A stretch of 64,000 nucleotides of DNA from Pedobacter changchengzhani (lineage in GTDB: Bacteria; Bacteroidota; Bacteroidia; Sphingobacteriales; Sphingobacteriaceae), in contig NZ_SJCY01000003.1 in the NCBI RefSeq assembly GCF_004354365.1, positions 372,001 to 436,000 of the forward strand, in the 5' to 3' direction. Position numbers and translations under genes: made by a program. Shown here piece by piece: positions 1 through 64,000 of this stretch. The notes beneath the pieces were generated by a model, which did no database searches, was not told the DNA's origin, and saw only the letters and a list, made by a program, of their open reading frames with translations. Within the stretch, counting starts at the first letter, position 1, and every line of letters begins with the position of its first letter.

Positions 1-264
1 CCAGATTTACTGCAGGAATTAACATTTTACTTTCGCTCAGTACTTACCCGTGTAAATAGAGGCAGGGTTGCGAAGGATAGAGTATTTAGTTTTTTATATA
101 ATGAATCATTGAAAAATTTGGAGACTGCAATTTGGGTAGTAACTATTTTGGATGATGTATCTGCGCAAACTACGGTACAGGATAAGGCAAGTTGCATAGA
201 TATTTTAACGAGAATCAAAAAACTTTATCCTAATGTGGATATGCACCTCATGATTAAAAATTAA
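1..264 (+). CDS. C-terminal fragment of an unidentified protein, cut by the window edge
   Basis: The frame is open from base 1 to the TAA at 262-264 and gives 87 residues rich in Leu, Val, Arg and Lys, ending HLMIKN. I see no catalytic motif. It looks helical and could be the end of a HEAT-like repeat protein. The stop lies 4 bp before the SWIM gene start, so the two are almost certainly co-transcribed. In related genomes SWIM proteins of this kind often sit beside large proteins of unknown function (for example DUF6493) or MoxR/vWA genes. This fragment could belong to one of those, but that is a guess from context. The rest of the gene lies outside the window. Confidence 0.7.
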   Translation, partial: PDLLQELTFYFRSVLTRVNRGRVAKDRVFSFLYNESLKNLETAIWVVTILDDVSAQTTVQDKASCIDILTRIKKLYPNVDMHLMIKN

Positions 265-268
265 AGCT

Positions 269-1927
269 ATGTTATTCAATTATAAATACAGGGGAAATAC
301 CTCCATCAGTAATGATTTGAATGGAACGGCAATGAATTTTGCGCCAGATACATTTCGCGACCCAACATTTTTTGTTGGCAAGCTTAACAAGAAAATAGCT
401 TTCCGAGAGGCCATATCTGCACTACATGATGTAGTTGTTTCTGATCTTCGTTATAAGCCGAAGGATAGGATTGAATATAAGGCATGGGCTGCCGAGCAAG
501 AAATGCTTTGGCTAGGAGAATATATGGCCGGTTTTCAAATTGAAGAAGTTAGGCTAAGGATTGAAGAACTGCGTGCAGAAATAAAGCAAATTCATAAAGA
601 AAAAGACCGCGTTCTTGGTCCTTTTAACAAAGCAAAACTAACATATTTTGATTATTTATATAAAAATGACAAAGATGCATGGTTTGTGCTTGATCCAGTA
701 ATTACTGTTCATCCCGACGAACTGTTTTTTGAATGTTTTAGTCAAGATGAATCCTCGTACGGCAAATTGAGTTGCAATTACAATGTTTTTACAGAAATTG
801 ATGATTTTAAATGTGGCACAACCAACATCGACTATTCTGCAGAATTGTATGGAGAATTTCAAAAGATAAGAGGCTACAAAGACACCGTATTTAAGATAGA
901 TCCATCGGGATTTGAAACAAAAACAACAAACGAAGAGGTTTATAAAGAAGTAAAAATTGATCTACCTGATTCTTGGGTGAGGGGTTTTTTACAAGTAAGT
1001 ACCGCCATGACATTGCCGGCTACAACTTTTGAACTTCATCCAATGGATGTTTTTAGCCTTTGCCAATATTTGCGGCGTTTTAAAGAAAGTAACGGCCCTC
1101 GTGCTTTGCGCTTCATTTTGGAGCCGGGAAAACCGATTCGTTTGGTTATAGAGCCCTGGTATGATACGTTAACATTTAGTCGTTCCATTTACATGGGCAA
1201 CGAAGATAAGACCATCAGGATATGGGGCAGGCGAAGGTTGATGATACTCGAACGATTGATCCCAATCGCTAAAAGCTTTAAAGTTTCACTTCTAGGATCT
1301 GGTTTGCCATCGTTTTTTATGGCAGATCTTGGAGATATGACCTTCACGCTTGGTTTATCAGGTTGGACAACTAACGACTGGAGTAGGGCAGGAAATTTTG
1401 ATTTAATGGCTCCTCGTGGAAATGTGGATTTGTTAACTAAACAGAAAATATTTAATAGTTTAAAAGAAACTTGGTTTGCATCTGCAGACGATCTTGCAAA
1501 GAAATTAGGACTGAGCACCTCAGTTATCGGGTCTTCGTTAACTTCGTACACACAGGCTGGAAGAGTAATATACGATTTGAAAAAAGGTGTGTATCGTTTA
1601 AGGGAACTAAGCCAGGAGCCTTTGGATTTTGCTACACTACGTTTTAGTAGCGAACAGGAAAAAATCGCCACAGCTTATTTGCAAGAAGATCGGGTAAAAA
1701 TTACTACGCTCATAAAAAATGATGTTTTAGAAATAAAGGGTAAAGTGAAAGGGAAAAGTGAAACTTTTACCACGCTAGCACTCATTGATAAAGATCAGCG
1801 ACTAATTGATGGATTTTGTGATTGTGCTTTTTTTCAGGCTAATAAAATGAAAAAAGGACCATGCGAACATATATTGGCAACTCGTATGAAGTTGCAATCA
1901 GGTATTGTTGAGTTTTCGAGTAATTAA
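269..1927 (+). CDS. SWIM zinc-finger family protein
   Basis: This 552-residue protein has a SWIM finger at its C-terminus: CDC followed by 15 residues and then CEH, the CxC-x(n)-CxH pattern of the family, at about residues 518-540. SWIM fingers bind zinc and are thought to bind DNA or protein. The N-terminal 450 residues contain a coiled-coil-like stretch at about 80-115 (EEVRLRIEELRAEIK) and no enzyme motif I recognise. The ATG at 269 follows the upstream stop by 4 bp, which indicates an operon. In other bacteria such SWIM proteins occur with MoxR ATPase and vWA genes in predicted conflict or chaperone systems. That partner set is not visible here because the operon runs off the window. Confidence 0.8.
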   Translation: MLFNYKYRGNTSISNDLNGTAMNFAPDTFRDPTFFVGKLNKKIAFREAISALHDVVVSDLRYKPKDRIEYKAWAAEQEMLWLGEYMAGFQIEEVRLRIEELRAEIKQIHKEKDRVLGPFNKAKLTYFDYLYKNDKDAWFVLDPVITVHPDELFFECFSQDESSYGKLSCNYNVFTEIDDFKCGTTNIDYSAELYGEFQKIRGYKDTVFKIDPSGFETKTTNEEVYKEVKIDLPDSWVRGFLQVSTAMTLPATTFELHPMDVFSLCQYLRRFKESNGPRALRFILEPGKPIRLVIEPWYDTLTFSRSIYMGNEDKTIRIWGRRRLMILERLIPIAKSFKVSLLGSGLPSFFMADLGDMTFTLGLSGWTTNDWSRAGNFDLMAPRGNVDLLTKQKIFNSLKETWFASADDLAKKLGLSTSVIGSSLTSYTQAGRVIYDLKKGVYRLRELSQEPLDFATLRFSSEQEKIATAYLQEDRVKITTLIKNDVLEIKGKVKGKSETFTTLALIDKDQRLIDGFCDCAFFQANKMKKGPCEHILATRMKLQSGIVEFSSN

Positions 1928-2267
1928 TTTTTTTTGGTTGATAAGGTTTGAGTGTTAATAATTTGTGCTGAAATTGATTTAGCCTAAATTGTAAAGCATC
2001 AGTGCTCTTTCATTCAACTTCATAGCCTAACAACTTAAGGCGCAAATAATTATCAATAAATTTTGATTGTTAATGTTTTTGTGCTGGTTGTTGTGCTAAT
2101 TCTAAAGCTATCCGATCGATTTCAAAAATTTTTCTAACTTAAACAAACCGTCTAATAAAATTATTTTACGGTAACGAAAACCCAAAACGGATTTCAGATT
2201 TTCGAAGCAACATTTAATTTTCGATCAGCTCATAAAATTGATCGTTCAAATGCAATTCTGAACACTT
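1928..2267. other. Intergenic, no gene seen
   Basis: This is 340 AT-rich bases between two convergent genes. All frames are broken by stops, and I found no strong hairpin followed by a T-run, no tRNA and no tandem repeat. Confidence 0.6.
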
Positions 2268-3242
2268 CTATTTCCCAGTAAACCTATCCAACAGCTCCAT
2301 GGTAATTAAAGCTTCTTCTCCACTACAAGGATTTTCTCCATGTCCTAGAAAGAAATTTACTACTTGTTCAATCATAGGTTGTTGTACGTGTTTTAAAGAC
2401 TCAAAAACGTATTCTTTTTCGATTCCATCAATTGTAGTTTGAATTTTACTACCAAAAATTGGAAAACTGATATTTCCTTTTGATCCATAAATAGTGCAAT
2501 TATCAATTTCATCTTTTTCAGAGCTAGAAAAGCACCAAGTTCCATTAAAAACAATTCCATTTTCAAATAAAATATTGCCTACAACGAGATCATCAGCTAA
2601 AGTATTTTTTTGCTGTTTAGTTGCCATACCGTTCGCCTTTTTAATCGCACCGAAAAAATAACCCATTAAATCTAGTTGATGAGGGGCAAGGTCATGAAAT
2701 AATCCTCCGCCAGAAATTGCTGGATTTATCCTCCAATTGTCTTCAGGTTTTGCAATGAGCGCAGGGTTTATGCTTTGTCGCATTTTCATGTCGATAAAGC
2801 GAACATCTCCAATAATATTTTCTGCTAATAATTCTTTTACTTTTATAAACACAGGTTGTGCTCTGCGATAATGCGCAATACTCAATTTTACGTTCGTTCG
2901 AGTTGCAACTTCAATCATCCGTTTAGCCGCGTTTGCATCCAAAGTCATTGGTTTTTCTACATAAACAGGTTTGCCCGCTTCTAATGCCATTTTGGTGTAT
3001 TCTTCATGTTGTAAAGGAGGTGTGGCAATATAAATTGCATTAACTTCTGCGTCATTAATTAGTGCGATCGCATCGTCATACCATTTGGGCACACCATGTC
3101 GTTTAGCATAGTTCTCAGCTTTTACTCCATCTCGTCGCATTACCGCAATCAGTTTAGAATGTGGCACTTTATTAAAAGCAGGGCCGCTTTTCATTTCGGT
3201 TACATCGCCACAACCAATAATCCCCCATCTAATTTCTTCCAT
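2268..3242 (-). CDS. Gfo/Idh/MocA family NAD(P)-dependent oxidoreductase
   Basis: The 324-residue protein begins with a Rossmann nucleotide-binding motif (GIIGCGDV, residues 7-14) and carries the family signature EKP at residues 96-98 (VYVEKPMTLD). The C-terminal half is the alpha/beta substrate domain (SGGGLFHDLAPHQLD). Length is normal for the family. These enzymes oxidise or reduce sugars, inositols or related polyols. The substrate cannot be read from sequence, and neither neighbour is a sugar-metabolism gene. It is a single-gene unit, with long non-coding stretches on both sides. Confidence 0.9.
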   Translation of the reverse strand: MEEIRWGIIGCGDVTEMKSGPAFNKVPHSKLIAVMRRDGVKAENYAKRHGVPKWYDDAIALINDAEVNAIYIATPPLQHEEYTKMALEAGKPVYVEKPMTLDANAAKRMIEVATRTNVKLSIAHYRRAQPVFIKVKELLAENIIGDVRFIDMKMRQSINPALIAKPEDNWRINPAISGGGLFHDLAPHQLDLMGYFFGAIKKANGMATKQQKNTLADDLVVGNILFENGIVFNGTWCFSSSEKDEIDNCTIYGSKGNISFPIFGSKIQTTIDGIEKEYVFESLKHVQQPMIEQVVNFFLGHGENPCSGEEALITMELLDRFTGK

Positions 3243-3801
3243 GTTTTTTGTGTTAATGCGAGGAAGTTAGAAAAATAATGGTTGATTATTGTAAAATGTA
3301 TGATAAAATTCAAATTCTCAACGGTGAATTATTTTTTAATCAATAAGTTCAGTACTCAAGAATTGATATTTAGCTTTTTTGAGAGAAAATTGAGATTGAA
3401 TACTACGGCGAAAGCTGATCTCGTTTAATTTGAACAATACCACCCCTTCAGGATTAAATTATTGAGCGCATTGTTTTTTATATATAATGTTAGCCCTACG
3501 GGCTTGAGAAAGGTATAGACTGAGTCAGAATTTATAATAATTCTATCCGTTTTAAAAATGGGGCGAAAAATTACTATTAAAAGGTATAATAAAATTGAAA
3601 TCCCGAAGTGATGAAATTATTAATGACCTAGATTTGGGTATATTGCTAACCCCGAAAGTGGTAACATGACGAAACATTTACTAAATAAAACAAAAAGGCC
3701 GAAGATTAAGTAATTGACTTTTATGTAATTGTACCACAATTTAAAAAAGAAAACATAAATTAATATCGTGTGTTCTTAAACAAACAACAAAAAATAATAT
3801 T
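3243..3801. other. Long intergenic region upstream of two divergent genes
   Basis: There are 559 AT-rich bases without a credible reading frame. A small perfect hairpin AGCCC-TAC-GGGCT lies at 3492-3504 with no T-run after it. The region must hold the promoters of the oxidoreductase (leftward) and the DUF4142 gene (rightward), but no clear TAnnTTTG element was found. An undetected small RNA is possible. Confidence 0.5.
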
Positions 3802-4389
3802 ATGAAAAAGTTAATTTATGGAATGGCCATTACAGCGGCCGCTTTTGCTTTTCAAGGATGTAACAGTCAGAATAAAGATGCAAAAGGTATGGCTGATAGT
3901 ATGAACCTGGCTAAAGATACAACAACAAATGTTAAAGCAACTGGTGGTATCGCGGTACCAGAGGGCGATGCAAAATTTGCAACATCAGCTGCGGTTGGTG
4001 GTATGGCAGAAGTTGCAATGGCGAAATTGGCATTAGAAAAATCTACCAATGCAAAAATTAAGGCGTTTGCTACAATGATGGTTACCGACCATGGAAAAGC
4101 AAATGAAGAGCTGATGGTAATTGCCAAAACAAAAAATATCACTTTACCAACAATGGTAGATGCTGATCACCAAAAAAAGATGGATGAATTGGCTAAAAAA
4201 TCAGGAATGGACTTTGATAAAGAATACGTTGAAACTATGGTTGATGGGCACAAATCTGCTTTAAAATTAATGCAGGATGAAGCTAAAGACGGAATGGATC
4301 CAGAACTTAAAGTGTTTGCTGGTAAAACTGTACCAGTTGTAGATGGTCATTTAAAAGCGATTACTGCAATTCACGACAGTATGAAATAA
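3802..4389 (+). CDS. DUF4142 domain lipoprotein
   Basis: This is a 195-residue exported lipoprotein. The N-terminus is a lipoprotein signal peptide ending in the lipobox FQGC (Cys20), followed by an Asn/Lys/Asp-rich linker. Residues about 60-195 form the helical, ferritin-like DUF4142 domain, with its alternating His/Glu/Asp helices (MMVTDHGKANEEL, VDGHKSALKLMQ, VVDGHLKAI). The family is common in Bacteroidota and proteobacterial periplasms and is often linked to stress conditions. Its biochemical role is not established. A strong terminator follows at 4412, so it is transcribed alone. Confidence 0.88.
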   Translation: MKKLIYGMAITAAAFAFQGCNSQNKDAKGMADSMNLAKDTTTNVKATGGIAVPEGDAKFATSAAVGGMAEVAMAKLALEKSTNAKIKAFATMMVTDHGKANEELMVIAKTKNITLPTMVDADHQKKMDELAKKSGMDFDKEYVETMVDGHKSALKLMQDEAKDGMDPELKVFAGKTVPVVDGHLKAITAIHDSMK

Positions 4390-4411
4390 GCATTATATGC
4401 TGAGAATAAGA

Positions 4412-4440
4412 AATCCCGAACATTTTCGGGATTTTTTTTT
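4412..4440 (+). terminator. Rho-independent terminator of the DUF4142 gene
   Basis: A perfect 9-bp stem (AATCCCGAA / TTCGGGATT) with a 4-nt loop is followed by a run of nine T including the stem end. It lies between the DUF4142 stop and the start of the exonuclease gene. Confidence 0.9.
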
Positions 4441-4486
4441 GCTCAAATTTTTTGTTATGATTAACTTTACGCCAAAGCATAATTTT

Positions 4487-5260
4487 ATGAAAATTGCAAC
4501 TTATAACGTAAATGGCGTTAACGGGCGTTTGCCAGTTTTAATTAAGTGGTTAGCAGAAACTAAGCCAGATGTAGTGTGTTTGCAAGAATTGAAAGCACCG
4601 CAGGAGAAATTTCCGGAGCAAGCTTTGATTGATGTTGGCTATAACGCAATTTGGCTTGGGCAGAAAAGTTGGAACGGTGTAGCCATTCTTGCCCGAAATT
4701 TAGAAATTAAAGAAACAAGGCGCGGGCTTCCCGGTGATGATGAGGATGTTCAGAGTAGATATATTGAAGCACAAATTAATGGGGTAATTATTGGTTGCTT
4801 GTATTTACCAAACGGCAATCCTTGCCCAGGGCCAAAATTCGATTATAAATTGAGTTGGTTTGAGCGTTTGGCTGTTCATTCTAGTCAATTACTATCTTAC
4901 AACTTACCCACAATTTTAATTGGCGATTTTAATGTGATGCCAACAGAGTTGGATGTTTACAAACCAGAACGCTGGGTAAATGATGCTTTATTTAGACCAG
5001 AAACCAGAGAAGCTTTTGGTAAACTAATTTCTTTAGGATGGATTGATGCCATTAGACAATTATATCCAACCGAAAAGATTTATACTTTCTACGATTATTT
5101 TAGAAATGCGTATGGCAGAGATGCAGGTTTAAGAATAGACCACTTCTTGCTAAGCCCCGATTTAAAAAGCAAACTTTTAGCGGCCGGTACAGATAGACAT
5201 GTTAGAGGTTGGGAAAAAACAAGCGACCATGTTCCGGTTTGGATAGAATTGGAGGAGTAA
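4487..5260 (+). CDS. xth: Exodeoxyribonuclease III (AP endonuclease family)
   Basis: The 257-residue protein belongs to the endonuclease/exonuclease/phosphatase family. It shows MKIATYNVNGVNGRL at the N-terminus, the metal-binding Glu in LQELKAP, the catalytic GDFNVMP, and the C-terminal SDHVPVW with the active-site Asp-His. It acts in base-excision repair, cutting abasic sites and trimming 3' ends. A longer frame opens at 4397, but that extension would run through the terminator at 4412-4440, and the family begins at MKIATYN. The ATG at 4487 is therefore the start. It is a stand-alone gene. Confidence 0.93.
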   Translation: MKIATYNVNGVNGRLPVLIKWLAETKPDVVCLQELKAPQEKFPEQALIDVGYNAIWLGQKSWNGVAILARNLEIKETRRGLPGDDEDVQSRYIEAQINGVIIGCLYLPNGNPCPGPKFDYKLSWFERLAVHSSQLLSYNLPTILIGDFNVMPTELDVYKPERWVNDALFRPETREAFGKLISLGWIDAIRQLYPTEKIYTFYDYFRNAYGRDAGLRIDHFLLSPDLKSKLLAAGTDRHVRGWEKTSDHVPVWIELEE

Positions 5261-5416
5261 GCAATGGTTAATGTCATTAATTTCTAATGCTATTGTAAAA
5301 GATATGTTAACTTGTTGCCATTGCAAGGGTAAAACCTATCTTTGTTGTGAGAGCGTTAATTTAGATAACGGGGATCTGGTTTCGGCCTTATTCCCGTTTC
5401 TTTTTTTACTGGATTT

Positions 5417-5848
5417 TTAATTCCTTCTATTTAAAATTTCAACGGTTTTCTTATCCATTTCGCCTTTATAAAATTTTGCTAAAACCTTGGTAAAAACAGC
5501 ATCTGCATAAGGTGTTTTTGCAAATAAAGTCATGCTAGATTTAAGCTTTTCGTTATCCAGACTTCCAAAAATCTCAGAGGGATGTATTTCGTTTAGTGCC
5601 AGTAGCGCGTTTGTAATTTCAAGCAATCTTTTACCTAAAATTGGATGATTAAGGTATGCAATTGCTTCATCTAAATTCCGGATTGCGTACAAAACGGCAT
5701 GGTTACTTCGACCCAATCCGGAGATCTGCGGAAAAATATACCACATCCAATGGCTCTCCTTTTTGCCATTTTTAACTTCTGTTAAAGCAGTTTGATAATT
5801 TGTTTGTTGCGCAATAACAAAACGGTCTAAGTTGAAATGGTCATTCAT
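5417..5848 (-). CDS. DUF1810 family protein
   Basis: This is a 143-residue protein with the hallmark DUF1810 sequence: NLDRFVIAQ at the N-terminus, SHWMWYIFPQ, GLGRSN and LGKRLLEI. It is a short, soluble, full-length single-domain member with no signal peptide. The molecular function of the family is unknown. It lies 34 bp downstream of the DUF1543 gene on the same strand and is probably the last gene of a three-gene unit that begins with the FAD-dependent oxidoreductase. Confidence 0.88.
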   Translation of the reverse strand: MNDHFNLDRFVIAQQTNYQTALTEVKNGKKESHWMWYIFPQISGLGRSNHAVLYAIRNLDEAIAYLNHPILGKRLLEITNALLALNEIHPSEIFGSLDNEKLKSSMTLFAKTPYADAVFTKVLAKFYKGEMDKKTVEILNRRN

Positions 5849-5882
5849 GTTAAAGTGGTAAAAAGGACATAATAAACGTTTA

Positions 5883-6464
5883 TCAAAGTTTATCTAATTT
5901 AAAATACCCTAAATGAATCTCATCCTCTCTTAAATTAGCGTTTGGAGTAATTTTAATTTGATATTTTTCTTTAGTCTCTTGGCTTAAAATATCATCAATT
6001 TTATAAATATCATCAACGTCAACACCATACTTTTCATCAATATGAGAATTGGCTCCGGCTATAAAATTCTTTTTAAAAAAGATTGTTTTTTTAGCATGAT
6101 GAATAGCCAAAGCACGTTCTGCTTTCACTGTTAAAACAATATAATGCTGTTCTTCAAGTTTATCAGCTTGGTAGCCGCCTAAATTTATAAAGTAAAGTTT
6201 GTTATCCGTTTGCGGTAAATCTTCGGTCTTGTCAACAACAGTTACCTCAAATCCATCTACTTTTTTAACTTCTCGCCAACCATCAACATGGATGCTTTTT
6301 CCTGCTTCTGGCCAAAACGCTTTAATTTCAGGAATCAGTTCTTTTAACGAATTGGCAATTCCAAAAAAGTAATCGTGTTGTTCTACGTTTCTATTTGGCG
6401 CTTTAGATCCCAATAGAAGCATATACAATTTCGGTTTTTTGGCAATTATTTCTTTATTTATCAT
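5883..6464 (-). CDS. DUF1543 domain-containing protein
   Basis: The 193-residue soluble protein starts KLYMLLLGSK, followed by RNVEQHDYFFGI and HVDGWREV, which are typical of DUF1543. The second half contains LYFINLGGYQ and HYIVLTVKAER. The family has no assigned activity. The ATG lies 5 bp after the stop of the FAD-dependent oxidoreductase, so the two are translated from one message. The pairing suggests a shared, still unknown, role. Confidence 0.85.
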   Translation of the reverse strand: MINKEIIAKKPKLYMLLLGSKAPNRNVEQHDYFFGIANSLKELIPEIKAFWPEAGKSIHVDGWREVKKVDGFEVTVVDKTEDLPQTDNKLYFINLGGYQADKLEEQHYIVLTVKAERALAIHHAKKTIFFKKNFIAGANSHIDEKYGVDVDDIYKIDDILSQETKEKYQIKITPNANLREDEIHLGYFKLDKL

Positions 6465-6469
6465 ATTAA

Positions 6470-8182
6470 TTAGTGCTTTATTAAACTTTCTGCAATACTT
6501 GCAGATGCGGCCTCGCAGAAATCTAAGCCAGAATAATCGGGATTGTAACCGCCGATATATGGGACTGCCATAATGTAAATTCGTTCGTTAAGTGCGCCAT
6601 AAGCATCAACCGCCTGAAAATGATCGTTAATCGTGATGCCCGGCACATTCATAAAATAGTTTCCATCATTGTCTATTTCTACAGTTTTATTACCCTGTTC
6701 CATTTCCGCCTGTCCTTTTAATGCACTTTTAAATTGTAATTTTGCTGCGCTGATACTTTTACTTTCCACCAAGCTTTTGAACGGGAAATCGTTGTACAAT
6801 AAATGAGGCTGACCCACGCAATCTACAAAAGTTTTATAGTGCTTGTGCTGTTGATCTTGATTTTCATCCACATAATGATAAATGGCACCAATATGATCGT
6901 GAGGTGTGGTAAAACTATCTTCGCCAACGGGTACAATTTCTAAAACGCCTAATTTATGGAGGACCAGCAGTTCCTCTACCGAATCTTGCGGCACAAAAGC
7001 AATCACGATCGAAATTAAAGGCATTAAAACTTTCTGCAATCTAATCATATCTTCTGCCGAAAGATATTTGGCAGGATAATTCATCGCAAAGCTGAGTACA
7101 GCCAACATCTCTTTCCAATAAACGGATTCTTTTCGCTTGATCGATTTTTCAGCTTCTGTATATTCTGCTTCAAATAAATTAAATGGTGCTACTTTTTCTC
7201 TCAAATCCATCATCAGCGCCACAAATTCCTCTATTTTTAAATCTTTAATTTGCAAATAAAATTCTGGTTCCTTCTCCTTAATCATGCACTTAAAATTCTG
7301 CTCGAAAACATAATCTAATGATAGAAATCCATTATTTTCAGCACGGTTTTGTGCAATTTGCTGCACAGATAATACAGAATCTTTAAGCAAATGCGAATCT
7401 TCGAGATGAAATCTTATAGCAGGCAATAATCCGCTTCGCGAATGCATAACCATTTTGAAATCATTGCTATCTTCGGCAAGTTTGTATGCTTTTTTACCAT
7501 GATTATCTAAATAAAAATCGCCATTGCTTCTTGCTAAAGTCCTTATGGCGTCAATTGCCGTTAATGATGAACCTTTAATCGCAACCGTATGATTTAATTT
7601 GAGTTTTAATTTTGAAGGCGGATAAGGCGAATCAAAGTAATGTGGTGTTGTTCCTTCGTACTTTTTCGGCCAATTATGACCTGTGCAAATTATAGCGTAA
7701 TCATATTCAAGTAACTTAGCGCCATTAATTTCTATTTCGATTTTTTGTTTTTTTGGATGGTCGATGATGTCTGTAACTTTACTCTCGGTATGAACAGATA
7801 TTAACATTCCAATTTCTTCACCTTTGACTAATAGAAGTTCGAATTGATGCGCTAAATACATGCCAAACAACAACCTTGGCAATACCCTATATTCGCTAAA
7901 TTTTTCTACGTTTATTTTAAATCGATCTAATAATTGTTGGGGTAGCGTGTTAATCCAATCGGCAACTGAAGTAACTAATTCTGGTATTTCATTACCTGAT
8001 ACATTTGTGATGTGCTCATCATTAGAACCATCTTCACTATATGGCATACCTGCGCCAAGTATTTTATTTTTCTCAAATATATCAACCGATAGATCGCTTC
8101 TTTGTGCATCAACCAGTCTTTTAAACATAAATAGTGCGCTTGGTCCACCACCTATTAGGGCTATGTTTTTATGATTTTTCAA
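6470..8182 (-). CDS. FAD/NAD(P)-binding protein
   Basis: This is a 570-residue flavoprotein-like enzyme. An N-terminal dinucleotide-binding motif (ALIGGGPSALF, residues 8-18) is followed by the acidic end of strand 2 (DIFEKN), and a second motif YAIICTGHNWP lies near residue 160. This matches the NAD_binding_9 type found in large bacterial FAD-dependent oxidoreductases with HITNV and PYSED segments. No substrate can be assigned. It leads an operon with DUF1543 and DUF1810 genes. Upstream lie a hairpin at 8278-8311 and a T-run that could act as a leader attenuator. Confidence 0.82.
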   Translation of the reverse strand: MKNHKNIALIGGGPSALFMFKRLVDAQRSDLSVDIFEKNKILGAGMPYSEDGSNDEHITNVSGNEIPELVTSVADWINTLPQQLLDRFKINVEKFSEYRVLPRLLFGMYLAHQFELLLVKGEEIGMLISVHTESKVTDIIDHPKKQKIEIEINGAKLLEYDYAIICTGHNWPKKYEGTTPHYFDSPYPPSKLKLKLNHTVAIKGSSLTAIDAIRTLARSNGDFYLDNHGKKAYKLAEDSNDFKMVMHSRSGLLPAIRFHLEDSHLLKDSVLSVQQIAQNRAENNGFLSLDYVFEQNFKCMIKEKEPEFYLQIKDLKIEEFVALMMDLREKVAPFNLFEAEYTEAEKSIKRKESVYWKEMLAVLSFAMNYPAKYLSAEDMIRLQKVLMPLISIVIAFVPQDSVEELLVLHKLGVLEIVPVGEDSFTTPHDHIGAIYHYVDENQDQQHKHYKTFVDCVGQPHLLYNDFPFKSLVESKSISAAKLQFKSALKGQAEMEQGNKTVEIDNDGNYFMNVPGITINDHFQAVDAYGALNERIYIMAVPYIGGYNPDYSGLDFCEAASASIAESLIKH

Positions 8183-8261
8183 ATTTTATTATTCGGCTAA
8201 GTTTTTAAAAATGATTTTAAAAGGTATAACCGAAGCGGTATAATAAAGTTTGGGTAAAATA

Positions 8262-8311
8262 AAAAAAAATTGCATCTGCAAAACGAGGTAACCTCTTGCT
8301 ACCGTTTTTGC
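8262..8311 (-). promoter_or_regulatory. Hairpin and T-run in the leader of the FAD-dependent oxidoreductase gene
   Basis: On the minus strand an imperfect hairpin (GCAAAA/TTTTGC and GGTA/TACC arms) is followed by a short TTGCA-GA-TGCAA stem and nine T, about 80 bp before the start codon. It could be an attenuator or a second terminator for read-through from the tRNA-Cys side. This is inferred from base pairing only. Confidence 0.35.
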
Positions 8312-8324
8312 GAAATTTTGGATA

Positions 8325-8358
8325 TAAAAAAAGCATCCTTTGATCAGAAGGATGCTTT
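8325..8358 (-). terminator. Terminator of the small basic protein gene
   Basis: An 11-bp perfect stem (AAAGCATCCTT / AAGGATGCTTT) with a 7-nt loop is followed on the minus strand by a T-run (A-run at 8326-8330 on the plus strand). It lies 24 bp beyond the stop of the 56-residue gene. Confidence 0.85.
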
Positions 8359-8381
8359 AAATTTTTAAGAATTAACCTAAA

Positions 8382-8552
8382 CTATTTTGCCAAAGTAGCT
8401 AAAACAGCGTTGTTTTTAGCTAATTGGTCATTTTTAGGTTGTGCAGAGCGACTTCCTAACTCAATGTTAGTGGCTCTTTTTAAGAAATCCACTTCTTGAT
8501 GAGCGGTATTTTTATTTCTTCTGTCTTTTCTTTTTAATCTGGTAACTGCCAT
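8382..8552 (-). CDS. Small basic protein of 56 residues, unknown function
   Basis: The reading frame runs from an ATG at 8552 to TAG at 8382. It starts MAVTRLKRKDRRNKN and ends LAKNNAVLATLAK, with a strongly basic N-terminal third. There is no signal peptide or membrane segment, and no family I can name. The basic start suggests RNA or ribosome binding. It begins 33 bp after tRNA-Cys on the same strand and is closed by its own terminator, so it is a clear transcription unit and probably a real gene. The promoter found upstream of the tRNA may drive both. Confidence 0.75.
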   Translation of the reverse strand: MAVTRLKRKDRRNKNTAHQEVDFLKRATNIELGSRSAQPKNDQLAKNNAVLATLAK

Positions 8553-8585
8553 GGTAATAACCTTTTATAAATTTATTTGTACAAA

Positions 8586-8659
8586 TGGAGGTCGAGAGCG
8601 GATTCGAACCGCTGTAGAAGGTTTTGCAGACCTCTGCCTAGCCACTCGGCCACTCGACC
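8586..8659 (-). tRNA. tRNA-Cys (GCA)
   Basis: The minus strand folds into a full cloverleaf. The acceptor stem is GGTCGAG/CTCGACC, the anticodon stem GAGGT/ACCTT with loop CTGCAAA (anticodon GCA), and the T-arm AGCGG-TTCGAAT-CCGCT. The discriminator base is U, a known identity element of tRNA-Cys, and the CCA end is encoded (8586-8588). The mature part is 71 nt plus CCA. Confidence 0.96.
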
Positions 8660-8676
8660 TTTTTAATTCAAGGGTG

Positions 8677-8707
8677 CAAAAATAGCAATTTATCCCTGTT
8701 TAGCAAA
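8677..8707 (-). promoter_or_regulatory. Promoter of the tRNA-Cys unit
   Basis: On the minus strand TTTG (8704-8707) and TATTTTTG (8677-8684) are separated by 19 bp, matching the Bacteroidota -33/-7 pattern TTTG-N19-21-TAnnTTTG. Transcription would start about 12 nt before the tRNA. Confidence 0.7.
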
Positions 8708-8728
8708 TATAAATCAATAATAATATAT

Positions 8729-9472
8729 TTAATTTTTCGATCGAGCAATCTCCGAACAAAAAATAGCGGCGCTGATGGCTACGTTTAGGGATTCTGCCTT
8801 TCCAACCTGAGGTATGGTAACCGCTTGATTGATAAGTTTAATTACTTGTGCAGATATTCCTTTGCCCTCATTACCCAGCACAATTAGTCCCTCTTTTTGC
8901 CAAGCCGTTTTGTATATTGATTTTCCGTGTAATAGCGCCCCAAAAATAGGAATTGTTATATTTTTGAGGAGCGAAGGTAAATCTTCGTAAAATAGCTCTA
9001 CTCTTGCTAAAGAGCCCATTGTTGCCTGTACTGTTTTTGGGTTATATGCTTCAGCGGTATCGTTAGCGCAGATTATTCGCTTAAACCCAAACCAATCTGC
9101 CGTGCGAATAATGGTACCTAAATTACCCGGATCCTGCACGCCATCTAAAACTAACGTAAAATCATTTGCCAAATCTTTAGGGTCAATTTTTTTGGTTTCG
9201 GGCAAATAAACTACAGCCAAAAAATCTTGTGGGTTTTGTAAGGTACTAATCTTACTTAATTCAGCGTTGTTTATTTCAAATAAGTTTATATTTGCAGGCA
9301 ATTTGGGTAACAAATTTTGCTGTCCTACATAATAAATGGAGTGAAACTTAAAATTTGACTGTGTAAATTCTTGTATCGACTTTATACCTTCAACAATAAA
9401 AAGCCGATTTTCTTTCCGGTATTTTTTTTGATGCAACGATTTAATGAAACTAATTTGAGATTTTGAAAGCAT
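8729..9472 (-). CDS. TrmH/SpoU family RNA 2'-O-methyltransferase
   Basis: The 247-residue protein has the substrate-binding N-terminal domain (ENRLFIVEG) and then the SPOUT knot with its three motifs: GVQDPGNLGTIIRTADWFG, VLGNEGKGIS and IPQVGKAESLNVAISAAI. It would methylate a ribose in rRNA or tRNA using S-adenosylmethionine. The exact site is not predictable. The ATG at 9472 is preferred over a GTG at 9481 because MLSKSQISFIKSL is the usual start in relatives. Its 5' end overlaps the 5' end of the opposite-strand Omp85 gene by 10 bp. Confidence 0.9.
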   Translation of the reverse strand: MLSKSQISFIKSLHQKKYRKENRLFIVEGIKSIQEFTQSNFKFHSIYYVGQQNLLPKLPANINLFEINNAELSKISTLQNPQDFLAVVYLPETKKIDPKDLANDFTLVLDGVQDPGNLGTIIRTADWFGFKRIICANDTAEAYNPKTVQATMGSLARVELFYEDLPSLLKNITIPIFGALLHGKSIYKTAWQKEGLIVLGNEGKGISAQVIKLINQAVTIPQVGKAESLNVAISAAIFCSEIARSKN

Positions 9473-11850
9473 ACCTATCACTAAAAAATATTAAACTGAA
9501 AACCCCTGCAATATTACTATTTATTATTGTTTTAATTCAGGCTTGTTCATCAACAAAGTATATCGCCGATTATCAGGCCATCGTAAAGAAGGTTACAATT
9601 GATAGCGTTGATAAAAGGTTTGAAGAACAGGCTTATAATTATGTGCAAAAAGACCTTAGACCGCCTTCGGCTTTTAGTATATATGTGCCGTTGTACAATT
9701 TATTTAACACTAAAGATGGCCGTTATAAAACAAATAATATAAAGCCATTCGGTACGCCACCAGCAATTTTAGATAGTACTTTGGTAGAAATATCGAGAAT
9801 TCAAATTCAGAAGTTTTTAAAAAGCAAAGGCTATTTTAAAGCAGAAGTTTTAGCAGATATACAAGTAGAAAATAAGAAAGCCAAAATTAACTTTAAGGCC
9901 ATACCAGGTCCTGGTTTTATGCTTAACAACATAACCGATTCTATCCGTAATCAAAATATAAAAAGCATTTATTACGCTAATAAACCCGGGATAACGCATT
10001 TGCACAAAGGCGTACAATATGATGAAGATTCACTATCATACGAGCGTGAGCAGATTTACCGTATTATGAAACAAAATGGATATTTCTATTTTTTAAGACC
10101 CTATGTTAATTTCGATGTGGATACTAATTTGCGCGCCAGTAAAGCCAATTTAAATTTAAATATCACCGATCCTATTAGTAAGTTAGGTCATAGACAGTAC
10201 AATATTGGCACTACTTATTTGATTATTGCGCCTAGTCCGGATGGATTCCCAGACTCGTTAAAAAACTACGTAAATAAAGATACTACAAAAGGCATTTCTT
10301 ATACCGATTTATCTAAACGTTACAGAAGGAACCCAATACTTCGTTATGACTTTTTAAAACAGGGTGAGCTTTATGATATTAGAAATGAAAATTTAACTTA
10401 TGATCGACTTTACGAATTAAATATCTTCAAAAATGTAAAAATAGACTTTTTCAACAGCGACAGCACGTCGAATAAAATTAACCCTATTATTCTTTTAACG
10501 CCACAGAAAGTGATGAGCAATAGGATAGAAGGGGAAGTGCCATTTAACGGTGGTACGGTAGGCTTTAATTTGAGTAATACTTACACCAACAATAACCTGT
10601 TTAGAGGTGCAGAGCGCTTCGAGTTGCAGGTAAAAGGTGGGTTACAATCGAGAACAACTAACGGAACATCTCCCTTTCAAGATATTTATCAACGAGATTT
10701 TTCTATAAGTGCAAGTATCACCGTGCCACGGTTAATTATACCGTTTTACAAACCTAGGTTAGGCGCAAACGGAATGCCTCATACTACGTTTTCGTCTAGT
10801 TATATCTACGCCTTACAAAAAGACATTTCGGTTAGGAGAATAATTATTAATTCGATTACTTACGATTGGGTAGAAACAAAATCGAAATTGCACTCGTTTA
10901 CGCCGTTAAATTTTGAATACCGATTTGGTAATTTAGATTACAGCAACATCGCGGATAGTGTAATTCAAAATAATCAGTATTACGTACGGCTTTTAGGAAG
11001 AAAAGATTTAACGCTTGGGATGAAATATACCTACTCGTTAAATGCCGAAAAATTAAATCAATTACGAAGCTTTGTTTATTTAAGGGGCAACATAGATATT
11101 GCTGGCAATTTATTGCAGGCAATTACCAAAATTGGTGGCGCGGGTAGTGGTAAAGATAATTTGATTTTCGGCTTGCCATTTAACCAATATGTTAGGCCGG
11201 AGGTAGATGTGCGGTGGTATAAATATTTAGGTGGCGATAGGCAGTTTATTGCGCGATTAAATACGGGTGTTGGTTTTGCTTATGGTAACTCAACGGTAAT
11301 TCCGTTCGAAAAATTATTTTTTAGCGGTGGATCTAGTGGTATCAGGGCGTGGCAGGCTAGAACCCTAGGACCTGGAAATTACAATAGGGAAACCCTTAGT
11401 AACGATAAGCAACGTAAAAATTTATTTGGTTTAGATCAATTGGGTGATATGCGCATTGAAAGTAATTTTGAATACCGCTATAAGCTTTTAAGTAAGTTTT
11501 TTGGTGCTACTTTAAAAGGCGCTGCTTTTGTAGATATGGGTAACGTTTGGAACATTGGCAACAACGTTGATGATGCAAATGCCGAGGTTAAAATGTTTAA
11601 GCTTAGTAAATTGGCGCAACAGATTGCTATTGGTACGGGTTTAGGTTTTAGGTACGATGTGCAATATTTCGTTTTTAGATTTGATGTTGGCGTTAAAGTA
11701 AAAGATCCGCAATTTGAAGGTGGCGACCAATGGGTTATCAAAAAATTATTTTCTGGTAGTAGAGATTTCAAAAACACTTATAACAGTACCCACGGACCAG
11801 ACAGTTATCGTTTTTTACAATATAATTTTGGTATAGGAATGCCTTTTTAA
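9463..11850 (+). CDS. BamA/TamA-type (Omp85) outer-membrane lipoprotein
   Basis: The 795-residue protein begins with a lipoprotein signal peptide ending in IQAC (Cys28). It has POTRA-like modules over about residues 80-340 and an Omp85 beta-barrel from about 360 to the end. The barrel contains FEYRYKLLSKFFGATLKG and finishes in the C-terminal Phe typical of outer-membrane proteins (FGIGMPF). The lipidated N-terminus is common in the Bacteroidota TamA-like branch. Family members insert or translocate outer-membrane proteins. No ATG is available, so translation probably starts at the TTG at 9463, inside the 5' end of the divergent methyltransferase gene. Confidence 0.87.
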   Translation: MKAYLSLKNIKLKTPAILLFIIVLIQACSSTKYIADYQAIVKKVTIDSVDKRFEEQAYNYVQKDLRPPSAFSIYVPLYNLFNTKDGRYKTNNIKPFGTPPAILDSTLVEISRIQIQKFLKSKGYFKAEVLADIQVENKKAKINFKAIPGPGFMLNNITDSIRNQNIKSIYYANKPGITHLHKGVQYDEDSLSYEREQIYRIMKQNGYFYFLRPYVNFDVDTNLRASKANLNLNITDPISKLGHRQYNIGTTYLIIAPSPDGFPDSLKNYVNKDTTKGISYTDLSKRYRRNPILRYDFLKQGELYDIRNENLTYDRLYELNIFKNVKIDFFNSDSTSNKINPIILLTPQKVMSNRIEGEVPFNGGTVGFNLSNTYTNNNLFRGAERFELQVKGGLQSRTTNGTSPFQDIYQRDFSISASITVPRLIIPFYKPRLGANGMPHTTFSSSYIYALQKDISVRRIIINSITYDWVETKSKLHSFTPLNFEYRFGNLDYSNIADSVIQNNQYYVRLLGRKDLTLGMKYTYSLNAEKLNQLRSFVYLRGNIDIAGNLLQAITKIGGAGSGKDNLIFGLPFNQYVRPEVDVRWYKYLGGDRQFIARLNTGVGFAYGNSTVIPFEKLFFSGGSSGIRAWQARTLGPGNYNRETLSNDKQRKNLFGLDQLGDMRIESNFEYRYKLLSKFFGATLKGAAFVDMGNVWNIGNNVDDANAEVKMFKLSKLAQQIAIGTGLGFRYDVQYFVFRFDVGVKVKDPQFEGGDQWVIKKLFSGSRDFKNTYNSTHGPDSYRFLQYNFGIGMPF

Positions 11851-11851
11851 G

Positions 11852-12382
11852 CTATACTAAATTTTTTAATCCATCAAAAATACTTTCAAAAAAAGTAGAG
11901 AGATTTAGTCCACTGCTGTGGTTAAAGTAAACAAAAACTAAAAATACAATTACGGCAACTATAATCATCTTCCTAAAAGCAAAAGCAACAATAACCAATA
12001 TTACCGGGATAAGAAAAAGCCATAAACTGTTTATGGCAATTGGGTTAAGATCATTATCTTTTTTATAAACATATACCAATTTACTGTGTGTGCCGGTATC
12101 ATTTTGATGCTTGATGTAAATAAACGTCGATTTTTCTATCGGCAGTTGCAACACCGCAATTCCATCGTTAAATTTTAGGTTTTGCGTAAAACCACTTACA
12201 CTAAAAGTATAATTTCCATTAATATTTTCGTTCGGCATGTTTAAAGAATCTGCAGCAATAATGGCCAGTTTTTTGTTTTTGAGTAGATTTTCTTTAATTA
12301 AAAAGTTATTGATATTTGCATTTTGTGCAAAACCCAAAAAACCAAGTAAACAAAAACCGATACACAATATTGCCTTTTTCAT
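11852..12382 (-). CDS. Hypothetical exported protein with C-terminal membrane segments
   Basis: This 176-residue protein has an N-terminal signal peptide (cleavage near GFAQ), a beta-rich domain of about 90 residues, and two closely spaced hydrophobic segments near residues 120-155 (LWLFLIPVILVIVAFAF and IVAVIVFLVFVYF). I do not recognise a family. Its start codon overlaps the stop codon of the patatin-Omp85 gene by 4 bp (ATGA), so the two are translationally coupled. It may be a membrane partner of that protein. It converges with the Omp85 lipoprotein gene with a 1-bp gap and no visible terminator. Confidence 0.75.
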   Translation of the reverse strand: MKKAILCIGFCLLGFLGFAQNANINNFLIKENLLKNKKLAIIAADSLNMPNENINGNYTFSVSGFTQNLKFNDGIAVLQLPIEKSTFIYIKHQNDTGTHSKLVYVYKKDNDLNPIAINSLWLFLIPVILVIVAFAFRKMIIVAVIVFLVFVYFNHSSGLNLSTFFESIFDGLKNLV

Positions 12383-14694
12383 TCTATAGAACGTTTGTTG
12401 TAAATTAAATAACCGATGTGCAATAATACACCATTTCTTTTAATAGCATCATTATATAAATTATAACTAAAACTTACAGGGCCAACAGGCGTTTGATAAA
12501 CCAAACCTGCGGTGCCAGCATATCTTATTTTCGTTATTGCTTTTGCATAGCTCGCATCTTGTAAGTTGGCAAGCTCAAATTCCTTATGAGGGAGAAATAG
12601 ATAGCCTTCTAGCCGTAAATCTAAATTCTTTTTAATATTGAATATATTTTTTATACCACCTGCTGCGTAGGTAGAAGCTCTAAATTTATCTAAAAACAAA
12701 GAACGGCTATCCTGTAGCGGATAAAAGGCGGGAGATGACAACAACGTAGCATAATAGGTAGAAAACAAAGGTTGATTCGAGATTACGCCTTCAACAATAT
12801 AACCGAGTGTATATTTTTTTGTGTGTAGAAAATAGTTTTCTTGCGATAATTTTATGCTCAACCATTGGCGTAAGTTCGAAGAGGGAGTAACTTGACTTCG
12901 ATTGGGGTCGTTCCGGAAAATATTGCCAGGATTGTAATTCTCTCTACCGGTGTTAAAATTAAAGTTTAAGCTAAAACTTTGTCCTCGGGTTGCATATTGT
13001 TTCCTGTTTAACGAATTTTTTTCGATACCTAAAGTTGTTTTAAAACCGTTAAATGTGGTTTGATCTAAAGCATCGCCAATTTGGAAAGTATTGTTGGGGC
13101 TGTATTCATCAACATTGTTAATAAAAGAAGTATGTAGAACTATTTTTGTATTATGGTTGAGGGGCACACCCATCATTAAATCTATTTTTCGGTCGGCCTG
13201 TTCTATATAAATAGGCCGTGGGTTTTCGATAAAAATCTGGCTAGTATTGTAAAAATTCCAATGGTTATATGTCAGCTCTGCTGCCAAAAACAGCGGGAGT
13301 TTTGTAGGATAATCTACGCGTCCGTTAAGTTGTACAGCTTCATAAAAACGACCCGAATAAAAGCTCGAACCAAATGTATAGGCTTTTCTATTTAAAAAAT
13401 TATACTGCAGGCCCAAAAAAACATTGCTTATTGGTCTGGTTGATATGTTACCACCTAAATCTACTTTAAAACTTTTTTTTGGTTGCGCAATTATTTCGAA
13501 ATCATAGCTATCGGTTGTGGGTTGGTAAGAAATTTTTGGATAGATGGTTTCAAAGGTTTCATCGGCCACCAACTTGTAATAACCTCTCTTGATATCGGCT
13601 AGGTTAAATGTAGATTTATTACTTTTAAACAACCTTTCTATGTATCGTTTTTGTTGATTGTTTACGCCAGTTACGATAATTTTATTGAAAACGAGATCGG
13701 GCTTTTCTGCATTAAATTTTGCTCTTTTTATCTCCAATTCTTCTTTGGTTACCCTTCGGGATGTCATGAGCTTAATTTTAGTCATCTCTTGCATCGTAGC
13801 ATCGTAACCCTGTTTAATCAAATCCTTAACGGGCGAAAAATTACTTACGCTAAAATCTTTCACATCCGGTTGGATATACACACTATTCCTGCCAAGCGAT
13901 GTAGAATCTGATTTTGATAAAAACATAAAAATATAGAATCGGTTCATCAACTTTTGATCTAGATTTTTCGGATACTCGTTGAAGGTTTTCGACGATACAT
14001 TTGCGCCAATAATGTAATCAGGATGAAAAATATTTCGCATTACATCTGCGGGAAAGTTGTTGTACAAACCGCCATCAAAAACGTATTTTCCGTTTAGTTT
14101 TATCGGGCGATAGATGATTGGCACCGTCATGGTTGCCCTTACTGCTTCTGCCAAACTACCTTGCCCAACCGTTATACTTTTTTGAGAAAACACATCGGCC
14201 ACCATGCATCTAAAAGGAACAAACAAATTGTCGAAATTATCTTTTGATACTGCCGAAGCCTGCGAAAAGAGTTCTAAAAATGCAAAGTTTAACGGAATAT
14301 CATTTATTAAATTAGATCTAAAGCTGAAATGGAAACCGGTATCTAAGGTAACTTTTGCGGTAAGCATGGATGCCGTAGGCGGACTTTTCTCGAAAAAGTA
14401 GGTGTAATCGCTGGTGTATTTCCCGTTTACCCAATTTTGAAAATCCGAACTGAGCGCGATTTTTTCAATTTGAGTAGGACTATATCCCGCAGCATACATG
14501 GCGCCAACTATGCCACCCATTGATGTGCCGGTAATGTAATTTATCGGAATATCGTTTTCTTCTAAAGCCTTTAAGGTGCCAATATGGGCCAAGCCTTTTG
14601 CGCCACCACCGCTAAAAACAAGGCCAACTTTTTGGGCTTGAGTGGTAAAGCAAATTAAAATAAAGAAAACGGACAAAAAGCTTTTAAAACGCAT
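12379..14694 (-). CDS. Patatin-like phospholipase fused to an Omp85-type barrel
   Basis: After a signal peptide ending near TQAQ, the 771-residue protein carries a patatin domain. It shows the oxyanion motif SGGGAKG, the nucleophile elbow GTSMGG (Ser58) and the catalytic Asp207 in DGGLYNNFP. A POTRA-like segment follows at about 330-400, and then a barrel of the surface-antigen (D15/Omp85) type. This matches the PlpD-like class of lipases that carry their own outer-membrane barrel. The expected substrate is phospholipid at the cell surface or outer membrane. The stop overlaps the start of the next, two-TM gene. The C-terminus (NKRSIE) lacks the usual terminal aromatic residue. Confidence 0.9.
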   Translation of the reverse strand: MRFKSFLSVFFILICFTTQAQKVGLVFSGGGAKGLAHIGTLKALEENDIPINYITGTSMGGIVGAMYAAGYSPTQIEKIALSSDFQNWVNGKYTSDYTYFFEKSPPTASMLTAKVTLDTGFHFSFRSNLINDIPLNFAFLELFSQASAVSKDNFDNLFVPFRCMVADVFSQKSITVGQGSLAEAVRATMTVPIIYRPIKLNGKYVFDGGLYNNFPADVMRNIFHPDYIIGANVSSKTFNEYPKNLDQKLMNRFYIFMFLSKSDSTSLGRNSVYIQPDVKDFSVSNFSPVKDLIKQGYDATMQEMTKIKLMTSRRVTKEELEIKRAKFNAEKPDLVFNKIIVTGVNNQQKRYIERLFKSNKSTFNLADIKRGYYKLVADETFETIYPKISYQPTTDSYDFEIIAQPKKSFKVDLGGNISTRPISNVFLGLQYNFLNRKAYTFGSSFYSGRFYEAVQLNGRVDYPTKLPLFLAAELTYNHWNFYNTSQIFIENPRPIYIEQADRKIDLMMGVPLNHNTKIVLHTSFINNVDEYSPNNTFQIGDALDQTTFNGFKTTLGIEKNSLNRKQYATRGQSFSLNFNFNTGRENYNPGNIFRNDPNRSQVTPSSNLRQWLSIKLSQENYFLHTKKYTLGYIVEGVISNQPLFSTYYATLLSSPAFYPLQDSRSLFLDKFRASTYAAGGIKNIFNIKKNLDLRLEGYLFLPHKEFELANLQDASYAKAITKIRYAGTAGLVYQTPVGPVSFSYNLYNDAIKRNGVLLHIGYLIYNKRSIE

Positions 14695-14723
14695 GTTCTC
14701 TAAATTAAGGTTTTCTTTTAAAA

Positions 14724-15197
14724 TTAGTTCAAAATAAAAATGTTATAATTTAAAAATGTGGCAAACGCAACCCAAAAGATATATGGAATAAAAAGTAATC
14801 CCGCCCATTTATCAATCTTACGAAATATATGTTCGTTAACGATTGCAAAAATAAGCAGTAGAATAATTTCGGCCAAGGCAATACCAATTTCATGCAAGTA
14901 AAAAAATATAAACGACCACGCTAAATTTAAAATCAGCTGAATTAGGTATATCGCTACAGTCCGTGGAAAATGTTCTATTTTATCTCTTTGTTGCCAAACC
15001 AGGTAGGCAGAAATACCGATGAAAATATAAAGTAACGTCCAAACTGGGCCAAATAGCCAATTAGGTGGATTAAATGTTGGTTTGTTTAAATGAGGATACC
15101 AAGTTCGAACCGACTTAGCCGTGCCCCAACCCGCCAAAGCGCCAATGCTTAAGGTTATTAAAAGATTAACAATTAATGCTAGAGGTTTAAATTTCAT
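14724..15197 (-). CDS. TspO/MBR family tryptophan-rich membrane protein
   Basis: The 157-residue protein has five predicted membrane helices and the family signature with Trp and Pro residues: FNPPNWLFGPVWTLLYIFIG, then NLAWSFIFF and a C-terminal FWVAFATFLNY. TspO proteins bind porphyrins and related ligands in the cytoplasmic or outer membrane and act in stress or tetrapyrrole responses. The gene is 29 bp upstream of the patatin gene on the same strand, so the two could be co-transcribed. A terminator separates it from lpdA. Confidence 0.93.
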   Translation of the reverse strand: MKFKPLALIVNLLITLSIGALAGWGTAKSVRTWYPHLNKPTFNPPNWLFGPVWTLLYIFIGISAYLVWQQRDKIEHFPRTVAIYLIQLILNLAWSFIFFYLHEIGIALAEIILLLIFAIVNEHIFRKIDKWAGLLFIPYIFWVAFATFLNYNIFILN

Positions 15198-15219
15198 GGT
15201 GTAATTGGTTTTTATGGAT

Positions 15220-15262
15220 AAAAAAAGACGTCCTTAAAAAATTAATTTAAGGACGCCTTTTT
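15220..15262 (-). terminator. Terminator of lpdA, possibly bidirectional
   Basis: A 9-bp stem CGTCCTTAA/TTAAGGACG with a 9-nt loop has a T-run on the minus-strand exit side (A-run 15220-15226). It stands between lpdA and tspO. Confidence 0.85.
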
Positions 15263-15286
15263 ATATGCTATAACTGTAATCGTGTT

Positions 15287-16675
15287 TTACAAATGAATCA
15301 CTTCGCCATAAGCATCAGCAGCGGCTTCCATTATGGCTTCGCTCATTGTTGGGTGTGGATGAACAGATTTAATCATTTCATGGCCAGTAGTCTCAAGTTT
15401 ACGAGCAACAACAATTTCAGCAATCATTTCCGTAACGTTTGCACCAATCATGTGGGCACCTAAAAGTTCGCCGTATTTTGCATCGAAAATTAATTTTACA
15501 AAACCATCTTTCGCACCTGCAGCACTTGCTTTACCCGATGCAGAGAAAGGAAACTTACCAATTTTTAATTCGTAACCTGCAGCCTTTGCGGCCTTCTCTG
15601 TATAACCAACCGATGCAATTTCTGGCGTGCAATAAGTGCAACCCGGAATGTTGTTGTAATCTAAAGGTTCAACATGCAAACCCGCAATTTTTTCTACACA
15701 AATAATGCCTTCTGCTGATGCAACGTGCGCTAAAGCCTGTCCGCTAACAACATCGCCAATGGCGTAATAGCCCTTTACCGAAGTGTTGTAAAATTCGTCG
15801 GTAACGATTTTGCCTTTTTCAGTTTTTATACCTGTTTCTTCTAACCCGATGTTTTCTATGTTGGCTACAATGCCTGCCGCAGAAAGTACTACATCTGCTT
15901 CGATGGTTTGCATGCCGGAAGCTGTTTTTACCGATACTTTGCAACCTGTACCGCTTGTATCTACAGATTCTACACTCGCAGAAGTCATCACGTCGATGCC
16001 AACTTTTTTCAAACTGCGCAACAATTGCTTAGATACATCTTCGTCTTCTACAGGTACAACATTATCCATAAATTCTACAATAGTAACCTTGGTGCCCATT
16101 GTAGCGTAGAAATATGCAAACTCTACACCAATAGCGCCCGAGCCTACAACAACCATACTTTTAGGTTGCTCAGGTAAAACCATTGCTTGGCGGTAGCCGA
16201 TAATTTTTTTGCCATCTTGCTTAAGGTTCGGTAATTCTCTTGAACGCGCACCTGTTGCAATAATAATATTTTTTGCAGTAAGCTCTTGTTGCGAACCATC
16301 AGCGCCTTTAACATCTAATTTGTTTCCCGGTTTTAACTTTCCGGTACCCATTATCACGTCAATTTTATTTTTTTTCAGTAAAAACTGTACGCCCTTGCTC
16401 ATGCCATCGGCAACGCCACGACTTCTTTTTACAACGGCAGCAAAATCTGCTGTAGCGCCAGATGTAGTTATTCCGTAATCTGCTGCATGGTTAATGTATT
16501 CGAAAACTTGTGCACTTTTAAGCAACGCTTTGGTTGGGATACAGCCCCAGTTTAAACAAATGCCACCTAAAGATTCGCGTTCTACAATTGCAACTTTTAA
16601 TCCTAATTGAGAGGCTCTGATTGCAGCTACGTAACCACCTGGTCCACTGCCTAAAACAATAATATCGTAATTCAT
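15287..16675 (-). CDS. lpdA: Dihydrolipoyl dehydrogenase (E3)
   Basis: This is a 462-residue pyridine nucleotide-disulfide oxidoreductase. It has the FAD motif GSGPGGY at 9-15, the redox pair Cys40/Cys45 (GGICLNWGCIPTK), an NAD motif VVGSGAIGVEFA, and the C-terminal catalytic dyad His441/Glu446 (HPHPTMSE). It reoxidises the lipoyl arm of 2-oxoacid dehydrogenase complexes or the glycine cleavage system, making NADH. Full length for the family. No E1 or E2 gene is adjacent, so it is a free-standing E3 gene with its own terminator. Confidence 0.96.
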   Translation of the reverse strand: MNYDIIVLGSGPGGYVAAIRASQLGLKVAIVERESLGGICLNWGCIPTKALLKSAQVFEYINHAADYGITTSGATADFAAVVKRSRGVADGMSKGVQFLLKKNKIDVIMGTGKLKPGNKLDVKGADGSQQELTAKNIIIATGARSRELPNLKQDGKKIIGYRQAMVLPEQPKSMVVVGSGAIGVEFAYFYATMGTKVTIVEFMDNVVPVEDEDVSKQLLRSLKKVGIDVMTSASVESVDTSGTGCKVSVKTASGMQTIEADVVLSAAGIVANIENIGLEETGIKTEKGKIVTDEFYNTSVKGYYAIGDVVSGQALAHVASAEGIICVEKIAGLHVEPLDYNNIPGCTYCTPEIASVGYTEKAAKAAGYELKIGKFPFSASGKASAAGAKDGFVKLIFDAKYGELLGAHMIGANVTEMIAEIVVARKLETTGHEMIKSVHPHPTMSEAIMEAAADAYGEVIHL

Positions 16676-17186
16676 CTATTTGTTTTTTATTTTTTATCTG
16701 TTAGATGGAGTGTGCATAAATTAAACTTTAAGTTCAATCAACAACTACCGTGTCTTTTAAAGAAATTCTATTTTCAACTGTTTCTTAGGTGTAAACTTCC
16801 TGTCGGGAAGAAGGCTCTTATTAAAAGATTATCCTCGCATCTGTAAATCAGCAGTACACCGTTAACAAAGCATCAGCACCAATAATCCCCAAAACTAAAA
16901 AAATGTTTGTTAATAAACGATAAATGAAAAATTCATTGCAAAAAGGTTATAATAATTTTAAATGTTGCAATTTTTTGCATGTTTTGTAACAAAGTGAAAG
17001 TGCTAAATGGCAATATGTTGACAAACTGTATCTTATAGAGTTCCGAAACCTTTCAAATTGTTGATAAGTCTTTCAAAGGTTAACAATTAATTAACATGAA
17101 AAGTTAAAAAGTGTTAAAAATTAATAATTACCTTTGCACCAATAAATCATTAGATATTTATTCATAAAAAACTAAAAAAACAAAGT
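16676..17186. other. Divergent intergenic region between lpdA and the TonB receptor
   Basis: There are 511 AT-rich bases. No credible frame was found. The right end holds a -7 element (17129-17136) for the receptor gene. A short hairpin CTTCC-TGTC-GGGAAG sits at about 16796-16810. No riboswitch fold could be recognised by eye. Confidence 0.5.
17129..17136 (+). promoter_or_regulatory. -7 promoter element of the TonB receptor gene
   Basis: TACCTTTG matches the Bacteroidota -7 consensus TAnnTTTG and lies 50 bp before the start codon, giving an expected leader of about 44 nt. The -33 element is not obvious. Confidence 0.55.
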
Positions 17187-20100
17187 ATGAAAAGATCTTT
17201 ACTTTTAAGATTAATGTTTGTTGTTTTGACTTTTGTAGGTTTAACATTTAGTGCAGGTGCACAGGTAACCACATCGTCTATCACAGGAACAATCAAAGAT
17301 GCCAAAGGGCCTTTGCCTGGGGCAAGTGTTAAAGCAACACACACTCCAACGGGAACTGTTTATACTGTTTCGACAAATAGTGATGGTCGTTTTACTATAG
17401 GTAACGCTAGAGTAGGCGGACCTTACACAGTAGAAGTGAGTTTCGTAGGTTTCAAAAACCAAAAATTGACTGACATTAATTTGAAATTAGGAGAAGCCTT
17501 TTTATTGAATGTTACATTATCCGATAACAGCTCTACACTTTCTGAGGTGAAAGTTGTTGGTCAAGGTAAGAACAGCATTTTAAATTCTAATAAAAATGGT
17601 ACATCTACTGTTATTAGTAAAGCGCAAATTCAAAGTTTACCAACTATTACACGTAGCGTAAATGATTTAACTCGTTTAACGCCACAAGCTAATGGAACTT
17701 CAATTGGTGGAGGTAACTATCGTTCTAACAACTTTACGGTTGATGGTGCGAATTTTAACAATCAATTTGGTATTGGAACTAATATTCCAGCAAATGGTTC
17801 TCCAATCTCTATCGATGCATTAGAGCAAATTTCAATTAATGTTACACCTTATGATGCTCGTCAAACAGGTTTTACAGGTGGTTCAGTTACAGCTGTAACT
17901 CGCTCAGGCACGAACAGGTTTCAAGGTAATGCTTTTTACTCAATGCGTGGCGAAGAAAATCAAGGTAAAAGAATAGGTGAAACTTATAGAATTCCAGTTT
18001 TACAATCTTTAGATGAAAAGAACTATGGTGTTAGTTTAGGTGGTCCAATTGTGAAAGATAAATTATTTTTCTTTGTTAATTATGAGAAAAAACACACCGT
18101 TCAGCCAGGTACACAACGGATAGCAGCAACATCAGCACTTCCTTATGCTGTTGCTAATCCGAATACTGTACAAGCAACTGATGTATTTTTAAATACTGTA
18201 AGTTCTTACTTGTTAAGTAAATACAATTATACAACAGGCGTATATCAAGGTTATTCTAATATAAGTGATAACGAAAAGATGTTTGCACGTTTGGATTGGA
18301 ATATCAACAAAAGTAACCGTTTTAGTGTACGTTATAACCAAGTAGAGAGCAAGTCTCCAGCTTCTGCGAGTACTTCTACAGGTGGTTCGCCAATTGGGCA
18401 ATTAACGGGTTATGCTTATGTAAATGGTAGATCGGGAAATGCAAGAAATGCAGGTTTACCTTTTCAAAATACAAACTATTTTCAAGCAGCAAATCTTTAT
18501 TCAGGCGTAGCAGAATTAAACTCCAACTTTGGTAGTAAACTTACAAACGTTTTAAGAGTAACATATTCTCATCAAAATGATCCGCGTACAACAAGTGGTT
18601 CGCCATTTCCTTTAGTGGATATTTTAGATGGTACGCCTACAAGCCCTTCTAATTTAGGTAGTGTTTTAACTACGTTTGGTTATGAGCCATTTTCTTACGG
18701 TAATTTAAGAGATGTTAAAGGTTATACTTACAGCGATGACTTGAGTTTAGCGTTAGGTAAACACAACATCACATTAGGTGTTCAGGCTGAATATAGTACA
18801 ACTAAAAATGGTTTCCAACGTTTTGGCACAGGTTTTTACACCTTCAAAACATGGAATGATTTTGTAACTAATCAAAGACCAGCGCAGTACACAGTAACTT
18901 ATCCATTAACTGCAGACGGCTCACAAGCATATCCTAGTTTTAAATTTGCACAATATTCTGCGTACTTACAAGATGAGTTTACCTTGAATGATCGTTTTAA
19001 GTTAACTGCAGGTTTACGTATAGAACAGGCTTCTTATCCTGATGTGACGGAAGTGAAAACACATCCTTTAGTTGCAGGTTTGAATTTTGGCGGACAGAAA
19101 ATTAATACTGGTCTTTTACCAGAAAATAAAATATCATTTTCTCCTCGTTTAGGCTTTAATTGGGATGTTATGGGCGATCGTTCATTCCAAGTAAGAGGCG
19201 GTACAGGTATTTTTACAGGCCGTATCCCATTTGTTTGGATCGTTTCTCAATCTGGTGATGCTGGTTTGATTCAATACACGCAAAGTTATGTAGGTAATGC
19301 AGCTCCTTTCTTCAATCCATCAATCGCGCCTCAATTATCAACAGCAGCTCCTGCACCTGGAAGTTCAATCCCATCTTCAGGTATCAGTGTAATGGCTCCA
19401 GACTTGAAATTTCCTCAAACTTGGAAATCAAGTTTAGCGTTCGATTTTAAATTACCAGGTGGTATCGTTGGAACGTTAGAAGGTATTTATGGACGTGATC
19501 TTAATGTTGCCTATGCCAAAAACTTAAATTTGGTTAATCCAATAGTTCAAATTACTGGTTATTCAGATACTAGATTATTTTATCCAACAAGTAATTCGGA
19601 TAAATACTACAATCCAATCAATGCAGCTGGCTTACCTGTTCCGCAAGGAACGCCTAGTGGTGGCGCTAATGGAACCGTTACTGGATTTAATGCTATTCAA
19701 ATGAGTAATGTTAAAGGTGGTTACAACTGGATGGCAACTGCACAACTAACCAAGCAATTCTCGAACGGAGTTTCAGCTATGATCGCTTACACGCGTTCAG
19801 ATCAACGCAATTATGGAGATCAAAGTGGTGATCAATTAGGAAACCTGTGGTCGTTACCTCAAACATCTGGTAATCCAAATATCCCAAGCTTAAGTTACTC
19901 AAGTAATTTAAATCCTGATAGGGTAATTGCTTCTGTTTCATATAGAAAAGAATATATTAAAAACCTAGCTACATCATTCTCAGTATTCTATGAAGGTGCG
20001 CAGCAAGGAAGGTTCTCATATACTTATAGTGGCGATTTCAACCGCGATGGTGTATCTGGAAATGATTTGATATACATTCCTAAGGCTGGTGAGTTAACTG

Positions 20101-20576
20101 CAGCTTCTTTTGTTGCTATTGCGCCTAACACGAACAATTATAGAGCAGCAGGTTACACTGCACAAGAGCAAAGTGACTTGTTTGAGGCTTACATTGCACA
20201 AGATAAATATTTGAGCAAAAATAGAGGCCAATTCGCTGAACGTAATGGTGCTACTTCACCTTGGAGAAACCAGTTTGATTTTAGATTGACACAAGAGGTT
20301 TTTAAAGACTATGGAAAAACTAAAAACTCTTTCCAATTTACTGTTGATATTTTTAACGTAGGTAACTTGTTAAACCGCAACTGGGGTAATGTAAACTTTG
20401 TTAATAATGGAGCAATTCTTGTTCCTCAGAATGTTGCTTCTATCAACGCAACTACAAAGCCAACTTATAAAATAGCTACTGCTTCTGGTGATGCTGTAAA
20501 AGAAACTTTCGGTACTTCTCAGACTATTAGCTCTACTTATTACATGCAATTCGGTGTTCGTTACAACTTTAACTAA
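17187..20576 (+). CDS. Oar-like TonB-dependent outer-membrane receptor
   Basis: The 1129-residue protein starts with a signal peptide cleaved near FSAGAQ. A carboxypeptidase-regulatory-like domain follows (SSITGTIKDAKGPLPGASV, about 30-110), then a plug domain (about 125-240) and a large barrel ending MQFGVRYNFN. The size and the FTVDGANFNN segment in the plug fit the Oar branch of TonB-dependent transporters in Bacteroidota. The imported substrate is unknown; family members are linked to peptides or oligosaccharides. It sits alone between a promoter and a strong terminator. The S46 peptidase gene downstream could supply peptides, but that is only suggested by position. Confidence 0.9.
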   Translation: MKRSLLLRLMFVVLTFVGLTFSAGAQVTTSSITGTIKDAKGPLPGASVKATHTPTGTVYTVSTNSDGRFTIGNARVGGPYTVEVSFVGFKNQKLTDINLKLGEAFLLNVTLSDNSSTLSEVKVVGQGKNSILNSNKNGTSTVISKAQIQSLPTITRSVNDLTRLTPQANGTSIGGGNYRSNNFTVDGANFNNQFGIGTNIPANGSPISIDALEQISINVTPYDARQTGFTGGSVTAVTRSGTNRFQGNAFYSMRGEENQGKRIGETYRIPVLQSLDEKNYGVSLGGPIVKDKLFFFVNYEKKHTVQPGTQRIAATSALPYAVANPNTVQATDVFLNTVSSYLLSKYNYTTGVYQGYSNISDNEKMFARLDWNINKSNRFSVRYNQVESKSPASASTSTGGSPIGQLTGYAYVNGRSGNARNAGLPFQNTNYFQAANLYSGVAELNSNFGSKLTNVLRVTYSHQNDPRTTSGSPFPLVDILDGTPTSPSNLGSVLTTFGYEPFSYGNLRDVKGYTYSDDLSLALGKHNITLGVQAEYSTTKNGFQRFGTGFYTFKTWNDFVTNQRPAQYTVTYPLTADGSQAYPSFKFAQYSAYLQDEFTLNDRFKLTAGLRIEQASYPDVTEVKTHPLVAGLNFGGQKINTGLLPENKISFSPRLGFNWDVMGDRSFQVRGGTGIFTGRIPFVWIVSQSGDAGLIQYTQSYVGNAAPFFNPSIAPQLSTAAPAPGSSIPSSGISVMAPDLKFPQTWKSSLAFDFKLPGGIVGTLEGIYGRDLNVAYAKNLNLVNPIVQITGYSDTRLFYPTSNSDKYYNPINAAGLPVPQGTPSGGANGTVTGFNAIQMSNVKGGYNWMATAQLTKQFSNGVSAMIAYTRSDQRNYGDQSGDQLGNLWSLPQTSGNPNIPSLSYSSNLNPDRVIASVSYRKEYIKNLATSFSVFYEGAQQGRFSYTYSGDFNRDGVSGNDLIYIPKAGELTAASFVAIAPNTNNYRAAGYTAQEQSDLFEAYIAQDKYLSKNRGQFAERNGATSPWRNQFDFRLTQEVFKDYGKTKNSFQFTVDIFNVGNLLNRNWGNVNFVNNGAILVPQNVASINATTKPTYKIATASGDAVKETFGTSQTISSTYYMQFGVRYNFN

Positions 20577-20597
20577 TACCTAAGTAAAAATTATATT

Positions 20598-20633
20598 AAG
20601 CCTTCTGATTTAAAATTCAGAAGGCTTTTTTTT
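20598..20633 (+). terminator. Terminator of the Oar-like receptor gene
   Basis: An 11-bp perfect stem AAGCCTTCTGA/TCAGAAGGCTT with an 8-nt loop is followed by a T-run, 22 bp past the stop. Confidence 0.93.
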
Positions 20634-20640
20634 ATGGTTT

Positions 20641-20672
20641 TTTGTTTACCTCTAATGTAATCGCTACATTTA
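20641..20672 (+). promoter_or_regulatory. Promoter of the S46 peptidase gene
   Basis: TTTG (20641-20644) and TACATTTA (20665-20672) are 20 bp apart, close to the -33/-7 pattern of Bacteroidota. The last base of the -7 motif differs (A for G). The expected leader is about 20 nt. Confidence 0.5.
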
Positions 20673-20699
20673 CATCAACTTATTAATTCTATAAAATTT

Positions 20700-22895
20700 A
20701 TGAAAAAACTAGCATATCTGGTGCTGTTTGTAATGGTATTTACCATAGGCAATACGGCCAAGGCGGATGAAGGAATGTGGATACCGATGTTGATCGGTAA
20801 GAATTATGCACAAATGAAAAAGCAGGGCTTTAAGCTTACTGCAGAAGATTTGTACAGTGCTAATAAATCGAGTTTAAAAGATGCAATTGTACATTTTGGT
20901 GGTTTTTGTACTGGCGAAATTGTATCTGATAAAGGGTTAATTTTTACCAACCACCATTGTGGTTACGATGCCATTGCATCAAATTCTACTACTGAGAACA
21001 ATATTTTAGATAACGGATTTTACGCTAAAAATTACGGCGAAGAAAAACCAATTGCAGGCTTATTTGTGCGTTTCTTACTCAGAATGGAAGATGTTACAGG
21101 TAAAATTAACGAAGCTACAAAAGGGTTATCTGGTGCTGAAAAGGCAGCCAAAATGCAAGAGGCTTTTACCGCAATTGCCAAAACAGCCGTAACAGGACCA
21201 ACTATCGAAGCAAACGTAAAAGACTTTTACAAATCGAACCAATTTATCCTTTTTGTTTACGAACGTTTTGATGATGTGCGTTTAGTGGGCGCGCCACCAC
21301 AATCCATCGGTAAATTTGGTGGTGATACTGATAACTGGGAATGGCCTCGTCAAACGGGTGATTTTTCTGTTTTTAGGGTTTATGCTAATAAAGATAATAA
21401 GCCTACAGAATACTCTCAGGCAAATGTACCTTACAAGCCTAAAAAGTTTTTGCCAGTTTCTATCAAGGGCGTTAAAAATGGCGATTTTTCTATGGTTTAT
21501 GGTTATCCAGGTCGTACGGATCGTTATTTAACTTCTTACGGTGTCGATTTAGCCACAAATAAAGTTAATCCAACGATCGTAAAACTTCGCGATATCCGTT
21601 TGAAGGCTTGGAAAGAGCAAATGGATAAAAGTGTTGATACCCGTTTAAAGCTTTCTTCAAAATACGCAAATATTGCAAATTATTGGAAATATTACATCGG
21701 ACAAACAGAGCAGTTGAAGAAATTGAAAATTGCCGATGCTAAGCGTGTAGACGAAAAATCGTTTACGGAATGGGCAGCTCAAAAAACTGAATTTGCTGGT
21801 TTAATGGATGAATATGATGCTATTTATCAAAGCATTGCGCCAATTTCTGTGCAACGTACCTACATTAATGAAGGTTTTTTAGCTTCTGGTTTTGTAATGA
21901 ATTCTATTAACGCTGGTAGAATGCTTATGTCGAGATTAGCGAAAAAAGATGATGCTGCATTTGTACAAAAAGTTAACGGAAATTTGCAAGATCTTTTAAA
22001 TTCTTACAAAGAAACTTATAACGAGCCGGCAGATAAGAAAATATTTGCTGAGATTTTAGCTTCGTTTTATAACGATGTACCTGTAAAATCTCAACCTAAG
22101 TTTTATGCAGAAATTGCAGAAAAGTTTTGGACGGGAAATCCTGAAACTACCTTTCAGAAATTTGCAGATTATATGTGGGAGAACAGCAACATGATCAATC
22201 CTGATAAATTGACTGCATTTATTGCTTCAAATCCATCAGCCGATGATATTAAGAATGATCCAGCTTACAAGTATTCCATTAATTTAATTCCTAGCGAGTA
22301 CATCAAAAATAACTTCGGCTCATTGGTTGCAGATTTTGAAACTAAAAAGGCAACGCTCGATAATTTGTATTTAAAGGCAGTATTAGAGAAAAATGCTGGT
22401 AAAATTATGTATCCAGATGCAAATTCTACAATGCGTTTATCGTATGGAAATGTTCAAGATTATTCTCCAAAGGATGGTATCGAATATAAAATTACCACAA
22501 CTATTGATGGGATTATGCAGAAATATATTCCCGGAGACAGCGAATTTGATGTGCCAGCTTCATTGATAGAAAACTACAATAAGAAAAATTTTGGGCAGTA
22601 TGGAAACGATGGAACATTAACTGTTGGTTTTATAACCAATAATGATATTACCGGTGGTAATTCTGGTTCGCCAGTAATTAACGGCAATGGAGAGTTAATT
22701 GGTTTAGCTTTCGATGGTAATTGGGAAGCAATGAGTGGCGATATTGCCTTCGATAAAAAATATAAACGCACGATTTGTGTTGATGTACGCTATGTTTTAT
22801 GGTGTATAGATGTATTGGGTGGTGCTAAAAATATCATCAAGGAATTGGACATCCGTAAGGATGCACCTGTTAAGAAAGCCACGGCAAAAAGATAG
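20700..22895 (+). CDS. S46 family dipeptidyl-peptidase, DPP7-like
   Basis: This 731-residue exported serine peptidase has a signal peptide ending near AKA. The catalytic His is in FTNHHCGYD (about residue 86) and the nucleophile Ser655 in TGGNSGSPV. Residue 673, in FDGNWE, is Gly. In the family this position separates DPP7 (Gly, prefers hydrophobic P1) from DPP11 (Arg, prefers acidic P1), so a DPP7-type specificity is predicted. The enzyme would release dipeptides from peptides in the periplasm. The numbering matches the known enzymes exactly, so no indel is needed. It is flanked by its own promoter and terminator. Confidence 0.93.
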   Translation: MKKLAYLVLFVMVFTIGNTAKADEGMWIPMLIGKNYAQMKKQGFKLTAEDLYSANKSSLKDAIVHFGGFCTGEIVSDKGLIFTNHHCGYDAIASNSTTENNILDNGFYAKNYGEEKPIAGLFVRFLLRMEDVTGKINEATKGLSGAEKAAKMQEAFTAIAKTAVTGPTIEANVKDFYKSNQFILFVYERFDDVRLVGAPPQSIGKFGGDTDNWEWPRQTGDFSVFRVYANKDNKPTEYSQANVPYKPKKFLPVSIKGVKNGDFSMVYGYPGRTDRYLTSYGVDLATNKVNPTIVKLRDIRLKAWKEQMDKSVDTRLKLSSKYANIANYWKYYIGQTEQLKKLKIADAKRVDEKSFTEWAAQKTEFAGLMDEYDAIYQSIAPISVQRTYINEGFLASGFVMNSINAGRMLMSRLAKKDDAAFVQKVNGNLQDLLNSYKETYNEPADKKIFAEILASFYNDVPVKSQPKFYAEIAEKFWTGNPETTFQKFADYMWENSNMINPDKLTAFIASNPSADDIKNDPAYKYSINLIPSEYIKNNFGSLVADFETKKATLDNLYLKAVLEKNAGKIMYPDANSTMRLSYGNVQDYSPKDGIEYKITTTIDGIMQKYIPGDSEFDVPASLIENYNKKNFGQYGNDGTLTVGFITNNDITGGNSGSPVINGNGELIGLAFDGNWEAMSGDIAFDKKYKRTICVDVRYVLWCIDVLGGAKNIIKELDIRKDAPVKKATAKR

Positions 22896-22910
22896 TATTA
22901 TTTGATAATG

Positions 22911-22950
22911 AAAAAGGCCATTCTGCATAATGCAAAATGGCCTTTTTGTT
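22911..22950. terminator. Terminator between the S46 peptidase gene and purM
   Basis: The stem AAAAAGGCCATT/AATGGCCTTTTT has an inner TGCAT/ATGCA pairing. T-runs exit on both strands, so it can serve both convergent genes. Confidence 0.88.
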
Positions 22951-23010
22951 TTAAAATAGATTTTTGGGAAACCTGGATAATCTTCGTTATCGTGACTAAA
23001 AAAATGGAAG

Positions 23011-24192
23011 CTAATTATAAACAAATGTCCCTTTTTCGCTTACAATGGTTACCTGCTTTTGTTCGCTTTTTTCTACACGCCCCACAATTTGCGCATCAAT
23101 GTTAAAACTTTTAGAAATTTCGATAATACTATTTGCAATTTCTTGAGGAACATATAATTCCATTCTATGCCCCATATTAAATACCTTGTACATTTCCTTC
23201 CAATCCGTTTTGGATTCTTCTTGAATTAGTTTAAATAGAGGAGGAACTGGAAATAAATTATCTTTGATTACGTGGATATCATCATTAACGAAATGAAGCA
23301 CTTTAGTTTGTGCGCCACCGCTGCAGTGTACAATGCCACAAATATCTTTACGGTGTTGGTCTAAAATCTTTTTAATTACGGGCGCATAAGTTCGCGTTGG
23401 CGATAATACCAATTTACCAGCAGTTATTTTTTCGAAACCTTCAATGTCAATTTCGTCAGTCAGGTTTTTCGTGCCAGAAAAAATTAAATCAAATGGAACA
23501 GCAGGGTCAAAACTTTCGGGAAAGCTTGTAGCTACGCATTTACTAAATACATCATGGCGGGCAGATGTTAGTCCATTTGATCCCATGCCACCGTTATATT
23601 CAGTTTCGTAAGTCGCCTGTCCGTAAGATGCCAACGCAACAATTACATTTCCCGGCTTAATATTATCGTTGCTGATAATTTCATCGCGCTTAACGCGACA
23701 GGTTACGGTAGAATCTACAATAATTGTTCTCACTAAATCGCCTACGTCGGCAGTTTCTCCGCCAGTTGAATAAATTGAAATGCCTTGCTTGCGCAAATCG
23801 GCCAGTATCTCTTCAGTACCGTTAATAATTTCGGCTAATACTTCGCCTGGAATTAAGTTTTTATTTCTTCCTATGGTAGATGAAAGTAAAATGTTATCCG
23901 TAGCACCTACACAAATTAAATCGTCTAAATTCATGATAATGGCATCTTGAGCGATACCTTTCCAAACTGATAAGTCGCCAGTTTGTTTCCAATATACATA
24001 AGCTAGCGATGATTTTGTACCGGCTCCATCTGCATGCATGATGTTACAATATGCCTCATCTCCACCTAAAATATCGGGAATAATTTTGCAGAATGCCTTT
24101 GGGAAAATACCCTTATCAATGTTTTTGATGGCATTGTGCACATCTTCTTTTGAGGCTGAAACGCCACGCTGATTGTACCTGTTATCACTCAT
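23011..24192 (-). CDS. purM: Phosphoribosylformylglycinamidine cyclo-ligase (AIR synthase)
   Basis: This 393-residue PurM-family protein contains YNQRGVSASKEDV at the start, HADGAGTKSSLAYVYW, NLDDLICVGA and STGGETADVGDLV. It would close the imidazole ring in purine synthesis (FGAM to AIR, with ATP). It is longer than the roughly 345 residues of the E. coli enzyme, which is usual for the Bacteroidota form. The ATG at 24192 is chosen over a TTG nine bases upstream. A TAnnTTTG element ends only 7 bp before this ATG, so the message may be nearly leaderless. purL lies 3.7 kb away on the same strand, but in a separate unit. Confidence 0.9.
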   Translation of the reverse strand: MSDNRYNQRGVSASKEDVHNAIKNIDKGIFPKAFCKIIPDILGGDEAYCNIMHADGAGTKSSLAYVYWKQTGDLSVWKGIAQDAIIMNLDDLICVGATDNILLSSTIGRNKNLIPGEVLAEIINGTEEILADLRKQGISIYSTGGETADVGDLVRTIIVDSTVTCRVKRDEIISNDNIKPGNVIVALASYGQATYETEYNGGMGSNGLTSARHDVFSKCVATSFPESFDPAVPFDLIFSGTKNLTDEIDIEGFEKITAGKLVLSPTRTYAPVIKKILDQHRKDICGIVHCSGGAQTKVLHFVNDDIHVIKDNLFPVPPLFKLIQEESKTDWKEMYKVFNMGHRMELYVPQEIANSIIEISKSFNIDAQIVGRVEKSEQKQVTIVSEKGTFVYN

Positions 24193-24198
24193 GTTGCG

Positions 24199-24206
24199 CA
24201 AAGATA
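24199..24206 (-). promoter_or_regulatory. -7 promoter element of purM
   Basis: TATCTTTG on the minus strand matches TAnnTTTG and is followed by CGC. The start codon begins 7 bases downstream, which predicts a very short or absent leader. Confidence 0.5.
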
Positions 24207-24442
24207 GCTTTTTAAGCGCAAAGCTAAAAGACTAAAACTAAAAGACCAAAGTTGAAAGGTAAAGGACTAAAGAGCAAAGAACAAGGAGCAACGATTAAAA
24301 CTGAAATTAATTAGAAACTCGATGTTAATTATCCGAACAGAGAATGAGACTGTATTTTGGATAAATCTTAATACTTGATTCTTGCGACTTGAAAATTGTC
24401 ATAATTGATCTTCAAAATTTTTAAATCCTAAAAATCCTGATC
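24207..24442. other. Intergenic stretch upstream of purM with purine-rich repeats
   Basis: The first 90 bases are a degenerate run of CTAAAAGAC/CTAAAG/CAAAG words, rich in A and G on the plus strand. The rest is AT-rich with no frame. Such text is common between Bacteroidota genes and no function can be assigned. Confidence 0.5.
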
Positions 24443-24474
24443 AAAAAAAGGGCGTAAAGTTTTACCTTACGCCC
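24443..24474 (-). terminator. Terminator of glnN
   Basis: GGGCGTAA/TTACGCCC forms an 8-bp stem with a 9-nt loop, with a run of seven T on the minus-strand side, 28 bp beyond the glnN stop. Confidence 0.88.
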
Positions 24475-24501
24475 CTAAACTTAAACCTTACGGCTTAAAA
24501 T

Positions 24502-26676
24502 CTATTTCATGAATAACAACTCTCTGAATTTTGGTATAGGCCAAACGCTGTCATCAACAATTTGTTCCAATTTATCTGCGTGATAACGAATGGTATCAAA
24601 ATATGATTTCACATTCTCATCGTAAGCGATTGCTTTTTCACGAGAATCTTCAATTTTATTGGTGATTTTACGTTCTTCTAACATGGCGTCGATATTGGTT
24701 TTAACAATATCCAAATGCTCTGTTAGTTTTTTAATAATATCTAAAGAAGTTTTTGGCTCAAGACCGATTTCTTTTAAACCTTTAACATTTTCTATTAAAG
24801 TATTTTGATACGCAATTGCAGCTGGAATAATTGAGGTATTCGCCATTTCGCCCATAACACGTGCTTCGATTTGAAGTTTTTTGTAAAAACTTTCGAGCAT
24901 AATTTCATGGCGAGCATGTAATTCGCGTTTGTTAAAAATGTTGTTGCTTGCAAATAATTCAACAGTTTTGTCAGACATGTATGCATCTAAAGCCTTTGGC
25001 GTAGTTTTGATGTTGGCTAAACCACGAGTTGCTGCTTCGTCTGCCCATTCTTGACTGTAACCATTACCTTCAAATCGAATGGATTTAGATTCTTTAATAT
25101 ATCTCTTAATTACAGTAAGTAAAGCGATGTCTTTTTTATCACCTTTCTTGATTAATTTATCAACCTCAGTTTTAAATTTAATCAATTGATCAGCCATAAT
25201 GGTGTTTAAAACCGTCATAGGTGCTGATGAATTTGCTGATGAACCAACTGCTCGTAACTCAAATTTATTTCCGGTAAAGGCAAAAGGAGAGGTACGGTTA
25301 CGATCGGTATTATCCATTAAAATTTGTGGAATTTTAGGAATACCTAACCAAAGCGAATTGTCTTCTTTTATTTTTTTGCTGATGCGTGAATGTTCAATTT
25401 CATCCAAAACATCATTTAACTGCGATCCTAAAAAGATTGAAATAATTGCTGGTGGTGCTTCGTTGGCACCTAAACGATGATCGTTGGTTACCGAAGTAAT
25501 ACTTGCACGTAATAAATCTGCATGTTCGCTCACTGCTTTAATTGTGTTAACAAAGAAAGCTAAGAACATTAAATTATTTTTCGGCGTTTTTCCTGGTGCC
25601 AATAAATTTTTACCAGTATCGGTAATTAAACTCCAGTTGTTGTGCTTACCAGAACCGTTAATGCCTGCATAAGGTTTTTCGTGCAATAGAACACGGAAGT
25701 GATGACGGCGAGCAACTTTATCCATTAAATCCATCAACAATTGGTTATGATCGATGGCTAAATTTATCTCTTCGTAAACTGGCGCACATTCAAATTGAGA
25801 TGGTGCAACTTCGTTATGACGTGTTTTTAAAGGAATTCCTAATTTAAGGGCTTCGTTTTCAAAATCGACCATATAGGCAAAAGCACGCTCAGGAATAGAA
25901 CCAAAATAATGATCCTCTAATTGTTGTCCTTTTGCAGACATGTGGCCAAATAATGCACGTCCTGTTAAGGCAATATCCGGACGGGCGTTAAATAAAGACT
26001 CGTCAATTAAAAAATATTCTTGCTCAATACCTAATGATGCTGTTACTTTAGTAATGCCTTTATCAAAGTATTGGCAAACATCTACCGCAGCTTTATCTAA
26101 TGCAGCCAAAGCTTTTAGTAAAGGTGCTTTATAATCTAAAGCCTCTCCTGTGTAAGAAACAAATACGGTTGGGATGCAAAGTGTTTTACCTGCTTTGCTT
26201 TCCATAATGAAAGCTGGAGAAGATGGATCCCATGCAGTATAACCACGTGCTTCAAAAGTATTACGAATTCCTCCATTCGGGAAACTCGAAGCATCTGGTT
26301 CTTGCTGAACTAATGCACTTCCGGCAAAACGCTCAATTGGACCATCGCTACTAGGTTCAAAAAAAGCATCGTGCTTTTCGGCAGTTGTGCCTGTTAAAGG
26401 TTGGAACCAATGCGTGTAATGCGTAGCACCTTTTGCCATTGCCCACGCTTTCATTGCATTTGCAATGTGGTTAGCATCATCTTGATTAAGCAATTCAGCC
26501 AAATCAATAGTGGATATAAGTTTTTGATAAATGTCTTTAGATAAGAAATCTTTCATTTTTCTTAAATCAAAAACATTTGACCCATAATAGTCAGAAATTT
26601 TTGCGCCAGGGCTTTTAACCTCTGGTGAAATTCTGTTTTGAGCCTCTTTTAGTGCAATAAATCTTAGACTTGTCAT
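24502..26676 (-). CDS. glnN: Glutamine synthetase type III
   Basis: The 724-residue protein is far longer than GSI (about 470) and matches GSIII. Signs include SFPNGGIRNTFEARGYTAWD, the ATP/glutamate site segments EQEYFLID and KPYAGINGSGKHNNWS, NDHRLGANEAPPAI, and a GSIII-specific C-terminal domain (residues about 550-724). It makes glutamine from glutamate, ammonia and ATP and is the usual main GS in Bacteroidota. It stands alone, with no ammonium transporter or PII gene in the window. A -7 element (TACTTTTG) lies 21 bp upstream of the ATG. Confidence 0.95.
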   Translation of the reverse strand: MTSLRFIALKEAQNRISPEVKSPGAKISDYYGSNVFDLRKMKDFLSKDIYQKLISTIDLAELLNQDDANHIANAMKAWAMAKGATHYTHWFQPLTGTTAEKHDAFFEPSSDGPIERFAGSALVQQEPDASSFPNGGIRNTFEARGYTAWDPSSPAFIMESKAGKTLCIPTVFVSYTGEALDYKAPLLKALAALDKAAVDVCQYFDKGITKVTASLGIEQEYFLIDESLFNARPDIALTGRALFGHMSAKGQQLEDHYFGSIPERAFAYMVDFENEALKLGIPLKTRHNEVAPSQFECAPVYEEINLAIDHNQLLMDLMDKVARRHHFRVLLHEKPYAGINGSGKHNNWSLITDTGKNLLAPGKTPKNNLMFLAFFVNTIKAVSEHADLLRASITSVTNDHRLGANEAPPAIISIFLGSQLNDVLDEIEHSRISKKIKEDNSLWLGIPKIPQILMDNTDRNRTSPFAFTGNKFELRAVGSSANSSAPMTVLNTIMADQLIKFKTEVDKLIKKGDKKDIALLTVIKRYIKESKSIRFEGNGYSQEWADEAATRGLANIKTTPKALDAYMSDKTVELFASNNIFNKRELHARHEIMLESFYKKLQIEARVMGEMANTSIIPAAIAYQNTLIENVKGLKEIGLEPKTSLDIIKKLTEHLDIVKTNIDAMLEERKITNKIEDSREKAIAYDENVKSYFDTIRYHADKLEQIVDDSVWPIPKFRELLFMK

Positions 26677-26696
26677 TAATTCGTTCGTTTTTTTTT

Positions 26697-26704
26697 CAAA
26701 AGTA
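26697..26704 (-). promoter_or_regulatory. -7 promoter element of glnN
   Basis: TACTTTTG on the minus strand fits TAnnTTTG and lies 20 bp before the start codon. A -33 TTG at the right distance is not visible. Confidence 0.45.
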
Positions 26705-26876
26705 GTTTATTTTCTTGCTTTTTTTATAAAATTGCCATAAAAAAATGAATTTTTAATGAATATATAATATGAAATTGTTTTTTACTGGCAAATTTACGTT
26801 TTTGATAAATAATTTTCTTTTTAACGCTCGTTATGGAAATTTTAATTGAGTTGCATCATAACTAAAAACAAAAACT

Positions 26877-27725
26877 ATGTTCAACTCCTCAACAAATGTG
26901 TACAAAACCGAGTGGCTCGATCTTGTATTCAAAAACAGAAACCAAAGTTACGGTGCTTATGTATTAAGGGCAGAATCGTCTAAAACTTTAACGCGTTCGC
27001 TCATAATTTCTAGCGCTTTATTTATGGTGGTATTTGCTTCGCCAATGGTTTATCAAAAATTATTTCAGAAGGTGGCAATAGAAACTACTAAAACTACAGT
27101 ATTTGAAGTTGAGCCCATACATGAAATAAAGAAAAAAGAAGAGGTAAAGAAAGTGAAATTGGCAAAAGCGCTTCCAGCGGCTTCAAAATTAAAAACAATT
27201 AGCAGTCCCTCGAATATTTTGGTAGTGGAAGATACTAAAATGGTGCCACCAACTATTGATCAAACTAAACTTGCGGTGGTAGCGAATATAACTCAAGATG
27301 GGGTGGTGGATCCGAACGCAAATGTGAGCAGTATTTTAGGTAAAGGTGAGGGTGGCGGAATAAAAGGTGCAGATGATGGATCGATAAATGGCGATCCTGA
27401 AGCGATTATTGATGCTTCTGGTGTTGATGAATTCCCATCTTTTATTGGGGGCGAAAAAGCTTTCGCAAAATACATTCAACGAAACTTAAGTTATCCAGAG
27501 ATGGCTCAAGAAGCACGCACTATGGGAAAAGTATTTATAAGTTTTGTAATTGAAAGGGATGGTTCGGTATCAAATGTAACTTTAGTTAGAGGAATCGGCT
27601 CTGGCTGTGATGAAGAAGCCATAAGGGTACTTAAAAAATCGCCTTTTTGGAAACCAGGAAAAAATAATGGTCAGCCAGTGAGGGTTAGATATACTTTGCC
27701 GATTAATTTTCAAATGAGCTTTTAG
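26877..27725 (+). CDS. TonB family energy-transducing protein
   Basis: The 282-residue protein has a short cytoplasmic start (KTEWLDLVFKNRNQSYGAYVLR, typical of Bacteroidota TonB) and one membrane helix at about 41-60. A Lys/Glu-rich periplasmic linker follows, with EIKKKEEVKKVK and a Gly-rich part. The C-terminal TonB domain covers about the last 90 residues (YPEMAQEARTMGKVFISFVI ... VRYTLPINFQ). It links proton-motive force to outer-membrane receptors such as the two encoded in this window. No exbB or exbD gene is adjacent, so it relies on motor genes elsewhere. Confidence 0.92.
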   Translation: MFNSSTNVYKTEWLDLVFKNRNQSYGAYVLRAESSKTLTRSLIISSALFMVVFASPMVYQKLFQKVAIETTKTTVFEVEPIHEIKKKEEVKKVKLAKALPAASKLKTISSPSNILVVEDTKMVPPTIDQTKLAVVANITQDGVVDPNANVSSILGKGEGGGIKGADDGSINGDPEAIIDASGVDEFPSFIGGEKAFAKYIQRNLSYPEMAQEARTMGKVFISFVIERDGSVSNVTLVRGIGSGCDEEAIRVLKKSPFWKPGKNNGQPVRVRYTLPINFQMSF

Positions 27726-27743
27726 TTTTAGATATGAGTTTTT

Positions 27744-27831
27744 AGATATGAGATATGAGATATGAGATATGAGTGATGAGATGTGAGAAATAAGAAATGA
27801 CCGCGTGTAAGCCAAGTCTATTTCTTATTTC
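27744..27831. repeat. 7-bp tandem repeat joined to a 12-bp inverted repeat
   Basis: Four perfect copies of AGATATG (27744-27771) run into degenerate copies. Then GAAATAAGAAAT (27787-27798) pairs perfectly with ATTTCTTATTTC (27820-27831) around a 21-base loop. It lies between the convergent TonB and purL genes. The purine-rich left arm and pyrimidine-rich right arm resemble the elements near 43.3 and 44.6 kb. Confidence 0.7.
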
Positions 27832-27892
27832 CAATTCTCTATTTAATTAATAAGCAAGTATTCACAATACCCATTTCCTATTTATCTAAAAT

Positions 27893-30800
27893 TTATTTTT
27901 TCTCGATCCATTTCCGCGCATTTACGAAAGCTTCCATCCAAGGCGAAACTTCATCTTTTCTGCCTTTTGGATAATTTGCCCAATGCCATTGGAAAAGTGA
28001 ACGTTCGATGTGAGGCATCATCACTAAATGTCTTCCAGAATCATCGCATAACATTGCAGTGTTAAAATCAGAGCCATTTGGCGACGCAGGGTAAGTTTGG
28101 TAAGCATACTTTGCTACAATCTTGTATTTGTCTTCAGTATAAGGCAAGCTAAATCTACCTTCGCCATGCGAAACCCAAACGCCTAAAGTACTTCCCGCAA
28201 GGGTAGAAAGCATGATTGAATTATTCTCTGCAATGGTTAACGAGGTAAATATACTTTCGTGCTTACCACTTTTGTTGTGCAACATTTTAGGTTTTTCTTG
28301 GTGGTTAGGATTAATTAAACCCAACTCAACAAAAAGTTGACAACCATTACAAACACCAACGGAAAGTGTATCTGGGCGGGCGAAGAAATTAGCCAATGCC
28401 ACTCTAGCTTTTTCGTTGTACATAAATGCGCCAGCCCAACCTTTAGCCGATCCTAAAACATCTGAGTTGGAAAAACCACCAACAGCACCAATAAATTGAA
28501 TGTCTTCTAATGTCTCTCTGCCCGAAATTAAATCGGTCATGTGTACATCTTTTACATCAAAACCTGCCAAATACATTGCATTGGCCAGTTCGCGTTCAGA
28601 GTTACTTCCTTTTTCGCGGATAATTGCAGCCTTTGGCCTTGGTTTGCTGTTGTCAATTACAGGTTTTTTACCATCAAATTGAGATGGAAAGTTATAACTT
28701 AAAACGTGGTTTTTGTAATTCGCAAAACGCTCTTTGGCTAAACCATTGCCAGTTTGTTTACTGTCTAATAAATACGATGTTTTAAACCAAACATCACGCA
28801 AATGATCAATATCAAAGCTTAAATCCTCTTTTGCATTTTTAATTTCCAGCGTAGCTGAAGCACTTACTGAACCGATTTTGTGGTAAGTAATATTATTTTC
28901 TTCGAAAACACGCTCTACACTCGCATCTGCTTGGAAAACGATACCAATATTTTCAGCGAATAATAGTTTAATACTATCCGTTTCGCCAAGTGATGTTAAA
29001 TCTAAATTTGCACCTAAATTGCGATCGGCAAAACACATTTCCAATAGCGTAGTTATTAAACCGCCACTGCCAATATCGTGTCCGGCTTGTATTTTATCCG
29101 CTTTTATTAAAGTTTGAAGTGTGTTAAATGTATTTTTAAGTTGTAAAGCATCTTTAACATCAGGTGTTTCGTTGCCAATTCTATTTAAAATTTGTGCGAA
29201 AGAAGATCCGCCTAACTTATAAGTATCATTAGAAAGGTTGATGTAATATATCGAGCCACCATCTTTTTGTAAAACGGGTTCAACGACTTTAGTAATGTCA
29301 TTACAATTACCACCAGCAGAAATAATTACAGTTCCAGGCGCAATAACGTCGCCATCTTTGTATTTCTGTTTCATCGATAGCGAATCTTTTCCGGTCGGGA
29401 TGTTGATTCCTAAATCAATCGCAAAAGCAGAACAGGCTTTCACAGCTTCGTACAAACGAGCATCTTCTCCTTCATTTTTACAGGCCCACATCCAGTTTGC
29501 AGAAAGCGAAACCGATTTTAAACCATCTTTTAGAGGCGCCCAAACCAAATTCGAAAGCGACTCTGCAATTGCATTCCTACTTCCGGCAGCCGGATCAATC
29601 AACGCCGAAATTGGCGCATGACCAATTGAAGTTGCAATTCCTTCCTTGCCTTGATAATCTAAAGCCATTACACCGCAGTTATTCAAAGGCAATTGTAATG
29701 GACCTGCGCATTGCTGTTTGGCTACTTTACCACCTACACAACGATCTACCTTATTGGTTAACCAATCTTTACAAGCAACCGCTTCTAATTGCAAAACCTG
29801 CTCTAGGTATTGATTTAATTGTGTAGCATCATAAATTACAGGCTGATATTTTCTGTCAATCGTTTTATCATCCATCACCACTTTTGGCGAGCTACCAAAC
29901 ATATCTTCCAAGGCAAAATCCATTGGTTTTAAGCCTGTATTTTCCGATTTGAAAGTAAAACGATGATCGCCAGTTACTTTACCAACAGTGTACATCGGTG
30001 AGCGTTCTCTATCGGCAATTTTTTGTAAAGTTTCAATATGTTCGTTGCCGATAACCAATCCCATACGTTCTTGAGATTCGTTGCCAATAATTTCTTTTGC
30101 CGATAGGGTAGGATCGCCAACAGGCAATTTATCTAAATTAATTAAGCCACCGGTTTCTTCTACCAATTCCGATAAACAATTTAAATGCCCACCTGCACCA
30201 TGATCGTGAATAGAAACGATAAAATTTTCTTCACTTTCTACCATGCCACGTACTGCATTGGCCGCACGTTTTTGCATTTCTGGGTTCGAACGTTGAATGG
30301 CATTTAGTTCGATGCTGTTTCCATGTTCGCCAGTGTCTGCAGATGAAACTGCAGCGCCACCCATTCCTATTCTATAATTTTCGCCACCAAGAATTACAAT
30401 ATTATCGCCTTCTTGTGGTTTTTTCTTTTGTGCCTGACTTGCTTTGCCATAGCCAACACCACCAGCCAGCATAATTACTTTATCGAAACCTAATTTGCGG
30501 TCGTGCTCTTCATGTTCAAATGTTAATACAGAGCCCGTAATTAACGGCTGACCGAATTTGTTTCCAAAATCAGTAGCACCATTACTGGCTTTAATTAAAA
30601 TGTCCATTGGTGTTTGGTAAAGCCATTTTCTTTCTTCAACACCAGCTTCCCAAGGTCTATTTTCTTCTAAGCGAGATAATGCTGTCATGTAAACTGCAGT
30701 TCCTGCCAAGGGCAAAGAACCCTGTCCGCCCGCCAAGCGGTCTCTTATTTCGCCACCAGCACCAGTTGCTGCGCCATTAAAAGGCTCAACCGTTGTTGGG

Positions 30801-31552
30801 AAATTATGGGTTTCTGCTTTGATCGAAATGACAGAATCGAAATCACTTAAAGCGTAGTAATCAGGTATATCTGCACGTTTTGGCGCAAATTGTTGTACCG
30901 TTGGGCCTTTAATAAAAGCCACATTATCTTTATATGCCGAAACAATATCGTTAGGGTGTTCTTCTGATGTTTTGCGGATTAATTTGAAAAGAGAAGTAGG
31001 TTGTTCTACACCATCGATTACGAATTTCCCATTAAATATTTTATGTCTGCAATGTTCTGAATTTACCTGAGAGAAACCAAAAACTTCAGAATCGGTTAAC
31101 AATCTTCCTATTTTTTTTGATAACGAATTTAAATATTCAACTTCCTCATCACTTAAAGATAAACCCTCTTGCTTATTATAAACTGCAATATCGGCAATTT
31201 CTAAAATAGGTTCTGGCTTAATGTTAATGGTAAAAACATCTTGACCAATATTTTCATATTTCTGCGAAAGCATGGGGTCGTAGCCTGAAAAATCATCCGT
31301 AACTTTTTCAAATTCTTCGATTCTGATCAAGCCCTGTACATCCATATTTTGGGTAATCTCTACAGCATTTGTGCTCCAAGGGGTAATCATGGCTGCACGC
31401 GGACCAACAAAAAAACCGCTCAAGGCAGTTTCAGTTTGTAATTTGGCACCGCCGAATAACCATTCTAATTTTGTGACATCAGTTTTTGCTAAGGATTGCT
31501 TCGTTTGTACAACAAAAACAGCCTTGGATTGGCTTGAGAAGAAGTGAATCAT
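27893..31552 (-). CDS. purL: Phosphoribosylformylglycinamidine synthase (single-chain PurL with glutaminase domain)
   Basis: This 1219-residue protein is the large, fused form. It has an N-terminal PurS-like region and two AIR-synthase-like halves (SAETHNFPTTVEPFNGAATG-type start, GGAAVSSADTGEHGNSIEL). A class I glutamine amidotransferase ends the chain, with the nucleophile in GVCNGCQ (Cys about 1068) and His/Glu in MPHIERS (about 1181-1183). It converts FGAR to FGAM with glutamine and ATP. The size fits the E. coli-type enzyme rather than the PurSLQ complex, so no separate purS or purQ is needed. A TAnnTTTG element ends 6 bp before the ATG. Confidence 0.95.
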   Translation of the reverse strand: MIHFFSSQSKAVFVVQTKQSLAKTDVTKLEWLFGGAKLQTETALSGFFVGPRAAMITPWSTNAVEITQNMDVQGLIRIEEFEKVTDDFSGYDPMLSQKYENIGQDVFTINIKPEPILEIADIAVYNKQEGLSLSDEEVEYLNSLSKKIGRLLTDSEVFGFSQVNSEHCRHKIFNGKFVIDGVEQPTSLFKLIRKTSEEHPNDIVSAYKDNVAFIKGPTVQQFAPKRADIPDYYALSDFDSVISIKAETHNFPTTVEPFNGAATGAGGEIRDRLAGGQGSLPLAGTAVYMTALSRLEENRPWEAGVEERKWLYQTPMDILIKASNGATDFGNKFGQPLITGSVLTFEHEEHDRKLGFDKVIMLAGGVGYGKASQAQKKKPQEGDNIVILGGENYRIGMGGAAVSSADTGEHGNSIELNAIQRSNPEMQKRAANAVRGMVESEENFIVSIHDHGAGGHLNCLSELVEETGGLINLDKLPVGDPTLSAKEIIGNESQERMGLVIGNEHIETLQKIADRERSPMYTVGKVTGDHRFTFKSENTGLKPMDFALEDMFGSSPKVVMDDKTIDRKYQPVIYDATQLNQYLEQVLQLEAVACKDWLTNKVDRCVGGKVAKQQCAGPLQLPLNNCGVMALDYQGKEGIATSIGHAPISALIDPAAGSRNAIAESLSNLVWAPLKDGLKSVSLSANWMWACKNEGEDARLYEAVKACSAFAIDLGINIPTGKDSLSMKQKYKDGDVIAPGTVIISAGGNCNDITKVVEPVLQKDGGSIYYINLSNDTYKLGGSSFAQILNRIGNETPDVKDALQLKNTFNTLQTLIKADKIQAGHDIGSGGLITTLLEMCFADRNLGANLDLTSLGETDSIKLLFAENIGIVFQADASVERVFEENNITYHKIGSVSASATLEIKNAKEDLSFDIDHLRDVWFKTSYLLDSKQTGNGLAKERFANYKNHVLSYNFPSQFDGKKPVIDNSKPRPKAAIIREKGSNSERELANAMYLAGFDVKDVHMTDLISGRETLEDIQFIGAVGGFSNSDVLGSAKGWAGAFMYNEKARVALANFFARPDTLSVGVCNGCQLFVELGLINPNHQEKPKMLHNKSGKHESIFTSLTIAENNSIMLSTLAGSTLGVWVSHGEGRFSLPYTEDKYKIVAKYAYQTYPASPNGSDFNTAMLCDDSGRHLVMMPHIERSLFQWHWANYPKGRKDEVSPWMEAFVNARKWIEKK

Positions 31553-31557
31553 GGGCG

Positions 31558-31565
31558 CAAATTTA
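31558..31565 (-). promoter_or_regulatory. -7 promoter element of purL
   Basis: TAAATTTG on the minus strand, followed by CGCCC and the ATG, predicts a leaderless or nearly leaderless message, as at purM. Confidence 0.45.
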
Positions 31566-31737
31566 AGGTTTAAAATTTAAAATTGCCATTAAAAAAGTTT
31601 AATATATTATGGAGAAATTATTGGCTGACTGAATTTTAAATCGATGAATAAAAGTGGTGTTCTTGCTATTTTTTTAATTAGTTGCGATTACCCATTTTAC
31701 CGTTGATAAACCTTAATTGAATTAATAATGCTTCCAC

Positions 31738-32739
31738 TTAAAATCCTTTTTTCCATTTTGCAACGGTTTTTTTGCTTAAATTATCTGATAAAAAGACTTC
31801 GCCATCATCAGCAAACATTAAACATTTATATTCAGGGTGTTTGTTAATAAACTGCAATCCGGCTTCTTTTCCCAATACCATTATCGAAGTACTAAAACCA
31901 TTGGCAACCTCGGCACTTGGCCCAAAAATAGTAACGCTAGTTAAACCAGTTGCAGGATACCCGGTTTTTGGGTTGATTATATGTGCATAACGTTTCCCAT
32001 TAAACACCACGAATTTTTCGTAACTGCCCGAAGTAACAACGGCGCTGTTAAAAACTGGTGCAGCTGCAAACAAGCTATCTTTATGTAATGGGTTGGTTAT
32101 TCCTATTTTCCATTTGCCTCCATTCTGGTTTCTGCCCCAAGTACTCATATCGCCAGTAGCATTCACAATTCCGGCTTTAATACCTTTTTTCAGCATCATA
32201 TCTCGGCAAACATCCGCAGCGTAACCTTCTCCCAATGCACCAAAACCTATTTTCATTCCTTTAATTTTTAAAAAAATTGTGGAGTTTACGCTATCCAGTA
32301 TAATGTTTTTGTAGCCTACTTTTTCTACTGATTTTCTTATCGCTTCCGCAGATGGCATTTCGGTCATCGATCCATCAAATTTCCAGATTTTATCCATCGC
32401 AGCAAAGCTGATATCAAAAGCGCCGTTTGTAATTTCTGATAAATGAATCGCTCGTTTTGTTAAATCAAAAACTTCTCGATCTACTTTTATCGGTTTAATA
32501 CCTGCATTTATATTTACTTGCGAAATTTGAGAACTCGGTTTCCAGTCAGAGATTAAGTATTCAATGCGACTAATTTCTTTAATTACCGTATCAATATTTT
32601 CCTCAGCCAAAGTAGCAGATTTCGCCACAATAGTGATCTCAAAGCGACCGCCCATAAGCAGCGTCGTTCTTTTTCTTAGTACTTGTGCGTGAGCGACAGA
32701 AGTGATGAAAATCATAAAAACAATTAATTTAATTCTCAT
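31738..32739 (-). CDS. apbE: FAD:protein FMN transferase (ApbE family)
   Basis: The 333-residue exported protein has a signal peptide ending VAHAQ. ApbE motifs follow: LLMGGRFEI, GFGALGEGYAADV, VNATGDMSTWG, and HIINPKTGYPATGL with the conserved HI(I/D)xPxTG core. It would attach FMN from FAD to Thr/Ser residues of periplasmic or membrane flavoproteins. The divergent neighbour is a siderophore-type receptor, and two Fur-box-like palindromes lie between them, so iron-controlled expression is likely. A flavinylated reductase for imported iron would fit, but no target protein is encoded next door. Confidence 0.92.
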   Translation of the reverse strand: MRIKLIVFMIFITSVAHAQVLRKRTTLLMGGRFEITIVAKSATLAEENIDTVIKEISRIEYLISDWKPSSQISQVNINAGIKPIKVDREVFDLTKRAIHLSEITNGAFDISFAAMDKIWKFDGSMTEMPSAEAIRKSVEKVGYKNIILDSVNSTIFLKIKGMKIGFGALGEGYAADVCRDMMLKKGIKAGIVNATGDMSTWGRNQNGGKWKIGITNPLHKDSLFAAAPVFNSAVVTSGSYEKFVVFNGKRYAHIINPKTGYPATGLTSVTIFGPSAEVANGFSTSIMVLGKEAGLQFINKHPEYKCLMFADDGEVFLSDNLSKKTVAKWKKGF

Positions 32740-32811
32740 TTATAGTCAATTTATTTTTTAGCGATAGATAAATAGTGTTTGAACACCCTGTAAAGGTACA
32801 TTATTATCTTT

Positions 32812-32830
32812 ATTTAGAATAATTAAAAAT
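32812..32830. promoter_or_regulatory. Fur-box-like palindrome 1
   Basis: ATTTAGAAT-A-ATTAAAAAT is a 9-1-9 palindrome with 7 of 9 pairs. It shares its left half with site 2 in opposite orientation and lies between apbE and the receptor gene. Confidence 0.55.
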
Positions 32831-32833
32831 AAT

Positions 32834-32865
32834 TTTGGTGAATTAACATTTAAGTCTTTTCTTTG
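32834..32865 (+). promoter_or_regulatory. Promoter of the siderophore-type receptor gene
   Basis: TTTG (32834-32837) and TTTCTTTG (32858-32865) are 20 bp apart, one mismatch from the -33/-7 consensus. The expected start of transcription falls at the left edge of Fur-like site 2. Confidence 0.5.
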
Positions 32866-32870
32866 CGCTT

Positions 32871-32889
32871 GATAAGAATAATTCTAAAT
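32871..32889. promoter_or_regulatory. Fur-box-like palindrome 2
   Basis: GATAAGAAT-A-ATTCTAAAT has 6 of 9 pairs overall, with a perfect AGAAT-A-ATTCT core. It lies 14 bp before the receptor start codon and overlaps the predicted transcription start, a position suited to repression. Confidence 0.6.
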
Positions 32890-32903
32890 AAGAAAATATA
32901 ACT

Positions 32904-35291
32904 ATGATTAGGAGTTTAATATTTACGCTGATTTTGGCGAATTTATTTATAAGTGGAGCAAATGCTCAGAATAGAGTTTCGGTTAAGGGCACAATTAAAA
33001 CCAGTGATGGAAAACCCGCAGAATATGTGAGCATCGGTTTAAAAAATACAAAGAAAATTACCGCAACAGACACAGAGGGCAATTACCAATTAATGGGGGT
33101 AAAACCTGGACAATATATTTTAGTTGTATCTATGGTGGGCAGTTCAAATCAAGAAAAAACAATAAATGTTGAAGCTGGAAAGACGACTGATGTTTCTTTT
33201 TCAATTTCAGAAACTGCTTCACAGTTAAATGAAGTAGCAATTAACGGCTATCGCTCTCCAAATAATAAACCTGTAAAGCTTAGTAAAATGGCTATTGCGC
33301 CACGAGATCTTCCTCAATCTGTACAAATTATTGGTAAAGAGATAATTGCTGATCAACAAGTAAATAGCCTTGGGGATGTGATGAAGAATGTAAATGGCGT
33401 AGCTTTAGGCGCAAATAGGGGAAGTGTTGGCGAAAGATTTTATGCTAGGGGATACAGTTTAGGGTCAGATAATATTTTAAAAAATGGTGCTCGAACATCA
33501 ATAGGTGGTAGTCCAGAAGCTAGCACTTTAGAATCGGTTGAAGTTTTAAAAGGAAGTGCTGCCTTACTTTATGGTGGCGTTACAGGTGGTGCTGTGGTAA
33601 ATATGGTGACCAAAAAACCAAAGTTTGAAGATGGTGGCGAGGTTTCGATGAGGACTGGAAGTTATGACCAATACAAGCCGATGGTAGATATTTACGGACC
33701 AATTTCAAAAAAAGTTGCTTTTAGAGCCATCTCTACTTATGAAAACTCAGGAAGCTTTAGAGATTTCGTTCAATCGAATCGCTTTTATGTTAATCCCTCA
33801 TTGTTGTATAATGTAAATGATAAAACCGAAATTTTAGTACAAGGCGATTACTTAAAAAGCGATTACACACCAGATTTCGGTGTAGGTTCGGTAGATAGTA
33901 AAATAGTAGATTACGGTCGCGATAAGTTTATTAATACACCATGGGCCTACAATAAAACGAATACTGCAACTGCGCAAGCAAACCTAAATCATAAATTTAA
34001 CGAACAATGGCAGGTTAATGTTTTAGGGGCTTTTCAGTCTTATAACCGTAATTATTATGGTGCCGAAAGGATACGTGCAAATGCCTCTGGTATTGCAGAG
34101 CGAAATCTGTCTCGTCAAATTACGCAAGAATACACTTATAATCAGCAGGTTAATTTAAGTGGAAATTTTAGTGCGGGAGGTTTTAAGCATACACTTTTGG
34201 TGGGTTTAGATGCAGATCAATCTAGAATAACCAGCAATGCTTTCGGTTATGGTTTAGATTCAAATGGAAAAACACTCACTACGATAAATTACGGAAATGT
34301 AGATTTATTTAATCCATCAACCTATTATGGAAATGGAGCTGTACCAGATTCGTACATTGTTAGCAGAACATTTGCACCAGTTTATAGATATGGAACATTT
34401 GTGCAAGATTTAATAGAAGTAACAGAAAAATTTAAAGTATTGGCTGGATTAAGATATACCGTCCAAAAAATAGCTGGATCAAGAGTATTAACATTAAAAA
34501 ACGATTCTCTTAATATCAATAGCAACAAATTCGACGATGCTTTTTCTCCAAAATTGGGCTTGATTTATCAGCCAACAAAATCAACTTCATTATATATTAG
34601 TTATGCCAACAATTTCGTGCCTAATTCTGGCTTGGATGTTAATAACAATGCATTATCCCCTTCATTTATCGATCAATATGAAGCGGGTTTAAAGAATGAA
34701 TTTTTTAAAGGAAAGTTAACAGCTAATTTAACTTACTATAAAATAATCAACAGCAATATTGCGCAAGCTGCAATTTTGGCTGATGGTACTAGTAGTTTAA
34801 TTTACAAGCAGTTAAATGGAGAATCTACAAGCGATGGTTTAGAAGTTGATGTAACCGGGAATTTGGTTAAGGGTTTAGATTTCTTAATGGGCTATGCTTA
34901 TAATTATATAAGATATACCAATACTGCCGATGTTACAGGAATGGTGGAAGATGTGCGTTTAGTAGGAACTACGAAAAATACAGCCAACGCTACCTTGTTT
35001 TATACCTTTCAAAGCGGTGCAGTTAAAGGCTTAAAATTGGGTACATCGGCATTTTATACTGGCGCAAGAAATGCGGGATGGAATGATCCAAAGAATAAGC
35101 CGGGCAGAATAATTCCGCTAACAGCTTTTACAACTTTCGATTTCTCTGCAGGTTACGCTTGGAAAAAATTCTCAATTCTAGCAAAAGTCTCAAACATCTC
35201 AAATGAGTTAAATTACTTTGTTCACGAAAATTATAGTGTTAATCCAATTGCACCGAGACAATTTTTAACAACCTTATCGTATAAGTTTTAA
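32904..35291 (+). CDS. TonB-dependent siderophore-type receptor
   Basis: The 795-residue protein has a signal peptide (cleavage near GANAQ). A carboxypeptidase-regulatory-like domain covers about 25-105. A plug resembling FhuA/FpvA types follows (PRDLPQSVQIIGKEI, FYARGYSL, VEVLKGSAALLYGG, GGAVVNMVTKKP). The barrel ends in the classic C-terminal Phe (TTLSYKF). The plug motifs are those of ferric-siderophore receptors. Two Fur-like palindromes precede it, and a strong bidirectional terminator follows. The actual siderophore cannot be read from the sequence. Confidence 0.92.
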   Translation: MIRSLIFTLILANLFISGANAQNRVSVKGTIKTSDGKPAEYVSIGLKNTKKITATDTEGNYQLMGVKPGQYILVVSMVGSSNQEKTINVEAGKTTDVSFSISETASQLNEVAINGYRSPNNKPVKLSKMAIAPRDLPQSVQIIGKEIIADQQVNSLGDVMKNVNGVALGANRGSVGERFYARGYSLGSDNILKNGARTSIGGSPEASTLESVEVLKGSAALLYGGVTGGAVVNMVTKKPKFEDGGEVSMRTGSYDQYKPMVDIYGPISKKVAFRAISTYENSGSFRDFVQSNRFYVNPSLLYNVNDKTEILVQGDYLKSDYTPDFGVGSVDSKIVDYGRDKFINTPWAYNKTNTATAQANLNHKFNEQWQVNVLGAFQSYNRNYYGAERIRANASGIAERNLSRQITQEYTYNQQVNLSGNFSAGGFKHTLLVGLDADQSRITSNAFGYGLDSNGKTLTTINYGNVDLFNPSTYYGNGAVPDSYIVSRTFAPVYRYGTFVQDLIEVTEKFKVLAGLRYTVQKIAGSRVLTLKNDSLNINSNKFDDAFSPKLGLIYQPTKSTSLYISYANNFVPNSGLDVNNNALSPSFIDQYEAGLKNEFFKGKLTANLTYYKIINSNIAQAAILADGTSSLIYKQLNGESTSDGLEVDVTGNLVKGLDFLMGYAYNYIRYTNTADVTGMVEDVRLVGTTKNTANATLFYTFQSGAVKGLKLGTSAFYTGARNAGWNDPKNKPGRIIPLTAFTTFDFSAGYAWKKFSILAKVSNISNELNYFVHENYSVNPIAPRQFLTTLSYKF

Positions 35292-35294
35292 AAT

Positions 35295-35334
35295 AAAAAC
35301 CCCCTAGCCTTTTTAAAGTTAGGGGGTTTTTATT
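35295..35334. terminator. Bidirectional terminator between the receptor and DUF892 genes
   Basis: AAAAACCCCCTA/TAGGGGGTTTTT forms a 12-bp perfect stem with a 13-nt loop and T-rich exits on both strands. It separates two convergent genes. Confidence 0.93.
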
Positions 35335-35348
35335 TACGCAATTGTACG

Positions 35349-35900
35349 TTATTCCGCCGCCGCCTCGTCGTTAATATGGCCAACTGCAATTTCAGTTAAA
35401 GCCACATCTGTTGCTTTCTCATTTTCTAAGGTTTGCGTTAACAAATCCGACACATCGGTATGACCCATATTATCTGCGAAAGTGCGCAAGGTTCCATAAG
35501 TTGCAATTTCGTAATGCTCAACTTTTTGTGCTGCCAAAATAAGTCCAGCATCGCGCACCATCGTTCCTTTTTCAGTATCTTCTATAATACTCGTTGCTTC
35601 AGCAAGTAAACCTGCCATCGCATCACATTTTTTCGCTACAGCTTTTTCTCCTAAAAGTTCAAAAACTTTTTCCAAAGTTGCAATATGAGTCTCGGTTTCT
35701 TTAGTATGCTTTTTAAATGCGTTGGCTAACTCCTTACTTGTAGCTGCTTTCTCCATTTTTGGTAGGGCTTTTACCAAATGATTTTCTGCCCAATAAATAT
35801 CTTTTAATTCATCTACAAAAAACTCATGAAATTCTGAATTTTCCATTTTTCCTGTCTTAGAACTTGAGGCTTTTGCGCCTGTTGATTTTGTATTTGCCAT
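35349..35900 (-). CDS. DUF892 (YciE/YciF-type) ferritin-like protein
   Basis: The 183-residue protein has an Ala/Ser/Lys-rich N-terminal tail (about 20 residues) and then a four-helix ferritin-like domain. Carboxylate and His residues sit in the expected helices: FFVDELKDIYWAENHLVKALPKM, KHTKETETHIATLEKVF, AAQKVEHYEIATYGTLR and ENEKATDVALTEIA. YciF-type proteins are stress-induced di-metal proteins of unclear activity. The start at 35900 (MANTKSTGAKAS) is preferred over an ATG 24 bp upstream, because the tail matches relatives. Confidence 0.9.
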   Translation of the reverse strand: MANTKSTGAKASSSKTGKMENSEFHEFFVDELKDIYWAENHLVKALPKMEKAATSKELANAFKKHTKETETHIATLEKVFELLGEKAVAKKCDAMAGLLAEATSIIEDTEKGTMVRDAGLILAAQKVEHYEIATYGTLRTFADNMGHTDVSDLLTQTLENEKATDVALTEIAVGHINDEAAAE

Positions 35901-36090
35901 AACTTTTATTTTAAATAGGTTCATAAATAGAACAGTAGAAATTTTTATTTGGTTTTAAATATTTTGAATTTTTAATCAAGTGTCAAAAATAATTGTACTC
36001 CGAACCAAGCTTTTTTAGATTTTTATTTATTTATAATTTGATAGAACAAAACATGCCTAAAGCTGTTCTAAATCAATTAATTAATCAATT

Positions 36091-36870
36091 ATGATGGAAA
36101 ATAAACTAGCCAACGCTTATTATTCTGGCACCAGCGGTTTAATTTTACCGGTTCCAAATAAAGAATTTTATCCAATCGAGTTTAAAGATAAAAGCCGGCT
36201 TTGCTACTACAGTTCGTTAATGAATAGCATCGAAATTAACAGTTCCTTTTATAAAATTCCTCAACCTTCAACTGTAAAAAAGTGGTTAACGGAGGTTCAT
36301 CCCGATTTCAAGTTTACGTTTAAATTGTTCAAAGAAATTACACACAGTAAAAACCTTATTTTTGATCAAAATTTAACCAATCTTTTCTTTACAGCAATCA
36401 ATCAGGTTAACAATCAAAAAGGTTGTTTATTGGTTCAATTGCCACCAAGTATTCGCATCGGCAATTTTAAGCAGTTAGAAAATCTTATGTTTTCGCTCAC
36501 AAATCACAACGAAGAACCGCAATGGAAAATCGCCTTTGAATTTAGACATCCATCACTCTACGTAAATGAAGTTTACGAGTTGCTCAAAAGTTTTAATTTG
36601 GGCTTGGTTATGCACGATAAAGGGATTGCGAGTACGCCAGTGATGCAGGTTGAAACAGATTTTGTTTATCTGCGTTTTCATGGTCCGGGTGGAAATTACC
36701 GCGGAAGTTATGAAGACGATGTGTTGAGTGAATATGCAGGTTATATTGCAGATTGGTTGGGGCAAAACAAGCAAGTATTTTTATATTTTAACAACACAAT
36801 GGGTAATGCATATTCCAATTTAAACACTTTGAGCGCAATGGTAAATGAGAAAATAAGTATCTTATTATAG
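36091..36870 (+). CDS. DUF72 domain-containing protein
   Basis: The 259-residue soluble protein shows the DUF72 pattern. It starts near YYSGTSGLILP, with EINSSFYKIP, KFTFKLFKEITH, FEFRHPSLY, and near the C-terminus YLRFHGPGGNYRGSY, then LYFNNTMGNAYSN. The fold is a TIM-barrel-like one with a probable nucleic-acid or nuclease-related role that has not been proven. An ATGATG pair marks the start. It is transcribed alone, and a structured palindromic element follows at 36933. Confidence 0.9.
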   Translation: MMENKLANAYYSGTSGLILPVPNKEFYPIEFKDKSRLCYYSSLMNSIEINSSFYKIPQPSTVKKWLTEVHPDFKFTFKLFKEITHSKNLIFDQNLTNLFFTAINQVNNQKGCLLVQLPPSIRIGNFKQLENLMFSLTNHNEEPQWKIAFEFRHPSLYVNEVYELLKSFNLGLVMHDKGIASTPVMQVETDFVYLRFHGPGGNYRGSYEDDVLSEYAGYIADWLGQNKQVFLYFNNTMGNAYSNLNTLSAMVNEKISILL

Positions 36871-36932
36871 CTTGTGTCTTAAGTTTTTTGAAAACGAACG
36901 GTTCTGTTCTCTGTGGCAGACTTCAGTCCCGC

Positions 36933-37007
36933 CCTTTGCTAAATGCCGAAAAGCCCGATAAAAAATCGGGACGGCATACCGCTTTCGGTCGGGTTTATAA
37001 ACAAAGG
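36933..37007. repeat. Nested palindromic element (three stems inside one)
   Basis: An outer pair CCTTTG/CAAAGG (36933-36938 and 37002-37007) encloses a stem ATGCCG/CGGCAT, which itself holds CCCGAT/ATCGGG (36954-36970). A separate ACCG-CTTT-CGGT hairpin lies at 36978-36989. It is GC-rich against its surroundings. It looks like a dispersed intergenic repeat or a structured RNA, and no protein frame fits. Confidence 0.6.
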
Positions 37008-37095
37008 TTGCAAATCGCCGATTCCTGCTCAAAGAAAAATCGTTGCGGTAAATTCTATAAATGTTTTTACTAATATTGTCGAATAAATAATTCTT

Positions 37096-38433
37096 ATGGC
37101 TTCTACCGTTTTGATCATTGATGATGAAATTAAAATCCGCAGCTTATTGGCGAGGATTATAGAATTGGAAGGCTTTGAAGTTCTTCAGGCAAAGGATGCA
37201 AAAGAAGGATTAAGAACACTTTCCATTTACGATGTAATGGTTGTGGTTAGCGATGTAAAATTGCCCGATGCAAATGGTGTTGAACTGGTTAAGCAAATTA
37301 AATTAATCAAGCCGTACGTAGAAGTAATTAATCTTACTGCTTATGGAACCATATCCGATGGCGTTTTGGCGATTAAAAATGGTGCGTTTGATTATTTAAC
37401 CAAAGGTGATGATAACGACAAGATTATCCCATTGGTTTACAAAGCAGAAGAAAAAGCAAAACTTCAAGAACGGCTCTACAAGCTCGAGCGTAAAATTTCT
37501 AATCAGTATAGTTTCCAATCAATTTTGGGTCAATCTAAAGCCATTAAAGAGGCCATTAATTTAGCTCAAAAAGTTGCTGTTACCGATACAACTGTGCTTT
37601 TGCTCGGCGAAACCGGAACAGGAAAGGAAGTTTTTGCACAAGCCATTCACTTTGAAAGTACGAGAAGAAATAAGTCTTTTGTTGCTTTAAACTGTAGCGG
37701 TTTTAGTCCCGAGCTATTAGAAAGCGAACTTTTTGGTTATAAAGCTGGCGCATTTACAGGCGCCTTAAAAGATAAAAAAGGACTTGTAGAAGAAGCAGAC
37801 GGTGGAACACTATTTTTAGATGAAATAGGAGAGATGAATTTAGATCTTCAGGCAAAATTACTTCGAGTTTTAGAGAGCCAATCGTTTATTAAAGTAGGTT
37901 CAACGGTAACAAGTAATGTTAATGTTCGCATATTGGCAGCAACTAACCGCAACCTTAAAGCAGAAGCAGATGCCGGTCGTTTCCGTTTGGATCTGTATTA
38001 CCGTTTATCAGTTTTCGCTGTAGAATTACCAGCTTTGCGCAACAGAAAAGAAGATATTGTTCCGTTGGCAAATTTTTACCTAAAAGAATTTGCGAACAAA
38101 ACCAATCGTGCAAAACTATCAATGAGCGATAAGTTGATTGATGCATTAACGCTCCAATATTGGAAAGGAAATGTTCGGGAACTTAAAAATGTACTCGAAC
38201 GTTTAGTTATTTTATCAAACGGAGATGTTTTGGACACAGATTTATTGCCGATAGAATTTTTCATCAACCAAGAAAATAGCAATGCATTGGATTTGCAGAG
38301 CATTGAAAAAAAACACATTCAAAAAGTGCTGTTTTATACCAAAGGAAATAAAACAGAAACTGCTAAACTTTTAAACATAGGATTAACCACTTTATATCGG
38401 AAAATTGAAGAATATAAAATTGAAATGAGCTAA
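37096..38433 (+). CDS. NtrC-type sigma-54 response regulator, probable Kdp activator
   Basis: The 445-residue regulator has three domains. A receiver carries acidic residues DD(9-10) and phospho-acceptor Asp53 (VSDVKLPD). An AAA+ sigma-54 interaction domain has Walker A GETGTGK at 171-177 and GAFTGA at 218-223, the loop that touches sigma-54. A C-terminal Fis-type helix-turn-helix follows (ETAKLLNIGLTTLYRKI). It stands directly upstream of the kdp genes and a sigma-54-like promoter, in the place where an OmpR-type KdpE would be expected. The histidine kinase at 45905 is its likely partner. Confidence 0.92.
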   Translation: MASTVLIIDDEIKIRSLLARIIELEGFEVLQAKDAKEGLRTLSIYDVMVVVSDVKLPDANGVELVKQIKLIKPYVEVINLTAYGTISDGVLAIKNGAFDYLTKGDDNDKIIPLVYKAEEKAKLQERLYKLERKISNQYSFQSILGQSKAIKEAINLAQKVAVTDTTVLLLGETGTGKEVFAQAIHFESTRRNKSFVALNCSGFSPELLESELFGYKAGAFTGALKDKKGLVEEADGGTLFLDEIGEMNLDLQAKLLRVLESQSFIKVGSTVTSNVNVRILAATNRNLKAEADAGRFRLDLYYRLSVFAVELPALRNRKEDIVPLANFYLKEFANKTNRAKLSMSDKLIDALTLQYWKGNVRELKNVLERLVILSNGDVLDTDLLPIEFFINQENSNALDLQSIEKKHIQKVLFYTKGNKTETAKLLNIGLTTLYRKIEEYKIEMS

Positions 38434-38467
38434 AAAAAGTATTTGCACATCCTTACCGTTTTGATAA

Positions 38468-38498
38468 AAACCCTTCCATAATGGAAGGGTTTTTTTTT
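38468..38498 (+). terminator. Terminator of the sigma-54 regulator gene
   Basis: The stem CCCTTCCA/TGGAAGGG with a 4-nt loop, extended by AAA/TTT, is followed by a run of nine T. It isolates the regulator gene from the kdp operon. Confidence 0.92.
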
Positions 38499-38573
38499 GA
38501 TCAAAAATTTATAATCTATAATATATTATGTAAGTATTTAACTGTCATGCAGTTGTTAACAAAACCATGCCAA

Positions 38574-38589
38574 TGGCACAGCACTTGTA
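38574..38589 (+). promoter_or_regulatory. Candidate sigma-54 promoter of the kdp operon
   Basis: TGGCAC-N5-TTGTA matches the -24/-12 consensus TGGCAC-N5-TTGCA except for one base at -12. Transcription would start near 38601, about 15 bp before the first small gene. A small palindrome AACTG-TCATG-CAGTT at 38540-38554 could be an activator site. Confidence 0.6.
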
Positions 38590-38615
38590 AATACGCATTA
38601 CAAAAACATAAAATT

Positions 38616-38699
38616 ATGCTTACAATCCTCCTCCTTTTAGCACTCCTTCTACTTTGTTGGGTTGCTTACAAATCAATTGACTGGTTCGAAAAAATTTAA
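38616..38699 (+). CDS. 27-residue membrane peptide upstream of kdpF
   Basis: The frame starts at ATG 38616 and encodes a Leu-rich single-helix peptide (MLTILLLLALLLLCWV) with a short polar end SIDWFEKI. It begins just after the predicted sigma-54 transcription start and ends 4 bp before kdpF. Its length and topology are like KdpF, but the sequence differs. A role in stabilising the Kdp complex or in regulation can only be guessed. It is too short to prove as a gene by eye, but position and composition support it. Confidence 0.55.
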   Translation: MLTILLLLALLLLCWVAYKSIDWFEKI

Positions 38700-38703
38700 A
38701 AAC

Positions 38704-38781
38704 ATGGTAGCACTATTCATTATTTCAATCGCCGTATTTCTATATATGATTTACGTCTTGATTAAACCCGAAAAATTTTAA
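38704..38781 (+). CDS. kdpF: KdpF subunit of the potassium-transporting ATPase
   Basis: This is a 25-residue single-helix peptide beginning MVALFIISIAVF and ending VLIKPEKF, which matches the KdpF ending (LIRPEKF in relatives). KdpF stabilises the KdpABC complex in the cytoplasmic membrane. It lies 9 bp before kdpA, in the canonical order. Confidence 0.85.
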   Translation: MVALFIISIAVFLYMIYVLIKPEKF

Positions 38782-38790
38782 CTAAACATT

Positions 38791-40509
38791 ATGAACACTG
38801 AATTACTTGGAATAATTGCGACTTACCTGCTCACATTGGTAATCGCAATTCCGCTAGGCATATATTTGGCAAAGGTATTTGCTGGAGAAAAAGTCTGGAC
38901 AGATTTCCTAAAGCCACTTGAGACTGGCATTTTTAAACTTTCTGGCATTAACGTTAAGGAAGAAATGAATTGGAAACAGCATTTAAAAGCACTAATGACC
39001 ATAAACTTATTGTGGTTGGTTTACGGCTTTTTTGTGCTTATCTACCAAAATAAGTTACCGCTGAATCCAGATGGTAATCCAGGTATGAGTCCTGATCTTT
39101 CATTTAACACGATTATCAGTTTTGTGGTAAACTGCAACTTACAGGATTATTCTGGAGAAACAGGACTTACTTATTTAACACAACACTTTGTAATTATGTT
39201 CTTACAATTTGTAAGTGCAGCTACTGGTATAGCAGCAGCGGTAGTATTGTTCAAAGCATTTCGCGATAAATCAACAGAGAAATTAGGTAACTTTTGGAAT
39301 TTCTTTGTAAAATCGATTACGCGTTTGCTACTTCCATTATCTATCGTTATGGCAATAATTTTAGCATTCAACGGAACGCCTACTAGTTATCAAGGTAAAG
39401 ATAAATTTATTTCAGTTCAAGGCGATACTGTAAATGTATCTAGAGGACCCGCAGCTGGAATGATAGCGATTAAACATTTGGGAACTAACGGCGGTGGCTG
39501 GTTTGGCGTGAATTCTGCGCACCCCTTAGAGAATCCAAACTATATCACAAATACCGTTGAACTTGTAGCTCAATTAATTATTCCTATCGCTATGGTTATT
39601 GCGTTTGGCATATTTATTAGACGCAGGCGGTTAGGATGGATGATATTTGGTGTAATGACAATCGGTATGCTTATGTTACTGATTCCAATGGTTCAGTCGG
39701 AAATCGGTGGAAATCCTGCAATAGCTAAAATGGGGATTTCGCAATTAACTGGTTCCATGGAAGGAAAAGAGGTGAGATTTGGCCCAGCTATTTCTGCGTA
39801 TTGGAGCACCGTTACTACTATAATTTCTACTGGATCGGTTAACAGTATGCACGATAGTACAATGCCGATGAGCGGTACTTGGCAAATGTTGGGTATGATG
39901 ATAAACTCCTTTTACGGTGGTTGTGGTGTAGGGATACTGAATTATTTTATCTATTTAATTATTGCAGTTTTCATTTCTGGACTAATGGTTGGTAGAACAC
40001 CCGAATTCCTTGGTCATAAAGTAGAAGCTAGGGAAGTAAAAATAGCTGCGTTAATTACTTTGCTAAGTCCATTTTTAATTCTAGTTGGAACAGCATTATC
40101 CAGTTATATATTAGTAAACCATCCAAGCGCCGAGTGGGCAGTGCAACCAAAAACATGGCTAAACAACCCGAGTTTTCATGGTTTCTCAGAAATGCTATAT
40201 CAATATACATCTTCAAATGCCAACAACGGTTCTGGTTTTGAAGGCTTAGGAGATAACAATGTATTTTGGAACGTTACTGCCGGTGTCATCATGTTCTTAG
40301 GTCGCTTTCTTCCGATCATAGGACCTATTGCCATTGCCGGATTATTAGGTGCAAAAAAATACGTTCCTGAATCAACTGGTACTTTGAAAGCAGATACGTT
40401 AACATTTAGTTTGATGACTTTTGCTGTAATAATGGTGTTAAATGCACTTTCTTACTTCCCTGCATTAACGTTAGGGCCAATAGCAGAATACTTTACGCTA
40501 ATTAAATAA
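38791..40509 (+). CDS. kdpA: Potassium-transporting ATPase subunit KdpA
   Basis: The 572-residue polytopic protein forms the potassium channel part of KdpFABC. It has the four selectivity-loop regions of the SKT family, seen in [32 protein letters not shown], a central [11 protein letters not shown] and [11 protein letters not shown]. About ten membrane segments cover the chain. Length is close to the 557 of E. coli. kdpB starts 8 bp later. Confidence 0.96.
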
Positions 40510-40517
40510 AAAATAAA

Positions 40518-42545
40518 ATGAAATCTCAAAATAGATTATTTGAACCTGCGCTAGTGCAAACTGCACTAAAACAGTCATTCATCAAGTTAGATCCTCGGGT
40601 GATGATTAAAAACCCGGTGATGTTTACTGTAGAGGTTGGTACTGCCGTTATGGCTTATGTTACCGTTTACTCCATTAATCACGCTGATCAAGGATCACCA
40701 ATTTACAATTTCTCCATCTTTATTATTTTGCTACTTACTGTGCTTTTTGCAAATTTTGCTGAAGCCATTGCAGAAGCGAGGGGAAAGGCGCAAGCAGATT
40801 CTTTAAGAAAAACTCGTGAAGAAACTCCAGCAAAAGTGCTTTTGCCAGATGGAACAATCGAGACCAGATCATCAGCTTTGCTGAGAAAAGGTGACGTATT
40901 TATGTGCGAAACAGGAGATACCATTCCAACCGATGGAGAAATTATTGAAGGTATTGCTACCATAGATGAATCAGCAATTACTGGAGAATCTGCACCAGTA
41001 ATTCGCGAGTCAGGAGGTGATAAATCTTCAGTAACGGGTGGTACAAAAGTATTGTCAGATCAGATTAAAGTAATGGTTAATACCCAACCTGGCGAAAGCT
41101 TTTTGGATAAGATGATTGCTTTGGTGGAAGGTGCCTCGCGCCAGAAAACGCCTAATGAAATTGCACTAACCATATTATTAGCAAGTTTTACGCTGGTATT
41201 TATCATTGTTTGCATCACATTAAAACCATTTGCAGATTACGCAAATACGCCAATTACAGTTGCTGCATTAATTTCTCTTTTCGTTTGTTTAATTCCAACT
41301 ACAATCGGTGGTTTATTATCGGCGATCGGTATTGCTGGAATGGACCGTGCGTTAAGAGCGAATGTAATTACGAAATCGGGTAAAGCTGTAGAAACTGCAG
41401 GCGATATTGATGTATTGCTTTTGGATAAAACTGGAACAATTACCATTGGCAACCGTAAAGCAACCAATTTTTACCCAACAGCAGGCGTAAGTGTAGATGC
41501 TTTTACTGATGCTTGTGTGATGAGTTCATTAGCGGATGAAACCCCAGAGGGAAAATCCATCATTGAATTAGCGAGCGAGCAAGGATTTAAAAATTCTGGC
41601 ATACCTTCAGGTTCAACGTTCATCAAGTTTACTGCCGAAACCCGTTCAAGTGGTTTGGATACTTTGGATGGACGAAGAATTAGAAAAGGAGCTTCTGATT
41701 CAATCAAAAACATAGTGGAAAAAGCAGGAAATATTTTTCCTTTAGATATTCAAGAAAGTGTAAAAAAGGTTGCTTCAAACGGAGGAACGCCATTGGTAGT
41801 TTCAGAAAATGAAAAAGCAATGGGCGTAATTGAATTGCAGGACATTATTAAACCAGGCATCAGCGAGCGTTTTGAGCGTTTGCGCAAAATGGGTGTTAAA
41901 ACCGTAATGGTTACTGGTGATAATCCTTTAACTGCAAAATATATAGCCGAAAAAGCGGGTGTAGATGATTTTATCGCGGAAGCAAAACCTGAGGATAAGA
42001 TGAACTATATTAAAGATGAACAAGCTTTAGGTAAGTTGGTTGCAATGATGGGCGACGGAACAAATGATGCACCTGCATTGGCTCAGGCAGATGTTGGCGT
42101 GGCCATGAATAGTGGAACACAAGCGGCAAAAGAAGCCGGCAACATGGTTGATTTAGATAATGACCCAACTAAATTAATTGAGATTGTGGAAATTGGAAAG
42201 CAGTTACTAATTACACGTGGTACGTTAACTACTTTCTCTATCGCAAATGATGTAGCAAAATATTTTGCCATTGTACCTGCACTATTTATTGCCTCAATCC
42301 CAGCTTTGCAACGCCTAAATATTATGGGTTTGCATAGTCCTGAAAGTGCAATTCTTTCAGCTGTGATTTTTAATGCAATCATAATACCAATATTGATACC
42401 GCTTGCACTGAAAGGTGTAGAATATAAACCGATTGGCGCAAGTGCGTTGTTACGTAGAAATTTGCTTATTTATGGTTTGGGTGGCGTTATTGCACCTTTC
42501 ATAGGCATTAAAATAATTGATTTGGTTGTCGGACTTTTGGTGTAA
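40518..42545 (+). CDS. kdpB: Potassium-transporting ATPase ATP-binding subunit KdpB
   Basis: This 675-residue P-type ATPase has the phosphorylated Asp303 in DKTGTIT, the actuator motif TGES, the hinge [16 protein letters not shown], and nucleotide-site segments KGASDSI and [14 protein letters not shown]. It hydrolyses ATP to drive potassium uptake through KdpA. Length is the family norm. The gap to kdpC is 176 bp, unusually long for this operon, with no terminator visible in it. Confidence 0.97.
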
Positions 42546-42721
42546 TTCAATTTCCCTCTAATCCTGTAGAAACGTTTTTTATTTCCTTCGAAAATTAGTA
42601 AGCATTAGTTTAAGGTTAACAATATCAATTGATTTAGTGCTCTTTCGGAGCGAAAATATAAATATAAATAAATTCTCCTCAATGGTCCTTAGACAATTTC
42701 AGGATGATAAAACTTAATAAA

Positions 42722-43288
42722 ATGAAAAAATACATCATACAATCTGTACGCCTTACAGCAGTTTTACTTGTTTTGTTGTGCGTAATCTATCCATTATTCA
42801 TTATGCTAATCGGCCGGTTTACTAAAGGTGAAGGTGGTGGAGAAAAAATAATGAAAGACGGCAAAGTAGTTGGTTATGCTGCCATTGGTCAATCATTTAC
42901 CAAGCCAGAATATTTCTGGAGCCGGCCATCGGCAGTTGATTACAAAGCCGATGGTTCTGGTGGTTCTAATAAAGGCCCATCCAATCCCGAGTATTTAAAA
43001 CAGGTAGCTGACCGGATTGATACCGTACTGAAATATAACCCAACGGTTAAAAGAGCTGATATTCCTGCAGATTTAGTTACGGCTTCTGGTAGTGGTTTGG
43101 ATCCGAATATTTCTGAGCAAGCTGCAAAGATTCAAATATCGAGAATTGCAACGATCAGAAAATTGGATGAATCTAAGTTGAAAGATCTTATTGCAAAAAA
43201 TACCGAAAAGCCATTTTTAGGCTTATTTGGGCCATCAAAAATTAATGTGTTAAAGCTAAATGTGGCTTTAGATGAACTTGGGAAATAG
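42722..43288 (+). CDS. kdpC: Potassium-transporting ATPase subunit KdpC
   Basis: The 188-residue protein has one N-terminal membrane helix (about 12-32) and a periplasmic domain with the KdpC signatures GQSFTKPEYFWSRPSA, GSGGSNKGPSNP and ASGSGLDPNIS. It is an assembly and affinity factor of the pump. The ATG at 42722 (MKKYIIQSVR) is preferred to one 18 bp upstream. Confidence 0.95.
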   Translation: MKKYIIQSVRLTAVLLVLLCVIYPLFIMLIGRFTKGEGGGEKIMKDGKVVGYAAIGQSFTKPEYFWSRPSAVDYKADGSGGSNKGPSNPEYLKQVADRIDTVLKYNPTVKRADIPADLVTASGSGLDPNISEQAAKIQISRIATIRKLDESKLKDLIAKNTEKPFLGLFGPSKINVLKLNVALDELGK

Positions 43289-43382
43289 GTGTTGAGATAA
43301 ATGTGTAGGAAATAAGGAATAGAAAGAAGGAAATAGGCACATATGCGATAAGAATCGGCGCAAATAAATTGTCGATTTTAAA

Positions 43383-43428
43383 AGCAAAGTAACGAAATGC
43401 AGGTAGCCATCTGGTCAATTCCCTATTT
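43383..43428. repeat. 46-bp intergenic repeat, copy 1
   Basis: This differs at two of 46 positions from 44665-44710. Both copies are preceded by purine-rich GGAAATAGG words, and the copy ends in CCTATTT, which is complementary to those words. The two copies flank the porin gene in the same orientation. Confidence 0.8.
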
Positions 43429-43486
43429 GTATTGTCAATTCCATACCATTCAATCAACTTCCATTTAAAATTAATAATAATAGAAA

Positions 43487-44557
43487 ATGAAAAAACTAGT
43501 AATAGCTGCTGTTGCTTTTTTTACAGCATCAAACATACACGCTCAAGAACAATCAAAAATAAAGTTTTCGGGTTATTTAGAAACTTATTACGGTTATGAT
43601 TTTAATAAACCCGCTGATAACAACAGACCAGGATTTATCTATTCTCATAACAGAACAAATGAGGTAAATTTAAACTTAGGTTTTATAAAAGGAGCTTATG
43701 ATGATGGTTTGATAAGGGCAAATTTCGCGGTAATGATGGGTACTTACGCAAATGCTAATCTAGCTTCAGAGCCAGGCGTGCTAAAAAATATATATGAAGC
43801 AAATGCTGGTATAAAACTTTCTAAAACTGCCAATTTATGGTTGGATGCAGGAATTTTTTCATCCCATATTGGTTTCGAAAGTGCAATTTCTAAAGATTGT
43901 GCAGTGCTAACCCGCAATATTTCTTCGGAAAATACGCCTTTCTATGAATCAGGCGTAAAGCTTTCTTATGCTACGGAAGACAATAAATTTTTGGCAACAC
44001 TTTTATATCTTAATGGCTGGCAACGCATAACCCGACAATTGGGCAACAACAAGCCTGCCGGTGGTTTACAATTAACATGGAAGCCTACCGATAAAATAAC
44101 GGTAAACTATAGTAATTATTTAGGTACAGAAGGTGCCGATTCGGTTCGGGTAACTCGTTTTTATAACGATGTTTACGGTATATTTCAATTAACCGATAAA
44201 TTGGGCTTAACGGTAGGTTTCGATTACGGTACACAACAAAAATCGAAGACAGATAAAAGTAAAAATGAAGTACTTTCTCCAGTTGCAATTCTTCAATATA
44301 AATTTGATCCAAAATGGTCTTTAGCTGGTCGAGTTGAGTATTACGAAGATACCAACGGAATATTTATTTCTACAGGAACTCCAGACGGATTCAAAACCAA
44401 AGGTTATTCGTTAAATTTAGATTATGCACCTATAGCTAACGCGGTAATTCGATTAGAAGGAAAAGTGTACGACAGTAAAGATAAAATTTTTGAGAGAGGA
44501 ATTTCCAACGTAAATAATAATGCCGCGCTCACTGCGAGCTTTGCAGTTAGTTTTTAA
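43487..44557 (+). CDS. Outer-membrane beta-barrel porin in the kdp locus
   Basis: The 356-residue protein has a signal peptide cleaved after NIHAQ, then amphipathic beta strands throughout (FSGYLETYYGYDFNK, EVNLNLGFIKGAYDDG, LWLDAGIFSSHIGFES) and a C-terminal Phe (ALTASFAVSF). It resembles the OmpL/BBP2-like outer-membrane proteins of Bacteroidota. Its place between kdpC and the sensor genes suggests that it lets potassium or other small solutes pass the outer membrane when Kdp is induced. That role is inferred from position only. Confidence 0.85.
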   Translation: MKKLVIAAVAFFTASNIHAQEQSKIKFSGYLETYYGYDFNKPADNNRPGFIYSHNRTNEVNLNLGFIKGAYDDGLIRANFAVMMGTYANANLASEPGVLKNIYEANAGIKLSKTANLWLDAGIFSSHIGFESAISKDCAVLTRNISSENTPFYESGVKLSYATEDNKFLATLLYLNGWQRITRQLGNNKPAGGLQLTWKPTDKITVNYSNYLGTEGADSVRVTRFYNDVYGIFQLTDKLGLTVGFDYGTQQKSKTDKSKNEVLSPVAILQYKFDPKWSLAGRVEYYEDTNGIFISTGTPDGFKTKGYSLNLDYAPIANAVIRLEGKVYDSKDKIFERGISNVNNNAALTASFAVSF

Positions 44558-44664
44558 TTTTGAGAGGGGAATAGGAAATAAGTAATAGGAAAATGAAGGA
44601 GGGAAATAGGAAATGGATAGAGAGGCAGTAAACAATCGCAACAGTAAATTTCTAAAAAAAGAAG

Positions 44665-44710
44665 AGCAAAGTAACGAAATGCAGGCAGCCATCTGATCAA
44701 TTCCCTATTT
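44665..44710. repeat. 46-bp intergenic repeat, copy 2
   Basis: This is the second copy of the element at 43383-43428, between the porin gene and the KdpD-like gene. Here the GGAAATAGG word (44604-44612) and CCTATTTCC (44704-44712) form a perfect inverted pair around the copy. Confidence 0.8.
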
Positions 44711-44777
44711 CCCATTCACAATTCTCAAACTAGACACTTATTCTATTCCCTAACAAAGCATTAAACGATAAATAAAC

Positions 44778-45890
44778 ATGGCAGACATTAGCGGGTTTCT
44801 TGATTTAGTTAAAACAAATCGAAGAGGTAAATTGAAAATTTACATCGGTATGAGTGCTGGCGTGGGTAAAACCTATCGCATGTTGCAAGAGGCACATTCT
44901 TTGTTGCGCAACGGCATTAATGTTCGAATTGGTTACATAGAGACCCATTTACGCGAAGAAACGCATGCTTTATTGGATGGTTTACCGATTATTCCGAGGC
45001 GGAAAATTTTTTATAAGGGGAAAGAATTAGCGGAAATGGATTTGCAGGCCATTTTAAATGCTCACCCAGAAATTGTTATTGTTGATGAACTTGCCCATAG
45101 CAATATGGAAGGCAGCAAAAACGCAAAACGCTGGCAAGATGTTTATGATATTTTAGAAGCCGGTATAAGTGTTATTTCTGCAGTAAATATCCAGCACCTT
45201 GAAAGTATTAATGAAGAAATTGAGCAAATTACAGGTGTGGTTGTAACAGAGCGTATTCCCGATAAAATACTCGAAATTGCTGACGAAATTGTAAACATAG
45301 ATTTAACGGCTGATGAACTATTAAGTCGTTTAAAAGAAGGTAAAATTTATAAAAACCATAAAATTGAGCAGGCACTGAACAATTTTTTTAAACCCGAAAC
45401 AATTTTACAACTTCGCGAGCTTGCTTTAAAAGAAGTTGCGCATCAGGTGGAAAGAAAGGTTAATAGCGAAGTGCCTAAGCAGATAAAGCTGCGGTCGGAA
45501 AAGTTTTTAGCTTGCATTTCATCAAATGAAGAGACTGCAAAAGTTGTGATTAGAAAAACAGCACGGTTGGCTTCTTATTATCATTCATCATGGATTGTTT
45601 TATACGTTCAAAACAGCTCAGAAAATGCCGAAAAAATTAAGCTTGATAAGCAAAGATTTTTGCTAAACAATTTCAAATTAGCCACAACTTTAGGTGCCGA
45701 AGTTATTCGTGTTAAAAGTGATGAAGTAACAAAAACAATTATCAGAATTGCAGAAGAGAAAGAAGTGACCACCATTTGTATTGGAAAACCACATTTTAGT
45801 CTCTTTCAGCTTATTTTGAGTACTAGCGTATTTAATCAACTCCTCAAGGCCATGGCTAAAAAAGATACAGACCTTGTTATTTTATCTTAA
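44778..45890 (+). CDS. kdpD: KdpD-like sensor module without kinase domain
   Basis: The 370-residue protein contains only the cytoplasmic N-terminus of KdpD. The KdpD domain has Walker A GMSAGVGKT (24-32) and DELAHSN (103-109), followed by a universal-stress-like domain from about 240 (FLACISSNEETAKVVIRKTARL). The membrane helices and kinase core that follow in E. coli KdpD are absent, and the frame ends in a normal stop. The next gene, 14 bp downstream, encodes a complete histidine kinase, so the sensor appears split over two proteins. Confidence 0.92.
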   Translation: MADISGFLDLVKTNRRGKLKIYIGMSAGVGKTYRMLQEAHSLLRNGINVRIGYIETHLREETHALLDGLPIIPRRKIFYKGKELAEMDLQAILNAHPEIVIVDELAHSNMEGSKNAKRWQDVYDILEAGISVISAVNIQHLESINEEIEQITGVVVTERIPDKILEIADEIVNIDLTADELLSRLKEGKIYKNHKIEQALNNFFKPETILQLRELALKEVAHQVERKVNSEVPKQIKLRSEKFLACISSNEETAKVVIRKTARLASYYHSSWIVLYVQNSSENAEKIKLDKQRFLLNNFKLATTLGAEVIRVKSDEVTKTIIRIAEEKEVTTICIGKPHFSLFQLILSTSVFNQLLKAMAKKDTDLVILS

Positions 45891-45904
45891 ATTTAATTTC
45901 TGAA

Positions 45905-47659
45905 ATGAAAATTAAAACTAAACTCCGCCTAGGCTTCGGCTTTCTATTTTTTATTGTGATTGCTTTCGGAAGCATTTCGCTTTACCATATCAATCAGATC
46001 GAAAAACGGTCTAAAGTTATTCTGAAGGATAATTATAAATCGTTGCAATATGTAAATCAAATGAGAGCAGAATTAGATGCTCAAAATGGTTTACTAAACG
46101 AAAAAAATAGAACAGCTTTCGGTTTAATAATTGCAGCAGAATCTAAAAACATTACCGAAAAGGGCGAAAAAGAAGCTGTTTCGAATCTTCAAAACTCTTT
46201 TGAAAGATTAAAGGTTGTTAATCTATCAAAAAACGAAAACGATTTACTTCAATCGGAAGTGCGGTTACAGTTGCGAAATATCGATGAGGTAAATATGAAA
46301 GCCATCGTTAGGAAAAATGATGATGCTCAACACGCAACACAAAGAGCAACCCTTTTTTTAGGCGCTACCGCATTTGTATGCTTTTTAATTTTATTCACTT
46401 TCATTGTTAATTTCCCGAGTTTTATTGCCAATCCGCTAAGTGAATTATTGGTTGGTATTAGAGAAATTAGCAGAAAAAACTATAAAAAGCACCTGCATTT
46501 CGAAGGAAACGATGAGTTTAACGAGTTGGCTTCTGCATTTAACAAAATGGCAAATGAGCTTAACCGTTGGGATAATTCCAACGTTGCAGAAATTAAGTCA
46601 GAGAAGCAACGCATCGAAACTATTATAGAACAGATGCAAGATGCGATTATTGGATTAAACGAAAAGCAAGAAATTTTATTTTTTAATAAAGTTGCTGCCG
46701 ATTTATTGAATTTAGATCCGCTTAAAGTTGTCGGTAGTAATGCGGTTTCGCTTGGCGAGAAAAACGAGTTATTAAAGAAAATACTGAATACCAACCAAAC
46801 CGAAGAAGCGCTAAAAATTTACACCAACGAAAAGGAATCGTATTTTGTGCTCGAACATCGAGAAATTATCATCCCAAATAATGATGACCAATTAGAAGCA
46901 GTGCTTAAAACAAGTACAAAAACAGTTGGTACGGTGTATGTATTAAAAAATATTACAAAATTTAAAGAGCTGGATGAAGCTAAAACTAATTTTATAGCAA
47001 CCGTTTCGCATGAATTGAAAACGCCTCTTTCATCTATCAAAATGAGTTTAAAACTGCTCGACGATCAGCGCATAGGCGATATGAACGATGAACAGAAACA
47101 ATTGGTTACTCATATTAAAGAAGATAGCGATCGCTTACTAAAAATAACGAGTGAACTTCTTGATTTGGCTCAGGTAGAAACAGGAAATCTCCATTTGAAT
47201 TTAGTTAGAACCAAACCAGAAACGATCATAGATTTCGCGATTGATGCCGTTAATTTTCAGGCACAACAAAAAGAAATTAAACTAAATGTCAACATAGAGG
47301 GTACTGTAGCGATGATAAATGCTGATGTGCAAAAAACGACTTGGGTTTTAGTTAATCTGCTATCGAACGCCATGCGTTACAGTAGTGCTAAATCTGTTGT
47401 AATTGTCGGTTTATCCGAAAAAAATGGATTTGTAGAATTTTCAGTCCGCGATTTTGGAAAGGGCATTGAAGAGCAGTATTTAAAAAGACTTTTCGAAAGG
47501 TATTATCAAGTGCCAACCGACGGACAAAATAAATCGGGCACAGGTTTGGGTTTGGCTATATCGAAAGATTTTATTGAGGCCGAAAAAGGGAGTATTTACG
47601 TAGAAAGTTCTATCGGAGAGGGCAGTAAATTTAGTTTTTTAATTCCTGTGGCAGATTAA
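45905..47659 (+). CDS. HAMP/PAS sensor histidine kinase
   Basis: The 584-residue kinase has membrane helices at about 8-28 and 148-172 around a helical periplasmic sensor. A HAMP domain (about 172-226), a PAS-like domain (about 235-350), a HisKA domain with phospho-acceptor His369 (SHELKTP) and an HATPase domain follow. The HATPase domain shows LVNLLSNAMRYS, DFGKGI and GTGLGLAIS. It follows the KdpD-like gene by 14 bp. It is the likely phosphodonor of the sigma-54 regulator at 37096, with the KdpD-like protein acting as accessory input. Confidence 0.93.
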   Translation: MKIKTKLRLGFGFLFFIVIAFGSISLYHINQIEKRSKVILKDNYKSLQYVNQMRAELDAQNGLLNEKNRTAFGLIIAAESKNITEKGEKEAVSNLQNSFERLKVVNLSKNENDLLQSEVRLQLRNIDEVNMKAIVRKNDDAQHATQRATLFLGATAFVCFLILFTFIVNFPSFIANPLSELLVGIREISRKNYKKHLHFEGNDEFNELASAFNKMANELNRWDNSNVAEIKSEKQRIETIIEQMQDAIIGLNEKQEILFFNKVAADLLNLDPLKVVGSNAVSLGEKNELLKKILNTNQTEEALKIYTNEKESYFVLEHREIIIPNNDDQLEAVLKTSTKTVGTVYVLKNITKFKELDEAKTNFIATVSHELKTPLSSIKMSLKLLDDQRIGDMNDEQKQLVTHIKEDSDRLLKITSELLDLAQVETGNLHLNLVRTKPETIIDFAIDAVNFQAQQKEIKLNVNIEGTVAMINADVQKTTWVLVNLLSNAMRYSSAKSVVIVGLSEKNGFVEFSVRDFGKGIEEQYLKRLFERYYQVPTDGQNKSGTGLGLAISKDFIEAEKGSIYVESSIGEGSKFSFLIPVAD

Positions 47660-47682
47660 ATTAAAGCTTTCAGAAAAATTTT

Positions 47683-49782
47683 TTAAAACAACTGCGAAGT
47701 ACCCAAATAACTGTTCACGTGTCGTAATAATTTATCGCCAATTTCTCGTGCATTGCCAACGCCAATCCCTTTAAGTGCGGCCAATTGATCTATTGTTTTA
47801 GGTAATTTACTGGCAATTTGAACAATGGTTTGCTCAGAGATGATGCTGTGTGGAGGTACGTTTTGCGCTTTGGCATAGCTTTCTCGCCAATTTAACAGGG
47901 TATTGTAAAGCTGAATATTTTCTATCTCTTTAGGTTCTTCTTTTGGTTTAATCGCCTTTCTATTCTGTAAAATCACGAATTTGTTGCTCGCAGTATAGTT
48001 TGTATTAGCGTAATTTGATGGTGAAAATTGAGCCCAATTAAGCTTTAATAAGTTTATTTTGATTTCTAATTCGCTCAAGAAATTATTAATCACAGTCAGC
48101 ATTTTTTCTGCTTTTTCATCCATGTAAATGTTGACGCCGGCCATTTTTTCCATTTCCGAGATGACAAAATCAACCTTCGGTATAAAATAGGAAACCGCTT
48201 TTTCTAAACGGATAATGAATGTTTTTGCGTTAGTAAATTTTTCGGTTTTTGGTTGATTGGATAACTCTTTCGTATTGAATAGTATTGCGATTTTAAAAAT
48301 TTCTTGCTTTAAGGGCACGTTAATTTTATCTACTAATTCTTTAAAACTAATATTCTCTCGTTGGTTATTGAAATTATTTTCCTCCAAAAATTTAAACAGC
48401 TTTTCTATGGATGTAAAATCAAAAAGCGCTTCAATTAACGACCATTCGTAAGCTATTTTATAGGTGTTTAAACTTTGTAAAGTGGGTGTATTTGCAATTG
48501 CATTGTTTGTGAATTGAATTATCCTTGGGTCGGTAATAATGTTTTCTTGTTTTACTGGCGATTTAAGCACCAAGCCTTCCAAACTTCGGCACCTGCTCAA
48601 AGCAACGTATGCTTGCCCATGCGTAAACGATGCGCTTACATCAACAATGGCCTTATCAAAAGTTAAACCTTGACTTTTATGAACGGTAATTGCCCAAGCC
48701 AACTTAAAAGGAAATTGAAAGAAAGAACCTGTATTTGTCTCGCGGATTTTATTATCGTCTTGATTTAGGTTGTATTTTATATTTTGCCACTCTTCTCTAC
48801 TTACCGCTATTTCTCCAGAACCATCAATAAAAGAAACACTTATTGTATCCTCCTGTATGGCTGTAATTTTGCCAGCTTTACCATTATAATATTGTTTCTT
48901 TCCCGATGAATCATTTTTAATGAACATTACTTGAGCGCCCAGTTTTATTTGCAGTAACTCATCTGTTGGGTACGCATCTTTAGGGAAATCGCCAACAATA
49001 ACAGCCTGGAAAATTTTTACTTCATCAGTTAAATTATTTAAGCAATCGCTGTTAATCTGAGTTACGAGTTGATTGTGCGTGGTTAAAGTGATATATTCAT
49101 CTTTCCAAACTTCATCCAAAACGTCGTCATGTCGCTCATTTAATTTATCTAAAAGCAATGTTGAGATGTTGTTCTCTCTAATTCCATTCAATATCTCAAG
49201 AAAAAGTGGGTCCGATTGGCGATAAACTTTCTCTAATAAAAATGTAGTTAAAGTGGTTTTTTTTAATACTTGGCTGTCGAAGAAGTACGGGCTTGCATAA
49301 TATTTCTTCAATACGTGCCATGCATCATTAGCTACTGGAGAGAGTTGGTATAAGTCGCCAATCATAAGCACTTGTACGCCACCAAATGCAGTTTTTATGC
49401 CTCTTACTTTTCGCAATGTGAAATCGATAAAGTCGATTAAATCAGCCCTCACCATACTCACTTCATCAATAATGAGTAATTCTAAACACCTCAGTAATTT
49501 GCTTTTTTCCTCGGAGAATTTGATAATTTTTTCGTTACTTTCTAACTCAGTTGTTGGCGGAATTAAAGGCCCGAATGGAATTTGAAAGAATGAATGTAAA
49601 GTTACACCGCCTGCATTTATTGCCGCTACGGCCGTTGGCGCTACTACTGCAAAATTCTTTTTTGTGGTATCTCTTATTTGTCTAAGTAAAGTTGTTTTAC
49701 CAGTTCCTGCCTTGCCTGTTAAAAATATAGGCTGATTGGTAAGTGATAAAAAATCGAGAATTAGCTGGTTATCAGTAGACAA
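47683..49782 (-). CDS. Pif1-like helicase with HRDC-type C-terminus
   Basis: The 699-residue helicase has Walker A GKAGTGKT (23-30), the Pif1-type APTAVAAINAGGVTLHSFF, Walker B LLIIDEVSMVRADL, VLMIGDLYQLSPV, the motif V/VI segment AWAITVHKSQGLTFDKAIVDV, and YVALSRCRSLEGL. A C-terminal HRDC-like domain (SKLPKTIDQLAALKGIGVGNAREIGDKLL) covers the last 60 residues. Pif1-family enzymes unwind DNA 5' to 3' and resolve hairpins and G-quadruplexes. A palindrome array begins about 100 bp upstream of its start codon. Confidence 0.9.
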   Translation of the reverse strand: MSTDNQLILDFLSLTNQPIFLTGKAGTGKTTLLRQIRDTTKKNFAVVAPTAVAAINAGGVTLHSFFQIPFGPLIPPTTELESNEKIIKFSEEKSKLLRCLELLIIDEVSMVRADLIDFIDFTLRKVRGIKTAFGGVQVLMIGDLYQLSPVANDAWHVLKKYYASPYFFDSQVLKKTTLTTFLLEKVYRQSDPLFLEILNGIRENNISTLLLDKLNERHDDVLDEVWKDEYITLTTHNQLVTQINSDCLNNLTDEVKIFQAVIVGDFPKDAYPTDELLQIKLGAQVMFIKNDSSGKKQYYNGKAGKITAIQEDTISVSFIDGSGEIAVSREEWQNIKYNLNQDDNKIRETNTGSFFQFPFKLAWAITVHKSQGLTFDKAIVDVSASFTHGQAYVALSRCRSLEGLVLKSPVKQENIITDPRIIQFTNNAIANTPTLQSLNTYKIAYEWSLIEALFDFTSIEKLFKFLEENNFNNQRENISFKELVDKINVPLKQEIFKIAILFNTKELSNQPKTEKFTNAKTFIIRLEKAVSYFIPKVDFVISEMEKMAGVNIYMDEKAEKMLTVINNFLSELEIKINLLKLNWAQFSPSNYANTNYTASNKFVILQNRKAIKPKEEPKEIENIQLYNTLLNWRESYAKAQNVPPHSIISEQTIVQIASKLPKTIDQLAALKGIGVGNAREIGDKLLRHVNSYLGTSQLF

Positions 49783-49879
49783 ATTAGATAAAGTTTAAAT
49801 TTTGCTAAAAATACAACCATTTTTTATTTTTTTACTAAAAATATTGGTATAAATTTGCGAGTAGTTATAAATGTTTATA

Positions 49880-51130
49880 ACCACAGATAAAAAGGATGAA
49901 CACAGATTTCCACGGAATTTTGAATAGCGTTAAGTTTTTTTTGACGTGTGTTCCGAGCTTCCGTGGCTAATTTAGTGCCATAGTTTTTTTGCCACGGAAA
50001 CACAGATTTCCACGGAATATGATTGGTTAAGTTTTTTTTCCGTGTGTTCCGAGCTTCCGTGGCTGATTTAGTACCATAGTTTTTTTGCCACGGAAACACA
50101 GATTTTCACGGAATATGATTGATTAAGTTTTTTTTCGTGTGTTCGGAGTTTCCGTGGCTGATGTAGTGCAACAGTTATTTTGCCACGGAAACACAGATTT
50201 CCAAGGAATTTTGAATAGCGTTAAGTTTTTTTTCCATGTGTTCCGAGTTTCCGTGGCTGATTTAGTGCAACAATTTTTTTGCCACGGAAACACAGATTTT
50301 TACGGAATTTGAATAGCGTTAAGTTTTTTTTTCCGTGTGTTCAGAGCTTCCGTGGCTAATTTAGTGCCATAGTTTTTTTGCCGCGGAAACGCAGATTTCC
50401 ACGGAATTTGAATAGCGTTAAGTTTTTTTCCGTGTGTTCCGAGCTTCCGTGGCTAATTTAGTGTTATAGTTTTTTTGCCACGGAAACACAGATTTCCACG
50501 GAATATGATTGATTAAGTTTTTTTTTCCGTGTGTTCCGAGTTTCCGTGGCTAATTTAGTGCAACAATTTTTTTGCCACGGAAACACAGATTTCCAAGGAA
50601 TTTTGAATAGCGTTAAGTTTTTTTTCCGTGTGTTCCGAGTTTCCGTGGCTAATTTAGTGCCATAGTTTTTTTTGCCACGGAAACACAGATTTCCATGGAA
50701 TTTTGAATAACGTTAAGTTTTTTTTACGTGTGTTCCGAGTTTCCGTGGCTAATTTAAGTGCCATGGTTTTTTTGCCACGGAAACACAGATTTCCACGGAA
50801 TATGAATAGCGTTAAGTTTTTTTTCCGTGTGTTCCGAGTTTCCGTGGCTAATTTAGTGCCATAGTTTTTTGCCACGGAAACATAGATTTCCACGGGATTT
50901 AAATTGGGTTAATTTTTTTTTCCGTGTGTTCCGAGCTTCCGTGGCTAATTTAGTGCGATAGTTTTTTTGCCACGGAAACACAGATTTTCACGGAATTTGA
51001 ATAGCGTTAATTTTTTTTTCCGTGTGTTCCGAGTTTCCGTGGCTGATGTAGTGCCATAGTTTTTTTGCCACGGAAACACAGATTTCCACGGAATTTTGAA
51101 TAGCGTTAAGTTTTTTTCCGTGTGTTCCGA
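49880..51130. repeat. Array of about 12 palindromic units of 95-100 bp
   Basis: Units begin with GCCACGGAA at 49991, 50087, 50182, 50281, 50380 (GCCGCGG variant), 50477, 50574, 50674, 50774, 50871, 50969 and 51067. A degenerate leading unit starts at 49880, and the last is cut at 51130. Each unit holds arms GCCACGGAA and TTCCGTGGC, a T-run of 7-9 between the halves, and a spacer (TAATTTAGTGCCATAG) with another T-run. The period is not a multiple of three and varies, so it does not encode protein repeats. Confidence 0.95.
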
Positions 51131-51172
51131 GGGTAAAAATTTGAATGTTAATGAGAAGAATGAAATAAATTG

Positions 51173-51829
51173 ATGAAGAACGATAATGAACCAATTTCTG
51201 AAATCATAGTAACACAGTCGCTACCTAGTGTGCCCGAATACTACCGGCGAGAAACGCCCTGGCATAGGGACTGGAAACTTGCATTTCCAAAACATTACAG
51301 AGAAATCAGTTTTTTAGATGAAACTTTAAATGAAATTCATCGAGCTGATGTTTGTACGCCGTGCAAAACTATTATTGAGTTTCAAAACTCGCCAATCACT
51401 TTAACAGAACTTAAAAGTAGGGAAGCGTATTATAAAAACCTCATTTGGGTACTGAATGGTAAAAAGTTTAAAGGCTTTCGAGTATTAAAACACTTGCCAG
51501 ATGTTGACGACCCTAAATTGGCTGATTACGAATTTTGCCATTCTGATCACTTATCAATGGTGCGAAAAAGCGATATAATAAAGGGAGTTTTAAAACCAAA
51601 AATTTTAAACTTTTATCATCCTGAAATTAAGGCTATCCCATTAACATCTTATTATTATTCTTTCTGTTGGAAACAACCTCACACTGTTTGGTATGAAGCA
51701 AAAGCGCCCATAATTGTCGATTTAGGTGGCCATTTTCTGTATGAGCTTCGCCAGCGTAAGCAAATTTCTGGTAATTATCCATACCTTAAAATTATTAGTA
51801 GAAAAGCATTTATTGATCAATATCTATAA
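51173..51829 (+). CDS. CoiA-like nuclease (competence protein family)
   Basis: The 218-residue protein fits the PD-(D/E)XK nuclease core of CoiA. It has ETPWHRDWK at the start, HRADV with Asp59, the E-x-Q motif IEFQNS (Glu69, Gln71), and then SREAYYKNLIWVLN. CoiA proteins act in DNA uptake and recombination in competent bacteria. This single-domain form is shorter than Bacillus CoiA. The ATG at 51173 is used, since an in-frame TGA lies 12 bp upstream. The gene lies between the palindrome array and an isolated repeat end, as if the three form one inserted segment. Confidence 0.75.
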   Translation: MKNDNEPISEIIVTQSLPSVPEYYRRETPWHRDWKLAFPKHYREISFLDETLNEIHRADVCTPCKTIIEFQNSPITLTELKSREAYYKNLIWVLNGKKFKGFRVLKHLPDVDDPKLADYEFCHSDHLSMVRKSDIIKGVLKPKILNFYHPEIKAIPLTSYYYSFCWKQPHTVWYEAKAPIIVDLGGHFLYELRQRKQISGNYPYLKIISRKAFIDQYL

Positions 51830-51890
51830 CCTGTAATTATCAATTTTCGGTAAAAAATATACCAATATGGTTGTTAAAAAATCTTAAATG

Positions 51891-51911
51891 TTTCCACGGA
51901 TTATCTGTGGT
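51891..51911. repeat. Isolated repeat end matching the start of the array
   Basis: TTTCCACGGA (51891-51900) repeats 49907-49916 in direct orientation. TTATCTGTGGT (51901-51911) is the exact inverted copy of ACCACAGATAA at 49880-49890. Together they mark the right end of a 2.0-kb segment. Confidence 0.8.
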
Positions 51912-51965
51912 AAAATGATTAATTTTATCGACCGCTTAATAAATTAAACCTAACCACATCGAAAA

Positions 51966-52385
51966 ATGGCAACACTAAACACCTATCTAAATTTTAATGG
52001 AAATACCGAACAAGCATTCGATTTTTACAAAGCTGTTTTTGGTGGAGAATTTTTAGTCCTTCAACGTTATGGCGAGGTGGAAGGAGCTGAAGGCATGTCG
52101 GAAGAAGAAAAAAACAAGATTATGCATGTTTCATTGCCAATAGCAAACACCGTTTTAATGGGTACGGATATGCCTGCGAGTATGCCAAAGGTTTTGTTTG
52201 GCACTAACATTTCGTTATCCATCGGTGCAGAAAGCGAAGAAGAAGCTAAGTTAATATTTGATGGTTTAGCCGTTGGTGGTAAAATTACCATGCCTTTAGA
52301 AAAAACTTTTTGGGGCGCTTTTTTTGGTATGGTTACCGATCAATTCGGGCTCCACTGGATGGTGAACTATGATTATCCTGATTAA
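51966..52385 (+). CDS. VOC family protein, PhnB-like
   Basis: The 139-residue protein has the paired beta-alpha-beta-beta-beta units of the vicinal oxygen chelate fold. It starts TYLNFNGNTEQAFDFYKAVFGG and ends FWGAFFGMVTDQFGLHWMVNY, both typical of the PhnB-like branch. It includes the EEEKNKIMHVSLP strand. Members bind or modify small molecules; a substrate cannot be assigned. It is a stand-alone gene. Confidence 0.9.
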   Translation: MATLNTYLNFNGNTEQAFDFYKAVFGGEFLVLQRYGEVEGAEGMSEEEKNKIMHVSLPIANTVLMGTDMPASMPKVLFGTNISLSIGAESEEEAKLIFDGLAVGGKITMPLEKTFWGAFFGMVTDQFGLHWMVNYDYPD

Positions 52386-52486
52386 ATTATGAAATAGTAT
52401 AACAACACTTTCTTTTTAAACCTGAATGCTGTTGATTGTAAAATTTTGTAAATTATGAGTTAATTAACAACAATATTTACTTTTTG

Positions 52487-52494
52487 TAGTTTTG
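52487..52494 (+). promoter_or_regulatory. -7 promoter element of the DUF2147 gene
   Basis: TAGTTTTG matches TAnnTTTG and lies 47 bp before the start codon. The -33 element is weak. Confidence 0.45.
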
Positions 52495-52541
52495 CTTTTA
52501 GATAGCAATCGCTATATTTAAAAATACTAAATATAAAAGAT

Positions 52542-52973
52542 ATGAGAAAGTTCACCTTATTGTGCCTACTGTTTGTTACGGCCTCGTTTACTTTAATGGC
52601 GCAAAACAAAGATGCTATTGTTGGGAAATGGCTTAATCCAACTGGCGAAGGTCAGATTGAAGTTTATAAAAAAGGTGATCATTATTTCGGAAAGCTTTGT
52701 TGGATAAAAGAGCCGAATTTGAATGGAAAACCAAAAATGGATGCGAATAACCCTGAAACAAGTTTACGCAATAGACAATTGTTGAATTTAGAAATTCTGA
52801 AAAACTTTATTTTTGAGGATGGAAAATGGACTGACGGAACAATTTACGACCCAAAAAGTGGTAAGACCTACAGTTGTAACATGAGTTTGAAAGGGAATGA
52901 TGTTCTGAATATCCGTGGTTACGTTGGTATTTCACTTTTTGGCCGGTCGGAGACGTTTAAACGAGTTAAGTAA
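52542..52973 (+). CDS. DUF2147 domain exported protein
   Basis: The 143-residue protein has a signal peptide ending LMAQ and one DUF2147 beta-barrel-like domain: IVGKWLNPTGEGQIEVY, then GTIYDPKSGKTYSCNMSLKG and NIRGYVGISLFGRSETFKRV at the end. The fold is lipocalin-like and the ligand unknown. It lies 6 bp before the YCF48-like gene, so they form an operon driven from the promoter at about 52487. Confidence 0.92.
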   Translation: MRKFTLLCLLFVTASFTLMAQNKDAIVGKWLNPTGEGQIEVYKKGDHYFGKLCWIKEPNLNGKPKMDANNPETSLRNRQLLNLEILKNFIFEDGKWTDGTIYDPKSGKTYSCNMSLKGNDVLNIRGYVGISLFGRSETFKRVK

Positions 52974-52979
52974 ATTCTT

Positions 52980-53996
52980 ATGATTAAAATACTATGGTGC
53001 CTAATTCTGGCACCTTTTTTTTGTGTTGCTCAAAATTTTGAGCTTAAAATGTTGCATGATAAAACTTCAACGAGCGTTCGTGGTTTAAGCATTGTAAATG
53101 ATCAAATTATTTGGGTAAGTGGTAATTCGGGAACCATTGGCAAATCCGAAAATGGAGGTTTATCGTGGGAATGGTTTAAACCAAGTGGTTATGAGAAACT
53201 CGATTTTAGATCGATAAAAGCTTTTGACGGAATTCATGCAATTGTGGTTAATGCTGGCTCGCCTGCTTATGTTTTAAATACTTTTGATGGCGGAAAAACC
53301 TGGAAACAAACGTATAAAAATTTAGATTCTGCTATTTTTTATGATGGTATAAGTTTTTGGGATAAAAAAAATGGACTTGCTTTTGGCGATCCAATTAATA
53401 ATAAACTGCAATTATTAAAAACAGTTGATGGCGGTGAACATTGGGTGAACATATCAGAAAACTTAAAAGAAAAAACAATAGAAGGAGAGGCGGGTTTCGC
53501 TGCAAGTGGTACAGGCATAAAAACACTTCCTGATGGTAAAGTGTGGATTGCGAGTGGTGGTAAAGCATCAAATATTTATTATTCGGCTGATTTTGGTTTG
53601 AACTGGAAAATTTTTAAATGCCCAATTTGGCAAGGAGAAGAAACTACTGGTGCTTTTTCTATCGATTTTTTAGATGCAAAAAATGGGGTTGTTGTCGGCG
53701 GGAATTACAAAGCTGACCAAGATAATCGCAATAATATTCTCCTAACCAAAGATGGTGGGAAATCGTGGCAGCAGCCAATTTCGCCGGTTCTTGGTTTTCG
53801 GTCTTGCGTAATCTACGTTAATAAAGACACGCTTATTGCTACCGGAACTTCGGGCACAGATTTATCTAGCGATGGAGGAAAAAATTGGAAATCCATATCC
53901 AAAAAGAGTTTTAATGTCGTGCAAAAGTCTAAATCGGCAAGGCGGATTTTATTGGCTGGAGATGGCGGTGCTATTTATGAACTGGTGCTAAATTAA
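52980..53996 (+). CDS. YCF48-like exported beta-propeller protein
   Basis: The 338-residue protein has a signal peptide ending CVAQ, then a propeller with at least six Asp-box-like Gly-Gly/Gly-x-x-Trp turns (GGLSWEW, GGKTWKQ, GGEHWVN, FGLNWKI, GGKSWQQ, GGKNWKS). The pattern fits the photosystem-II-stability-factor-like (YCF48) or sialidase-like propellers common in Bacteroidota secreted proteins. No sialidase catalytic Arg triad is apparent, so a binding role is more likely. It follows the DUF2147 gene by 6 bp. Confidence 0.85.
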   Translation: MIKILWCLILAPFFCVAQNFELKMLHDKTSTSVRGLSIVNDQIIWVSGNSGTIGKSENGGLSWEWFKPSGYEKLDFRSIKAFDGIHAIVVNAGSPAYVLNTFDGGKTWKQTYKNLDSAIFYDGISFWDKKNGLAFGDPINNKLQLLKTVDGGEHWVNISENLKEKTIEGEAGFAASGTGIKTLPDGKVWIASGGKASNIYYSADFGLNWKIFKCPIWQGEETTGAFSIDFLDAKNGVVVGGNYKADQDNRNNILLTKDGGKSWQQPISPVLGFRSCVIYVNKDTLIATGTSGTDLSSDGGKNWKSISKKSFNVVQKSKSARRILLAGDGGAIYELVLN

Positions 53997-54175
53997 AATC
54001 TATTTAAGTTTAACTTGTAGCGCGCAATATTAAATTTTATGTTAAGATATTGGAGCTATTTCATACTACAAATAGTCAATAAAATATTTTCAATATCATC
54101 GTATTTAATAAATTGTTTTTCTGCAAAATAAACTACCTTTCGTGTTCGGTAGATCTGCCGAATTACGCCCTTTAA

Positions 54176-54766
54176 GTGGAAGAAATATTTAGTACGTTAA
54201 TTGATAGTTTTATTGATAACGAGGTTGGCATAGCGAGCAATTTTTTAAGTGCATCGCTGGCGAAGCATTTAAAGGAAAATCTAATCGCCTTATATTCAAG
54301 TAAGTTAATGCAAAATGCCGGTACGGGCAATAAAACTGAAATTGTACACAACAAGTTGGTGCGGGGCGATGTAATTTATTGGTTAGATCGAAGCCATAAT
54401 AATGCGTACGAAAATGAATTCTTTGATTTGATGGATGAGTTTGTCATTTATCTAAATCGTACGTGTTTTGCAGGTATTAAAGGCTATGAATTTCATTACA
54501 CGCTGTATGAGGAAGGTAGTTTTTATAAAAAACATATCGATCAGTTTCAAGAAAATGGGAGTAGAGCCTATTCAATGATTATGTATTTGAATACTGATTG
54601 GCAAATTTCGGATGGTGGTGAATTGTGTATTTATCACCGAAAGGGAATCCAAAATATTCCACCGATTAACGGCAGATCTGTTTTTTTTAAAAGTACAGAA
54701 CTTGCTCACGAAGTTTTAATTACCCTAAAACCGCGGATGAGTATTACCGGATGGTTAAAAATTTAA
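54176..54766 (+). CDS. 2OG-Fe(II) oxygenase
   Basis: The 196-residue enzyme carries the iron and 2-oxoglutarate ligands of the prolyl-hydroxylase-like superfamily: His120 and Asp122 (KKHIDQF), His178 (LAHEV) and Arg187 (KPRMSITGWL). YSMIMYLNTDW and GGELCIY form the jelly-roll core. It would hydroxylate a protein or small molecule with O2 and 2-oxoglutarate. Translation starts at a GTG that directly follows an in-frame TAA. A TTG-N18-TACCTTTC promoter-like pair lies at 54113-54141. Confidence 0.88.
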   Translation: MEEIFSTLIDSFIDNEVGIASNFLSASLAKHLKENLIALYSSKLMQNAGTGNKTEIVHNKLVRGDVIYWLDRSHNNAYENEFFDLMDEFVIYLNRTCFAGIKGYEFHYTLYEEGSFYKKHIDQFQENGSRAYSMIMYLNTDWQISDGGELCIYHRKGIQNIPPINGRSVFFKSTELAHEVLITLKPRMSITGWLKI

Positions 54767-54853
54767 AAATTCAAATCTCGGGCATTTTTACTAGCAACAG
54801 CACCACTTAGTTTTTAATATTTATGGGTTCATTTTGGTGATAGAAGTAGAGAT

Positions 54854-55273
54854 TTGCTGTTTGCAATAAAATATCCTTACAGTGGCTGTCCATTTAAGAA
54901 AATTGAGGTTACAGATAGCTTAATTGCAATTGGCCACTTCTTTCATCTATACCTGTATGACTACATTAATTTTAGGATAGTAGCTATAATCGAAGTGCCA
55001 GGTTTCTTTTCAGATATTCTTTACCATGATAACTACTTTTATGTGGCTGGGATAGACAGTGTGATCAAAATTGATGGGAATGGAAATATACTTTGGGAAA
55101 GCACTGCCTCAATTGCTGACGATATGATTTTATTTACCGAAATCATCGGCGAAAGTTTAATTGGTCGTGGTTGTTTCGATCCTGAAATTCCAAATTGGCT
55201 TGACTTTTCAATCAATATAAATACTGGTGCACTAATAGATGGAGGAAACATTGGTAATGAGGCCATGCATTAA
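54854..55273 (+). CDS. Hypothetical protein with uncertain start
   Basis: The frame gives 139 residues from a TTG. It remains open upstream to 54818 without an ATG, so the 5' end is doubtful or was lost by frameshift. The sequence reads like a small beta-propeller piece (SLIAIGHFFHLYLYD, FYVAGIDSVIKIDGNGNILWE), as in some PQQ-like or immunity-type proteins. I do not recognise a family. Directly after its stop the same frame reopens for 41 codons, and the region looks like decaying coding DNA. Confidence 0.5.
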   Translation: MLFAIKYPYSGCPFKKIEVTDSLIAIGHFFHLYLYDYINFRIVAIIEVPGFFSDILYHDNYFYVAGIDSVIKIDGNGNILWESTASIADDMILFTEIIGESLIGRGCFDPEIPNWLDFSININTGALIDGGNIGNEAMH

Positions 55274-55633
55274 AATTAGAATCGTATAAAATATGCTATT
55301 GACAGATTTAATTCTCTAAAAATAAAGTTCAATTTATTAAACAATCATCCCATCTCGTATGTTGATAAAATGTTGGATGACATGAAAGACCCGATCTTAT
55401 CCTAATCAATTGGATATCAAAAAGCCACCTGCCACAAAACAGTTTTTAGAATTCGAAAATCAAAAAGATATAAACTAGGTATCATTTATAGTTATGTTGT
55501 TGGGTGGTTTAGAATTCGCAAAATTTTTATTTAAAAACTGTTTATTGCTCTTGTTTTGATTGGAACAACTTCCAAAGTTTTCAACCCTCGCCAGTATGAA
55601 CAAACAGCGTCGAAGTATTAAGAAGATGAAAAA
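55274..55633 (+). pseudogene. Probable decayed coding region
   Basis: No intact gene is present, but short open pieces read like protein. One runs from 55280 to 55405 (KYAIDRFNSLKIKF ... DKMLDDMKDPILS) and another from 55386 to about 55472 (LDIKKPPATKQFLEFEN). A 12-bp inverted repeat AAACAGTTTTTA/TAAAAACTGTTT (55437-55448, 55532-55543) and an 11-bp direct repeat TTTAGAATTCG (55445, 55508) lie in the same stretch. The original gene cannot be named. Confidence 0.35.
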
Positions 55634-57649
55634 ATGAAGACAGAAAATTTAATTCAGAAATGTATTGACACCGTTCGGGTTTTATCTGCCGATGCGGTAC
55701 AAAAAGCAAACTCCGGCCATCCTGGAACGCCCATGGCGCTCGCGCCATTAGGTCATATATTATGGTCGCAGGTTATGCATTACAACCCAAATAATCCCGA
55801 ATGGGCAAATCGCGATCGGTTTGTACTTTCCTGCGGGCATGCATGTATGTTGCAGTACAGTTATCTGCATTTAACGGGCTATAAAATTACACTTAAAGAC
55901 ATTGAAAATTTCCGCCAACTTCACAGCATAACTGCTGGTCACCCAGAATATGGGCTTACGCCTGGCATTGAGGTAACTACTGGGCCACTCGGACAAGGAT
56001 TTGCCAATGGCGTGGGTATGGCGATTACGCAACAGTACATGGCTGCACGTTATAACAAGCCCGATTTTAATATTTTCGATTATAGAATATATGCAATTTG
56101 TAGCGATGGCGATTTAATGGAAGGAATTTCGGCCGAAGCAGCTTCTATTGCAGGTCACCTTGGTTTGGGGAATATGATTTATTTCTACGATAACAACCAC
56201 ATTACGATTGAGGGCGATACCGATATTACTTTTGAGGAAGATGTATCTAAACGATTTGAAGCTTACGGATGGCATGTGCAAAACCTGCCAGATATTAATG
56301 ATTTGGAAGCACTTGCTGAGGCGATAAAAAATGCGCAGAACGAAACCGACCGCCCATCTTTAATTAAAGTACGTAGCCATATTGGGTATGGTAGCCCGAA
56401 TAAACACGATACTTCAGCCGCACACGGCTCTGCTTTAGGTGTAGAAGAAGTTAAATTAGTTAAAGAAAATTTTGGATTCGATCCCGATAAAAGTTTTGAT
56501 GTTGCACCAGAAGTGCTAGATTTTTACAAAATAGCAGGAGAAAAATCGGCTAAAAATGAAAGCGATTGGAATGAATTATATCAGAATTACAAAGTACGTC
56601 ATCCCGATTTGGCAAAAGAATATGAAGATATTACTGCAGGCAAACTTCCCGAAGGTTGGGAGAAAAAGTTGCCTGTTTTCGAAGCAGGAACTGAGTTAGC
56701 AACTAGAAAAGCTTCTGGGAAAACACTAAATGCAATTGCCGAGTTTTTGCCTCAGTTAATTGGAGGATCAGCAGATTTAGCGCCATCTACAGATACTAAT
56801 CTTGACGCTTATTCCTCATTTTCTGCAAAGCATAGAGATGGTAGGAATTTCCATTTTGGTATTCGCGAGCATGCTATGGGCGCAATTTTAAATGGAATGG
56901 TTTTGAGTAAATATTTAATTCCTTATGGTGCAACGTTTCTAATTTTTTCAGATTATATGCGCCCGCCACTTCGTTTGGCATCGATTATGAAAATTCGACC
57001 AATTATGGTTTTTACACACGATAGCATTGCTTTGGGCGAAGACGGTACAACTCACCAACCTGTAGAGCAATTAATTGGTTTGCGGACGGTGCCTAACATG
57101 ACGGTTATCCGCCCTGCGGATGCAAACGAAACGGCACAAGCTTGGCGTGTGGCCATACAACATACAACGGGACCGGTAGCAATCGTACTAACCCGTCAAG
57201 GCGTACCAATTATCGATCAAAAGAAATATGCCGAAGCAAAAAATCTTGAGCATGGCGCGTACATTCTCTCTGATGCGGATGGAGAGCCAGCTATTATTTT
57301 AATTGCCACAGGTTCAGAAGTTCACCTCATTTTGGAGGCGCAAGCCATATTGAAGAAAAATAATATCAGCGCTCGAGTAGTAAGTATGCCGAGTTGGAAT
57401 CTTTTCGATAATCAAAGTGCTGCGTATAAAGAAAAAGTTTTTCCGAAGAAAATCCGCAAGCGTTTAGCTGTTGAAGCAGGCTCGTCAATTGGTTGGCTAA
57501 AATACGTAACAGATGATGGCGATGTAATTAGTATCGATAAGTTTGGAGAATCGGCACCTGGAGAAGAGGTAATGAAAGAATACGGTTTTACCGTTGAAAA
57601 CGTTGTGAAAAGGGCGAAAAAATTGCTTTCGGATAAAGAACAGAATTAG
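55634..57649 (+). CDS. tkt: Transketolase
   Basis: The 671-residue enzyme shows NSGHPGTPMALAPL, the ThDP/metal motif CSDGDLMEGISAEAASIAGH with Asn following in FYDNNHITIEG, and the C-terminal half with FGIREHAMGA, THDSIALGEDGTTHQP and GSEVHLILEA. It moves two-carbon units between sugar phosphates in the non-oxidative pentose phosphate pathway. Full length in one chain. It heads an operon with rpiB (gap 27 bp) and tal. Confidence 0.96.
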   Translation: MKTENLIQKCIDTVRVLSADAVQKANSGHPGTPMALAPLGHILWSQVMHYNPNNPEWANRDRFVLSCGHACMLQYSYLHLTGYKITLKDIENFRQLHSITAGHPEYGLTPGIEVTTGPLGQGFANGVGMAITQQYMAARYNKPDFNIFDYRIYAICSDGDLMEGISAEAASIAGHLGLGNMIYFYDNNHITIEGDTDITFEEDVSKRFEAYGWHVQNLPDINDLEALAEAIKNAQNETDRPSLIKVRSHIGYGSPNKHDTSAAHGSALGVEEVKLVKENFGFDPDKSFDVAPEVLDFYKIAGEKSAKNESDWNELYQNYKVRHPDLAKEYEDITAGKLPEGWEKKLPVFEAGTELATRKASGKTLNAIAEFLPQLIGGSADLAPSTDTNLDAYSSFSAKHRDGRNFHFGIREHAMGAILNGMVLSKYLIPYGATFLIFSDYMRPPLRLASIMKIRPIMVFTHDSIALGEDGTTHQPVEQLIGLRTVPNMTVIRPADANETAQAWRVAIQHTTGPVAIVLTRQGVPIIDQKKYAEAKNLEHGAYILSDADGEPAIILIATGSEVHLILEAQAILKKNNISARVVSMPSWNLFDNQSAAYKEKVFPKKIRKRLAVEAGSSIGWLKYVTDDGDVISIDKFGESAPGEEVMKEYGFTVENVVKRAKKLLSDKEQN

Positions 57650-57676
57650 TAAAATAACCTTGTTAAGTATAAAAAT

Positions 57677-58147
57677 ATGTCAACAGCATCGGCTATAAAA
57701 ATTGGAATTTGCGCAGATCATGGTGGTTTTGAGCTCAAAGAAACCATAATTCCCTATTTAATTAAAAACAATTACGAAGTGATAGATTTCGGCGCAAAAC
57801 AGTTGGATAGTGCTGATGACTTTCCAGATTATGTAATTCCCTTAGCTAAAGCTGTAGCCAATGGCGAAGTTTTTCGAGGTATTGCCATTTGCGGAAGCGG
57901 CGTAGGCGCATGTATTGCAGCCAACAAAGTTTCTGGCGTAAGAGCAGCACTAATTGTAGATTATTTTTCTGCCCACCAAGGTGTTGAAGATGATGATATG
58001 AACTTAATTTGCCTTGGTGGCCGTGTTACGGGATTTGCAAGTGCAGAAGAATTGGTTTTAGCTTTTCTAAAAGCGAATTTTATTGGCGCCGAACGTCATG
58101 TTAGAAGATTGAAAAAAATTCAGCAATTGGAAAATAATAATAACTAG
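57677..58147 (+). CDS. rpiB: Ribose-5-phosphate isomerase B (RpiB/LacAB family)
   Basis: The 156-residue protein starts KIGICADHGGFELK (Asp14-His15) and has the catalytic Cys72 in ICGSGVGACIAANK. A conserved RAAL segment and VEDDDMNLICLGGR follow. It interconverts ribose-5-phosphate and ribulose-5-phosphate. Neighbours tkt and tal support the pentose assignment over a galactose-6-phosphate isomerase. Confidence 0.94.
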   Translation: MSTASAIKIGICADHGGFELKETIIPYLIKNNYEVIDFGAKQLDSADDFPDYVIPLAKAVANGEVFRGIAICGSGVGACIAANKVSGVRAALIVDYFSAHQGVEDDDMNLICLGGRVTGFASAEELVLAFLKANFIGAERHVRRLKKIQQLENNNN

Positions 58148-58198
58148 GCCACTAAAATTGCTGTCTTTTTAAACGATATAAATTAAAGAATAAATAAA

Positions 58199-59290
58199 AT
58201 GAATCCACTAAATAATGTAAGAGCATTAGATCAAAGTATCTGGCTCGATTTGCTTGATCGTGAAATTATGAACTCGGGCAAACTGCAACAATTAATTGAT
58301 AACGATGATTTGCGAGGACTTACTTCAAATCCTTCAATTTTTGAAAAAGCAATTAGCGGAAGTGCTGATTATGATGAAGATATAAAAAAGCTATCGGAAA
58401 CTGAAACCGATAATGCTAATATTTTTTTCGATTTAGCCATTGCCGATATTCAGCGAGCAGCCGATATTTTTAAACCTGTATTTGATAAAACTAATGGCTT
58501 GGACGGGTTTGTAAGTTTAGAAGTTTCGCCGTATTTGGCACGCGATACCGATGGTACGATACAGCAGGCACGCGACCTTTGGGAGCGAGTTGACCGAAAA
58601 AATGTAATGATTAAAATTCCGGGTACGAAACAAGGATTAATTGCCATAAGGGAGTGTTTAAGGGAAGGAATAAACATTAATGTAACGTTACTTTTTGGTT
58701 TGCCCCGCTACCATGAAATAACAGAAGCATTTTTGGGCGGATTGGAAGATCGCTTGAATGAAGGTAATTCTATAAAAGGAGTCGCCTCGGTTGCGAGCTT
58801 TTTTTTAAGCCGAATTGATGTGTTGGTTGATCCTATGCTGAAAGAAAAAGGTAAGGATAAGCTAGTTGGCGAAGTTGCAATTGCATCTGCAAAAAAGGCC
58901 TATCAAATGTATTTGGAAATGATCAACAGCGAAAGGTTTAAAAAACTTGAAGCAAACGGCGCCCAGAAACAACGTGTACTTTGGGCGAGTACAAGTTCAA
59001 AAGATCCATCGTTTAGTGACGTAAAATATGTAGAAAATTTAATTGGAAAAGACACCATAAATACACTACCGATGGAAACGATTGATGCCTTTCGAGATCA
59101 TGGGAACGCCTCTGAAACGTTAATTAAAAATATTGAGCATGCGGAAAACGTAATGAATGAGTTGAAAAATGCAGCTATCGACATAGACAAAATTACGCAG
59201 ACTTTGGAAGATGAAGGGATAGAGAAATTTGATATTGCGTATGAAAAACTGATTAAAAGTATTAACGATCAAAAGCAAAAGGAAGGATAA
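58199..59290 (+). CDS. tal: Transaldolase
   Basis: The 363-residue enzyme has the family start DQSIWLDLLDRE, LTSNPSIFEKAI and SLEVSPYLARDT. The Schiff-base Lys139 lies in MIKIPGT, followed by INVTLLFGLPRY and SRIDVLVDP. The length matches the longer transaldolase subfamily (about 360-370) rather than the E. coli 317-residue TalB. It completes the non-oxidative pentose pathway with the two upstream genes. Confidence 0.95.
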   Translation: MNPLNNVRALDQSIWLDLLDREIMNSGKLQQLIDNDDLRGLTSNPSIFEKAISGSADYDEDIKKLSETETDNANIFFDLAIADIQRAADIFKPVFDKTNGLDGFVSLEVSPYLARDTDGTIQQARDLWERVDRKNVMIKIPGTKQGLIAIRECLREGININVTLLFGLPRYHEITEAFLGGLEDRLNEGNSIKGVASVASFFLSRIDVLVDPMLKEKGKDKLVGEVAIASAKKAYQMYLEMINSERFKKLEANGAQKQRVLWASTSSKDPSFSDVKYVENLIGKDTINTLPMETIDAFRDHGNASETLIKNIEHAENVMNELKNAAIDIDKITQTLEDEGIEKFDIAYEKLIKSINDQKQKEG

Positions 59291-59441
59291 AAAAATTGAT
59301 GTATATTATTGATTGTTAAGTAAATGCTGTTTTTTGACATGTTTTTGTTTTGTTTAAAATCTACATTATAATTTCAGAATTTTCTTAGTTGACGAATAAT
59401 ATTTTATACATTTATCATTATCATAAAAAATTTTCTAAAAA

Positions 59442-61454
59442 ATGAATAAACTAACTTATTTGCCTTTGGTAGCATTATTTGCAGTTGCTTGTAATAATAA
59501 AAAACCGAAAGAAGAACAGCAGGCTTTATCGTCATCAAATCCGTTTTTAAAAGAAAGTACGTTGCCTTTTCAGGCGCCAGCTTTTGATAAAATAAAAAAC
59601 GGAGATTTTAAGCCCGCACTTGAAGAAGGTATGAAGCAAAAGTTGGAAGAAGTAGAAAAAATTGCCAATGCTACCGATGCCCCAACGTTTGATAATACCA
59701 TTTTAGCACTCGAAAAAAGTGGTCAGTTACTTGGCCGTGTAAGTAGAGTGTTTTACTTGCTAACTGGCGCCAACAACAATCCGGATTTACAAAAGGTTAA
59801 AGCAGAAGAAGCACCCAAATTAACAGCAAATAATGATGCAGTTCTTCTAAATAGTAAGTTGTTTAAACGAGTGGAAGCTGTTTATAATCAACGCGATCAA
59901 TTAAAGTTGGATGCAGAATCAAAAACACTTGTCGAAATTTATTACCAGCGATTTGAGTTAGCGGGTGCAAAACTTTCTGATGCCGATAAAGAAAAATTGA
60001 AAAAACTTAATAAAGAGGAAGCGAGTTTGAGCGCAAAGTTTACCGAGCAACTTCAAGCTGCGGGCAAAGGACTAAAAAATACTACCCAGCAACCTGAGCT
60101 TGCTTCTATGGCAAATCGTGCAGACCGAGAAAAGTTATTCAACAAATCGTGGAATCGTGCAGAGATGAATGATGCCAATGATACAAGAAAAGGTATTTCT
60201 CGCATCGCGCAAATTCGCGCTTTGCAGGCGCAACTTTTAGGTTATAAAAATTATGCTGCATGGAAACTTCAAGATCAAATGGCTAAAACACCCGAAGCTG
60301 TAGCATCTTTCTTTAGCAAATTAGTACCGGCGGCAACCGCTAAAGCAAAGGGCGAAGCTGCTGATATTCAAAAAGTAATCGATGCAGAAAAAGGTGGTTT
60401 TAAATTACAACCGTGGGATTGGGATTTTTATGCGGAGAAAGTTAGAAAAGCAAAATTTGACTTAGATGAAAATGAAATTAAGCCTTATTTTGAGTTAAAT
60501 AAAGTGCTTACAAACGGCGTATTTTATGCTGCTACACAACTTTATGGGATTACTTTTAAGGAGCGTAAAGATTTACCAGTTTACCAAGAAGATGTGCGTG
60601 TTTTTGATGTGATGGATAAAGACGGAAGTCAAATTGGTCTTTTTTATTGTGATTATTTTAAACGCGATAATAAAGATGGTGGCGCTTGGATGAGTAATAT
60701 GGTAGATCAATCTACGCTTTTTGGTACCAAGCCAGTAATTTATAATGTATGCAATTTTGCTAGGCCAGAAAAGGGCAAACCAGCTTTAATTAGTTTTGAC
60801 GATGTGACAACGATGTTTCATGAATTTGGGCATGCTTTGCACGGCTTTTTTGCCAATCAGAAATATGAGAGCCTATCAGGTACAAATGTAGCGAGAGATT
60901 ATGTTGAATTTCCTTCGCAGTTTAATGAGCATTGGGCTTCTGATCCATTAGTGTTTAAAAATTATGCTGTTCACTATCAAACTGGTGCGCCAATGCCGCA
61001 AGCTTTGGTAGATAAAATTAAAAAAGCAAGTACATTTAACGAGGGTTATGCATTTACCGAAGCTTTAGCTGCATCAGAATTGGATTTGCAATGGCATACT
61101 TTAGGTGCAAGTGCGCCGCTACAAGATGTTGATAAATTTGAAGCCGACGCTTTGAAAAGAACAAATTTAAATTTGTCTGAAGTACCTCCTCGCTATAGAT
61201 CGAGCTATTTTTTACACATTTGGGCCAACGGCTATGCTGCAGGTTATTATGCCTATACCTGGACATCGATGTTAGAGAACGATGCTTTTTCTTGGTTTCA
61301 AGAGCATGGAGGTTTATCACGAGCCAACGGCCAACGTTTCCGTGATATGATATTATCAAAAGGAAATACCGAAGATTTAGGGAAGATGTTTTACAATTTC
61401 CGCGGTCATAATCCTGATATTAATCCAATGTTAAAGAAAAGAGGGCTTCTTTAG
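59442..61454 (+). CDS. M3 family metallopeptidase lipoprotein (dipeptidyl-carboxypeptidase-like)
   Basis: The 670-residue protein has a lipoprotein signal (FAVAC, Cys17) and the zinc motif HEFGH at 460-464 (MFHEFGHALHGFF). The third zinc ligand Glu lies downstream in the region around EFPSQFNEHW. The long helical N-terminal half forms the channel of thimet-type peptidases. It would cleave short peptides (as Dcp does) in the periplasm, anchored to a membrane. A good terminator follows. Confidence 0.93.
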   Translation: MNKLTYLPLVALFAVACNNKKPKEEQQALSSSNPFLKESTLPFQAPAFDKIKNGDFKPALEEGMKQKLEEVEKIANATDAPTFDNTILALEKSGQLLGRVSRVFYLLTGANNNPDLQKVKAEEAPKLTANNDAVLLNSKLFKRVEAVYNQRDQLKLDAESKTLVEIYYQRFELAGAKLSDADKEKLKKLNKEEASLSAKFTEQLQAAGKGLKNTTQQPELASMANRADREKLFNKSWNRAEMNDANDTRKGISRIAQIRALQAQLLGYKNYAAWKLQDQMAKTPEAVASFFSKLVPAATAKAKGEAADIQKVIDAEKGGFKLQPWDWDFYAEKVRKAKFDLDENEIKPYFELNKVLTNGVFYAATQLYGITFKERKDLPVYQEDVRVFDVMDKDGSQIGLFYCDYFKRDNKDGGAWMSNMVDQSTLFGTKPVIYNVCNFARPEKGKPALISFDDVTTMFHEFGHALHGFFANQKYESLSGTNVARDYVEFPSQFNEHWASDPLVFKNYAVHYQTGAPMPQALVDKIKKASTFNEGYAFTEALAASELDLQWHTLGASAPLQDVDKFEADALKRTNLNLSEVPPRYRSSYFLHIWANGYAAGYYAYTWTSMLENDAFSWFQEHGGLSRANGQRFRDMILSKGNTEDLGKMFYNFRGHNPDINPMLKKRGLL

Positions 61455-61478
61455 GAAATAAAAAGTATATAATGTTTT

Positions 61479-61509
61479 AAGCACTGGTTGTAAGATCAGT
61501 GCTTTTTTT
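61479..61509 (+). terminator. Terminator of the M3 peptidase gene
   Basis: AAGCACTG/CAGTGCTT with a 10-nt loop is followed by a T-run. Confidence 0.9.
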
Positions 61510-61541
61510 GGTTAAAATGGCAAGTCTGATTACGGATATTT

Positions 61542-62393
61542 CTATATTTCAGTTGCAAAATTTTTGTTATTTCTAGACCATTCGCTCCAAGAGCCAACAT
61601 ATAGTTTTGGAATTTCTAAGCCTGCATAATCAATTGCTAAAAGTGTATGACAAGCTGTTACACCCGATCCACAATGTATAATTACGTTTTCGAAGCTATT
61701 TTTATTAATTATCGCTTCGTATTTCATGTGCAATTTTTCTGGCGTTAGAAATAATCCATCTTCATCTAAGTTGGTCGAAAAAGGAATATTTATAGATCCA
61801 GGAATATGTCCAGCTATTAAATCTAAAGGTTCGTTGCGTCCACAATAGCGGTTATTTTCCCTCACATCAATTACAGTATAATTTTCTTTCAGGGCATTTT
61901 GTTCAACTTCTTTCATCTCAACAATTGGTAAAATCCAACCGCGATGTTTATAGGTCCCACTAATCTTCGGTATTTCCACTTTATCGTTTACAGGAAAACC
62001 TATCTTTTCTGCTTGTTGAAATCCACCATTTAAAACTTGTACATCTTCGTGCCCAATCGATTTTAACATCCACCAAAATCTTGCTGCGGCATTTGCTCCA
62101 TCTTTATCATCGTAAATAACAACGTGCCCTTGTGCCGTTATGCCAATATTTTTCAAAGTTTCGGCAAAGTCTTCAATTTTTGGTAGCGGATGTCTTCCAC
62201 CATTTGATAAGTCATCCTTTACATCTGCCAATTGTGAATTTAAATCCACAAATATTGCGGTATCCAAATGTTTTCGTTGATAGTTGGCTTTTGAAGATAT
62301 ACCGTTACTTACATCTACAATAATTACATTTTTACTTTTGTATAATGCTAATAATTCGTCTGCTTGAATTAAAGGTGAAATGCTATTACCCAT
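61542..62393 (-). CDS. Two-domain sulfurtransferase (rhodanese / 3-mercaptopyruvate type)
   Basis: The 283-residue protein has two rhodanese domains: an inactive N-terminal one (VIIVDVSNG, GGRHPLPKIEDF) and an active C-terminal one with Cys241 in HCGSGVTACHTL. The loop CGSGVTA is of the kind found in 3-mercaptopyruvate sulfurtransferases rather than in CRKGVTA thiosulfate enzymes, which points to SseA-like activity. It could supply sulfane sulfur or detoxify cyanide. No other sulfur gene is next to it. Confidence 0.9.
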   Translation of the reverse strand: MGNSISPLIQADELLALYKSKNVIIVDVSNGISSKANYQRKHLDTAIFVDLNSQLADVKDDLSNGGRHPLPKIEDFAETLKNIGITAQGHVVIYDDKDGANAAARFWWMLKSIGHEDVQVLNGGFQQAEKIGFPVNDKVEIPKISGTYKHRGWILPIVEMKEVEQNALKENYTVIDVRENNRYCGRNEPLDLIAGHIPGSINIPFSTNLDEDGLFLTPEKLHMKYEAIINKNSFENVIIHCGSGVTACHTLLAIDYAGLEIPKLYVGSWSEWSRNNKNFATEI

Positions 62394-62480
62394 ATTTCGA
62401 GTTGTTTATTTCGGGAGTTGATATCTTTTTTATGTTCAGTATGTGATGACGTAATTTCAAAGGTTTATTTAAATTAATCC

Positions 62481-62978
62481 TTACATCTCATCACTATTTT
62501 TCGGGTAATCGAAGAAAACTAACTCTCCAATACCTCGGCTTACCATTTCCCAACTATCAAACGCGAACGAAATTAAAACCATGCCCGAAGTTGGTATATT
62601 GTAGATGTTTGCATTGCAAAGTTCGTTTGCAAAATCAGTTAAGCCAGGATTGTGCCCGAACAAAACTACTGTATCCGCTTCACTATTAAACTCATTTACA
62701 ATTTGCAATAGGGTAGAAGTGTTGGCTTCGTAAATACCTTTAATGGTTGTAATTTGCGTTACCCCATATATTTCGGCAAAATATTTTGCGCTTTGTAAAG
62801 CTCTATTTGCCGGACTGCTTACCATTAAATTAAACTTAAAGCCTTTGTTTATCAAGCGTTCGGCCATTTCTGGGGCATTTTCTTTACCACGATTATTTAA
62901 AGGTCTATCGAAATCTGCTAATCCTGCATTTCCCCAATCCGATTTAGAGTGACGGACTAATAATAATTGCTTAGCCAT
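62481..62978 (-). CDS. SixA-like histidine phosphatase
   Basis: The 165-residue protein has the phosphatase start LLLVRHSKSDW (catalytic His10), followed by DFDRPLNNRGKENA and a second His in VVLFGHNPGLTDFANEL. The short length and D-R-P-L segment match the SixA-type branch, which dephosphorylates histidine on signalling proteins. Its start overlaps the end of the glycosyltransferase gene by 8 bp, so the two are translationally coupled. Confidence 0.92.
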   Translation of the reverse strand: MAKQLLLVRHSKSDWGNAGLADFDRPLNNRGKENAPEMAERLINKGFKFNLMVSSPANRALQSAKYFAEIYGVTQITTIKGIYEANTSTLLQIVNEFNSEADTVVLFGHNPGLTDFANELCNANIYNIPTSGMVLISFAFDSWEMVSRGIGELVFFDYPKNSDEM

Positions 62979-64000
62979 TTAGTTTTTCTTTAATTTTATT
63001 TACAATTGTTTGTGGATTGATCAAATCCATGCAACTTTCAACACCACAAATACAGGGTTTGTTTCCGTAAATAGAGTTAGGTCTTGAGGGATGATCGATT
63101 TGAATGCAATCATTCTCTAACTGTCCGTAGCCCAAAAAGCCAGCATAAGGGTGTGTTGGTCCCCAAACTGAAACAACAGGAATTGCCATTAATGATGCCA
63201 TGTGCATGCCCGAAGAATCCATACTTAGCATTAAATCTAAATTAGATATAATGTTTAACTCTTCGGTAAGTGTGAAATTCCCGATTAAATTATGGGTATT
63301 TTGGAATTTTGTGCACCATTTTTCTGCGACCTCTTGCTCCGACTTTCCACCGCCAAAAATAAAAACTTCATAACCTAATTTTGTTAAGTCGGCAAGCACT
63401 TCCTCCATTTTATTTAGCGGATAAACTTTATAAATGTGTTGTGCGAAAGGTGCTATTCCGATTTTTTTAATTGAATGATCTTTAAATAATCCTTTTGCTT
63501 CAGCAGGAAGTGGTTTTTGATTTTTAATCAATTTATGACTGAGCTCAATTTTGAAATTCAATTGCCGAAAAACATCAGCGTAGCGTTCTACAGTTTTTCG
63601 TAATGGTTTGAAGATTTTATTGTTAAGTCTGGTTAAAGCTTTTTTTTCTGCTCTACCTTTGTCAATTCGCCTAATTTTCGTTCCCGCAAAGCGGAAAAAT
63701 GTCGAAATGGTTCTACTGCGAATGTTATCGTGTAAATCTGCAACGGCAGTAGGTTTGTATTTGCGAAGGGCTTGAAATAGTTTATATAGCCCTAAAACAC
63801 CTTTATGCAAGTTGTTAGGCTGGATGGCGTGGAATGTTAAATTCGGAATATCAATAAAAAATGGTTTAAACGTATTTCTACTAACCATTATGAGTTCTAC
63901 TGAGGGATTTTGACTAGAAAACTCTTTTAAAACTGAAGCCACCATCGCAACATCGCCCATAGCCGAGAAACGTAAAACGATGATTTTTTCTTTTAAGTGC
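62971..64000 (-). CDS. Glycosyltransferase family 9 protein (heptosyltransferase type), cut at the window edge
   Basis: At least 343 residues are visible. The frame continues past the ATG at 63960 to the edge (KIIVLRFSAMGDVAM), and the family begins with exactly such a motif, so the true start lies just outside the window. The C-terminal sugar-nucleotide part has SMDSSGMHMASLMAIPVVSVWGP. GT9 enzymes add heptose or related sugars to lipopolysaccharide core. It ends in a Cys-containing C-terminus. It overlaps the SixA-like gene. Confidence 0.9.
   Translation of the reverse strand, partial: HLKEKIIVLRFSAMGDVAMVASVLKEFSSQNPSVELIMVSRNTFKPFFIDIPNLTFHAIQPNNLHKGVLGLYKLFQALRKYKPTAVADLHDNIRSRTISTFFRFAGTKIRRIDKGRAEKKALTRLNNKIFKPLRKTVERYADVFRQLNFKIELSHKLIKNQKPLPAEAKGLFKDHSIKKIGIAPFAQHIYKVYPLNKMEEVLADLTKLGYEVFIFGGGKSEQEVAEKWCTKFQNTHNLIGNFTLTEELNIISNLDLMLSMDSSGMHMASLMAIPVVSVWGPTHPYAGFLGYGQLENDCIQIDHPSRPNSIYGNKPCICGVESCMDLINPQTIVNKIKEKLNG

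Follow-up and report, generated by a model that had tools for sequence, protein, structure and literature searches.

On both sides of a tandem array and a gene for a CoiA-like nuclease in a Pedobacter genome lies the same 11-bp sequence in inverted orientation, and a first-pass annotation had read the enclosed 2.0 kb as an expanded mobile repeat carrying a gene. Does this segment move as a unit, or did a repeat settle and grow beside a gene that was already there? The window analysed here is the whole stretch of 64,000 nucleotides (G000:C23:372001-436000) from this genome of 3.9 Mb. In what follows G stands for a genome, G000 being the window's own, C for a contig of that genome and L for an extracted locus. 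The parts of the locus are:

47683..49782, minus strand: PIF1-like helicase with HRDC domain (PIF1 E 4.7e-27, HRDC 1.7e-14)
49804..49857, plus strand: AT-rich box, present in the helicase-coiA gap of two relatives too (sequence comparison by eye)
49880..49907, plus strand: 28-nt left end of the array, identical to a 5' inverted end beside a GxxExxY gene (28/28 to L296)
49880..49990, plus strand: first unit, founder-like, consisting of left end and palindromic body (unit split; DNA fold)
49991..51066, plus strand: the 11 full units of the tandem array, 95-100 nt each and hairpin-forming (unit split, TRF, folding)
51067..51134, plus strand: final partial unit of 68 nt (unit split)
51170..51829, plus strand: CoiA-like nuclease gene, 219 aa, an old resident (Pfam; conservation in the genus)
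51894..51910, no strand: separate mini-palindrome CCACGGATTATCTGTGG, which holds most of the right 11-mer (palindrome search, fold)

The gap between helicase and coiA measures 1.39 kb and is mostly tandem array. The AT-rich box ends at its 3' side in TAAATTTG, a word that resembles the -7 word TAnnTTTG of Bacteroidota. Part of this promoter-like box (49828-49856) and part of the gap between coiA and the right 11-mer (51853-51881) form an inverted pair of 29 nt with 79% complementarity.

The annotated array of about 12 units with a CoiA-like gene was confirmed: TRF reported a period of 99 with 12.6 copies at 49899-51131 (89% matches, score 1914), and Pfam recognised CoiA_nuc. Cut at GCC[AG]CGGAAAC, it falls into a first unit of 111 nt (the 11-mer included), 11 full ones of 95-100 nt and a partial one of 68 nt, and the array of about 12 copies of a ~97-bp hairpin unit between helicase and CoiA-like gene thus extends over 49880-51134. 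Compared in pairs, the full units are on average 88.6% identical, adjacent and far-apart ones being about equally alike. Because a period of 293 nt scored slightly above that of 99 nt in TRF, the array may have grown partly by blocks. Folded as single-stranded DNA, one unit formed a hairpin with a z of -4.9, which none of 200 shuffled sequences equalled, and the first unit reached -2.5 with 5/200 shuffles as good. The hairpin stem of the 95-100 nt unit ends in GCC[AG]CGGAA and TTCCGTGGC.

The core GCCACGGAANCACAGA has 31 exact copies on several contigs of the own genome, mostly inside arrays. The coding content of the array comprises just three short minus-strand ORFs of 68-79 aa, judged by the ORF list alone, and no transposase was seen, so that the repeat shows the dispersed copies and the lack of an internal transposase expected of a MITE. 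On the unit split no tail was recognised 3' of the array, no right end matching the GxxExxY-type left end of the first unit was identified outside the array, and a target-site duplication at the window array was not identifiable. The six Rfam matches with E up to 1 scored far under the gathering cut-offs without exception.

The first 28 nt of the array are identical to the sequence 5' of a GxxExxY gene in another Pedobacter (G019, L296) and differ by one mismatch from the 5' end of a GxxExxY gene in the own genome at C23:445297. With up to four mismatches this type of left end was present at 10/73 GxxExxY loci, while it occurred at 0/51 coiA, 1/29 helicase and 0/30 dapA loci. Seven of the ten represent one syntenic site, including the own gene at C23:445470 and L327. 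In L327 the left-end type lies inside a 95-bp array of tandem repeats immediately upstream of the GxxExxY gene, the closest parallel to the window.

The own genome holds four GxxExxY genes, all matching TIGR04256, and those at C3:114058, C12:3006 and C2:20554 have 5' tandem arrays of other units. The gene at C12:3006 has a matching inverted end at its 3' side as well. The fourth (L238, G000:C23:445297-445814) carries ACCACAGATAAAATGGATGAACACAGAT at its 5' side and a short inverted match with a score of 25 at its 3' side; this gene is a candidate source of a trans-acting nuclease. A 67-bp array lies directly 5' of the GxxExxY gene of L236/L241 (G000:C3:113475-114402), where an open frame just before the contig end presumably resembles the start of an IS256-type transposase, as seen by eye. 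The array upstream of the GxxExxY gene at C2:20554 (L235) is a 97-bp one with 12.7 copies, and its units, of ATTAAGG type, are quite different.

Whether GxxExxY genes are generally bracketed by inverted repeats was assayed by aligning 400 bp upstream to the reverse complement of 400 bp downstream; four score thresholds were computed, and results for 26 and 34 are quoted. The Pedobacter set of 73 loci comprised the four own ones, 29 others and the next 40 list places in order, and thus is a part of all matches. The phylum set consisted of the best-scoring 29 loci, none from the window's genus. L236 and L307 of the Pedobacter set and L367 of the phylum draw, all contig edges, were left out. Controls were 79 coiA and helicase loci, 50 of the 51 coiA loci being used after one shorter than 3300 nt was dropped. 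At a score of at least 26 an inverted pair was detected at 43/71 Pedobacter GxxExxY loci, compared with 2/79 controls and 293/2000 mismatched pairs; at a score of at least 34 the counts were 21/71 and 0/79. In the phylum draw 22/28 GxxExxY loci reached 26, compared with 1/28 far-window pairs and 171/2000 mismatched pairs. Many GxxExxY loci are syntenic between species and the loci are not independent. Grouping by shared flanks reduced 71 loci to 17 sites and 28 loci to 26 sites; at least half of the loci reached 26 at 12/17 and 21/26 sites, respectively. A clear inverted pair was absent at 28/71 Pedobacter loci, including most of two syntenic sites of 12 and 7 loci.

The end words varied by site and included CCACAGAT, CACAAAG, CGCAGAT, CGCAAAG, CACAGAG and CATATAAG. 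Because they differ from site to site, a single repeat shared by all loci does not explain why the two ends of a given locus match. For the same reason a mere count of CCAC[AG]GA words was almost without enrichment: two or more within 500 bp were found upstream of 2/32 and downstream of 3/32 GxxExxY genes, with 0/50 and 1/50 for coiA and 1/29 and 0/29 for helicase. This count was replaced by the inverted-pair test. The bracketed stretch had a median length of 524.5 bp (54 loci with a score of at least 28). Over these 54 bracketing repeats there was no general signal of target-site duplication, the longest shared flank word averaging 3.8 compared with 3.5 for mismatched flanks; L388 alone showed a 10-nt shared word at the element ends.

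By genome, the repeat core co-occurred with GxxExxY in 52/52 compared with 0/60 cases. On a coiA tree of 52 genomes this corresponds to three changes per trait and two independent pairs on supported branches. Because the co-occurrence is thus clade-bound and confounded by phylogeny, we gave it no weight. Presence and absence at one place were seen in the gap between ligA and dapA, where 7 of the best 30 dapA loci (142 genomes had a match; L361 reads N before the gene) contain a GxxExxY gene. The gene was present in three and absent from eight of the 11 genomes whose DapA is at least 90% identical to the query. Depending on the species this gap (L332-L361) holds a GxxExxY element, other palindromes (by eye) or little else, and is perhaps a hot spot. 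The family as a whole was found in 73/148 genomes drawn from the phylum, i.e. in about half.

The structure model of the GxxExxY protein had a pLDDT of 95.7. Its closest match was SSO0001 (4ic1; Foldseek E 1.0e-3; Z 10.7, rmsd 3.0, 96 aligned), which we take to be a Cas4 protein. The restriction enzyme BpuSI (3s1s; Z 8.5, rmsd 2.1, 87 aligned), Holliday-junction resolvases (1gef; Z 7.9, rmsd 3.0, 83 aligned) and a chain titled Cas4 (4r5q; Z 7.1, rmsd 3.0, 101 aligned) matched as well. These matches to several types of nuclease make the fold PD-(D/E)XK-like without singling out one nearest enzyme. Across 17 aligned sequences D63, E73, K75, Q87 and Y91 do not vary. As far as the model goes, a structure-cutting nuclease and hairpin-forming ends would suit each other.

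Could the array instead be a minisatellite that arose locally from a common hairpin of intergenic regions, without a mobilising protein, its likeness to GxxExxY ends being due to shared descent of intergenic repeats alone? TRF found arrays near other genes too, at 2/29 helicase, 2/30 dapA and 8/123 coiA loci, and arrays in the genus Pedobacter are not rare. The lack of a general target-site duplication and the clade-bound co-occurrence are likewise in line with this explanation. Yet the left-end type is found at 10/73 GxxExxY loci compared with 1/110 others, and the two ends of the same gene match far more often than ends across loci (43/71 versus 293/2000 in Pedobacter, 22/28 versus 171/2000 in the phylum draw). 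We consider a purely local origin rather unlikely. Arrays at the GxxExxY loci themselves were counted at 13/73 in Pedobacter compared with 4/59 for helicase and dapA together (p 0.07), an excess that is suggestive only, and TRF found 0/29 in the phylum draw. Draft assemblies may undercount arrays because contigs end at or near them in L005, L241, L242, L283 and L284.

Another explanation is a selected regulatory array: hairpins in the transcribed leader of coiA would adjust how strongly the nuclease is expressed, and the array would be maintained for this role. It would account for the position of the array between the shared promoter-like box and coiA. Furthermore, tandem arrays lie 5' of coiA in five other Pedobacter genomes (4/51 and 4/72 loci by TRF; by position L015/L147 from P. 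terrae, L130/L141 from P. suwonensis, L117/L139, L034 and L179). The rate, on the other hand, did not exceed that of control genes (coiA 8/123 versus helicase plus dapA 4/59, p 1.0), and because of this equality we do not regard coiA as special among array neighbours. In addition, the units of the other genomes differ from those of the window, and in L147, L139, L141 and L034 the array is located upstream of a box-like stretch, as judged by eye. A selected regulatory role appears improbable. In L179 an 81-bp array 5' of coiA (4617-4936) has a unit that contains a promoter-box-like stretch (CACTAAAAT.ATTAGT), a duplicated regulatory region. Counts of CCACGGA-type words had suggested that there were no arrays near the coiA genes of relatives; this approach was too narrow and was discarded because TRF found arrays of other units.

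The idea that the 2.0 kb are a mobile element with 11-bp inverted ends carrying both the array and the CoiA-like gene derives from the inverted 11-mers on both sides. Indeed, ACCACAGATAA at 49880-49890, its inverted copy TTATCTGTGGT at 51901-51911 and the direct copies of TTTCCACGGA at 49907 and 51891 were all verified, and the GxxExxY gene at C12:3006, with its 5' array and 3' inverted end, provides a similar arrangement in the own genome. But the right 11-mer makes up one half of a 17-bp near-palindrome of its own, CCACGGAT-T-ATCTGTGG, located at 51894-51910, so the two copies are not partners and do not bound the segment. This palindrome folds into a weak hairpin (z -2.1, 11/200 shuffles as good), lies 3' of coiA and is the sole such place in the window at up to three mismatches; it is a small repeat of its own. 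Joining the direct copies does leave a short hairpin as proposed, but that hairpin is already present at the right copy. In the genome search that the first-pass annotation had suggested, the 11-mer occurred ten times, five per strand, compared with one occurrence of the reversed control pattern. Eight of the ten contexts were viewed (C12:299545 and C23:54237 are left out of this count); seven looked intergenic or like repeat ends and one looked coding. Thus the 11-mer is a repeat end of frequent occurrence in this genome and does not mark out the segment. No GxxExxY gene was found between the two 11-mers in the ORF list or the genome matches.

The second argument against joint transfer is the age of coiA at this place. 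The gene at 51170 contains a CoiA domain (PF06054) above the Pfam cut-off (22.9 bits versus 20.3, E 1.1e-4), restricted to residues 52-101, and D60, E70 and Q72 are invariant among 19 aligned sequences. It is present in one copy in the own genome, in 32/36 genomes of the same genus (first draw, own included) and, at E 1e-90, in 87/145 genomes. Its divergent neighbour, the PIF1-like helicase, is conserved, and the two genes stand head-to-head in L040, L120, L136 and L140. Two related species keep this pair without an array, the very observation named beforehand as speaking against a gene-carrying repeat: L040/L115 (G072), L120 (G113), L136 (P. nototheniae) and L140 (P. punctiformis), where L140 probably equals L040 and L136 probably equals L120 by sequence, i.e. 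both species were seen twice. In L040, where coiA starts at 3843 and the match to the helicase sets in at 3582 (residue 4), the gap is about 250 bp. The AT-rich box is common to the window and both array-free species, and in the window the array follows the box (by eye). We concluded that coiA is an old resident and not cargo, and that the array entered, or grew in, a pre-existing intergenic region. Of the proposed expanded mobile repeat carrying a gene, the expanded repeat of mobile type stands and the gene cargo falls. Judged from the sequences, the 2 kb do not form a mobile element with a gene as cargo, and we give the explanation that they do very little chance.

NCBIfam had no match for the gene at 51170 up to E 1 and hence none to GxxExxY (TIGR04256), and PHROGs matched neither CoiA nor one GxxExxY protein. 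The CoiA structure model had no significant PDB match in Foldseek; in a second comparison the best match, Bax1 with XPB (6p4w; Z 6.2, rmsd 3.4, 98 aligned), was too weak and was rejected. A more distant coiA copy, 51-52% identical over the part compared, stands beside the helicase in L042, L043 and L060. In L042 and L043 helicase and distant coiA are separated by a small gene, and the N-terminal part of the copy seemingly contains cysteines (by eye).

A CRISPR-like array with an associated nuclease, which regular direct repeats adjoining a nuclease gene might recall, can be virtually dismissed because unique spacers are absent and the whole ~97-nt unit is repeated with 88.6% mean identity.

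The probable explanation in our view is that two separate repeat copies flank a resident gene and that the array is a MITE-like derivative of a GxxExxY element that came to lie beside coiA and expanded in tandem. In favour of this explanation we counted the array-free gaps, the end identical to L296, the array of L327, the bracketing by inverted repeats and the presence or absence of the gene between ligA and dapA, as well as the unit hairpin, the resemblance to 4ic1 and the own-genome arrays of other units. Against it we counted the lack of a general target-site duplication, the clade-bound co-occurrence, the 28/71 loci without a pair and the fairly frequent end matches across loci. In mechanistic terms a short palindromic derivative would have entered the gap downstream of the promoter-like box common to the relatives, with a GxxExxY nuclease probably acting on it in trans; the genome has four such genes, one with a nearly identical end. 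The nuclease would act in trans on ACCACAGAT-type ends or on hairpins: a Cas4/Hjc-like enzyme may cleave the hairpin once it is extruded, and the hairpin would be copied during the ensuing repair. Growth to about 12 units could have occurred by slippage or unequal recombination between adjacent copies. In its present position the array would be part of the coiA 5' leader, with a possible effect on coiA expression. Mobilisation of the repeat by GxxExxY is what we infer from comparing sequences.

The array itself is ordinary, a MITE-like repeat grown to a minisatellite. Less ordinary is an orphan nuclease family that lies between matched inverted repeats at most sites tested. It is quite possible, if still short of probable, that GxxExxY is the enzyme of phylum-wide minimal mobile elements of ~0.5 kb, which would consist of one Cas4/Hjc-like PD-(D/E)XK gene and inverted short-word ends (CCACAGAT, CACAAAG, CGCAGAT, CGCAAAG, CACAGAG), would lack a transposase and would generate families of palindromic repeats as well as end-derived tandem hairpin arrays. 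If GxxExxY acts on such ends, the origin of a class of bacterial intergenic palindromes would be explained, and mobility would be brought about by a nuclease without a known transposase.

A link of GxxExxY to inverted repeats was not found among the PMC papers listed by the searches, nor was a description of the inverted-repeat nuclease element to which the array end points. In a MITE review (PMC10969869) a term search shows nuclease, Bacteroid- and GxxExxY to be absent. Two of the papers searched mention GxxExxY, and one of them describes a GxxExxY-domain match beside a reverse transcriptase where another tool saw cas4 (PMC8934634). The BrickBuilt elements of Porphyromonas gingivalis are tandem arrays inside a MITE (PMC4596501). 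They share with the window array the occurrence in Bacteroidota, the intergenic position in a MITE-like element, the variable copy number and the lack of a transposase remnant inside; of their inverted ends the window array has a counterpart at the left. However, they have a 23-nt unit with leader and tail, in contrast to ~97-nt hairpin units here, and ends most like those of IS elements, whereas the left end of the window array matches GxxExxY nuclease genes. REPs are palindromes of 20-40 bp with a GTAG/CGTC tag at one end, and the array unit of 95-100 nt exceeds that size. REPtrons and TIRtrons are RAYT or TIRYT tyrosine-transposase genes flanked by REPs or TIRs (PMC3733652). As with GxxExxY, one small enzyme gene is bracketed by repeats that also occur alone; yet theirs is an HUH tyrosine transposase with GTAG-tagged REPs, while GxxExxY is a PD-(D/E)XK nuclease with CCACAGAT-type end words. 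With MITEs the window repeat shares that it is short, palindromic, present in several copies and free of a visible transposase, and it differs in that no general target-site duplication was found and in its presumed partner, a nuclease instead of a transposase. Finally, the gene beside the window array is CoiA-like and not a member of the GxxExxY family (TIGR04256; Pfam PF13366, PDDEXK_3), but the 5' end of some members of that family is the left end of the array.
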